DNA of 37,476 bases from a virus. The stretch is from positions 1 through 37,476 of the IMG/VR virus record IMGVR_UViG_3300031578_000159. One strand, written 5' to 3'. Within the stretch, counting starts at the first letter, position 1. Each line of letters starts with the position of its first letter. Shown one piece after another: positions 1-37,476 of the stretch. Both the position numbers and the translations under genes were made by a program. The notes under the pieces are model-generated. The model made no database searches. It saw nothing but the letters and a program-made list of their open reading frames with translations, and was not told the origin of the DNA.

Positions 1-27
1 CCGGAGCATATCGACAACATTGCCCAT
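1..27 (-). CDS. possible start of a further minus-strand gene, runs off window
   Basis: An ATG at 27 opens a frame (MGNVVDML...) that stays open to the window edge, just after the stop of the small coiled-coil gene. There is no clear Shine-Dalgarno sequence in the 16 bases between them. Only nine codons are visible, so no product can be suggested. It is listed because every other neighbour is tightly packed in the same direction. Confidence 0.3.
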
Positions 28-43
28 CGGTACTGATCTAACG

Positions 44-211
44 CTACTCGTCGTCCGATCCCTTTTCGGGGTTCTCGGATTCTTCCACGGGCTCGGTGGT
101 CTCACCGCCCATCAAGATCGACCGCGTTTCTTTGAGCTGCTTGATCTCCGTCTGGAGAGTCAGGACCCGTTCCTTGCGGAGTCGGATCTCGTTGTCCAAA
201 TCTACATGCAT
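44..211 (-). CDS. small charged coiled-coil protein, 55 aa
   Basis: Function unknown. The start at 211 is chosen because a perfect AGGAGG lies about six bases upstream and overlaps the stop codon of the endolysin gene, so translation is probably coupled to it. The product begins MHVDLDNEIRL. Residues 1-35 are a heptad-like helix rich in Leu, Lys and Glu, and the last 20 residues are very acidic (Glu, Asp, Ser). There is no membrane segment, so it is not an obvious holin or spanin. Following the endolysin, it could be a lysis accessory or simply an unrelated small gene. A longer frame through this region (to 652) is antisense-like noise upstream of residue M1. Confidence 0.75.
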   Translation of the reverse strand: MHVDLDNEIRLRKERVLTLQTEIKQLKETRSILMGGETTEPVEESENPEKGSDDE

Positions 212-221
212 CGTAATCCTC

Positions 222-1061
222 CTAGAGTGACCAGTCATCTGGCGGCAACAGGTCCCCGGGCAGTGTCCCACGGGTGAGCGACATTCCTTCATGGTCGAGC
301 CGAACCAACCGTTCAACGGTCTGCTCGTCAATAGCCCAATGGCCGCCAGCAGGGGCCGGCGACACAGAATCCCCAGGCTTCTCGACATCCAACTTCTGGT
401 CGGCCTGGAACTCGTTGAGAGCCTCGGCGCTGCGCTTCCCCAACACGCCGTCGACCGCCCCGCATGGATAACTCTGCATGTTGAGCAGGTACTGGACCCG
501 ACGCAACATCCACGGGGTATCGAACAGAAACGTCGTGTGGGCTTTGACGAGCCAATCAACATCATGGCAGTACGGGTACTGGCCAGCTTGCAGCTCACCC
601 AATGTAGTCCTGACCTGGACGTGCGGGACGTCCCGGAATCTCCAAATACCACCCCACTCGTAGTCGATCCCGTCCCAACTGTCCCCCTCGTCGATCTCCC
701 GAGCAGCCGTTACTACGGCCGCGTGGAGAGACGACCAAATCGTCGAGACATCGGGGTCCGGCCACCAGACGTTGCCGTTCGGATCCTTCGGGTCCTTGAG
801 AGGTGCCGAGTCGACCGCGAGCCCGTAGTTGTGCATCGACTGCCCGCCCTTGGCCTTGGTGACGAGCTTGTCCTTATCGACCACGGTCCCGTCAGCGTCC
901 CGGCCCTCGGCCCACAGTTCATTCTGCTCCTCGAAGGTCCGAAGCCCCGAGTATGCCTTGAACGGGGTCGCGGCTTTCTCCAGCTTCTTGAAAGCCAGGT
1001 CCATGACGGCCACGAGCCCGGGGTGGATCTTGCTACGATCGACTTTTGATTGCCAGGCCAC
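222..1061 (-). CDS. endolysin: M15 peptidase (VanY / L-alanyl-D-glutamate peptidase type) with C-terminal peptidoglycan-binding domain
   Basis: Peptidoglycan hydrolase that would cut peptide cross-links or stems in the host wall at lysis. Residues about 5-155 carry the zinc peptidase M15 signature: SMHNYGLAVD at 75-84 (Zn ligands H77 and D84), the acidic E135 in YEWGG, and H147 in PHVQ. The region SGLRTFEEQNELW (38-50) matches the conserved SGYRS-type strand before the active site. Residues about 185-255 form a PG_binding_1-like domain (RRVQYLLN, then the GAVDGVLG turn and a SAEALNEFQ helix). The start is GTG at 1061, with GAGGTGA five bases upstream overlapping the previous stop. There is no signal peptide, so a holin or another export route is needed. 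A virion-associated lysin is the alternative, but size and architecture fit a free endolysin. Confidence 0.9.
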   Translation of the reverse strand: MAWQSKVDRSKIHPGLVAVMDLAFKKLEKAATPFKAYSGLRTFEEQNELWAEGRDADGTVVDKDKLVTKAKGGQSMHNYGLAVDSAPLKDPKDPNGNVWWPDPDVSTIWSSLHAAVVTAAREIDEGDSWDGIDYEWGGIWRFRDVPHVQVRTTLGELQAGQYPYCHDVDWLVKAHTTFLFDTPWMLRRVQYLLNMQSYPCGAVDGVLGKRSAEALNEFQADQKLDVEKPGDSVSPAPAGGHWAIDEQTVERLVRLDHEGMSLTRGTLPGDLLPPDDWSL

Positions 1062-1069
1062 GGGTCACC

Positions 1070-1324
1070 TCAGTTCATGTTCCCGATCCAGCGCTGTTCG
1101 ACCGGGGGTTGCGTTTCAAACAGATCGCCGGTGTAAATCGTGGGGGTGGGTGGCAGGAAGCCTCCCGCTGCCCTGTCCATAAGACCCAGGCAGATCATGT
1201 CCTCGATCTGGATGAGCGAGAACCACATCGGTCTCGGGGCATACCGTAGTGGATCTGGAAGACCCAGCAAGTCCCACGGCGGCGGAATCTGGCTCCACCA
1301 CGACTCGTGATCCACCCACGTCAT
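1070..1324 (-). CDS. hypothetical protein, 84 aa, Trp/Pro-rich
   Basis: Not recognised. The ATG overlaps the stop of the upstream gene in an ATGA arrangement (1321-1324), and its stop lies directly in front of the endolysin Shine-Dalgarno sequence, so it is part of one tightly coupled operon. The N-terminal half is rich in Trp and Pro (WWSQIPPPWDLLGLPDP), followed by a short hydrophobic helix (LIQIEDMICLGLM, roughly residues 37-49) that is too short and too acidic to be a convincing membrane segment. Small Trp/Pro-rich proteins of this kind are often head or tail accessory proteins in phages, but that is only an inference. Confidence 0.65.
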   Translation of the reverse strand: MTWVDHESWWSQIPPPWDLLGLPDPLRYAPRPMWFSLIQIEDMICLGLMDRAAGGFLPPTPTIYTGDLFETQPPVEQRWIGNMN

Positions 1325-2037
1325 GCACCGGCCTCAGACACTTCGGGCACACTGGTTCCCCCAAGGCGTTCGTCGTCAGGCTTCCTCGGCACCTTGGACA
1401 GGACATCGGGCTCCTCCCAGAGCCCAACGATCAGATCCTCCAGCAGGATCCACTCGCCGAGCTGACCATCAATCAGCAGGTTCTTGTGCTGAGCCTTGTA
1501 AGCCTTCTCGGCGCACTCGCAGTTGACCTCATACTCCAGGTCGTTGATGATCGGCTTACCGCCTTGCCCGATCCCAACCTTGTTGGCCCGTGACACGTGC
1601 CACTTGCCTACCCCGTTGCAGCGGTGACAGTTGGGGTCGGCGAGCTTGGCCGCCTCGCTGGTCCCAACCCGATGGGGCTGGGCTTGGATCCTGAACCCAC
1701 CAACCTTGCAGTCCATGAGCCCGTATTGGATCCCAACCAGGTCATCGTACTCGGCACCTCCCCCGACATCGTCCTCGGTCATCGGGGTGACCTTGCGGGA
1801 TACTTGGATCTCGAACCCCACCGCACGCAAGATCTCCTCGGGCCAGTTCTTGGTGTCGGCCAGCAGCGACGCTACGGTCGCATCTTCCAGCTTCGGAAGT
1901 ACCTGGTCCGTCTTCTTGGGCCCCGCGTTGGCCACGGGGGCGGGGTGGTTCTTAGGCCGCTGTTTCAGCGTGGCCTTGCGGCGAGCTGTTCGGCGCTGGC
2001 GCTTCTGCTGGCGGCTTTTGTCGTTGCGCTTCGTCAT
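1321..2037 (-). CDS. hypothetical protein with a zinc-ribbon-like cysteine cluster, 238 aa
   Basis: Function unknown. A strongly basic N-terminus (about residues 1-30, many Arg, Lys and Gln) suggests nucleic-acid contact. Near the middle, CHRCNGVGKW followed about 30 residues later by CECAEKAY gives two CxxC/CxC pairs that could bind one zinc ion; the CxxCxGxG form resembles a DnaJ-type zinc repeat. The preferred start is the ATG at 2037, which has AGGA eight bases upstream. An ATG at 2052 is possible but has no ribosome site. The 5' end overlaps the AdoMetDC-like gene by about 85 bases in another frame, and the stop overlaps the next start (ATGA). Confidence 0.75.
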   Translation of the reverse strand: MTKRNDKSRQQKRQRRTARRKATLKQRPKNHPAPVANAGPKKTDQVLPKLEDATVASLLADTKNWPEEILRAVGFEIQVSRKVTPMTEDDVGGGAEYDDLVGIQYGLMDCKVGGFRIQAQPHRVGTSEAAKLADPNCHRCNGVGKWHVSRANKVGIGQGGKPIINDLEYEVNCECAEKAYKAQHKNLLIDGQLGEWILLEDLIVGLWEEPDVLSKVPRKPDDERLGGTSVPEVSEAGA

Positions 2038-2437
2038 TGGCAGGGTCCTCATAGGGTACGTCTTGGATCACCATCTCTTTTACAGTGAAGTGATGACGAA
2101 CAACCTCCTCCACGTCCTTGGCACTGAAGTCCTTGCACGAGTCGACCACGAGACGAAACTGATCCTGGAGCGGCCACGAATGGTACGCGATGTGGCTAGT
2201 CGATATGACACACTGCATCGTGAGGCCGCCATCGTCCGCCACAGCGTCCCCTACCGCGCCGTCGTTGGCCGGGACCTCGAACGCCTGCGGGGCCGCGAGG
2301 GGCGTCATCTTGATCCGATGCACGAGGAGCGCGAATAGGCTCTCGATGTATTTGACGTTGTCGAGGAGGGAACGGTTAAAAGACCCAGGATGGGTACGGA
2401 CACTACAGGCCACAAGGCGACCACTGTTAAGGTCCAT
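1952..2437 (-). CDS. S-adenosylmethionine decarboxylase (SpeD/SpeH-fold) family protein, probable pyruvoyl enzyme
   Basis: Small prokaryotic AdoMetDC-fold protein of 161 aa. The family makes its pyruvoyl cofactor by self-cleavage before a Ser and decarboxylates SAM for spermidine synthesis; some phage and bacterial relatives are reported (from memory) to act on arginine or ornithine instead. The core block ISTSHIAYHSWP (78-89) matches the family ISESHxxIHTWP signature. S81 is the expected pyruvoyl residue, H86 lies five residues on and C101 twenty residues on, the same spacing as Ser63/His68/Cys83 of the Thermotoga enzyme. The N-terminal LLVHRIKMTPL (37-47) fits the family's LVdxIGMTxL helix. 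Two oddities: Thr80 replaces the usual Glu before the cleavage site, and Thr73 replaces the processing Ser (Ser55). The 40-residue C-terminal tail is Pro/Ala-rich. GGGAGG lies five bases before the ATG. The exact substrate cannot be read from the sequence. Confidence 0.8.
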   Translation of the reverse strand: MDLNSGRLVACSVRTHPGSFNRSLLDNVKYIESLFALLVHRIKMTPLAAPQAFEVPANDGAVGDAVADDGGLTMQCVISTSHIAYHSWPLQDQFRLVVDSCKDFSAKDVEEVVRHHFTVKEMVIQDVPYEDPANDEAQRQKPPAEAPAPNSSPQGHAETAA

Positions 2438-2449
2438 GGCGCCTCCCAG

Positions 2450-5341
2450 CTACGCTGCCTTCAGGTTTTCCACGATCTGGGTCATACCCTGCGGGGTGAA
2501 ATCCCACTTGTGGAGCTTGCCCCAGGTCAGCCCGATCTCGAAGTCGACTTCGATCGGACACGGGAACTCAACTCCCCAGTGTTCAGTCATGTACTGCATG
2601 GTCTTGTTCGTGAAAATGTCCTCTGCCACATGCACCGACTCTTCAAGCTCAGCTATTGGAACCTGGTAGACACATGAATCATGCACGACGTTCTGGGCCA
2701 ACCAGGACCAGCGCTGGTGTTCCACAATATAATCGCAGAACAACGAGGTTCCGATGAAGGCCGCATCGGACGCGATACCTTGGATGGGACTGTTCTTGGC
2801 CATCCGGTCGCACTCGGCCACGATGATCCGATCGTCCTCCTCCATGTCGTGGCTCAAGAAAGCGAAACCCGGGAGCCGACGACGACGCCCGATCAAGCTG
2901 TCCATGAAGCCCTGGCGGCGGCCCCGCGTCACCGCATCGTCCAACCAGTCGCGGCCCGCAGGGAACTGGTTCCCGAACTTCTCGATCAACTCCGCAACCG
3001 CCTCGATGTCGGGGTTCTTGAGCTGGGCCGCGATGGCCCGGACGCCGCGACCAAACATCCAACCGAACACGATGTTCTTACTTGCTTGACGCTGGTCCTT
3101 GACCACATCCTCGATCGCGACCTGGTACATGGTCGACGCTGTTTGCTTGTGGATGTCGCTCGCGACCTCGGCGATCTTGCGCAGGTTGTCGTTGGTTGGG
3201 TCAGCCCGGAAGGCATCCAGGGCCTTCTTGCCGTTGTTGAACGCCTCGGCCAACGCGGGGCACTGGCTGATGATTCCCCACCACCGGACCTCGTTGGTTT
3301 TGAAGTCGAGCTGGACCAGGGCGTTCTTGGGCTCCTTGTTGATCTTGTGCAGCTCTGGGGGACCCTTCTTGAAGTCCACCGTGAACGAGTCCTGGATACC
3401 TGGCTGTTCAGCCTGGAAAATGTTCTTGACCGCTGCCTTGGCCTCGCTGTCGGACCTGACCTGCTGGTGCATGTTGGGGTTCGAGGCTGCGGCCCGGCCG
3501 GTCACCGTCGAGGTGAAGTGGAAGTCGCACCGAACCCGACCGTCCTGGCAATCTGCGTGGCCGTGCTTGGGGTCGATGAACCCGATGATCTGATTGGCAT
3601 ACGCTGACTTGAGCTTGGCCAGCCCACGATGCTCCGAAACGAGGTCGACATCGTAGTACCCACTGTGGTGATGCAGAAACTCTTTGCCCACCGAGGCGAC
3701 ACCTGTCTTGCCACGACTCAGAGGCTCCAGGCCCAGGATGTCCACCAACCAGGTCCGGACGTGGTCGGTCTTGGCCAGGTCGACACGCCACGGCTTGTAG
3801 AACAGAGGCTTGTTGCCGCGCCCTTTCTTCTTGTCGATGATGTCGTTGGCCTTCTGGCAGCTCGGGAGAGACTTGATCTCCTCCTCGATCTCGTCCAGCC
3901 TACGGATGATCGGGCTTCGCTTCGGGTCCTTGAGCATCTGGACGTGTTGGAGGTTGGCCCAGAACCCGTTGCGCTCGATGATCGACAAGGTCCGGAACAC
4001 CGGGCTGAACAGGTGCTCCAAAAGCGCCATAGCCTTCTTGTAGTAGCGCTGAATCACGGCCTCCTCGCGGAGAGCCTCGAACAGCCGCTTAGTCACGTAG
4101 ACGTCCATGCCGCCGTAGTCTGTCAGGTTCGGCACGTACCCGGGCTGCCCGAACGGTACCGGGGATTCGAGCGGGAGGTCGAGCAGGTTCCCCTTGGATC
4201 GTTTCTCCAGAACCTCGTCCTCGAACCCGTTGAACCGGAGGTAGAACCGGGCGTTGCTTTTTAACCCATACGTGACTGCGATTCGCTTCGAGCCCAGCCC
4301 GGCCTTGTTCTCGTTGAGCACATAGGCGAACGCCATGGTGTCGATCATGGGGGCGTTGCGGAACGGTCTGTGACCCGCTCCGCCTCGCTTCAAGATGTGG
4401 TGCCCGATCAAGGTCTGCTCGAACTTGCCACCGTGGGTCAGCCAGTACCGGAACGACACAGGCTCGTTGAACAGCTTGGCAAGCCGATCCCGCACGACCA
4501 CGATCTCGTCAGGGCTCAGCGGTGTCTGGGGATGGTCGAGCGGGATGCAGTAAGCCTCGTGGATGTTCTCGGCGAACTGGATCAAGGCGAGCTTGTTCCC
4601 GTAGACCTTGTGGAGGTTCTCGGTCTCGACGTCGGTAGCGACCATGGCATTCTCGTCCAGCTCGTACTGGAGGTGGTCGCAGTACGCCAAGATCTCCGGG
4701 ACGGTCTTGAGCAGCGTTGACTTCCCGCGCTCGCCCCACTCCTTGTTAGGCCACCAGCCCTGGGCTAGCCGGAACGACATCTTGATGTCATCGATCCAAA
4801 CAGGTAGCACTTTCTTTTGCCGGCCGACGAAGGCAGGGTGCCAGGTCGATATCACGATGCGCTCGCGGCCCGCGATGAGCCGCTTTTCGTAGAACCCCTG
4901 GGACTCCTGGACTGTCCTGAAACCCTCGACGAACTCCATCCCGGAGTGCCGGCCCAACGCGACGATCACATCCGGGTCCGCCTTCTCGATGTCGCGCATC
5001 AGGAAACGACGGCAGTGCCTCATCTCTTCCAAGCTAGGCGGCCTCGTCTTGTCGTTCTCGTCCAAGGGCCAGCACCGCACCATGTTGCTGAACCCGTAGT
5101 TGAAGTCGACCCCCTTGGGCATCGCGTACCGGATGGCTTTGCGGAGTGATGTCCCGGAGACTCCAAAGAACGGCCGATGCTTCCTCGTCTCCCACTCGGC
5201 CGGCCCTTCGCCGACAAACAGGACGTGGAGGTTCTCCTTGGTCGCGTCGTTTCTGATCAACTCCGCAGGGACAAAATCCTTGCGGTGGGCCAGGGGGCAA
5301 CCCTGGTCATCGCAGTGGAGCTTGAGGAGCGTGATCGCCAT
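2450..5341 (-). CDS. family A DNA polymerase with N-terminal family-4 uracil-DNA glycosylase and 3'-5' exonuclease domains
   Basis: Replicative phage polymerase of 963 aa with three modules. Residues about 1-195 are a family-4-type uracil-DNA glycosylase: GEGPAEWE (44-51), RPFFGVSG (56-63), WHPAFV (167-172), and four cysteines (C10, C15, C90, C110) placed like the 4Fe-4S ligands. Residues about 210-425 are a DnaQ/Pol I-like exonuclease: D237/E239 in TDVETE, HGGKFEQ (303-309), YGGMD (409-413). Residues about 440-963 are the polymerase: motif A LDFKTNEVR (D679), motif B R751-x3-K755-x3-FGWMFG, NSPIQG (850-855), and motif C VVHDSC (D888). Unusual residues are Ser889 where motif C normally has Glu, and Glu308 where the Exo II motif normally has Asp. 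The start codon shares one base with the previous stop. The UDG part presumably removes uracil from template or competes with host uracil-containing DNA. Confidence 0.95.
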   Translation of the reverse strand: MAITLLKLHCDDQGCPLAHRKDFVPAELIRNDATKENLHVLFVGEGPAEWETRKHRPFFGVSGTSLRKAIRYAMPKGVDFNYGFSNMVRCWPLDENDKTRPPSLEEMRHCRRFLMRDIEKADPDVIVALGRHSGMEFVEGFRTVQESQGFYEKRLIAGRERIVISTWHPAFVGRQKKVLPVWIDDIKMSFRLAQGWWPNKEWGERGKSTLLKTVPEILAYCDHLQYELDENAMVATDVETENLHKVYGNKLALIQFAENIHEAYCIPLDHPQTPLSPDEIVVVRDRLAKLFNEPVSFRYWLTHGGKFEQTLIGHHILKRGGAGHRPFRNAPMIDTMAFAYVLNENKAGLGSKRIAVTYGLKSNARFYLRFNGFEDEVLEKRSKGNLLDLPLESPVPFGQPGYVPNLTDYGGMDVYVTKRLFEALREEAVIQRYYKKAMALLEHLFSPVFRTLSIIERNGFWANLQHVQMLKDPKRSPIIRRLDEIEEEIKSLPSCQKANDIIDKKKGRGNKPLFYKPWRVDLAKTDHVRTWLVDILGLEPLSRGKTGVASVGKEFLHHHSGYYDVDLVSEHRGLAKLKSAYANQIIGFIDPKHGHADCQDGRVRCDFHFTSTVTGRAAASNPNMHQQVRSDSEAKAAVKNIFQAEQPGIQDSFTVDFKKGPPELHKINKEPKNALVQLDFKTNEVRWWGIISQCPALAEAFNNGKKALDAFRADPTNDNLRKIAEVASDIHKQTASTMYQVAIEDVVKDQRQASKNIVFGWMFGRGVRAIAAQLKNPDIEAVAELIEKFGNQFPAGRDWLDDAVTRGRRQGFMDSLIGRRRRLPGFAFLSHDMEEDDRIIVAECDRMAKNSPIQGIASDAAFIGTSLFCDYIVEHQRWSWLAQNVVHDSCVYQVPIAELEESVHVAEDIFTNKTMQYMTEHWGVEFPCPIEVDFEIGLTWGKLHKWDFTPQGMTQIVENLKAA

Positions 5342-5709
5342 CAGGTCTGGTAGGCTATGAGGAGCAGGGTGTCGATGACGTCCTGGGCAGAGACCTCGAC
5401 ATCACCTTGGTCCGTCTCGATCAACACGCCTCCCTCGGTCCTTCCCTTGACCTTGTGCAGCTCGTTCGAGCTGGGGTTGAGCAACCAGCACCCCTTGGCC
5501 AACATCTTTACAGCGTCCACGTCGTGGAGCCGCACCAGGGCCTTTTCAGGTGAATCCACTATGGTTCCGTCTGGATTGTGCTGCCGCATGTGGCCCCCGG
5601 CCTCTTTGATCGAGACCTCCGCGTCCACCTTGATGGCAGCTCCCCCCGACGAAACGCCCCCCGTGCGAGGCTCGGCGTCGACCTTGGCAACAATTGGGTC
5701 TTTCGGCAT
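5341..5709 (-). CDS. hypothetical protein, 122 aa, first gene of the polymerase operon
   Basis: Not recognised. The N-terminal 35 residues are low in structure (Gly, Ser, Ala, Val), followed by a compact domain of about 85 residues with alternating beta-strand character (ALVRLHDVDAVKML, GCWLLNPSSNELHKV, GGVLIETDQGDVEV) and a C-terminal helix DVIDTLLLIAYQ. The stop and the polymerase ATG overlap by one base (TGATG), so it is coupled to the polymerase. GTAAAGGGG is a strong ribosome site five to six bases before the ATG. It is the first minus-strand gene after the divergent promoter region at 5710-5779. Confidence 0.75.
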   Translation of the reverse strand: MPKDPIVAKVDAEPRTGGVSSGGAAIKVDAEVSIKEAGGHMRQHNPDGTIVDSPEKALVRLHDVDAVKMLAKGCWLLNPSSNELHKVKGRTEGGVLIETDQGDVEVSAQDVIDTLLLIAYQT

Positions 5710-5732
5710 AGCACCCCTTTACAGGATTATGG

Positions 5733-5762
5733 TTTGCATTTTGTAGTTTCGTGTTGTATAAT
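5733..5762 (+). promoter_or_regulatory. sigma70-like promoter for the plus-strand gene at 5780
   Basis: A consensus -10 box TATAAT lies at 5757-5762. TTTGCA at 5733-5738 is a plausible -35 box with an 18-base spacer. The predicted transcript start is near 5769, which leaves only about ten leader bases before the ATG at 5780, with GAGG at 5771-5774 as ribosome site. The region is clearly more AT-rich than the genes around it. No equally good minus-strand promoter was found for the divergent polymerase operon; the CATAAT read on the minus strand at 5731-5726 lacks a matching -35. Confidence 0.65.
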
Positions 5763-5779
5763 GGAAGTACGAGGTAACG

Positions 5780-6106
5780 ATGAACCACCCAGAGCCTGAA
5801 TATTGCAACCACTGCCGGGAAGCCTTGTTGGACGGACGCTGCACCAACGTGGACTGCCCGTTGAGCCCAACCCCAGTGGTCGAGCCTAAGCCTGAACCCC
5901 GCGACATCGCCGTCATCTACACAACGATCGACCGGCTCCGGAAGCGTCGGAAGTTCAAGACCCTCAAGGGGGCTCAGAAGTTCGCTCACCGCTGGGTCGG
6001 AGAGACCCCGGAGATGGGCGGCTGGTACGCTGTCAGCGGCGACGGGTGGGGCAAGATCGAGGTTGATGGCGCGACGCTTCGTGAGCTGTTCCCGAAAGCG
6101 TTTTAG
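5780..6106 (+). CDS. small zinc-finger protein, 108 aa, only plus-strand gene
   Basis: Function unknown. The N-terminus carries four cysteines, CNHC at 9-12 and CTNVDC at about 20-25, typical of a small zinc ribbon. After a Pro-rich linker, the C-terminal half has a basic helix (RLRKRRKFKTLKGAQKFAHR) and a Trp/Gly-rich strand region (GGWYAVSGDGWGKIEVDG). A compact zinc-ribbon plus basic helix would suit DNA or RNA binding, or an anti-host factor made from its own promoter. It is transcribed against the whole rest of the window, and its TAG stop overlaps the TAA stop of the convergent gene at 6103, so there is no terminator between them. Confidence 0.8.
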   Translation: MNHPEPEYCNHCREALLDGRCTNVDCPLSPTPVVEPKPEPRDIAVIYTTIDRLRKRRKFKTLKGAQKFAHRWVGETPEMGGWYAVSGDGWGKIEVDGATLRELFPKAF

Positions 6107-6516
6107 TGCTGGACCATTACTGCGTAGACGTTTTTGATCTGACGCCGGTGGCTTAGAGGGAGCAGCCAATGCAGCCCCTTGGCCTTCGGGATCAAAATCA
6201 AGCATCCATCGGTCATATTCTCGTCGTACATGCCCGGCAGTAGCCGGTTGAGCATGTTGGGCTCGATCTTGCGGATTGGGTGAACCAAGAAGCACCCCTT
6301 GGCCTGGCCCGGGCAAGTCTCGTGGACCACATCCACAATCCAGAACTCCCCATCCTGCGGGGCTGCTTCCGGCTGCTTCTCGGCCCAGGCATCGTCAATG
6401 AACGTAGTCTTGAGCAAGGTCTTGCTCATGATCTTGTTGTGGTTGGACGGCTGATGGTTCGGGTAGAACTTGATCACCGTTCGGCATGGTAAGTACGTTA
6501 TGGGATTTCTGGTCAT
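6103..6516 (-). CDS. hypothetical protein, 137 aa
   Basis: Not recognised. The product is basic and rich in His and Pro near the N-terminus, then has a block resembling a small beta domain (GEFWIVDVVHETCPGQAKGCFLV) and an extended region ending KNVYAVMVQ. The ATG at 6516 has GAGG only three to four bases upstream. An internal ATG (MSKTLLKTTF, residue 30) is an alternative start. It is the last gene of the structural block before the plus-strand gene, with which it shares stop-codon bases. Position suggests a virion accessory or chaperone, but nothing in the sequence proves it. Confidence 0.7.
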   Translation of the reverse strand: MTRNPITYLPCRTVIKFYPNHQPSNHNKIMSKTLLKTTFIDDAWAEKQPEAAPQDGEFWIVDVVHETCPGQAKGCFLVHPIRKIEPNMLNRLLPGMYDENMTDGCLILIPKAKGLHWLLPLSHRRQIKNVYAVMVQH

Positions 6517-6521
6517 GGGCC

Positions 6522-7658
6522 TCAGAAGGGCAAATCGTAAACCGAGGCGCGGACCTTGATCACAACGCCTTCGGCGGCAGCCGCTAGGGACTTGCGGAGT
6601 CGAACCAATATTTGGCCGCCGTTGCCTGTCATGGTCCCAGTCAGGATGCGTATTTTGAGTTTCGATACGGTGCCGTCTGGCGTGACGGGCTCGTCTTTTT
6701 CGATGATCCAGGTGGCCTCGTCGCCGTCCACGTCCAGAATCTCAACAGGGTCGACGGTGAAGCCGGACGCCAAGATTGCATACTCGATAAAGACAGCACG
6801 GATCGGCTCATCGAAGGTGCCGAACTCGTACACCTCATCCACGACCTCGGCCGAGCCTGTGTTGTTGATGGACAGTCGAGCCGAGGGTCCGTAGGTGAAG
6901 TCCGAAAGGTCGACCGATTTCCCCTCGTCCAGGACATGGAACGTCACGAGGCCGGTGGTCGTGTTGACGTTGTACTCGCCGGACGCCGAAGGGGCCCCCG
7001 ACACGCGGGTCATGTCCGCGCCGTCGTCGTGACTATAGACCCGGAACCTGGAGAGGTTGATCGCCAGCAACTTGCTGACCAGGAGACCCGTGGTCAGGAG
7101 GATCTGGTGAGATGTCGCCGGGATGGTCTGGCCCAACATGGCCAGGTACCCAGGGGCTGGCTCGGTGACCAGCAGCTTGGCTACCGTCAAGGCATCGGCC
7201 GGGACCCGCACGACCTCTTTGTACTGGCCGCCAGGCTGAACCTGACTGAACCAGTTGGGGATCAACATGGTGTCATTGACCTGGACAGAGCCGCCCGGGT
7301 AGATGACCCAACCAAGGATGACACCGTTCTCGACCGTTTGCTTGATGCCTGCGTCCGTGTGGAGAAGGGCCGCGACCCCTCCGACCAGATCCTCGTCTTC
7401 GTGGGTGTAGTAGATGGTGTAGTTGGCCGAAGCCGGGCTCGTGCCGATCGTGACCGGGCGAATCTCGGTCTCGACCAAGACAACACCGTCCGCAAAAACA
7501 CACGAGTGGGGGTTGATGAGCACTTGGTCGGGTGCCACCGCTTGAAGGAGCGGCTCATCGGCCCGCAAAACGGCAGGCGCAAAGAACTGCTTGTTGATCG
7601 CTTTGATCCCCGACGCATCGGCTGGGTGACCGAAATTGATGTACCGTTCTTGGGTCAT
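6522..7658 (-). CDS. virion structural / baseplate-appendage-like protein, 378 aa
   Basis: Predicted to be almost all beta structure. The N-terminal region (about residues 30-130) has the pattern seen in many phage tail or baseplate proteins: a short linear segment VAPDQVLINPHSCVFADGVVL, then VETEIRPVTIG and a YTIYYTHEDED strand, i.e. a ...v.v.pG.a..dG... type domain. The middle (about 195-270) contains YNVNTTTGLVTFH, a typical jelly-roll or Ig-like strand pair, and the C-terminus (LKIRILTGTMTGNGGQILVRLRKSL) again looks like a fibre or collar domain. It is translationally coupled to the 870-aa gene upstream (ATGA overlap). The exact position in the particle is unknown. Confidence 0.75.
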   Translation of the reverse strand: MTQERYINFGHPADASGIKAINKQFFAPAVLRADEPLLQAVAPDQVLINPHSCVFADGVVLVETEIRPVTIGTSPASANYTIYYTHEDEDLVGGVAALLHTDAGIKQTVENGVILGWVIYPGGSVQVNDTMLIPNWFSQVQPGGQYKEVVRVPADALTVAKLLVTEPAPGYLAMLGQTIPATSHQILLTTGLLVSKLLAINLSRFRVYSHDDGADMTRVSGAPSASGEYNVNTTTGLVTFHVLDEGKSVDLSDFTYGPSARLSINNTGSAEVVDEVYEFGTFDEPIRAVFIEYAILASGFTVDPVEILDVDGDEATWIIEKDEPVTPDGTVSKLKIRILTGTMTGNGGQILVRLRKSLAAAAEGVVIKVRASVYDLPF

Positions 7659-10267
7659 GCGCCTGTGAACCCTTCATTCGTCGTGGACAAGTACCTGCTG
7701 AGGTCGAGGCTCCAATGCAGTTCCACGTCCTTGCCGACGATCGGGGCCGTGGTGTCGATCCATGCCTCCGCGTGGTCCTGGTACTTCACGATCTTGTTCA
7801 CGTAGATCCCGACAGTCTCAGCCGACTCTGACTCGGCATAGTAGACGTTGACCGTGAACCGGTAGTTTCCATCAGGCATCGACATCCCGAACGGAATGGC
7901 GACCTGGAGCGGTCCGCCCGCGCTGCTGTACCCGGCGAGCTGGCGAACACCCGATATGACCTGGCTCCCCTCGATCGAGGTGAACTGGGTCACGATCATG
8001 CCAACCAGCGAGCCCTTGACCCGGAGCTGGAGCTTGAAGACGTTCGGGACCGACAACCGCAGGAGGTAGTTGGTACCGTTCGCCGCCGCCCGTGGGGCCA
8101 GGGCGTTCCACGGGGACCAGTTGTCTGAGTCCGTGGTCTGGGCGTACCGGTACTCCAGATGGGGCGCGATGCCGTCGTTGTCCATCATCCGGTTACGGTT
8201 GGCGTCGTTGCCCAGGAGCGCGATGTGGAGCTGGAGAACCCCCGGGGCCAGCCTTAGCGCCTGGGACACGTAGATGTCCTGTTCGAGACCCTGTGCCGCA
8301 GCCTCGTCGCCAGGCTGCTCGGGGAGGATTGTAGATTCGAGCCCGTCCCGGAACTTGTCGAAGCGCAGCGGGTCTCTCAGCTTCAAGCGTCGTGGGTCCC
8401 GCATGTCTTCGGACAGGACCTCTCGTACGTCAACTGCGTTCTGGGCCGCAAAAGCGGCCATGACGGCCTGGCCGACGAGCTTTACCGGGGTGGTGTTGGT
8501 CGGGGGCGCCAAGCTCGATACGACGGGCCGGACATCCCGGACCCGCGCTATGGCTTCGCCGTTCCAGAACGCCTCGGCGAGCGGGCAGCCATCCCGGATG
8601 GCGTCCGTGATCAGGGGGTCCAGGTCGGCCATGACACAGATTGCGGCCTGGGGGCCGTCTGCAATCCGGTCCAGGATCGTAATCGAGGTGAGGGTCGAGA
8701 ACACAGTCTCGCCGATCTGCCAGTTCTTGCTGTTCTCCTCGTTCGAGGGCACAACGGGTAGCTCGTAGTTGCTGATGTCGAACTGGAGGTCTTCGGTGAC
8801 CGATTGACCCGTGGTGTCGACGCCTGTCAACCGGATGCTGACCACCGTCGATGCCGTCAAGGTCGCGTTGAACAACCCGAGTCGAATCTTGGCGGCACCC
8901 AACAGCGTGGTCTCGATGTTGAACACGGCCGTGCCAATGTCATCGAGCTTGGTCGAGCACAGTAGGTTCTGGGGGATCTGGATGATCTCCCCGTCCTCGT
9001 TGGCGATGAACTGGAAGTTCTTGGGTATCGCGGGGGCTCCGCCGATTTCGACCTTGGCCCTGATGTTGCTGAAATTGTCGGTGAACTTCGGGCTAAGCTG
9101 AGTCACGCCCTTACCCGCCGCAATAACCATCTCACGAGACGTGATAGGCTGGCGGAAGTGGATCTCGTTGTTGATCAAGCTGCGGGGGAGTGGCTCGCCT
9201 GCATCCACCAAGCTGTACTGGACCCGGAACCCATTGACGGGTAGCCCCTCGGCCGAATGGATCGTCAGAAGGTTGGTGTGAGGCAGGAGGTCGACCAACA
9301 TCTCGTTGGCGGGGTTGTCGACCCCGTAGGCCCCCAGGAGCCGAATCGGGTACCGGGTGAGCTGCACGAACCGCTGGGACACAGCCCCGGTGATGCTGCC
9401 GTCCGTGTCGGTCTCGACCCTCGACGGGGTCACGATCTCGTAGGCGACGTCACCCGGAACCCCAGGTGCGTCGTGGTCGCGGCCCAGCACAACCCCGTGG
9501 GGCAGAAACTGCTGGTACAAGGTCAGCGAACCTTGGGCCAGGTCATTCAACCCAAGGTGATGAGGGACACTCGACGAGCCCGTCCCGACGTTGGACCGGT
9601 GCTCGATGTCGACAGGGCTGAACCACGGCCGGTTGACCGTCAGGGTTGTGTTCGAGAGGTCGACCGCGACCTCGCGACCGAGCGAGTTGGTGCTGGTCGT
9701 GATCGTGATGAACGCAATCGGGACGATGCCGCGCTTCCGGGCCGGCGGGAACAGGGTGCTGTTCTGCCAGTCTGTCATCGACACGACCCTCAACGTGGAA
9801 GGCTCGTCGGGGTCCGCGTTGTAGTCCGGGGTCCGGACGAGCTGCCGGGCTTCGGAGCCGGTGAAGCGCGTTCGGACAATAGTGTCATCGTCGGGGACCA
9901 CCGCGTATTCCAAGAACACCACGTTCTGCTGGCCCACATTGGTGTGGGCCATCGCGACCGCTGTGACCTTGGCCAGGAGATGAATCAACATCCCCGACTC
10001 GCTCAGGGCCATGCCCGGATAGACGTCAACGGTCAGCGGGTCACCGTCGTTCTCCTCCACGAAAAGAGGAGCATCGACGTCACCGGCCAGCGACGGATCC
10101 TCGGAGGCGAAGATACCGAAAGATGCCCCGGCGGCCTGGTAGGACCCGATCATGGCCAGGGTCCTGGCCGCGAACTCCTCGGTATAGGTCCGCTCCAGGT
10201 GCTCTAGGTCATCAATCGTGATGGGCGTGTTGTAGTTCAAGCCCGGTAATTTCAGTTCATCAGCCAT
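7655..10267 (-). CDS. large virion structural / tail appendage protein, 870 aa
   Basis: Not assigned to a named family. The N-terminus opens with a helix (DDLEHLERTYTEEFAARTLAMI), followed by a beta-rich domain with VDVYPGMALSESGMLI (about 80-95), the same kind of ..pG.a...G.li element found in the next gene, suggesting related attachment domains. HHLGLNDLAQGSLTLYQQFLPHGVV resembles a His-rich collar segment of tail appendage proteins. The remainder is Thr/Val-rich strand repeats, ending with a jelly-roll-like region near residue 800. The start ATG at 10267 has only a weak GAGTGA. It is part of a block of four consecutive genes (11672 to 6103), three of them large beta-rich proteins, that likely form a baseplate or fibre substructure. 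Confidence 0.75.
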   Translation of the reverse strand: MADELKLPGLNYNTPITIDDLEHLERTYTEEFAARTLAMIGSYQAAGASFGIFASEDPSLAGDVDAPLFVEENDGDPLTVDVYPGMALSESGMLIHLLAKVTAVAMAHTNVGQQNVVFLEYAVVPDDDTIVRTRFTGSEARQLVRTPDYNADPDEPSTLRVVSMTDWQNSTLFPPARKRGIVPIAFITITTSTNSLGREVAVDLSNTTLTVNRPWFSPVDIEHRSNVGTGSSSVPHHLGLNDLAQGSLTLYQQFLPHGVVLGRDHDAPGVPGDVAYEIVTPSRVETDTDGSITGAVSQRFVQLTRYPIRLLGAYGVDNPANEMLVDLLPHTNLLTIHSAEGLPVNGFRVQYSLVDAGEPLPRSLINNEIHFRQPITSREMVIAAGKGVTQLSPKFTDNFSNIRAKVEIGGAPAIPKNFQFIANEDGEIIQIPQNLLCSTKLDDIGTAVFNIETTLLGAAKIRLGLFNATLTASTVVSIRLTGVDTTGQSVTEDLQFDISNYELPVVPSNEENSKNWQIGETVFSTLTSITILDRIADGPQAAICVMADLDPLITDAIRDGCPLAEAFWNGEAIARVRDVRPVVSSLAPPTNTTPVKLVGQAVMAAFAAQNAVDVREVLSEDMRDPRRLKLRDPLRFDKFRDGLESTILPEQPGDEAAAQGLEQDIYVSQALRLAPGVLQLHIALLGNDANRNRMMDNDGIAPHLEYRYAQTTDSDNWSPWNALAPRAAANGTNYLLRLSVPNVFKLQLRVKGSLVGMIVTQFTSIEGSQVISGVRQLAGYSSAGGPLQVAIPFGMSMPDGNYRFTVNVYYAESESAETVGIYVNKIVKYQDHAEAWIDTTAPIVGKDVELHWSLDLSRYLSTTNEGFTGA

Positions 10268-10274
10268 AGGTCAC

Positions 10275-11672
10275 TCAAAAATGCACCACACCCCTATTGT
10301 AACTGCTGAAATCGAAGCGAGCAGAGATGTCGTCGAGGGTGAAAAAGTATGGTTTGATGATGAGGCTACTGGACTCCCAGACGTTGTTCCCGACAGCCGT
10401 CGATGTGATCTGATACCGCAGGGATGCGATGCCAGACGCTATTGCCCAGTTACCGAACTCGACCTCGACCCCGGGTTGCTGACTCCTGACCACGATCTCG
10501 ATCCGGGTACCGGGCTGGTGCGTTGACGCGATGCCGGTTGAGATGCGGGCCAGGATATTCTCGACCAAGTAGTATGTCTGATAGCCGTTGGGCTCGAACT
10601 TGAACCGAAGCGTCGCCGCCCCGTTGGTTTGTACCGGGATGTTCCACGAGACCCCAGGGGGGAACTCCGGGACCAGCTCGGTCGAAAGCACGAACCGACC
10701 GTTCGCGTCGGTGATCGCCACGAACTTGTTGCCACGGAACTGAACCTCGCCGTAGATCACGTCCCAGAACAACATCGACTCGTTGTTGATCGAGACATGG
10801 GTGACCGCAAAGTTCTTGCCCACCGACACCGGGTCTTCGTAGCCAGGCAGCGGGTTCCCGGTCGAACCAAACAGTTGTAGGTTCAGGTACTCGTCGATCT
10901 CCGTATCTTCAAAGAAGGACCCCGAGATCGCGTCGACCACGAACGGACCGTTGAGCCTTGAGGGGCGCCCGATGGCGAGCGAAATGGTCTGCGATTCGTA
11001 GCCCGGCTGGCAGCGGAGGAAGATGTTCTCCTCGTTGATGACAGCTCGGGAAATACCCTTGTCCAAGGTCAACTGATAGTTGGTACGACCGTCCAAGGCG
11101 GTCCCCAGGAACGTGACCCCGGAGATGAGCGTCGAGACGGTCGAGTTGATCAGGGCCGGCGCGGTCGCCATCGCAATCTGGTCTCCAGACACGACCGGGT
11201 AGGAGCTTCGGATCTGAACGACCGTGTCGTTCTCGTCCCAGTTCCCGATGATTTCAATCGGTACCCCGTAGAGCGCAATCCCGGCGCCGGCCGAGTGCGG
11301 CGCTACCAGTGGGTCGACCGTTGTGATCGCACCGGATACCGGATCGAAGTCGAAGATCTTGGCCAGCTCCAAGCCTGGACCGATCGACACCATCGCATTC
11401 TCGATGCTGAACCCCGGGAGAGCTTGATCGACCACGAGCAGGGACTTGTTGGCCAACGAGTCATCGATCAGCTCGGCCTTGTTCTGGGCCTCGATGATCG
11501 GAAGGAAGTTGCCCTTGCGACGTGCAAACCGGATGTCGCCCCTGAGGTTCTTGTCCAGGTACTCGGAGGCGCCACGGGGCATCAAGTGGATGAGGTTGTA
11601 GTCCTTGGCGTTGGCGTTGGCCAGGTCCTCGATGCGTCGCAGCACGTTCCTTGATGTCTCACGGTCAGCCAT
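10275..11672 (-). CDS. virion structural protein, 465 aa
   Basis: Family not recognised. The N-terminus is helical and charged (SRNVLRRIEDLANANAKDYNLIHLM), followed by many beta strands with short turns. The C-terminus contains a carboxypeptidase-regulatory or Ig-like pattern (FVAITDANGRFVLS at about 320-335) and ends with a receptor-like beta segment. The 3' neighbour is the 870-aa appendage protein, with seven bases between them. The 5' end overlaps the small membrane protein gene by eight bases. Beta-rich content and context suggest a tail or appendage component. Confidence 0.75.
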   Translation of the reverse strand: MADRETSRNVLRRIEDLANANAKDYNLIHLMPRGASEYLDKNLRGDIRFARRKGNFLPIIEAQNKAELIDDSLANKSLLVVDQALPGFSIENAMVSIGPGLELAKIFDFDPVSGAITTVDPLVAPHSAGAGIALYGVPIEIIGNWDENDTVVQIRSSYPVVSGDQIAMATAPALINSTVSTLISGVTFLGTALDGRTNYQLTLDKGISRAVINEENIFLRCQPGYESQTISLAIGRPSRLNGPFVVDAISGSFFEDTEIDEYLNLQLFGSTGNPLPGYEDPVSVGKNFAVTHVSINNESMLFWDVIYGEVQFRGNKFVAITDANGRFVLSTELVPEFPPGVSWNIPVQTNGAATLRFKFEPNGYQTYYLVENILARISTGIASTHQPGTRIEIVVRSQQPGVEVEFGNWAIASGIASLRYQITSTAVGNNVWESSSLIIKPYFFTLDDISARFDFSSYNRGVVHF

Positions 11673-11985
11673 CTTGTTCCCTGGTAGCCTCCGCTGCCAT
11701 GATGAACGAGTCGAACCCGTAGGCGAACGAAGCTCCTGCCAAACTGTAAGCCCCGGCTTTGATCGCCATTTTCCAGGTAAGGTTCACGGGGTCCTGGTCG
11801 AGTAGGAAAATGGCCGGGTAAACAGCGAGGCTCGCCCAAAATCCCATGCAGAAGTAGCAGGCCAGGAGCTGAGCCGCGAAGTCGGACTTATCCACGGCCC
11901 AGAACCGGGGGCGGTCTAGGATCTTGGAGCTGCAAAGGGTGAACGTCAGACCGTAGCAGGCCAGCAAATACACCAGCGTTGTCAT
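11665..11985 (-). CDS. DUF1360-like small membrane protein, holin candidate, 106 aa
   Basis: Three hydrophobic segments are visible: residues about 2-18 (TLVYLLACYGLTFTLC), about 38-60 (LLACYFCMGFWASLAVYPAI) and about 70-95 (MAIKAGAYSLAGASFAYGFDSFI). The C-x2-C-x-G-x-W motif in ACYFCMGFW is characteristic of the DUF1360 family of small membrane proteins found in phages and Bacillus. Size, topology and its place beside other lysis-like membrane genes make it a holin candidate, but the DUF has no proven lysis role. GGAAGG lies seven bases before the ATG. Confidence 0.75.
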   Translation of the reverse strand: MTTLVYLLACYGLTFTLCSSKILDRPRFWAVDKSDFAAQLLACYFCMGFWASLAVYPAIFLLDQDPVNLTWKMAIKAGAYSLAGASFAYGFDSFIMAAEATREQDG

Positions 11986-12014
11986 AAAGCTGCCTTCCGG
12001 TAGGAAAGGTCGAG

Positions 12015-12518
12015 TTACTGCTTGGCCGCCTTCGCTTTCGCTTTAGCGAGCTTCTTGGCTTGCTTGACGATCTCTTTGGCCATGTCGTCCGAGATACCGG
12101 AGATCTCCGCCAGCGCGGCCTTGTCGGCTTCCGCCAGGGCATCGTAGGTCTTGAAACCAGCATCGTACAAGCTCTGTTCCAGAGCTTCCCCGACCCCGTC
12201 GATCTCGGTCAGGTTGTCGGGGGTAGTCTGCTTGGCGGCCTCGGCCTGGTCGGAGGCGTGCTGCAACTCAGCCGCGTTGGCTCGGTCCTGTGCCTCGACG
12301 TCGGTCTTGGTCGTGTCTTGCGTCGGCGACGTGTTGAGCACGGCCTTGGTTGGATCGGCCGGCTCCTTTTGGATGTTCGGGTTGGGCTTCGCGCCGTCAC
12401 CGAGCCATTTCTCGGTCGTGGACTTGTCCTTGTACGCATTGACCTTCTCGACCGCGTTGGCCGGCAATACGAGTCCTGGCTTCGTCCTACCCTTTTGGAG
12501 GTGTGCTCGGATTCCCAT
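12015..12518 (-). CDS. protein with C-terminal helix-hairpin-helix domain, 167 aa
   Basis: Residues 1-100 are extended and polar (Lys, Gln, Thr, Asp). Residues about 102-157 form two helix-hairpin-helix units: LTEIDGVGEAL and LAEISGISDDMAKEI, separated by GFKTYDALAEAD. This arrangement matches the HHH_5 / DUF4332-type fold that binds DNA non-specifically. The last residues are a Lys/Ala-rich tail. In phages such proteins often occur among head-tail connector or neck genes, so DNA contact at the portal or tail is plausible. It overlaps the upstream gene by 32 bases in another frame. Confidence 0.8.
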   Translation of the reverse strand: MGIRAHLQKGRTKPGLVLPANAVEKVNAYKDKSTTEKWLGDGAKPNPNIQKEPADPTKAVLNTSPTQDTTKTDVEAQDRANAAELQHASDQAEAAKQTTPDNLTEIDGVGEALEQSLYDAGFKTYDALAEADKAALAEISGISDDMAKEIVKQAKKLAKAKAKAAKQ

Positions 12519-12870
12519 GAGTGACTCCCTTCACGTGGAACTGCTGGATCTGGTAGCTCAACATCGAGGCACGGGCCGCGACGTTGATCAGGTTCGGGTC
12601 TTTTGATGCCTCTGCTTGCACGATACCAAGTAACCTTACGGCCTCAATCACGTGAGCAGGGATCCCTACACGGGGGGAGAAAGCCACACAGCGCTCCAAG
12701 CGATCTGCGTCAGCTTGCGCGCCACGCCGCCTCAGCTCAGCAGCTATCTCCTGAGCCTCCAGGATGGGCGCTGCGCCTTTCTTTGGCGGAGGGGCTGGTG
12801 GTGGGTCCGGTTTACGCGCGGGGTGACCGTCTGGGCCCTTGGGGACAGGTTGTGGAGCCTTGGCCGTCAT
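12487..12870 (-). CDS. hypothetical protein, 127 aa, Pro-rich N-terminus
   Basis: Not recognised. Residues 1-35 are a proline-rich linker (PPPAPPPKKG) followed by a helical domain (ILEAQEIAAELRRRGAQADADRLERCVAF and IEAVRLLGIVQAEASKDPNL) likely to form a small helical bundle. There is no membrane segment and no signal peptide. The ATG overlaps the stop of the lipoprotein gene (ATGA at 12867-12870), so it is coupled to the spanin-like pair. Confidence 0.7.
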   Translation of the reverse strand: MTAKAPQPVPKGPDGHPARKPDPPPAPPPKKGAAPILEAQEIAAELRRRGAQADADRLERCVAFSPRVGIPAHVIEAVRLLGIVQAEASKDPNLINVAARASMLSYQIQQFHVKGVTHGNPSTPPKG

Positions 12871-13460
12871 TTCCCTACGGCCTGCACGATCTCAACAGCC
12901 CCCACGACGAGAGCCGCTGAAATCCCAATCCCTACCCCGATGCCGATCTCGAACTTCCACTCGTCCCAGAAGGACTCCTCTTGGGCATCCTTGAGTTCCT
13001 TCTCCAGGCCGAGAATGCGGATTTGGTACTCGTACTCGGCCAACCCCCACAGGTCTCGCTCTTTGAAACGTAGGGTCTTGTAGGCGCCCAGCTCCAACTG
13101 GAGCCTCTTGGTCTTGGTCCTGATGTTCACCACCTTGACGGCCTCGCACTCGCTGATCAAAACGCCCTGGTGTAGGATCCAGCTCTGAGGCTTTTCGTCC
13201 TGGTCGCGGTAGCGGATCGTGAAGTCCCCGACGAGGGGCGTCGGAGCTGCCACAAAGTCCGTCATGGACTCTTCACACGGGACAGGCTCGGGGGCCGGAG
13301 GCAGAAACTTCTCGACGTCCACGGCCGGCGGGACTGCCGATGCCCCCAGGGGGAGCTTCGGTCGGTCAGCCTCTGGAGCCTCTGGGGCGGGCTTCAAGTC
13401 CGGGACCGGCACGGACACGCAGCCGGTCGCCAGCATGACGCAGCACAGCAAAGCTCTCAT
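12867..13460 (-). CDS. lipoprotein with C-terminal membrane segment, spanin candidate, 197 aa
   Basis: The N-terminus is a type II signal peptide with lipobox LATGC (cleavage before C14), so the mature protein would be lipid-anchored, probably in the outer membrane. Residues about 18-65 are strongly proline-rich, as in Rz1-type outer spanins. Residues about 90-165 are mixed, with a charged helical stretch (LGLEKELKDAQEESF). Residues about 170-193 are a Gly/Ala/Val transmembrane segment. A lipid anchor at one end and a transmembrane segment at the other is the topology of a unimolecular spanin (T1 gp11 type), which bridges inner and outer membranes during lysis. The neighbour at 13457 has inner-spanin topology, so a two-gene spanin is also possible. 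Start and stop both overlap neighbours by ATGA. Confidence 0.75.
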   Translation of the reverse strand: MRALLCCVMLATGCVSVPVPDLKPAPEAPEADRPKLPLGASAVPPAVDVEKFLPPAPEPVPCEESMTDFVAAPTPLVGDFTIRYRDQDEKPQSWILHQGVLISECEAVKVVNIRTKTKRLQLELGAYKTLRFKERDLWGLAEYEYQIRILGLEKELKDAQEESFWDEWKFEIGIGVGIGISAALVVGAVEIVQAVGK

Positions 13461-13792
13461 GCGGTCGCCACCTTGTTGTAGAGGTCGGCCAAGCGCTGGC
13501 GGCGCTCGTTCTTGTCCTTGATCGCCACCACGGCGGCCAGCTCTTGCTTGACCGTGGCCTCCTCTTGGCGGGCCGCCACAATTTCGACGGTCGCCTGCTG
13601 ATTGGCCTCGGTGTAGCGATCCCCGATCTCGTTGAGCACGTCCTTGAGCTTCTCGGTGCCCTCGGTCAAGCCGCCGTTGTCCTTCGGCTTCGGCTTGAGC
13701 CAGGACTTGACCATGACGTACAGGACCACGAGCCCGACACCTGCCAGGGCAATCCCGACGTACTTGGCGTACTTCTTAATCCTGGGCCACAT
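13457..13792 (-). CDS. single-pass membrane protein with coiled coil, inner-spanin (Rz-like) candidate, 111 aa
   Basis: Residues about 10-30 (KYVGIALAGVGLVVLYVMVKS) are one N-terminal transmembrane segment preceded by basic residues, giving an N-in topology. The remainder (about 45-108) is an Ala/Glu/Lys/Gln-rich helix (EANQQATVEIVAARQEEATVKQEL) predicted to form a coiled coil in the periplasm. This is the architecture of Rz-type inner spanins. The adjacent overlapping lipoprotein gene would supply the outer partner. Family membership is inferred from topology and position only. Confidence 0.7.
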   Translation of the reverse strand: MWPRIKKYAKYVGIALAGVGLVVLYVMVKSWLKPKPKDNGGLTEGTEKLKDVLNEIGDRYTEANQQATVEIVAARQEEATVKQELAAVVAIKDKNERRQRLADLYNKVATA

Positions 13793-13793
13793 G

Positions 13794-14426
13794 TCAGCCG
13801 TCGCCGTTCAGGACCTTCGCCTTGGCCGCGTCGGCTTCCTTTTCCTTGTCCGTCTGGGTCCACTTGGACAGGAGCTTCTTGCCTATCAGCTCCCAGGCCC
13901 CGATGGCACCCAAGCCGGTCCCGAGTCCAGCTCCGGCCGCGCCGAGCCATGCCTTCCAGCCAGCCCCAGGCTCGATACCGACCATGCCGAGAGCAGCTCC
14001 ACCCAGGGTAGCCGTTACGATTACCACCCACGGGGTCCACTTCTTTCGGATCTTCTTGCCCTGCTTGCGCAGCAGCCACTGTAGAAACGCCACGATCAAC
14101 ATCAGGATGCAGGCCACGGCGGGTCCGTATTCCTTGGCCTGGAACTTCATGTAGATCCACTTGACGGCCTTGACCAGGAAGTCGCCTTCTTGGCCCGGCT
14201 CAGGGGGCGCACCGTCTGCCACAGGGCCCAACGCATCTTTCGGGTCCTTGGCTTCATCAGCCTTTGCCTCGTCGGCTGGGGCAGCAGCAGGTTCGGCCGC
14301 TGGCTCGGCCAGATCGGCCGGCTGGGCTACCACGGCCCGGACCATGACATGGTCGACACTGCTCTGAGCTGTCGCTGGGACAAAGAGCATGAAAAACAGC
14401 AAGCTGAACATCAGTTTACGGGACAT
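13794..14426 (-). CDS. secreted multi-pass membrane protein, holin or lysis-module candidate, 210 aa
   Basis: The start at 14426 (MSRKLMFSLL) is chosen because GAGGAG lies six bases upstream; a longer frame to 14492 has no ribosome site. Residues 1-20 form a Sec signal peptide (FSLLFFMLFVPATAQS). Residues about 30-70 are an Ala/Pro/Glu/Asp-rich linker. Three hydrophobic segments follow: PAVACILMLIVAFLQWLL, WVVIVTATLGGAALGMVGI, and a Gly/Ala-rich AWLGAAGAGLGTGLGAIGAW. The last residues are Lys/Glu/Asp-rich. A pore-forming or holin-like role would fit its position two bases from the spanin-like genes, but the long periplasmic linker is unusual for a holin. Confidence 0.7.
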   Translation of the reverse strand: MSRKLMFSLLFFMLFVPATAQSSVDHVMVRAVVAQPADLAEPAAEPAAAPADEAKADEAKDPKDALGPVADGAPPEPGQEGDFLVKAVKWIYMKFQAKEYGPAVACILMLIVAFLQWLLRKQGKKIRKKWTPWVVIVTATLGGAALGMVGIEPGAGWKAWLGAAGAGLGTGLGAIGAWELIGKKLLSKWTQTDKEKEADAAKAKVLNGDG

Positions 14427-14436
14427 GGTCATCTCC

Positions 14437-14829
14437 TCAGAGCAATCGGGAGGCCAGGATGGCCAATGCCTGAATGCGTGCAGCTCGATCAAGCATTTCC
14501 CGTCGTTTTCCTTTGGTACGTGCCGCGACTACAACCTTCCGTTGGATCTCCTGGGCGTTGAGCATTACCTCGGCGGTGGTCCTGTTGATGAAGTCCTGGA
14601 TCACCGCTTCACTGTCCAACGCTTCCGCGAGCGTCTCGCGACACGTGTCTACGATCTCTTTTACGGAAGTAACATCGAGGTCGGAGCCGCCGGAGAGCCA
14701 GAACGCAGATCGGTCGCAGAGTGCAGCAATGTCGGTCCGGCCGGCAGCCTCGAACGCCTCGGCCAGGGCCTCGATGCCCTCCACAAACCTCTCGTTGGGA
14801 TCTCTCACAGGGCCACGATGATCCGCCAC
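14437..14829 (-). CDS. hypothetical helical protein, 130 aa
   Basis: Not recognised. The start is GTG at 14829. The protein is largely alpha-helical and charged (FVEGIEALAEAFEAAGRTDIAALCDRS, IQDFINRTTAEVMLNAQEIQRKVVVAAR), with no membrane segment. It overlaps the upstream adaptor-like gene by 25 bases and precedes the signal-peptide protein by ten bases. Nothing points to a specific function. Confidence 0.65.
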   Translation of the reverse strand: MADHRGPVRDPNERFVEGIEALAEAFEAAGRTDIAALCDRSAFWLSGGSDLDVTSVKEIVDTCRETLAEALDSEAVIQDFINRTTAEVMLNAQEIQRKVVVAARTKGKRREMLDRAARIQALAILASRLL

Positions 14830-15254
14830 ACGAACGTATGGGTTCTAATCTTTGACATGATCGGGAAGTGAGCGACTGCGAAGAGGAAGTCGGTCCCGAC
14901 CTTGGTGGGCTGCGACGGGTAATACTTGTAGGTCCCGTAGACCCCCAGTTCACCGAGTCCGAATTCGACGTCAGGCTCGTTGGGGTTCAGGCGGCACACC
15001 GGGGCAACCACGTTGGGGCCGATCGGCTGCTCAATAATCACGAAGTCCTTCTTGGCCCCCACTGCCTGGATCAAAGCTGTTGCTGAAATGTTGATGGGCT
15101 CGACCAGGACCGGGTTCGCCTGGTAGCCCCCAACCCCGACCTGGAAGGATGTCAGCTCGAACGACAGCTCGCCCAGAATAGACCGCGCCAAGTTGTCCCG
15201 CGACTCGTTGGTCAGCAGAGCGATGATGTCGTCTGTGGGGTTTGTGATCGCCAA
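14805..15254 (-). CDS. tail-fibre/collar-like small protein, paralogue of the gene at 19883, 149 aa
   Basis: Aligns by eye with the protein at 19883-20314: both have an N-terminal R..LA..I[LI] helix, a strand F....FQVGVGGY or F....FSVGSAGH, a central P.....CRL[NE]P.E block, a [VI]YGTYKYYP / IGTIIYSP strand and FLFA[VI]..FP...K near the end, then a final strand ending at the C-terminus. The pattern resembles the N-terminal adaptor of phage tail-collar fibre proteins. The two copies lie directly before and after the 1536-aa tail spike, so they probably help mount it on the tail or baseplate. Exact family assignment is uncertain. Confidence 0.75.
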   Translation of the reverse strand: MAITNPTDDIIALLTNESRDNLARSILGELSFELTSFQVGVGGYQANPVLVEPINISATALIQAVGAKKDFVIIEQPIGPNVVAPVCRLNPNEPDVEFGLGELGVYGTYKYYPSQPTKVGTDFLFAVAHFPIMSKIRTHTFVWRIIVAL

Positions 15255-15263
15255 CTCAGTCTC

Positions 15264-18200
15264 CTACACGATTTCGACGATGAACTGCTCTAGCGTAATG
15301 ACCCCGCCGGTCGAATCGTTGTAGCTGAACCCCCGAACGTCGAATGCTTCTGTGGTAATGAACGTATTGTTGGATTGACTGTCGCCGAACGCATCAGCCC
15401 CGTTTGTTGAAGACCCGTGACAATGACCAAGGATAGTTACGCCCGTACCGACGCCTCGGACCGTGAAATATGCTTCCATCGACCACGGGCCGGTCCCGCT
15501 CAAAGCACTAAAATTGGTCAGTGTTATGCTGTGGCCTGTTTGATCTTTGATCGAGACACCAACAGAGCAGTTTGTCCCGAGGGTAGTGACTTCCCCACCA
15601 GCTCGCACGCGGATCGTCGAGCCCGCACTCAGCCGGTTGGCTGGTATTTGATGATTAGATGCCGTAAAATACTGGCCCCCCGTTACACCCGTTCGCGTCT
15701 CTGTTGCAATGATTGCATGGGTCTGGACTGGCGTGACGATAGAGTTCGTGCCGTTGTTTAGCACGCCCAGGCCGCCGTAACTGTTCGGGCCGATCGTGAT
15801 CTCGTCGCAGTTGGAGTTGATGAGCAGCGCTGTGAGGAAGTAGGTGCCGCCTCGGAAGTTGCAGTTGGAAACGAGGCAACGGTCGATCCCTTCGAGCATG
15901 ATCCCGAGGCCCGCGTTGGTCGCGTTCCCAATGTCATTCCCGCCCGACCCAAAGAAGTTGTTCCCGTTCAGGGTTACCCAGCCAGAGTTGGCAGTATCCG
16001 GGCCATCAACCAAGATCCCAACAATGTACCCGCTCGAAATACCTGAAATGGTATTGGTCTGATTGCCGCCCAGGTCGTTTCCGATGGAATTGTTCGAGCA
16101 GACCGTGTCCCACGGTGAGCCCGACAGTAGGATCCCACTATTCCTGTCGGAACCACCTTGGAGCGCGTTTCCAGTGACGATATTGTAGCTGCCTTGCGCG
16201 TAAACGAGAGACCGATCTGTGGACGTATTGCCAGAGGTTGCTGATACCGAGAAGTTACCCGTGATAATGTTGTTCGAGATTTGGCTGTTTCCGTAGACCT
16301 GGATTCCGGAGCAAGCCGCCCCGGCATCAGCAACCTCATCGAGGTCAATGTAGTTCGAGTCGATGATGGTCCCAGTGGTGGCCCCAGCATGATTCGGAAC
16401 AACGCCGCGCACCGCTGTCTGGATGCGGTTGTTGCTGATGCTGCCAGTGAAATACTGAATACCAGTGTAGCATTGCAGCAAATTGTTGCCGTTGACGACG
16501 GCTTGATCGCCTGTGCTGTTGATCCCCACGGACAACACGTTCGTGTCGTAATGGCGCATCGTCCGGATATTGTTGTCCGAGATGGTGACGTACTGATCAC
16601 CGGAGGTGAGGCCCCCAACGCCACGGCCCGGATTGTCCCCGGCGTCCCCTCCGATGTGGTCGATGATGTTGTTCGTAACCTCTATGTAGTCGCCGTTGTA
16701 GTAGACGCCGTAGCAGATGTCGGTACTGAGCGTGTCCAAGAGGTTGCCGACGTCCGAGATCGAGTTGCCGGTAACGTTCGTGTAGGCTGTGCAGTAAATC
16801 CCTGTGGTCTTCTTGTACTGCTGCCGAATCACGTTCCCAGAGATGGTGCACTGACTTCCAGCAAGGATTGCAGCCGAGGCCCACGGATTGAGGTAGGAGG
16901 TCACCGACCCGGTTATGGAAAGCGTGTCGTCAATGTGGTTCCCACTGATCACGGAGTAGCTGCCGCTATAGATCACAGCACCCACGATTCCAAGCTCGGG
17001 GTGGTTGCGGGTGTCGATGTGGCAGTTGATGCAGTTGAGGTAGCCGCCTGTGCAGTTCACGGCCTCCGCTACGCTATAGAACGTGCAGTCGCCCACAGTG
17101 AAGTGAGATGATCCAAAAGCCCCTGTGCGCAGATTCTGGAAGTAGCAACCGGTGACCGTGCAGTATGCGTCACTGGTAACGAGGCCGTAAGTCGCGTCTT
17201 GAGCTGTCGCGTTGCCCAGGAACTTGCAACCTGTAACCGTACAACTCTGATCATTGAGACGAAGGAACGAGTATGATGCCGACCCGCCTGTGATGGCTGC
17301 ATCGCGGAAATCGAAGGTGCAGTTGGAGACGGCGCTCCACAAGCCTACCAATACTGTCCAGTCGTTGTCCCCGGCCGATGTTGGGAGCCTCTGGAAATAG
17401 CTGTTGGATACGACGGCCCTATCGCGGAATCGGAAGTAGTTGTTTCCTGCCTGCCCCGCAACGACATAGGTGTTACTCTCCCAGACGAGATCAGGGGCCG
17501 TTGACGCAAAGACGGTCGCGCTTTGTTGCTGACTCTTGAACCAGTTCCCCTTGATAGTGCAGCCACCAGGGGCACCAAAGTTGTTGAACAGCTCCCCGAT
17601 GGTTTCCCAGTGGTTGTTGGTCACATGGACGACGCCAGGTAGATTGGTCCCGTCAATAGAGAGGATGACGGTGCTGGCATATGTGGCGTTACCCCATAGG
17701 ATCTTGTTGTTGTTGACCGAGACAATAGCGCCCTCAGCCGTGTTGGCTGTGGTAGCCCCGGCCAAGAAGAAACAGGCGTAGCCGTCAGCCCCCGTGCTCT
17801 GGATGTTGTTGTTCTCAATAGTGAGCGACGTAGACGTTGTTGCCTGCTGGGGAACTTCGATGTTGCAGAACGATCCTTGTAGGCCAGCGAAAAGAGCATT
17901 GTCCTGGATCCACCCGTGGGCCGTCAGCGTGCTTGTAGAACTGTGCTCGATCTGGATCTGGGTACCGGTGGTCGATCCAGTGCCCGTGGCACTGTTCTGG
18001 AACGTGTTCCCGCAGATCTTGTAGTCAACGCAGTTGTCCAGATAGATCCTGTTGGCGTTCTGGCCATTCATGAAAAAGTGGCACTGACTGATTTCCACCC
18101 CCATGACAGGTCCGGCCCCGGACACCTGAATCGTGGGGCTGTAATTGCCGAGGCCGTTCAGGGTGAAGAAGCAGCGCAACACTTTGAACCCGTTGACCGC

Positions 18201-19874
18201 TCCGCTAGCCGCGAATTCAATCAGGCCGTCTGTCGCCCCAGACTGCTTGGCCTCGTTGAATGCCGCGTTGGAAAGCGTGATGTTCTCGCAGTCCGTAAAC
18301 TCGAACAAGGTTTGATTAGTGCCTCCGTTTTGGAGGTAGGGCAATCCGGTGCCTGAATCGTAGCCGAGCGGCCCCACACTTGTGATCCGCAGACCTTTTT
18401 TTCCCGAGACCGTGACCTTGCTGGTGAACGTGTAGGTTCCAGCCAGGACTACGATAACGTCCCCGTCGTTGGCATCATTGAGGGCTTCCTGAAAGGGAGC
18501 ATGGCTTGCACCGACGTAGTGTGCCCCTGAACCAACAGGCCCAATCGTCCGAACAGTGCTGCCAAAAGCCGTGTAGTTCGCGTCGATCCAATCGAATCCA
18601 CCCTTGATTGTCTTGTCAGCCAGGGCCTCCATGCCGTTGGTGAACCCCGTCGTCGGGAGCGGCATATCACTCGCCGCCGGCATGGGAAATGGCGTCAGCG
18701 GAGCAGCAACTTCTAGTTCGCCCAGAGATGAACGATAGCCGTACTGGACCCCAACGGTGCCGTTAAATGACACGTCGGCCGTTTCCGAGAAGTCCATCCG
18801 GATCCATGGATTGACGACAAAACCGAGCGCGTCAGCATCGGTCGAGGGGTTGATCTGAAACGTGTTGGTCGAATCGAAGATCGCTTGGATCTTGATCCTA
18901 CCGGCGTCAGTTGGTGATGATAGCGGCCTGCTCGTGACTCCGTCCGTGAGGGTGAGGTAGTACACGGCCGTGCCGATCACACCGGAACCCACGTAGACTG
19001 TGTCCAGGAGTTGGAAGGCGGTTACTGCACCGCCTGTCACACCCGACCAGCGCGCTCTGGCCGCCACTGGATACTTGGCGTCTACAATCGGGTTGAGCGC
19101 ATTGAACTCGAAACCCGCTGTGCCGTGTTTGACCTGACTAGCAGACCCCGCTTTGAATGCGTTGTTCTCTTTGACCGTGATGTGCTGGGCCTCGAACAAG
19201 TCTGGAGGCACCGTACCATCGTCGTCATTGTTTCGATGCGAGTTGAGCGCGGCCTCACCGGCCGAGCTGATGATGGGTCGCCACTGCGCGGTTCCAGTGG
19301 TGTCCCAACCATAGAACACCCGTTCGTCCAGGACGAGGTAGTGATCGCCATCGCGGTTGAACTGGCTCAGGCCAGTCGGGGGGTTCGAGTAGTCCGGGAG
19401 CGCTGTGGCGGTCGTTACCGTGCCGCGAAAGGCGGAGCGATCAACCGGGTCGGTGAAGTCGGCTTCCAGGTACGAGATGTCGTCGAGCGTCACCTCGACG
19501 GCGCCTACGCCGATGTCTAGCTTGGCGAGCTTCGCCCGAGCGGTCTTTCCAGCCGCCGTCAGGGCATTGTACTGGGCTTCGGTCAGGACCTCCAGCTCGG
19601 CAATCGCTACGTTGTTGGCTTGGTACTCCGCGTGGAGCAGGACCCACTGGGTCCCAATCCCAACGGACAGGCGTTCCGATGTCCCCTCCAAGATCGTCAC
19701 CAGACCGTCAGCTCCAATCGAAGCGAACGGCTGAACATCGATCTCCAACAGGCTCGCGACAGGGGAAACCTGGCCGCCGGAAAACACGCCCTTGGTAACC
19801 AGGTCACGAAGCCGGTGATTGATGTCGGACGTGATGTCCGGGTTACGAAAACGTGCGAGGGTCCTGAGTGCCAT
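15264..19874 (-). CDS. tail spike: right-handed parallel beta-helix protein, 1536 aa
   Basis: Host-recognition spike. Residues about 1-210 form a virion-attachment region (helix plus beta strands, ending in LVLDERVFYGWDTTG). Residues about 380-440 are a linker, followed by YVGASHAPFQEALNDANDGDVIVVLAGTY-type sequence, the classic entry into a pectate-lyase-like helix. Residues about 480-1410 are dozens of rungs with N-x-[IF]-turn patterns (ENITLSNAAF, IENNNIQ, VTGCYFQNL, ISDNNIRTM, VSGNHID), a long parallel beta-helix. The last 100 residues (FTASNHQIPANRLSAGS onward) look like a jelly-roll trimerisation or receptor domain. Such spikes often have glycan-depolymerase activity; no catalytic residues can be assigned here. 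It is flanked by the paralogous small proteins at 14805 and 19883. Confidence 0.9.
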   Translation of the reverse strand: MALRTLARFRNPDITSDINHRLRDLVTKGVFSGGQVSPVASLLEIDVQPFASIGADGLVTILEGTSERLSVGIGTQWVLLHAEYQANNVAIAELEVLTEAQYNALTAAGKTARAKLAKLDIGVGAVEVTLDDISYLEADFTDPVDRSAFRGTVTTATALPDYSNPPTGLSQFNRDGDHYLVLDERVFYGWDTTGTAQWRPIISSAGEAALNSHRNNDDDGTVPPDLFEAQHITVKENNAFKAGSASQVKHGTAGFEFNALNPIVDAKYPVAARARWSGVTGGAVTAFQLLDTVYVGSGVIGTAVYYLTLTDGVTSRPLSSPTDAGRIKIQAIFDSTNTFQINPSTDADALGFVVNPWIRMDFSETADVSFNGTVGVQYGYRSSLGELEVAAPLTPFPMPAASDMPLPTTGFTNGMEALADKTIKGGFDWIDANYTAFGSTVRTIGPVGSGAHYVGASHAPFQEALNDANDGDVIVVLAGTYTFTSKVTVSGKKGLRITSVGPLGYDSGTGLPYLQNGGTNQTLFEFTDCENITLSNAAFNEAKQSGATDGLIEFAASGAVNGFKVLRCFFTLNGLGNYSPTIQVSGAGPVMGVEISQCHFFMNGQNANRIYLDNCVDYKICGNTFQNSATGTGSTTGTQIQIEHSSTSTLTAHGWIQDNALFAGLQGSFCNIEVPQQATTSTSLTIENNNIQSTGADGYACFFLAGATTANTAEGAIVSVNNNKILWGNATYASTVILSIDGTNLPGVVHVTNNHWETIGELFNNFGAPGGCTIKGNWFKSQQQSATVFASTAPDLVWESNTYVVAGQAGNNYFRFRDRAVVSNSYFQRLPTSAGDNDWTVLVGLWSAVSNCTFDFRDAAITGGSASYSFLRLNDQSCTVTGCKFLGNATAQDATYGLVTSDAYCTVTGCYFQNLRTGAFGSSHFTVGDCTFYSVAEAVNCTGGYLNCINCHIDTRNHPELGIVGAVIYSGSYSVISGNHIDDTLSITGSVTSYLNPWASAAILAGSQCTISGNVIRQQYKKTTGIYCTAYTNVTGNSISDVGNLLDTLSTDICYGVYYNGDYIEVTNNIIDHIGGDAGDNPGRGVGGLTSGDQYVTISDNNIRTMRHYDTNVLSVGINSTGDQAVVNGNNLLQCYTGIQYFTGSISNNRIQTAVRGVVPNHAGATTGTIIDSNYIDLDEVADAGAACSGIQVYGNSQISNNIITGNFSVSATSGNTSTDRSLVYAQGSYNIVTGNALQGGSDRNSGILLSGSPWDTVCSNNSIGNDLGGNQTNTISGISSGYIVGILVDGPDTANSGWVTLNGNNFFGSGGNDIGNATNAGLGIMLEGIDRCLVSNCNFRGGTYFLTALLINSNCDEITIGPNSYGGLGVLNNGTNSIVTPVQTHAIIATETRTGVTGGQYFTASNHQIPANRLSAGSTIRVRAGGEVTTLGTNCSVGVSIKDQTGHSITLTNFSALSGTGPWSMEAYFTVRGVGTGVTILGHCHGSSTNGADAFGDSQSNNTFITTEAFDVRGFSYNDSTGGVITLEQFIVEIV

Positions 19875-19882
19875 GGCCTACC

Positions 19883-20314
19883 CTAGAACTGGACGACCAC
19901 GCGGAACTCGGCGGACTCTGTATCGGTCTTGACCCGAAGCGGGAAATTCCCGATCGCGAACAAGAACGTGGTTCCGAGGTCCGGGTCTCCAGAGATTGGA
20001 CTGTAGATGATGGTTCCGATCAGGCAAATGTTGGAGATCGAGGCCACAGCCTCAGCGGGTTCCAGCCTGCACGTGAATTCGGGGCAGAACTGACTGACGA
20101 GCGTTGCGGCGTCGACTGGTTCCGGGCCGAACACCACTGAGGGGCACGTCGTGGTCGTGGGGTCGGGGGTCAGGGCCGTTGCCGGGTCAAGGGGGTCGTG
20201 GCCCGCTGACCCGACCGAAAACTGGTCAACTTGGAACGCCTTGCCTGTGAGGATCAACTGGGCAAGACGTTGACGCCCGATGTCGGTGACGGTCGCGATA
20301 ACACTGAAAGCCAT
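19883..20314 (-). CDS. tail-fibre/collar-like small protein, paralogue of the gene at 14805, 143 aa
   Basis: Begins with a strand (FSVIATVTDIG) and RQRLAQLILTGKAFQVDQFSVG, then a Pro/Thr-rich loop (ALTPDPTTTTCPS) and the shared F.CRLEP block, IGTIIYSP strand, LGTTFLFAIGNFP and a final FRVVVQF strand. The match to the protein at 14805-15254 is spread over the full length, so these are duplicates that diverged. This copy lies eight bases before the tail spike gene and four bases after the protease gene. It likely links the spike to the tail or baseplate. Confidence 0.75.
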   Translation of the reverse strand: MAFSVIATVTDIGRQRLAQLILTGKAFQVDQFSVGSAGHDPLDPATALTPDPTTTTCPSVVFGPEPVDAATLVSQFCPEFTCRLEPAEAVASISNICLIGTIIYSPISGDPDLGTTFLFAIGNFPLRVKTDTESAEFRVVVQF

Positions 20315-20317
20315 TGG

Positions 20318-21100
20318 CTACCCCAGGATCGACTCGGTGTCGGCTGTGATGTCGGCCGGATCGTCGACCGAGCTGTTCTCGATGAAGTTGACGCCAACGC
20401 AGAGCTGGTACCGAAGGTGGCCATCTGCGGAAACGGATCCCTTGCCTCCGCCGTGGCGCTCGTCCATGCACCGGCACTTCCGGACGTTGGTGTCGATAGC
20501 CCCACAGGTCGAGCACACGAAGTTCTCAACCAGGGCGCCCATCGAGTACCCGGTGCGCTTTTTGGTCAAGATCTGATCGACCAACCAGTTGTCCTTGGTC
20601 CGGTCCCAACCAGCCAAGATCCTGGCCTTCCAGGTGTTGTACGCGGGGACGCGCTGGAGCGTCGCATCGAAGATGACACCTTTGGCTTTGAGCGGGTCCT
20701 TGTTGTCGTGGTCTTGGTGGCAGGGCTTGTGGTCGAACGTCTGGTAGACCAGCTTCCCGTAGAGGGGATCGAAGTAGCTCATCTCCTCGTAGGGAAACGC
20801 CTGCATGTTCCGGTTGGGGAAGTCGACGGTCACGATCGGGATGTCGACTAGGACGTAGTCTCTGGGGTCCGCCGAGATCCTGTAGCTCTCCGACGCAGCT
20901 TCCAACCAGCTCGTGTCGATGTCGCTGGCATGGAGCGACGACCCTGCGAAGACGTCAGCCCCCGCCAAGGACAACCGTTGACGCCGCGAGTCGTAGTCGT
21001 ACCGAAACGCCTCGACGATCCGTTCAGACGCAACCGTTCGGCCGAGGACCGTCGAAGGGCCTTGGGGGTTTCTCATCGTGCGTGCCGCAACCAAATCCAT
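20318..21100 (-). CDS. head maturation (prohead) protease-like protein with cysteine cluster, 260 aa
   Basis: Predicted to cleave capsid or scaffold proteins during head assembly. Family-like features: His-rich stretch FDHKPCHQDHDNKDP (122-136) followed by KAKGVIFDA (138-146), a segment WKARILAGWDRTKDNWLVDQI (157-177), then the serine motif TGYSMGA (183-189, candidate nucleophile S186), and near the end FIENSSVDDPAD (239-250), which matches the EvSlVdxPA block of phage head proteases. H124, H128 or H131 is the likely catalytic His. An additional CSTCG...CRC cluster (C196, C199, C209, C211) after the serine suggests a bound zinc. It lies directly after the portal gene, the usual place for a protease. 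AAAGGGG precedes the ATG. Confidence 0.75.
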   Translation of the reverse strand: MDLVAARTMRNPQGPSTVLGRTVASERIVEAFRYDYDSRRQRLSLAGADVFAGSSLHASDIDTSWLEAASESYRISADPRDYVLVDIPIVTVDFPNRNMQAFPYEEMSYFDPLYGKLVYQTFDHKPCHQDHDNKDPLKAKGVIFDATLQRVPAYNTWKARILAGWDRTKDNWLVDQILTKKRTGYSMGALVENFVCSTCGAIDTNVRKCRCMDERHGGGKGSVSADGHLRYQLCVGVNFIENSSVDDPADITADTESILG

Positions 21101-21128
21101 CGTTTACCCCTTTGCGTCTACATAACGC

Positions 21129-23267
21129 CTAGCTCAACTGACCCGTGAACAACGTGGGGCTCGTGGGGGCCAGGGCCTTGCTCTTAAAACTGGCGTCCAT
21201 GGTTTTGGCCAGGACGGAGTCCTTGTCTTTGATCTGGTCCACGGTGGCCTGGGCCAGCTCGGTCACGTTGACTTTCTTCGTGTCCCGGTGGGCAACGGCC
21301 TGGGCCAGGTATTGCAGCTCCCTCATTCGGATCTTGGGCTTGAGGGTCTCGTTGTTCGCGAACCACTCCGCGATGTCCTTGCAGGTCTCGGGGGAAATCG
21401 GGAGACTCCGGGCGACACCGAGCCGCATCATCACGTAGGCCATCAGCTCCACCTTGCGGTGGTTCTTGAGCCTGCTCTTGAGGGTCTTCATGACCCAACC
21501 GGAGTCAGCCAGAGCTTGCCTCTTACCAGGCTGGTAAACGGTGTTTACGATCTCCTGGAGGCACGCCTGGGCTTCCTTCTTCCGGAGCTGCATGAACTGC
21601 TGGCCCCGGTCCCAGAAGATGTGGCTCGGCTGAGCCTCGGCTTCACCGAAGGCTTCATCATCTTCGTTGACCCCGGCTTTGTCCTGCCAGTTCTTGACCT
21701 TCTTGCGGATCTGGAGGTCCTCTTCGAGCATCTCCATCGCTTCGTGGAGGTCGTAGCCGCCGCGTGCCGCCCACACCTTGAGTGGGATCGGGACGCCCTC
21801 TTCTTTGAGGGTCGAGAGGAGTTCGAGGTACTCGCGGTCGCCCTCGGGGAGCAGCGACTTTTTCCACTGGATGTTGGGGACGAGCAGGTCCTCCTCGGGG
21901 AGGTCCATGGCGTCGGTCTGGCTCAGGTTCTCCAGGTTGATATCCTGGTAGTCCTCGACGAAGGGCTGGTTGCGTTGTACCGGCGACGGGGTAGTTCGGA
22001 CCCGGTGGTCCAGCTCAGCCTTCTTGCGCTTGACGAACCCGTGAGCGCGAGCCAAGATCTTGAACTGTTTGATGTAGACCTGCTGGGTCAGGAAAAACCG
22101 GAGGGTCCGGATCTGCTCGGTGAAGACCGACTTGGCCTGCTCCATGTTGTTGTAGGTGGCGTCGCCACTCAGCAGTGCTTCAGAGATCCCGAGGCCGCGC
22201 ATCTTGCCCTCGGAGAAGATTTGCCACTCGTCGGACCATTTCCAGAGCTGGCCACCCTGCCGGACCTCTTGCGCCTCGACGCCGGTCCGGGTCGCGACCA
22301 CAGCCCCGACCGGGTCCTCGTCGGCCTGAACGAACAGGCCGGCCAGGTCCTCCATCTCCTCCATGGTCGGTTCCCACCGCTCGTCGAGCCCGCAGGTCAG
22401 GTGGAGGATGTTGCCGGCTCGGCGGCGAGCCGCCGTGACCGAGCTGTTCATGAGGCTCTTTTCGAGCGCCCAGAAAGGAATTATCCGGGTATAGATCGAT
22501 GTCCCGACGAAGTCATACGGCGATGACTTGCGCCGGATGTACATCGTGTTCAGGGGGTCGAGAGGGATCGGCTGGCCCGACTGCATCTTCTGGAGCAGGT
22601 AATCGGGGAGGCGATCCCTGGCGGCTTGATCCCGGTAGTCATCGGATGTCACAAACTGCCGGTACCCGGGTGACATCACCAGGTCGATCTTGGGGTCGCA
22701 GTTCCGGACCGGGATCGGGGTGATGGTCAAGAAGTCGGAGTCGTGCGGGACGAAATCAGTCCAGTACCCCTTGGTCTCGTTGTAGATCAACGAAGCGCAG
22801 AATCGACCCAGGGCCAGGTACTCGATCGTGATCGCGGGTAGCTCTTGGGCCTTGTCGCCAAACACCTGGGCGGCGTCCTCGTAGAACTGACGGATCTTGG
22901 GGTCATCCACCCCGACGACGTCGAACTCGCTCCAGGGCAGGTTCGACATGATGTCGACCGCCGGCCCGGCAATCGCGTCACGGGTGTAGATGATCCGAAG
23001 CATCTTGTTGATCCCAGGCAGGTCCCTTGGGATCCAATCCTCGATAACGCTCCCTTCCTCCAAACGATCGTAGGCCGGGTTGAAACGAGTGATATCGTAT
23101 CCGCCAGATGGGCTGGGCATCCGGTTGGACATGCTTGACGACCCGCCAGGCATCGGGGCCGGACAGCTCGCAGATGTCCTATTTCTGGACGTCGCCGTGG
23201 CGGGTCGCCCGCTCCCCAGGGAGTAGACGTTTCCCTGCACCTGTTGTCCAAACCGGAAGTTGCCCAC
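21129..23267 (-). CDS. portal protein, 712 aa
   Basis: The portal is a dodecameric ring at the capsid vertex that serves as the DNA channel and terminase docking site. Supporting features: typical length; an acidic-aromatic entry (NKMLRIIYTRDAIAGPAVDIMSNLPW) with the portal pattern of a helix before the crown; a middle LNTMYIRRKSSPYDFVGTSIYTRIIPFWALEKSL, which is the conserved P.d...G.S......p......... motif; and SEALLSGDATYNNMEQAKSVF as the long stem helix. The C-terminal third is helical and charged. The start is GTG at 23267 with GAGGAG seven bases upstream. Its position between terminase and protease agrees. The N-terminal 55 residues are disordered (Ser, Pro, Gly). Confidence 0.9.
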   Translation of the reverse strand: MGNFRFGQQVQGNVYSLGSGRPATATSRNRTSASCPAPMPGGSSSMSNRMPSPSGGYDITRFNPAYDRLEEGSVIEDWIPRDLPGINKMLRIIYTRDAIAGPAVDIMSNLPWSEFDVVGVDDPKIRQFYEDAAQVFGDKAQELPAITIEYLALGRFCASLIYNETKGYWTDFVPHDSDFLTITPIPVRNCDPKIDLVMSPGYRQFVTSDDYRDQAARDRLPDYLLQKMQSGQPIPLDPLNTMYIRRKSSPYDFVGTSIYTRIIPFWALEKSLMNSSVTAARRRAGNILHLTCGLDERWEPTMEEMEDLAGLFVQADEDPVGAVVATRTGVEAQEVRQGGQLWKWSDEWQIFSEGKMRGLGISEALLSGDATYNNMEQAKSVFTEQIRTLRFFLTQQVYIKQFKILARAHGFVKRKKAELDHRVRTTPSPVQRNQPFVEDYQDINLENLSQTDAMDLPEEDLLVPNIQWKKSLLPEGDREYLELLSTLKEEGVPIPLKVWAARGGYDLHEAMEMLEEDLQIRKKVKNWQDKAGVNEDDEAFGEAEAQPSHIFWDRGQQFMQLRKKEAQACLQEIVNTVYQPGKRQALADSGWVMKTLKSRLKNHRKVELMAYVMMRLGVARSLPISPETCKDIAEWFANNETLKPKIRMRELQYLAQAVAHRDTKKVNVTELAQATVDQIKDKDSVLAKTMDASFKSKALAPTSPTLFTGQLS

Positions 23268-23270
23268 GGG

Positions 23271-23648
23271 TTACTCCTCGACGCGGAGGGGAAGCGTGAT
23301 GTGGCACGCTCCGCAGTATTTGGCCTCGCGCTCGCTGACGAGTTTGACGGGCTTGAGACCATCCCCACATCGGGGACACTTGTTTGCCGGCACGGCAGCC
23401 GTGGTCTCTTTCTTGAGATCCCGGTAGCTGCGCAATACTCGACCCTGAAGTGTCGCGTTTACCTTGTTCGACTTGACGTCATCGGCGATGGCCAAGACCT
23501 CGTCCAGGACAGATCCGATCACAGTCGATTCCAAGCTGGCTGTGTGGCCGGCCATCTTGAGGCGTTGGCGCACGGCCACCATTTGGTCGGGACTGAGTCC
23601 CAGTTGATACGTCTTGTTGGCCTGCTGCACCAGCTCTGCGAGCTTCAT
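23271..23648 (-). CDS. zinc-ribbon protein, 125 aa
   Basis: Function unknown. Residues 1-80 are helical (ELVQQANKTYQLGLSPDQMVAVRQRLKMAG) with a predicted small helical domain. Residues about 91-117 hold a zinc ribbon, CPRCGDGLKPV...YCGACHITLPL. The stop TAA is three bases before the portal start, and the ATG has AGGAGTG in the proper place. It lies between the large terminase and the portal, so it may be a DNA-packaging cofactor or a chaperone. Nothing more specific is supported. Confidence 0.7.
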   Translation of the reverse strand: MKLAELVQQANKTYQLGLSPDQMVAVRQRLKMAGHTASLESTVIGSVLDEVLAIADDVKSNKVNATLQGRVLRSYRDLKKETTAAVPANKCPRCGDGLKPVKLVSEREAKYCGACHITLPLRVEE

Positions 23649-23657
23649 GATCCACTC

Positions 23658-25715
23658 CTACTTGATCGAGGGGATGAATGGTATTCTAGCCGCTGTGACG
23701 GTTGGGGCCTGGGGTCGCGAAGACATCGGAACATCGTTGTTCCGAAATTCACGAGAACCTCTGACAGTCCCCAAGACACCACCCCTTGAACGGCCGACAT
23801 ACCCGTACCTCTCGAATTTCCGCGTGTGCTTCGGGTCTAAAATAATGGCGAGGGCAAGGCAGAGGCACCGCCACAAGTCGTCGGTGCCGTTGATCGGCTT
23901 GATCACTTTGCGGCCCGCCTCGCGGACAGTTAGGATTTGGAGCAGCAGGTGGGTCACCGGGATATCTTTGACCATCTCCATGAACTGCTTGTCGCTGCGC
24001 CTCACCGTGTCCAGATCGACCTCTCCCTGAGGCAACCAGGACATGCCGTCGAGCAGGTTCGACCGAACCATGTCGAAGTCGGCCTTCTTGAGCGAGAGCT
24101 GGAGAGCCTCGACCCCGAAGTCCTTGCGGAGCCGCTGAACCTGGTCGATGCTATTCCACCGGTCGTACCCGGCCATGATGACGTTGAACGCCTTGACGAG
24201 CGGGATGATCGTGTACTCAAACATCAGGGGGAAGTTGATCGTGACCCGCTCGCCTTCATTCTCCTCGGGCATACATTCGAGGGCGAGGTCACACACCGGC
24301 TTCTTGAGCTGGACGTCGTAGCTCCACAGCTCGACCGCGAAGCTGTTGTTGCTGAACCCCGTGTCGACTGTCAGAATACGGGGGCGCCGCTTCTCAGTAA
24401 CGACCGGCTGGACCTCCAGGTACATGGTCTTGTCGCCGAACTCGTCGGTGTTGTAACGTCGGACCCAGGAGATGTACTGCTTCTGGTTCTCGCCGTTCTG
24501 GAGCTTCTCGACGGCCCGGGTGTCCGAGATGAACTGGTTGGCACCAAGTGGTGGGATACCCCCGTAGTCGCGATCGAAGATGACCTGGTTGACCATCTCG
24601 TCCTTGAGCGAATCAAGGGTGATGTTCGGGTTGACCTCCCAGGTCGCGTAGTGCCAGGCAAACGTCGATGGCTTCTTGTTGGCCTCGCGGAGCCCGACCA
24701 TGATCGCGTCGTTGAGGCTCGACGGGCTCGACACGTCCACGTTCAGGCCGTCCGGGGCGTTCTCGTTCTCAGTCTCACGTAGTTTGAGCGAGGCCGACCG
24801 GATCGTCTGGAGGCTCTTGACCAGAGCCTCGTGGGTCTCCTGGGCGTTCATTCTCACCTTGGAGGACATCGTGGTAGATTCGGACTGGACATCGAACCAG
24901 CCCTTCTCATCCATCCCGGTGAAGATCCTGGTTCGACCACGGATGGTCCGGATATCAGGGCCGCAGAACGAAGCAGCGATGCGCTTGTGTCCGTACCACA
25001 GGAACGTGTCCTTGAGGTCGAACAAGTCCTTGCTGAGCCGTTGGCCCTCTGACGTCAGGAACGCATGGTACTCGCGGAACCACGGGCTGTTATCGATCCG
25101 ATCGTAGAATGCCTGCCAGAGTGTGTCGTAGGCTTGGCCGGCCGTCAGCGCCACAAAGGTGCAGTGGAGCATCTGGTTGTCCATCAGGCCGAAGTACGAC
25201 GAAGGGCTTGGGAGCCGCAGGAACCGGACGAGCTGGTAGGTCGCCAGGAGGCCGCCGCCCATGACGGTCTTGGATGACCTCATCCCGGCGCAGCCATTCA
25301 TGTTGGTGAAGTGCTGGATATCCCCGGACTTCAACATCTCGTTGCGGCGAGCCCTGCATTTCGGGCATATCCCCTCGACCAGGAACACGACGTTGTCCAA
25401 GATCTCTGGTAGGGGCTCGTCGACTTCGATCGTGAGCTGCTTGTGCCCAAACCTCTCGTGGGACGTGAGGTACTTGGGGTTGGTGCAGTGCGGGCAGAAC
25501 TCACCCAGGAAGTTGGTGCACAGCTCGATCTGCCGAGGGAACGGGTCGATGTTCAAGAAGCTGTGGCCCCGGACCCATTCGATCCAGTTCTTGGGCCACC
25601 GGACGTCGGTGTCGACCACCTGGTCGAAAACTGACACGTCCAGATCCGATTCGATCGCCTTCTCGACCAAGGCGATGGGATCAAAATTGTCTGGTATTTT
25701 GCCGAGGTCGGGCAT
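23658..25715 (-). CDS. terminase large subunit (ATPase and nuclease), 685 aa
   Basis: Motor that translocates DNA into the head and cuts the concatemer. Walker A is GMRSSKT (144-150), with the GCA prefix. The Walker B-like acid is in RIFTGMDEKGW (D269/E270). The RNase H-like nuclease has D451 (ILTVDTGFSNNS), D518 (AGYDRWNS) and D612/D613 (NGTDDLWRC). The length is usual for a phage TerL. An extra N-terminal element is notable: CPHC (74-77) and CPKC (117-120), about 40 residues apart and placed before the Walker A, which would form a zinc site. The start ATG at 25715 is directly next to the previous stop. The C-terminus is basic and Ser/Arg-rich. Confidence 0.93.
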   Translation of the reverse strand: MPDLGKIPDNFDPIALVEKAIESDLDVSVFDQVVDTDVRWPKNWIEWVRGHSFLNIDPFPRQIELCTNFLGEFCPHCTNPKYLTSHERFGHKQLTIEVDEPLPEILDNVVFLVEGICPKCRARRNEMLKSGDIQHFTNMNGCAGMRSSKTVMGGGLLATYQLVRFLRLPSPSSYFGLMDNQMLHCTFVALTAGQAYDTLWQAFYDRIDNSPWFREYHAFLTSEGQRLSKDLFDLKDTFLWYGHKRIAASFCGPDIRTIRGRTRIFTGMDEKGWFDVQSESTTMSSKVRMNAQETHEALVKSLQTIRSASLKLRETENENAPDGLNVDVSSPSSLNDAIMVGLREANKKPSTFAWHYATWEVNPNITLDSLKDEMVNQVIFDRDYGGIPPLGANQFISDTRAVEKLQNGENQKQYISWVRRYNTDEFGDKTMYLEVQPVVTEKRRPRILTVDTGFSNNSFAVELWSYDVQLKKPVCDLALECMPEENEGERVTINFPLMFEYTIIPLVKAFNVIMAGYDRWNSIDQVQRLRKDFGVEALQLSLKKADFDMVRSNLLDGMSWLPQGEVDLDTVRRSDKQFMEMVKDIPVTHLLLQILTVREAGRKVIKPINGTDDLWRCLCLALAIILDPKHTRKFERYGYVGRSRGGVLGTVRGSREFRNNDVPMSSRPQAPTVTAARIPFIPSIK

Positions 25716-25716
25716 A

Positions 25717-25959
25717 CTACTGCTTTACAGCCTTCGGAATCTCGAACACGAGCGACTTCTCGTCGTCCAGGTCATCGGGCACGTAGGCTTCGGCAGGGAC
25801 TAGCCGCTTCAAGTCGTGGACCTGGGCCTCCACATCCTCAGGGTCTAGCTCGGCGGGGGTTTCCAGGGATAAGCCTTCTATGGTGTGGGCTTCCGCCAAC
25901 TGCTCCGACAGCTCAGGTCGACCTATCGGCCGTCTCTGCCTTCTCTTCTTGCGAGTCAT
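25717..25959 (-). CDS. small acidic protein with basic start, 80 aa, between terminase genes
   Basis: Function unknown. The preferred start is the ATG at 25959 with GGAG shortly upstream; a TTG at 25971 would add four residues. Residues 1-12 are very basic (TRKKRRQRR), and the rest is acidic and helical (ELSEQLAEAHTIEGLSL, DPEDVEAQVHDLKRL). Its stop is one base before the large terminase ATG and its 5' end overlaps the candidate small terminase by 47 bases. It may be a terminase-associated factor. Confidence 0.7.
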   Translation of the reverse strand: MTRKKRRQRRPIGRPELSEQLAEAHTIEGLSLETPAELDPEDVEAQVHDLKRLVPAEAYVPDDLDDEKSLVFEIPKAVKQ

Positions 25960-26554
25960 CTTGCTCTCCAACTGTCCGTAATACTGTTACCTTTTCGTCC
26001 TCTGGCTTGCACTCCAAGATCTCAGCGACCGTCACGACGGTCTGCTTGTAATCTACACTGGCGTACTTGCCGACGTCCTTGAGGACTCCCTTCAGGGCCT
26101 GGTCAATCTTCCCGTGATGCTCGCGGGGGAACTGCTGGTACAGGTCAGCGCGGGCATTAGATACGGCGAGGGTTGCGTACCGGATGTACTGGCGGATCAT
26201 AGGCTGAACGGCCTTGGCCAAGATCTCGTTCATGATGACCGCTGGATCCTTACGGGCCTCGATCTCCTTGATGGTTGCGAGGGTAGTTTGGATGAGCTGA
26301 ACAAACGCCGTGCTGTTGTCGACGTTCGGTGAACCTTTGTACTCGACCTCGGCGATCCCAACCAGATCTCGGAGCATCCCCAGGTTGTCCCTGAGGACCT
26401 CGACGTTGCTCTTGATGGGCTCATTGGCTTGCATCTCCGCGATGACATGCTCGACCTCTCGGATGTCGATCGCGTACTTCAAAGACAGGATATCTGGAGA
26501 TCGAGTACCTGCCTCGAAATCCGCACGGATGCACTCCAACGCCTCTTGATTCAT
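25913..26554 (-). CDS. putative terminase small subunit or packaging-associated protein, 213 aa
   Basis: The start ATG at 26554 is chosen because AGAGG is placed seven bases upstream; a longer frame reaching 26716 overlaps the next gene in another frame and has no ribosome site. The N-terminal 45 residues (ALECIRADFEAGTRSPDILSLKYAIDIREVEHVIAEMQ) can form a helix-turn-helix-like element. Residues about 60-160 are long helices (TAFVQLIQTTLATIKEIEARKDPAVIMNEIL), typical of the oligomerisation region of small terminases. The C-terminus is acidic (EEKAETADRS). Position just before the large terminase and the size fit TerS, but the family has no fixed sequence signature, so the call is tentative. 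Confidence 0.55.
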   Translation of the reverse strand: MNQEALECIRADFEAGTRSPDILSLKYAIDIREVEHVIAEMQANEPIKSNVEVLRDNLGMLRDLVGIAEVEYKGSPNVDNSTAFVQLIQTTLATIKEIEARKDPAVIMNEILAKAVQPMIRQYIRYATLAVSNARADLYQQFPREHHGKIDQALKGVLKDVGKYASVDYKQTVVTVAEILECKPEDEKVTVLRTVGEQDDSQEEKAETADRST

Positions 26555-26580
26555 CAGGGACCTCTGTTGAAATAGTAAGG

Positions 26581-27252
26581 CTAGGCCACGACTACGAACT
26601 GGTCGACGAACACCGGGTAGCCCGCCCCGACGAAGCCCTGCGAGCCAAACCCGACCCAGGTACCCCGGGGGACGTCGGCCGCCACCTCGATGATGTCCTC
26701 GCTGATCTGACGCCAAATCGGAGCGTCTATCGGATTGTCATCCAGGACGTTGGACCAGACCTGGACCACGACGCCACCACCATCCTGACGCAGTACGTCA
26801 AGACGGAACTGGTGCCACAGGTAGACCCCGAGCGTGCCATCGACGAGCTTCGACCAGAGCGTCGTTGAAACGTCGTTGAGCGTTCGGGACAGTCGCAGCT
26901 CGTACTGATTCGACGGCTTGTCCATCAGCATCAGGTGGTAGCCATCGGTCGAGAGCCTCTCGGCCTTGTTGCTGTCCGATGGGGTCACATCCTCCATCAA
27001 GGCCCCGATCCCAACAGAGTGCTTGGCCGTGTTCTTGATCGCGAGCGACGCCGCGATCCGGACGCTCACATCTCCGGTGAGGTTGTTCGGGGTCCGGCGG
27101 AACAGCAGGCGCCCATTGTTGGCCCCTGAGACCTTTTCAATGCGTCGACAGACGTCGTCGTAGGGGAGCTGGTGGTCCGGGACATCCGGATGGAGCTGGA
27201 CCCCGTCAACCATTCCGCTCCCACCCTGCTGGGTCGAGTAGCTCGGGATCAT
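26581..27252 (-). CDS. virion/appendage protein with lectin-like beta fold, 223 aa
   Basis: Not assigned to a known family. The ATG at 27252 has AGGAGTG upstream; a longer reading to 27306 would overlap the previous gene. After an N-terminal His/Pro stretch, the protein has alternating strands (GRLLFRRTPNN, LTGDVSVRIAASL, HSVGIGALMED, HLMLMDK, YELRLSRTL, HQFRLDVL, GVVVQVWSN, WVGFGSQGFVG), a pattern of a lectin or jelly-roll fold. The last residues (VFVDQFVVVA) resemble the ends of the neighbouring repeat-containing appendage proteins. It likely sits on the same virion structure. Confidence 0.65.
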   Translation of the reverse strand: MIPSYSTQQGGSGMVDGVQLHPDVPDHQLPYDDVCRRIEKVSGANNGRLLFRRTPNNLTGDVSVRIAASLAIKNTAKHSVGIGALMEDVTPSDSNKAERLSTDGYHLMLMDKPSNQYELRLSRTLNDVSTTLWSKLVDGTLGVYLWHQFRLDVLRQDGGGVVVQVWSNVLDDNPIDAPIWRQISEDIIEVAADVPRGTWVGFGSQGFVGAGYPVFVDQFVVVA

Positions 27253-27260
27253 CGTCACTC

Positions 27261-28724
27261 CTAAGCGATGAGGATGTCGAGATCGGCTAGGATCACACCA
27301 GGCCACCCGACCGTGAACGTGTCGATCAAGACCGGCACACCGTCAATGTAGTAGAGAGGAACAACGTACTTCCCGACCGGGTGTCCACTCGGAACCCCAG
27401 CCAGCGACGTCAGGTACAGGGTCACGTCGTGGACGCCGTCGTCGATCAGGTCAGAGAAATCGAACGTGACCTGGGCCTCGGCCCCTGGGACGTCGTAGGA
27501 GCCTGATTGGATCATAGTCCCGTCGCTGGCCGACGTGCTGTCCCGGCGCAACGCCCATGTCCCCTCCACGTTGGCGTACCATTTGATCGTGACCTCGTTG
27601 AAGCCTGGCTGCGGGGAGCCCTTGGGGATCGGGGGGTCGCTACCGGGGACGATGATCGGGGTGTCCAGCTCGTAGGCCGTTATGGTGATCAAAGGTTCAC
27701 GGGTATCGACTGTGATTGAATCGCTGGCTTCGAGAGTTGCCGAGGACAGGGCATCGTCAAGCAGCGCCGACCAGATGGTGTTCTCTCCGACCTGGCGGAG
27801 CACAACAGGGGGCCGGTCCTGATAGGGTCGCGGCTTGGCATCGCCGATCAGAATCCCTACCCCGGGGTCAATCTCGAACACGGAGCCCGTCGATAGCTCC
27901 ACGTCAGCAAAGTCGAACTGGGCCCGCACCCCGCCGGCCTCGTAGGGCCCGGACGCTCGGCCCAGGGAAGAGATGCCAAACCGGTCGAGGGTCGGCGTGT
28001 TCGACGACGAGACAGTATCGACCAAGATCGGGTTGTCCATGTCAACGTCCCGGTCGTACAGCCGGAACTCGGTGACGGCCAGGGGGGCCGGGGATAGCAC
28101 TTCGATCTCCAAAACGAGATTGCGATCGATGATGTTGGTGAACAGGATCTTGGTGAGGGCGGTCTCCACGTTGCCGGCCCACGCCTTGTAGAACCACTGA
28201 GACCCCTCGCGCTCGATGGCGAACCCTAGGACATCCCCGGCGGTCATCGCGTCGAGGGGGTTCACCTGGCTGTCCAGCAATCCAACGAACAAGCTCCCGT
28301 CATCGGCCATGGTTCTGATCTTGAACGACGAGATGACCCGTAGCCCGGTCCCGAGCCCAATAGACCCAGCTCCAAGGGCCAAGGCAAAGAGGTCGAAGTT
28401 CCCGGTGGTTGGGATCTCGTTCGAGGTGTCATAGACGATGGACCGGAACGAGGATTGGAACGAACCAATATCCTCGGTGACGGTCAGAGGTATCGCGCCA
28501 AAAGCGTAGGGGTAATTGGAGTCGGATGGATTCCCGCCCCAGTACCTGGTCATGATGTCTCCACGAAGTCTCATGTACCCGTAGGGGTCTGGGATCTTGG
28601 TGTAGACGTCGAGCGCACCTTGAAGCTCTTGAGTGCCAATCACGAACACATCGAGGTCAGATTGCTTTTCTACCCTGGAGACATAGAGAACGTCGATGTT
28701 GGCTATACGAAAGTACGATGACAT
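27261..28724 (-). CDS. appendage protein with DLDV-type repeats at its N-terminus, 487 aa
   Basis: Family not recognised. The N-terminus shows three units of a 14-residue repeat: NIDVLYVSRVEKQ, SDLDVFVIGTQELQ, GALDVYTKIPD. This is the same kind of repeat that fills part of the protein encoded upstream (29101-29484). The middle is beta-rich with lectin-like strands (FDLFALALGAGSIGLGTGL, SSFKIRTMADDG, LGFAIEREGSQWFYKAW), and the C-terminus has an Ig-like strand set (EVTIKWYANVEGTWALRRD, AQVTFDFSDL, VTLYLTS) and ends in LADLDILIA, again the repeat unit. It is separated from its upstream neighbour by only seven bases. A role in host binding or tail decoration is inferred. Confidence 0.75.
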   Translation of the reverse strand: MSSYFRIANIDVLYVSRVEKQSDLDVFVIGTQELQGALDVYTKIPDPYGYMRLRGDIMTRYWGGNPSDSNYPYAFGAIPLTVTEDIGSFQSSFRSIVYDTSNEIPTTGNFDLFALALGAGSIGLGTGLRVISSFKIRTMADDGSLFVGLLDSQVNPLDAMTAGDVLGFAIEREGSQWFYKAWAGNVETALTKILFTNIIDRNLVLEIEVLSPAPLAVTEFRLYDRDVDMDNPILVDTVSSSNTPTLDRFGISSLGRASGPYEAGGVRAQFDFADVELSTGSVFEIDPGVGILIGDAKPRPYQDRPPVVLRQVGENTIWSALLDDALSSATLEASDSITVDTREPLITITAYELDTPIIVPGSDPPIPKGSPQPGFNEVTIKWYANVEGTWALRRDSTSASDGTMIQSGSYDVPGAEAQVTFDFSDLIDDGVHDVTLYLTSLAGVPSGHPVGKYVVPLYYIDGVPVLIDTFTVGWPGVILADLDILIA

Positions 28725-28731
28725 CGTGGCC

Positions 28732-30675
28732 TCACTGGATCAACATGTCGAGCAAGCTGAACATGGACTTGCCCGGCATGAACATGGGCTGGTCCATGAC
28801 CACGGCCGCGTTGAACTGAGCTGTCAGGTTCCGTTCTTTCCGGACCGCACCCAAGATGGGCCCCTGCTCCGAGGTACGGATGAACTCCTCGACCAGGAGC
28901 GCGTGCCCTTGGACCTCCCGGACAATGTAGGATCCGACGTTCATGCCTCCTTGGATCTCCACCACGTCCCGCTTCGCTACCCCGAGAGCCGCAAAATCCT
29001 TGGTTGGGCTGTACCAGCCGTTCGGGGAGGCTGTGGTCTCGAAGTCACTGACTTCGATGTCCGCCATGTACTTGGGTCGATCCGGCTCGATGACCATGTG
29101 GGGCGAGTCTGAAACAGCGAGGTCCATACCGGCCGAGAGCGTGTAGTTGATCCCGATTGCCATGTCGATGTCGACGGGATCCGTCTCGTAGGTCGCCGCC
29201 ACCAAGATGTTGATCAACGACGAGATGTACTCGACCCCGGTCAGGTGGACGTCGAAGTCGGTGTCGACCTGGAGAGTTTTGGCGATCAGCAGGTCGAGGT
29301 TTGTCCAGACGGTCTCGACCAGCGAGATCGACATGTCCAGGCCGGTCGAAACCAGCCGGGTTTCGGCGATCATCACATCCAGGTCTGAGACGGGCTCGCG
29401 GGTCGCGGCGACGAGAACGCCCACGTCCGCCGTTTCCGTGAAGGTCTGGCCGATCCACATGTCGAGATCAACGGTGTCCATCAAGATTGGACTGAGCGGA
29501 GTCCCGAAGGCTACCCCCTTGTAGAGCCCGGCCGAGTTGCCGCCCAGCCGCGACACCGCCGTCGTGCTAGGCTTCATGGTCGTGACGGTCTGTTCGTGGT
29601 TGACCACCTGGACCCAGAAGATGTCCGAGGCCCTCCACAGCTCCATCGAGTAGAGGTAGGGGCTACCAAGCGACAAGCGGACTGACCCCGTGGGGCCTCC
29701 CTTTGTTTCAAAATCCGCGCCCGAACCGGCCGATGCGTTCAGGGTCGCGGCCCACAGGTAGATCTGACCTTGGGTCCCTGAGGCAGCGAGCGACTGGCCA
29801 TTCATGGGGACGATGTTGTAGGACGTTCCGCTGTAACCTGCGCCGCCGTGGTCTCCTTGGTCGATGATCAAGTCCCGAAACCGGTTGAGCCTTAGGAATA
29901 TCATCTGGGCCCCACCCGAGGTGGCCCAGTAGTTGTCCCCAACACATTGGAGTCGAAGGTCCTTGGCGGCCGTGTTGCCCTCGATGAGGGCCATGCCCCC
30001 AAGCATGTAGTAATCTAGGCCCCAGCCGTGGTTCGCTACCGAGTCCCCACTGGTCTCCTCCCGGGTGTGGAGCGCCACAGCGTCGGTGTTGTTGTACAAC
30101 TGGAGCCCTATCGGCTTTTGGTCCAGGGTCCCCGAGGTTCCGAACATGACCGTCCCGAGGACCAACCAATCTGTGGGCTCCGATGTGGCAGGCAGTGTCG
30201 CCGTGACAAGGTCATTAGCCAGGTAGTTGGTGCCCCGGGTGTACCCTGTTCCCGCGACCGAGTTCGAGATGATGTCCTCGCCAACCCGGAGACCTGTGCT
30301 CATGTCGATCGCTATAATGATGCCATCGTCAACGTAGACGGAGCCTGTTGCTTGGATCGTCTTGATGGTGACGTTGAACTTGCAGTCGATCGGAGTCGCC
30401 CCCGAGTTGACCACGATGGCTCCTGAGAAGCTCTTGTATTTCGATGTGCCTGTTGCAACGCGAGGCAGCACGGTGCCGCTCGGAACCTGTAACGACACGT
30501 CCATGAGGTAGCTGGGCTGGTTCGCCGTGTAGGACAGACAGAAGATGATCAAGTAGTCGGTGTTGGCCGAGAAGCTCCCACTTGAGATCGTGCAGTAAGA
30601 CTTTGTCCCGTCCGCGACCGCTATGCCGTCCCTAGAGCTTTGCCGCCCCGAGAGGTAGGAGATGAAGTCAGTCAT
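28732..30675 (-). CDS. large appendage protein with internal DLDV repeats, 647 aa
   Basis: Residues about 1-390 are beta-rich with lectin-like features (FSANTDYLIIFCLSYTA, GGAQMIFLRLNRFRDLI, LGSPYLYSMELWRAS). Residues about 398-525 contain some nine consecutive degenerate units of 14-15 residues with the pattern D-[LF]-D-[VMIL]-x-[IV]-[AG]-x-T (for example SDLDVMIAETRLVS, TNLDLLIAKTLQVD). Residues about 526-647 form another domain with ADIEVSDFETTASPNGW and a beta-rich end FSLLDMLIQ, again close to the repeat. The gene is first of three adjacent appendage genes. A fibre or adhesin is likely. No catalytic residues are evident. Confidence 0.8.
   Translation of the reverse strand: MTDFISYLSGRQSSRDGIAVADGTKSYCTISSGSFSANTDYLIIFCLSYTANQPSYLMDVSLQVPSGTVLPRVATGTSKYKSFSGAIVVNSGATPIDCKFNVTIKTIQATGSVYVDDGIIIAIDMSTGLRVGEDIISNSVAGTGYTRGTNYLANDLVTATLPATSEPTDWLVLGTVMFGTSGTLDQKPIGLQLYNNTDAVALHTREETSGDSVANHGWGLDYYMLGGMALIEGNTAAKDLRLQCVGDNYWATSGGAQMIFLRLNRFRDLIIDQGDHGGAGYSGTSYNIVPMNGQSLAASGTQGQIYLWAATLNASAGSGADFETKGGPTGSVRLSLGSPYLYSMELWRASDIFWVQVVNHEQTVTTMKPSTTAVSRLGGNSAGLYKGVAFGTPLSPILMDTVDLDMWIGQTFTETADVGVLVAATREPVSDLDVMIAETRLVSTGLDMSISLVETVWTNLDLLIAKTLQVDTDFDVHLTGVEYISSLINILVAATYETDPVDIDMAIGINYTLSAGMDLAVSDSPHMVIEPDRPKYMADIEVSDFETTASPNGWYSPTKDFAALGVAKRDVVEIQGGMNVGSYIVREVQGHALLVEEFIRTSEQGPILGAVRKERNLTAQFNAAVVMDQPMFMPGKSMFSLLDMLIQ
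29101..29484 (-). repeat. coding repeats: about nine degenerate 14-15-residue units
   Basis: This segment of the 647-aa protein encodes units such as DTVDLDMWIGQTFTE, TADVGVLVAATREPV, SDLDVMIAETRLVS, TNLDLLIAKTLQVD and PVDIDMAIGINYTL. Each has a central D-[VMIL] pair, a hydrophobic residue, small A or G, and T two residues later. The DNA copies are diverged, so the repeat is old or under selection for protein shape. The period would fit a beta-solenoid or a stack of short hairpins. Confidence 0.75.
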
Positions 30676-30698
30676 GGCTCACCTTTCGGTGGGCCGTG

Positions 30699-31238
30699 TT
30701 ATTCGTAGATGGCCCTGACGTGGAGCTGGCCTGGGGCCGGGGCCAAAAGCGCCCCGCCGAACCCGTCGTGGAACCACTCACTGAAGTTGTGGCCCTCGCC
30801 GCCCCTGAAGATTGTATTGGGGGGCAGCAACTTGTAGGTGTCTGGGAACCAAGGGGGTTGGAACGGCCGCGTCCTGGCCACAACGAGCTTCTTGTACTTG
30901 GGATAGAACGCGGCCAGGGCGTGGCGCCCTTGGTTCTCGATCCCGAGCACGTAGAGACGTTGGGTCCCTGCGTCGTTTTTCCAAATCGTGGTCCAGTACC
31001 TGACAAAACGCTCACCCCTTGCGAGATCTACCCGGCACGTAATCGCCGGGAGCCCTTGGTCTTGCCGGGTCGGAATGTACGCGATCTCAGCCACATCCTC
31101 GACTGGCAGCGAATCGCTAGACAGGCCCGGCTGCTCCAAAATAACCGCCCCCGAGCGGAGCACTGCGCGCCAAACAAAGTCGTGATTGCTGAGGGATTGA
31201 GCTTGCTCGATCGAAATAGGTTGCGGGAGTTGGGTCAC
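30699..31238 (-). CDS. hypothetical protein, 179 aa
   Basis: Not recognised. The GTG start overlaps the stop of the HNH gene by four bases (GTGA). The product is a mixed alpha/beta protein with an ordered core (DFVWRAVLRSGAVILEQPG, ITCRVDLARGERFVRYWTT, RLYVLGIENQGRHALAAFYPKYKKLVVARTRPF). It has no cysteine cluster, signal peptide or membrane segment. Between an endonuclease and appendage genes, it could be virion-related or a rider of the inserted endonuclease. Confidence 0.65.
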   Translation of the reverse strand: MTQLPQPISIEQAQSLSNHDFVWRAVLRSGAVILEQPGLSSDSLPVEDVAEIAYIPTRQDQGLPAITCRVDLARGERFVRYWTTIWKNDAGTQRLYVLGIENQGRHALAAFYPKYKKLVVARTRPFQPPWFPDTYKLLPPNTIFRGGEGHNFSEWFHDGFGGALLAPAPGQLHVRAIYE

Positions 31239-32266
31239 CTGACGCTCCTGTATGTTTGGCCTTTCAACATCTGGTAGACCCCCTTGACCGACAGTCCTGT
31301 TGCGTCCGCGATCTCAGTTGCTTTGATCTGACCTTCGCGGAACATCTTACGGTAACCCCTGACCTGCTCGTCAGTCATCTTGGCATTGTGGTTCCCCTGG
31401 CCGGTTCGCCGTCCAGGCACGAGTCCCATATCCTCCAGGTACCGCTTGGCCGTGTGGCCGCATACAGGGACCTTTTTACAGATTTCATGGGGCTTCGTGG
31501 TTCCTTGCCGGTACAGCTCCGCGACCTGATCCTTGTAGCGCTCGCGGCGCTCCGGGGTGATGTAGTTGAGGGCCTCGTCGGCCGAGGCCAGCGGGCCCCC
31601 AGCCCGTTGGTAGGTCAAACCGCGCAACATCCACCGGACGTTCTTGGTCGCCATCGAGGTCTCGCGGGCGATGTCGTGCATGTTCAGCTCGCCAGCCTTG
31701 AAACGAATCCGGTACTGCTCGGCCTGGGCGTCGGTGAGCTTGGCCCTGCTCGATCGTTCGCCGGAGAACACGCGGGCGTTGAACGCCGCTGACTCTTTGC
31801 CGCTTTTGATCTTGTGGCACCGGTAGCAGAGGAGCTGGCACTTCTTGAGTTCCTTTTCGATCTCTTCCCAGGATCCCGTGATCTGCTGGCCGATGTGGAA
31901 GCTCTTGGTCGCAGGGTCGATGTGATCAAACTGGAGGTTCTCAGTGGTCCTGCACTTGACGCACTTACCTCCGAGGATCTGGAGGGCTCGGTTGCGTTGT
32001 TTCTTCGCCTTACTGGAATGGTACTGTTTCATGTACCCCTTCCGCCAAACAGCGTCCTTTTTCTTCTCGTCCGGGAACCTGGTCTCAACACCAGCAAGCG
32101 ACGCTGCAAAAGGGCCACCAGCAGTCGCACGAGTGTAGCCCGTCAAGATCTGCTCCAGGGTGGATCGAGGCACCCCAGCCTCCCGACGAATGTCGAGGAA
32201 GCTGAGTTTCCCTTGATTGTAGAGTTGGCGGTAGAGGCGGACCTGAGGATCGGAGAGGTATGGCAT
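31235..32266 (-). CDS. HNH homing-type endonuclease with four helix-turn-helix modules, 343 aa
   Basis: The HNH domain spans residues about 93-160: zinc site C102-x2-C105 and C147-x2-C150, the catalytic D114-H115 in LQFDHIDP, and H151 in CYRCHKIK. Four DNA-reading modules flank it, each with a Y/R-rich helix, a turn and a second helix ending in LxGxTY or similar: residues about 6-50 (one before the HNH) and about 176-222, 238-283 and 297-343 (three after). Modules 1, 2 and 4 read VRLYRQLYNQGKLSFLDI, AEQYRIRFKAGELNMHDI and VRGYRKMFREGQIKATEI. Free-standing enzymes of this type (NUMOD-like) cut phage DNA and spread between genomes. It lies alone among virion genes with its own AT-rich upstream region. 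Confidence 0.88.
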   Translation of the reverse strand: MPYLSDPQVRLYRQLYNQGKLSFLDIRREAGVPRSTLEQILTGYTRATAGGPFAASLAGVETRFPDEKKKDAVWRKGYMKQYHSSKAKKQRNRALQILGGKCVKCRTTENLQFDHIDPATKSFHIGQQITGSWEEIEKELKKCQLLCYRCHKIKSGKESAAFNARVFSGERSSRAKLTDAQAEQYRIRFKAGELNMHDIARETSMATKNVRWMLRGLTYQRAGGPLASADEALNYITPERRERYKDQVAELYRQGTTKPHEICKKVPVCGHTAKRYLEDMGLVPGRRTGQGNHNAKMTDEQVRGYRKMFREGQIKATEIADATGLSVKGVYQMLKGQTYRSVR

Positions 32267-32330
32267 CCCTCAACTGTAACACATCAAGTTTACAAATGCT
32301 ACAGTTGAAAAGCTCAACAATTACCCAGGT
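32267..32330 (-). promoter_or_regulatory. AT-rich region with inverted repeats upstream of the HNH gene, probable promoter/operator
   Basis: CAACTGTA at 32271-32278 and TACAGTTG at 32300-32307 form an 8-bp perfect inverted repeat with a 21-base spacer. A second small hairpin, GTTGA (32304-32308) with TCAAC (32314-32318), overlaps it. On the minus strand, TTGAGC (four of six to the -35 consensus) is followed 17 bases later by TGTAAA (four of six to the -10). The AT content is well above the neighbouring genes. The likely use is a promoter for the endonuclease gene with autoregulation by one of its helix-turn-helix modules. Confidence 0.5.
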
Positions 32331-32849
32331 TTACGTCTCGTCATACGCGATAGTGAGCGTTTCCGTCACAGTAAGCCCAGGCGCTGCGGCCGGAATTACG
32401 TCGGCCTGCATGACCAGGTAGTCGGCGATGTCGGTGTTGGTTCCCGAGTACGAACCGGTGTTGAACACACCGAGGTCCAAGGGAGAACCCGAAGTGTATG
32501 AGAAAAAGTCCGTCGCGGCCACGCCGCTGTCGGTGTTGGCCGGGGTCGCGTAGGCCCCGATGCCCCCGGCATACATCTCGATCCCGTCCCAGGCGGGGAT
32601 AGGCTTGGCGCCATCCGAGAACGCACGGGGATAGGTGATGCCGCTCGTGGGACCTGGGTCGCCTATGCGGAGCCGCAGGAACTTCTCGTAGCTGCGCTCG
32701 ATCCCGGAACCGGGACGCACGATCGGATCATTCAGGTCGAAGTTCGCGTTGTCCGCTGACTTGAACCGGATCGTGCCGCTTGTCTTGCTGGTGGCGGTTT
32801 CGGAACCGCTGGTACCATTCCATTCTCTGATGTCAACGACGGCTGCCAT
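32331..32849 (-). CDS. virion-like protein, 172 aa
   Basis: Small soluble protein of beta character without a recognised family. It begins AAVVDIREWNGTSGSE, with TSGTIRFKSADNANFDLNDPIVRPGSG as strand-turn segments, then EKFLRLRIGDPG and a Gly/Thr/Ser-rich middle, and ends LTVTETLTIAYDET. The pattern resembles a minor virion or decoration protein. A very good AGAGGAG precedes the ATG. Nothing more specific can be stated. Confidence 0.65.
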   Translation of the reverse strand: MAAVVDIREWNGTSGSETATSKTSGTIRFKSADNANFDLNDPIVRPGSGIERSYEKFLRLRIGDPGPTSGITYPRAFSDGAKPIPAWDGIEMYAGGIGAYATPANTDSGVAATDFFSYTSGSPLDLGVFNTGSYSGTNTDIADYLVMQADVIPAAAPGLTVTETLTIAYDET

Positions 32850-32898
32850 CTGGGTCTCCTCTGGTCAGGTGCTGGTTTTAGATAACCGGCGCCCGGAG

Positions 32899-33687
32899 CT
32901 ACAACTGGGTCTTGGACAACTGCTTGGCGAAGTTCTGGTCCCCGTAGGCATCGCCGAAGTAATCCGCGAGATACTGCTCGACGTTCCGCTTGGTGTCCGG
33001 GCTGACCGATAGGATCTCGGTCACGGCCTCACGGGCCACCGAGTAGGTCGTGCCCGCTGCCTTGATCTTGACCTCGGCGCCCACGGAGGTCACCTTGCCG
33101 TCCAGGATCTTGCCTTCGGTAAAGAACCGGACCTCGTCGCCCGAGTTGAGGTTCGGGACTCCAGCGGATAGCGCATTCCCGAAGGACACCGTCGAGGCTT
33201 GGATCGACATCCGGCGGCGACGCTCGGTCACGATCGCTGAGATATCATCCCTCGCCCGGCGGGACAGGTACTGAGTGCCGTCGCTGTGGCTCGACACCTC
33301 CCAGGTGTCCCCCATCTCCTGATCCAAGAACATGGTGCTGGACACTGCCAACATCCTGCTCTTGTCCTCGACCTGACGGGTCACGACATGACGGTTGATC
33401 ATGAGGCTGACAGCGCCCTCGGCCGTGTACTGCTTGGCCGTTTCGAGGAGCGGAGCCACATGGCCGTTGAACGTCGAGGCGACGAACGCCGTGACATCGT
33501 TGGTCGTGACTGGCCCGATGGCCTTGTCGAACCCGATCAACAGATGACCGGAGTTCTCGTCGACTCGCTTGAAGTCAGCGATGTGCATGTCGCCGCGATG
33601 ACCCACGACTTTGTCGAGCTTCTTGCCCAACTTATCGAGCATCCGGTCACGGGCCTCGGTCAAGCTGTTCGGGTTGTTCGGAATCAT
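32899..33687 (-). CDS. hypothetical protein, 262 aa
   Basis: The start at 33687 is used since GGAGG lies five bases upstream; the frame continues to 33741 without a ribosome site. The product has a helical N-terminus (LTEARDRMLDKLGKKLDKVVG), a middle alpha/beta part (GHLLIGFDKAIGPVTTNDVTAFVASTF, VTRQVEDKSRMLAVSSTMFLDQEMG), basic TERRRRM, and a KOW/SH3-like beta segment near residues 190-230 (NSGDEVRFFTEGKILDGKVTSV). The latter type of strand pattern is common in virion or nucleic-acid-binding proteins. The family is not recognised. Confidence 0.7.
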   Translation of the reverse strand: MIPNNPNSLTEARDRMLDKLGKKLDKVVGHRGDMHIADFKRVDENSGHLLIGFDKAIGPVTTNDVTAFVASTFNGHVAPLLETAKQYTAEGAVSLMINRHVVTRQVEDKSRMLAVSSTMFLDQEMGDTWEVSSHSDGTQYLSRRARDDISAIVTERRRRMSIQASTVSFGNALSAGVPNLNSGDEVRFFTEGKILDGKVTSVGAEVKIKAAGTTYSVAREAVTEILSVSPDTKRNVEQYLADYFGDAYGDQNFAKQLSKTQL

Positions 33688-33721
33688 GTGGTCCTCCACG
33701 GGTTCACCGAAAAGATAACCG

Positions 33722-33922
33722 CTAGGCTGACCCGGCGGCATCTAAAGAAGATACGTTGTAGATCGTGATGACCCGCAACAGGTCCCCCGGATCCTCCGGG
33801 GTCACTCCCTTGAACATTGAGAAAATATAACCGTCCCCGTCCTGTCGCTCGAAGCGCAGGAGTCGGTCGCCAGAGTCCTGGGCACGGTACCAGCGCCCCG
33901 GTATCAACCTGTTGGGATCCAC
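33722..33922 (-). CDS. small hypothetical protein, 66 aa
   Basis: The GTG start at 33922 has only a weak AGGTAG-like site. The frame fits the gap between its neighbours with no overlap. The sequence MDPNRLIPGRWYRAQDSG...RFERQDGDGYIFSMFKG looks like a small beta-barrel (SH3-like), followed by a helix and an Asp/Ala end. A longer frame to 34064 in another phase is less compatible with the upstream gene. Function unknown. Confidence 0.55.
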   Translation of the reverse strand: MDPNRLIPGRWYRAQDSGDRLLRFERQDGDGYIFSMFKGVTPEDPGDLLRVITIYNVSSLDAAGSA

Positions 33923-33937
33923 GAGATCTACCTAACC

Positions 33938-34960
33938 TCAGAGGTTCTCTAGCAACTCGCCGAGCTGCTTCTTGATGTCGGACAGCCTGACCGAGCTGGG
34001 CCCGAAGCGCCGTTGAATCTGAGCAGCTACGGGTCGCACGGCCTGGAGCATCGAGTTGACCCATGCTGGGGTGTGCCAGGTCCTTCTCGCCAGCCCGGCC
34101 TTCTTGGGCGGGCTCGCATTCTTGAGAGCCGGGAAGTAGTCATCCAGGCGCTTGTTCAAAAATCGCCGGCACGCATCGTTGGCCAGCCACCTTGGGATCC
34201 CCAGGGACTGCTCGGCCAACGTGATGGTCCGGTACCGGGAGAACGACCAGTTCAAGATCGTCGCGATCGGGATCCCCTTCTCGACCTCCAGCTCGACCAA
34301 CCGAGGAGGCATCTCGTCCCGGCACTCCTTCGAGCAGTACACCAACCCGGTGTTGTTGATCCACATATGACGCGGCACGTTAGGCCAATCTTCGATCTCA
34401 GACTCACAGACGCAGCAGACCTGGTCGGTCGCGAGGTACCGGAACTGCGGTTGCAGGGTCTCCTCGTCCTTGGATTCCATCTCCATCGCGTTTGCACGCA
34501 ACGCCTGGGTGGCGGCGTCGATAAGTTTCTTGACATCTTCAACCGGACGTTGGTAGAGGTACGCGACTTCGTCAGCCGAGAGCGCGTCTGTGCCCTGCTG
34601 GTGCATGTAGGCAAGGACGCAATTGGCCGCGAAGGGATAGTCAATATGGTACGCGCAGTCTTCCAGGCCACAGGGCGCAAAGATCGTTTCCCTGACCACT
34701 GGGCAACGGAACCCTGTCTGGAACGGCGGGGCCCGGTCGAGGTTAACTACTGAGAACCCCATGACTGAGAGCCACTTCCTCATCGCCGCCTTGCGCGGCT
34801 CACCGGCCTCAGGATACTCCTCCAAGACTTCACGCGAGCGCTCATCGAGCGAACAATCAACGCAGCTTCGATTCGATGGTAGGACGTCAAACCCGGCCTT
34901 GACCAGGCTCGGGTTGGCAGCTCGACACTGCTTGATCTCGATGTTGAATCTGCAAGCCAT
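33938..34960 (-). CDS. putative regulator: cysteine-rich protein with sigma-region-4-like HTH, 340 aa
   Basis: Three zinc-like cysteine groups are visible: N-terminal C3/C12 and C33-x2-C36; CGLEDCAYHIDYP with C97, C102 and C114; and CCVCESEI (C182-C185) with VYCSKECRD (C209, C213), a TRASH/MYND-like form. After the second group, residues about 125-157 (DALSADEVAYLYQRPVEDVKKLI) look like a degenerate helix-turn-helix of the sigma-70 region 4 type, where typical members read TLEEIG...TRERIRQIE. Small bacterial and phage proteins with C.x4.CxYHxDYP followed by such an HTH occur (from memory). Residues 220-340 are helical and basic. It is the first gene after the 1.1-kb gene-free region and has a clear GAGG ribosome site, so a late transcription regulator is a reasonable inference. 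Confidence 0.6.
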   Translation of the reverse strand: MACRFNIEIKQCRAANPSLVKAGFDVLPSNRSCVDCSLDERSREVLEEYPEAGEPRKAAMRKWLSVMGFSVVNLDRAPPFQTGFRCPVVRETIFAPCGLEDCAYHIDYPFAANCVLAYMHQQGTDALSADEVAYLYQRPVEDVKKLIDAATQALRANAMEMESKDEETLQPQFRYLATDQVCCVCESEIEDWPNVPRHMWINNTGLVYCSKECRDEMPPRLVELEVEKGIPIATILNWSFSRYRTITLAEQSLGIPRWLANDACRRFLNKRLDDYFPALKNASPPKKAGLARRTWHTPAWVNSMLQAVRPVAAQIQRRFGPSSVRLSDIKKQLGELLENL

Positions 34961-34983
34961 TTTTCCTCACTTTACAAACTACG

Positions 34984-35034
34984 GTCCTTTTACAGCGTGG
35001 CCGAGCAAAAGCACGGCCGAGTCCTGTAAAGGAC
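34984..35034. repeat. near-perfect inverted repeat upstream of the regulator gene
   Basis: GTCCTTTTACAG at 34984-34995 pairs with CTGTAAAGGAC at 35024-35034, an 11-bp stem with one extra T on the left. Inside it, CGTG (34996-34999) pairs with CACG (35012-35015). The loop also carries a direct repeat GGCCGAG. No T-run follows on either strand, so it is not a simple terminator. It lies about 25 to 75 bases before the regulator start and could be a 5' leader structure, an operator or the 3' edge of the structured region. Confidence 0.6.
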
Positions 35035-35645
35035 TTGGTTAGCGGAGCCTCGCGGGCTCCAACAACGAGGCGCGGCGAACAGCTACCGCGTCAACCGCCC
35101 CGGGGGGTCGTGTTGTTTGTAGGATGGCACGACTTGGTCTCGGCTGGTACCAGGGTTAGACCCCGCAGTAGTCCCAGGACGGTTCGGCAGATCGGCGCTT
35201 AGGCGTGCGACAACGGTGCTCACTCTACCTCGCGGTCGAGGATGACACCCGCCGGGAGATTGTTAGATGCGCAGCTCTCCTCCGTCATACGTTGGATCTG
35301 GGTATGCTAGCGGTGACGGTCAGCTTCATCGAAGACCGTCACCTTGGCCGGGCAATCCCCGGAGCCGTCCTTTGGAGTTCCAACCCCGACCCCCGGGCTC
35401 TTGGGACATACGCCGTTGCTGAGGGAGACCTCACACCCACGTGGCTAAGAGAAATCGCGTGTCCGACCGGGCAACCCCGGACGCGCTGGACCATGGGACT
35501 GTTCGCGAGACAGAGGTCCAATGACTGCCACAGCGAATCGATCATAGAGATAGCCAGAGACACTACGCCAACCTCGCTGCCCCGCTTTGCTCGGGGCACG
35601 CCCAGGCTCATCACGACTCGACCACCACCACGATCACCCACGCCT

Positions 35646-35691
35646 GGTGTCCTCCGCCGTCCGCGACCATCAAGGACGAGCGGAGGGCACC
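35646..35691. other. 17-bp hairpin inside the gene-free region
   Basis: The left arm 35646-35662 (GGTGTCCTCCGCCGTCC) pairs with 35674-35691 with one bulged A (35679), one G-U type pair and an 11-base loop (35663-35673). Such a long stem is very unlikely by chance in about 50 bases. No T-run follows on either strand, so it is not an intrinsic terminator. Confidence 0.75.
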
Positions 35692-35786
35692 CATTTACAT
35701 AGAGCCCATTGCGAAGCCGCTGGGCCCTCGGTAACGACATGGCCCACGTCACCTTATTCCATTTCCAGCCCGCGAAGCGGGCTGCG

Positions 35787-35962
35787 GGAAAATAGAAAAA
35801 GGAGAGAGTACAAGCAAGGCATGGCACTTCTCTCGGCCGGAGAGGTCAGCGGTTTGACGGCCCCGCGCCTGACGAGCTGGCCTAACCGGTTGACCGTCGC
35901 GGCCGGTGCATGGTGCATGGGCCGCCGGAGAGGGGGCTCAATGCCTTGGGTACTCTCTCCTT
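35787..35962 (-). ncRNA. candidate minus-strand small RNA domain closed by a 20-bp stem and followed by a U-rich tail
   Basis: AAGGAGAGAGTAC (35799-35811) pairs with GTACTCTCTCCTT (35950-35962), and AAGGCAT (35816-35822) with ATGCCTT (35941-35947), with a 4/2-base internal loop. The 118 enclosed bases contain further stems: CTCTC/GAGAG, GTCAG/CTGAC, and GCGGCC/GGCCGC with TGCA/TGCA inside. Read on the minus strand, the closing stem is followed at once by TTTTTCTATTTT (35798-35787), as in an intrinsic terminator or a terminated small RNA. The plus strand also has a weaker T-rich end (TTGTATTATT). No convincing promoter was found; TATAGT read on the minus strand at 36048-36043 lacks a -35 box. 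Confidence 0.5.
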
Positions 35963-36104
35963 GTATTATTCCGGGAGTCGCTTCGCGCCTCCGAATGATG
36001 CTATGAGGGTGTTGATCGTGACACCCGTGCGTCTCGAATTTGACTATACAATATGCAAACGCTATGCCAGTACGGGCAACGGTCGTACGCCCTTGCGCGG
36101 CGCG

Positions 36105-36458
36105 CTACGGTTTGGCTTTGGGTTGCTTGGTCTTGGAGGTCTTTCCGTACTCGGTGCAGCCCTGGTGGTCAGGTTTGATCGACTGGCAGCAGACCTGCCA
36201 GGCCGTCCTCGCGCAGTATTCTTTGGCGGCGGGCGAACCAGACTCGCCCTTCTTGCCCGCGCGGCACTTCAGGTAGACCTCTTGGCACGCCGGAGGCATC
36301 CCGAGTGGTACCGCGACCACGGTGTGGCCCAGCGTGATGTTCTCGAATTCGATCTTACCCTGGCGGACCAGGGCTCGGAACGATGTGGCTTCATCGCGGA
36401 GCCCCGCAGCCTTCAGGGCCGCGTAGATTTCGCTCGGGCTTTTTCGGCAGCAACTCAT
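36105..36458 (-). CDS. cysteine-rich hypothetical protein, 117 aa
   Basis: Not recognised. It has several cysteines (CC at 3-4 and further single and paired ones in ACQEVYLKC, YCARTAWQVCC and GCTEYG), with a Lys-rich C-terminus (KTSKTKQPKAKP). The N-terminal 50 residues look like a small winged or helical domain (SPSEIYAALKAAGLRDEATSFRALVRQGKI), similar in outline to a DNA-binding helix pair. The ATG overlaps the stop of the upstream 72-aa gene (ATGA at 36455-36458). It is the last gene before the gene-free region. Confidence 0.65.
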   Translation of the reverse strand: MSCCRKSPSEIYAALKAAGLRDEATSFRALVRQGKIEFENITLGHTVVAVPLGMPPACQEVYLKCRAGKKGESGSPAAKEYCARTAWQVCCQSIKPDHQGCTEYGKTSKTKQPKAKP

Positions 36459-36673
36459 AGCCCCTCCTCGGTCTTGACCTTTTTGAGCTGGTCGTTCCAG
36501 ATCTGACCTATCGTGGCGTTGGTGTCGATGTCGAACTTGAAGTAGTTGGACTTCGGTCGCGCCCCGCCTTCGTCGATGCTGTAGGACACCACACCGTTCT
36601 TGGGTTGCTCGAACGAGGTGGCGTCGCGGTGGGTTCGGAACGCTACGACAAACGCTACGAGTCGCTTTTCCAT
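36455..36673 (-). CDS. small hypothetical protein, 72 aa
   Basis: Function unknown. It starts at an ATG with GAGG directly upstream, nine bases after the phosphoribosyltransferase stop. The sequence KRLVAFVVAFRTHRDATSF is a beta-alpha start, followed by VVSYSIDEGGARPKSNYFKFDIDTNATIGQIWNDQLKKV. It is coupled to the following cysteine-rich gene by overlap. No motif identifies it. Confidence 0.65.
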   Translation of the reverse strand: MEKRLVAFVVAFRTHRDATSFEQPKNGVVSYSIDEGGARPKSNYFKFDIDTNATIGQIWNDQLKKVKTEEGL

Positions 36674-36682
36674 GGCCTCAAA

Positions 36683-37258
36683 CTAAGCCCTGAGCGTCGT
36701 GTATTTGAGCGGACAGTCCGGGACCTGCCTGGGATCATCCACGAAGTACCCCACGGTGGCTCCCGTGATGGTCCCCTGGTGACCACCTTTTTTGATCCTG
36801 GCGGCGGTCGCGGACAGGGTCGTCCCTGTGGTGAACATGTCGTCGATGACCAAGACGGGTTCGCTCGTGGGTTGCCCAACAAACACCATCGAGTCGAGGT
36901 GCTGCTGGAACGGGACCCCTTCTTTGCCGAGCCGGCGCCGCAGCCGCGACGAGGGGACGGCGGTTCCCCTGACCACCATCTGGAGCGCCGTGGTTCCGAC
37001 GCCCCACGAGACCAGCTCCTGGGCGATGATCAGGTTGCTGGGTCTAGACTGGCTCGACCTCGGGGCGGCGGTCACGATCCCCTTGAACCCCTTGAGTTTT
37101 GGGTGCCGAGCCAGAGCTTTGACCCCAAGTTTGATCGCGCTCATGTCCCCGGCCTTCACCGCCTCGATGAGGTCTTGGGCGGCGTCGCAATCCTGGTCGA
37201 GACCCCGATGGTGTCCACGACTGAAGTACGGGACTGCGCTGTAGACTGCGATGCTCAT
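36683..37258 (-). CDS. type I phosphoribosyltransferase (ComF/GntX-like), 191 aa
   Basis: Transfers or removes the ribose-phosphate of PRPP in nucleotide metabolism; the exact base is not determined. The PRPP-binding loop is VLVIDDMFTTGTT (135-147), with the two acids followed by TTGTT, the classical PRTase motif. Upstream, IVTAAPRSSQSRPSNLIIAQEL (61-82) supplies the PPi-type loop and helix. The start at 37258 is used since it overlaps the previous stop in ATGA form (37255-37258); the longer frame to 37363 would overlap it. Such enzymes are common auxiliary genes in phages. It may help salvage or modify nucleotides for replication. Confidence 0.85.
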   Translation of the reverse strand: MSIAVYSAVPYFSRGHHRGLDQDCDAAQDLIEAVKAGDMSAIKLGVKALARHPKLKGFKGIVTAAPRSSQSRPSNLIIAQELVSWGVGTTALQMVVRGTAVPSSRLRRRLGKEGVPFQQHLDSMVFVGQPTSEPVLVIDDMFTTGTTLSATAARIKKGGHQGTITGATVGYFVDDPRQVPDCPLKYTTLRA

Positions 37259-37476
37259 ACCAGGACCTTGTTGATGATGTTTAGCCCAGTGTTCTTGTAC
37301 CACCCGTAGCACGCGATCGAGATCGCGTCGGCCTCGTGGATCTCCAGCTTGGCCATGTAGCACTGCTCCTGGTCATCCAAGATCCCCGGGATGAACTTGG
37401 TCTGGGTCTTGACCTGCACGGTCTTGCCCTTTAAGACCCGGGTCGTACCCGGCGCGGCCTTGACGGTCATCTTCTG
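37255..37476 (-). CDS. C-terminal part of a RuvC-like Holliday-junction resolvase or nuclease (partial)
   Basis: The reading frame is open to the window edge, so only 73 residues are seen and the gene continues to the right. The segment TTRVLKGKTVQVKTQ, then KLEIHEADAISIACYGWYKNTG, fits the C-terminal part of RuvC-like resolvases, where an acid pair in the last helix (here HEADAISIA) binds metal. The RNase H-fold start of such an enzyme would lie outside the window, so the call is tentative. It overlaps the next start by four bases. Confidence 0.5.
   Translation of the reverse strand, partial: QKMTVKAAPGTTRVLKGKTVQVKTQTKFIPGILDDQEQCYMAKLEIHEADAISIACYGWYKNTGLNIINKVLV

Follow-up and report, generated by a model that had tools for sequence, protein, structure and literature searches.

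A candidate structured noncoding RNA in the only long gene-free stretch of a jumbo-type phage fragment

Large noncoding RNAs of the GOLLD class are encoded in or near tRNA arrays, and further orphan RNAs of phages presumably act in trans as stable RNAs. GOLLD occurs in phages and prophages and has no known function; its 3' part is conserved and well defined, whereas its 5' part is variable (PMC12286853). ROOL, likewise found in phages and prophages, is large and ornate and has no known protein partner, and both RNAs form unusual cage-like complexes, again of unknown function (PMC12286853). Here we report on a single gene-free stretch of viral DNA, part of which is predicted to fold into a multi-branched structure, and we discuss whether it acts as an RNA or at the level of DNA.

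The window, by which we mean the whole stretch of DNA analysed (37,476 bp), is the complete IMG/VR virus record IMGVR_UViG_3300031578_000159. Its recognisable gene products are a portal, a terminase, a head protease and a DNA polymerase. The portal and terminase are 30–38% identical to those of the jumbo phages PaBG, Vibrio phage GR7B and Rhizobium phage RHph_I42, and the window is a fragment of a large, uncultivated jumbo-type phage. All genes are located on the minus strand with the exception of one weak call, and ARAGORN found no tRNA in the window. An HNH endonuclease gene with helix–turn–helix domains (31235–32266, minus strand) resides within the late gene cluster. Close by, the minus strand of 32001–33000 seemed structured when few shuffles were used and was discarded, the overlapping 32260–32900 having a z-score of only -2.5 upon refolding.

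A gene caller using a codon model trained on the window left only a single gap that reaches 450 bp, 34961–36107; once the stop codon is allowed for, the true intergenic stretch spans 34961–36104 (1,144 bp) and has no coding frame on either strand. The sequence-only reading that drew attention to this locus had described about 1.04 kb as gene-free in a genome otherwise poor in spacers. Both statements are borne out, since no second gap reaches 450 bp, coding density is 95%, and sliding-window coding scores are negative throughout the gap in six of six frames. The longest open reading frames of the gap (165, 162 and 139 aa) have nearly equal GC content across the three codon positions; in the genes of the window it is roughly 0.7–0.84 at the third, 0.52–0.66 at the first and 0.38–0.54 at the second position. 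Searches of Pfam and PHROGs with these reading frames gave nothing above chance. The gap is noncoding, and a coding or decayed gene was rejected on the codon model, Pfam and PHROGs. It is flanked downstream by a Cys-rich gene of 340 aa (33938–34960, minus strand), which in relatives heads the operon running to terminase and portal, and upstream by a gene of 117 aa without a family (36105–36458, minus strand), on which a plus-strand RNA would converge.

Rfam covariance models, the comparison suggested at the outset, found no match beyond chance on either strand, be it at the gathering level or with E up to 10; the best scores were at most 19 bits, far under the gathering scores. Membership in GOLLD, ROOL, OLE, HEARO, introns, RNase P and tmRNA is excluded for these classes as modelled, and riboswitches and all other Rfam families likewise lack a covariance-model match. 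The initial impression that no known RNA class could be recognised therefore agrees with Rfam and ARAGORN, by which GOLLD, ROOL and tRNA are unmatched. The conserved 3' part and variable 5' part of GOLLD resemble the present layout by analogy only; unlike GOLLD, the predicted RNA described here has no covariance match and no tRNA nearby. With ROOL the candidate would share the character of a large orphan phage RNA, but again there is no covariance match, nor is there a tRNA island in the window.

The related phages scanned in the course of this work harbour a number of RNAs and oddities of their own. Two related jumbo phages encode class A RNase P RNAs (G042 L256:2371-2647, minus strand; G034 L264:380-657, plus strand), both full length at 148–149 bits, with the universal motifs retained, and situated inside large tRNA arrays, of which the parts scanned contain 27 and 32 tRNAs. 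We found no clear report of a phage-encoded RNase P RNA in the literature searched, and its occurrence in a phage merits separate study. The same two phages contain abiF RNA matches (L256:8714-8750, minus strand; L263:13308-13344, plus strand). A permuted tmRNA match to Rfam in G014 (L081:18935-19218, minus strand; 60.8 bits, gathering score 47) lies among tRNAs. G004 carries two HEARO RNAs (L071:652-912 and 1846-2094, minus strand) and reads as if TAA were recoded: an internal TAA is reported in a conserved gene, and reading through TAA yields more long open reading frames. Gene-free stretches without an Rfam match occur in G002 (L104:749-3019, 2.3 kb), parts of which fold well (z-scores to -8.8), and in G020 (L117:8282-10182, 1.9 kb), which does not fold well. 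As homologues of the gap these two, together with the long gene-free stretches of G004 (L071) and G034 (L261), were rejected because their sequences are unrelated.

Folding energies were compared with those of dinucleotide shuffles (100 for the core) and expressed as z-scores. The plus strand of 35560–36040 has a minimum free energy of -231 and a z-score of -7.2, the minus strand a z-score of -4.2, and on neither strand did any of the 100 shuffles fold as well. Seventeen genic control windows of 481 nt ranged from -3.1 to +1.0. In windows of 200 nt the z-score fell to -7.4 on the plus strand and -4.7 on the minus strand around 35800, and most windows across 35001–35500 were unremarkable; moderately low values at 34901–35100 coincide with a palindrome common to relatives, a probable operator. 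The left half of the gap (35041–35559) is noncoding and, isolated hairpins aside, no more structured than chance (z-scores -0.6 and +0.2 on the plus and minus strand), while the entire 1.05 kb scores -6.1 (plus) and -4.2 (minus). The excess of folding is confined to 35560–36040, so that the structured part measures about 480 nt rather than 1,040. The sequence-only reading had proposed a large structured RNA tiled with hairpins throughout; this is the best reading for 35560–36040, which folds significantly and better on the plus than on the minus strand, and is not supported for the whole 1.04 kb, since the left half behaves like its shuffles and the far left is a conserved, probably regulatory palindrome. 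Counting perfect stems (loops of 3–40 nt) against expectation from shuffles gave six of at least 7 bp where 2.6 were expected and two of at least 8 bp where 0.6 were expected. Short perfect stems are thus about two- to threefold over chance, a mild excess, and ordinary genic windows contain up to three.

These figures bear on the sceptical reading that nothing beyond the operator is functional, the gap being noncoding DNA left over from a rearrangement, with a few palindromes due to chance, or else a gene whose codon use is unusual. The shuffle-like left half, the modest surplus of short stems and the different arrangement of this locus in relatives all agree with it. We nonetheless hold it to be very improbable in view of the z-score of the core, equalled by none of 100 shuffles, of a long-range stem of 13 + 8 bp, and of the general experience that phages with dense genomes seldom leave 1.1 kb idle.

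The individual stems named by the sequence-only reading all exist. In the left half, 35312–35343 forms a perfect 10-bp hairpin (35312–35321/35334–35343) with a 12-nt loop, and 35420–35433 forms a 5-bp hairpin whose loop, GAGA in the plus reading, is of the GNRA type. The structured core, a candidate noncoding RNA on the plus strand (35560–36040), has a multi-branched predicted fold with long-range closing helices. It includes a bulged 17-bp hairpin (12 + 5 bp with one G–U pair; 35646–35662/35674–35691, within 35646–35691) with pair probabilities of 0.98–1.0, and an 8-bp hairpin with a GAA loop (35766–35784). In its main arm (35797–35964), stems of 13 and 11 bp run up to a three-way junction that bears two hairpins; the stem of 13 + 8 bp at 35799–35822/35941–35962 is approximately the 20-bp stem noted originally. 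On the plus strand the core is closed by a long-range helix, 35629–35636/36013–36020, and a further plus-strand helix, 35066–35073/36029–36036, would link both ends of the gap.

Which strand might be transcribed is a separate question. The plus-over-minus difference of the core amounts to 3.0 z units, compared with a mean of +0.1 and a standard deviation of 0.88 in the 17 genic controls; with few shuffles the strand difference of the full-length fold is inseparable from control noise, whereas that of the 481-nt core with its better controls is separable. The main arm reaches -99.3 kcal/mol (z-score -6.95) on the plus strand and -84.4 (z-score -6.7) on the minus strand, and several of its helices require G–U pairs that are present on the plus strand only. 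The GNRA-type loop of 35420–35433 and the helix linking the ends of the gap are likewise plus-strand features. The plus strand is hence favoured, though not proven, as the source of a core RNA, and both strands may be transcribed. The region has a single sigma70-like promoter, CTGGCA-16-TATAGT at 36043–36070, on the minus strand; it points into the gap, and reading from 36070 to 36043 it stops at the border of the structured part. It contains GTTTGCATATTGTA, which recurs at 5732 (plus strand) ahead of another gene, and GTTTGCATWTTGTA, common to 5732–5745 (plus) and 36047–36060 (minus) with two sites against 0.09 expected, is a candidate phage promoter motif. An RNA starting near 36036 on the minus strand could accordingly be envisaged, either as a separate RNA or as a structured leader of about 1 kb for the operon of the 340-aa gene. 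The abutting promoter, the second occurrence of its GTTTGCATATTGTA upstream of the gene at 5732 and the location of nearly all genes on the minus strand would suit it. We judge it decidedly unlikely, as the minus fold is the weaker one (z-score -4.2 versus -7.2, control standard deviation 0.9), a conserved element at 34984–35034 already precedes the 340-aa gene, and no such long structured leader occurs in relatives.

A role of the core as DNA has to be weighed against either RNA. The segment 35771–35987, comprising the main arm and two flanking hairpins, is an imperfect palindrome of 217 bp that matches its own reverse complement with 61% identity over 225 aligned positions (E 7e-6). Both strands fold because of this palindrome. 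A palindrome does so regardless of what it is for, and a role at the DNA level would therefore give low z-scores as well. The segment could operate as double-stranded or cruciform DNA, for instance as a site of replication, packaging or resolution or as the remnant of a palindromic mobile element. The main arm indeed stays significant when folded with DNA parameters (z-score -5.3), and the locus is lineage-specific in a neighbourhood rearranged relative to relatives. Yet the preference for the plus strand exceeds that of the genic controls and would be needless for a pure DNA element, and the gap contains none of the signs of a replication origin that we looked for, namely DnaA-box-like sites, iterons or an AT-rich stretch (GC 62%). 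The terminase gene is 9 kb distant, and inspection by eye showed no target-site duplication; no sequence rule is known for a packaging (pac) site in this phage group. On balance we regard a DNA element, the kind of alternative that the sequence-only reading had named, as rather unlikely.

How the locus compares with its relatives was assessed in about 110 related loci, gathered by alignment-based scans with the flanking proteins, the terminase, the portal and a 280-aa protein as queries. The nearest portal segment is 57% identical (G042). The downstream 340-aa gene was found in 16 of the 31 records searched and also in G004 and G011, and the late operon of relatives consists of the 340-aa gene, the 280-aa gene, terminase and portal. 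Most relatives have a divergent gene on the far side of the spacer that precedes the 340-aa gene and hence this operon, and where this spacer is readable it holds no similar element; such spacers are at most about 0.8 kb, less structured and unrelated in sequence. In the closest group the 340-aa gene adjoins a divergent gene that weakly matches the gene at the right end of the window, which looks RuvC-like by eye. From this gene order it follows that the candidate RNA and three genes sit between genes that are seemingly neighbours elsewhere. Homologues of the gap were sought by blastn in 50,697 phage records and in about 60 related phage records, by nhmmer, and by k-mer sharing with other gene-free stretches, all with chance-level matches only. 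Searching 2.7 Mb of related loci with a covariance model (R1) built on the main arm recovered only the window itself; sister phages may exist. A DNA pattern of the duplicated CCGGGCAAYCCC had no match in sequence collections. The pattern of the 10-bp hairpin (35312–35343) matched a dispersed palindrome of Anaerolineae MAGs, GGTGACGGTCACTT...AAGTGACCGTCACC (L406–L438), with which it shares stem and loop length; 396 genomes of this class provided no further link to Anaerolineae hosts.

The part of the gap that does recur in relatives is its left edge. The first 70 bp or so beside the downstream gene contain an inverted repeat, GTCCTTTTACAG ... CTGTAAAGGAC in the plus reading (34984–35034), with the core TTTACAG-N28-CTGTAAA. 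Across the 4.24 Mb of loci retrieved, TTTACAG-N28-CTGTAA turns up at only three positions, every one of them immediately before the same 340-aa gene: in the window (34984–35034) and, with identical spacing, in its distant relatives G039 (L233:12039) and G053 (L235:12095). The pattern, picked after it had been seen, was absent from 100 shuffles of the window, and among spacings of 5–59 none besides 28 gave more than two distinct matches, 28 giving five when matches on either strand are counted. In some further relatives TTTACA and TTGTAA stand at the same place with a different spacing. The repeat is probably the promoter or operator of the terminase–portal operon, and the symmetry of the TTTACAG palindrome suggests that it is perhaps bidirectional. 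G039 and G053 offer a close parallel, a divergent regulatory region just upstream of the same late gene; they differ in that their spacer does not exceed 0.8 kb and lacks a comparably folded core, whereas here the candidate RNA and extra genes intervene before the next conserved neighbour.

Taken together, we give an even chance to the reading that 35560–36040 specifies a lineage-specific structured RNA of about 0.4–0.5 kb, transcribed from the plus strand and divergent from the late operon. The noncoding gap, the significant fold, the plus preference and the conserved regulatory palindrome speak for it, and a plus-strand unit fits the layout of relatives, in which divergent units flank the stretch upstream of the 340-aa gene. 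Against it stand the failure to find a homologue in the collections searched, a sigma70-like promoter on the minus strand only, the lack of any terminator seen on the plus strand of the region, and the unstructured left half. Transcription of such a plus-strand RNA would begin in the divergent regulatory region at 34.98–35.04 kb, whose palindrome would also serve the late operon on the minus strand, traverse about 0.5 kb of weakly structured sequence and stop close to 36.04 kb, with the 3' terminus pairing back to earlier sequence. The folded core would have several arms, one of them long and branched (35797–35964), and the product may be a stable RNA acting in trans during infection in the manner of other orphan phage RNAs. 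The stronger proposal of an undescribed class of phage RNA, with a core of about 0.5 kb and a weak 5' part of about 0.5 kb, divergently transcribed and found in one jumbo-type lineage, we consider quite unlikely. As a single sequence at present without a homologue, the element is a candidate for transcript testing, not a class. If the plus-strand RNA is real, the presence of yet another, unrelated structured RNA in a phage of the jumbo type would suggest a repeated origin of RNAs of this kind.
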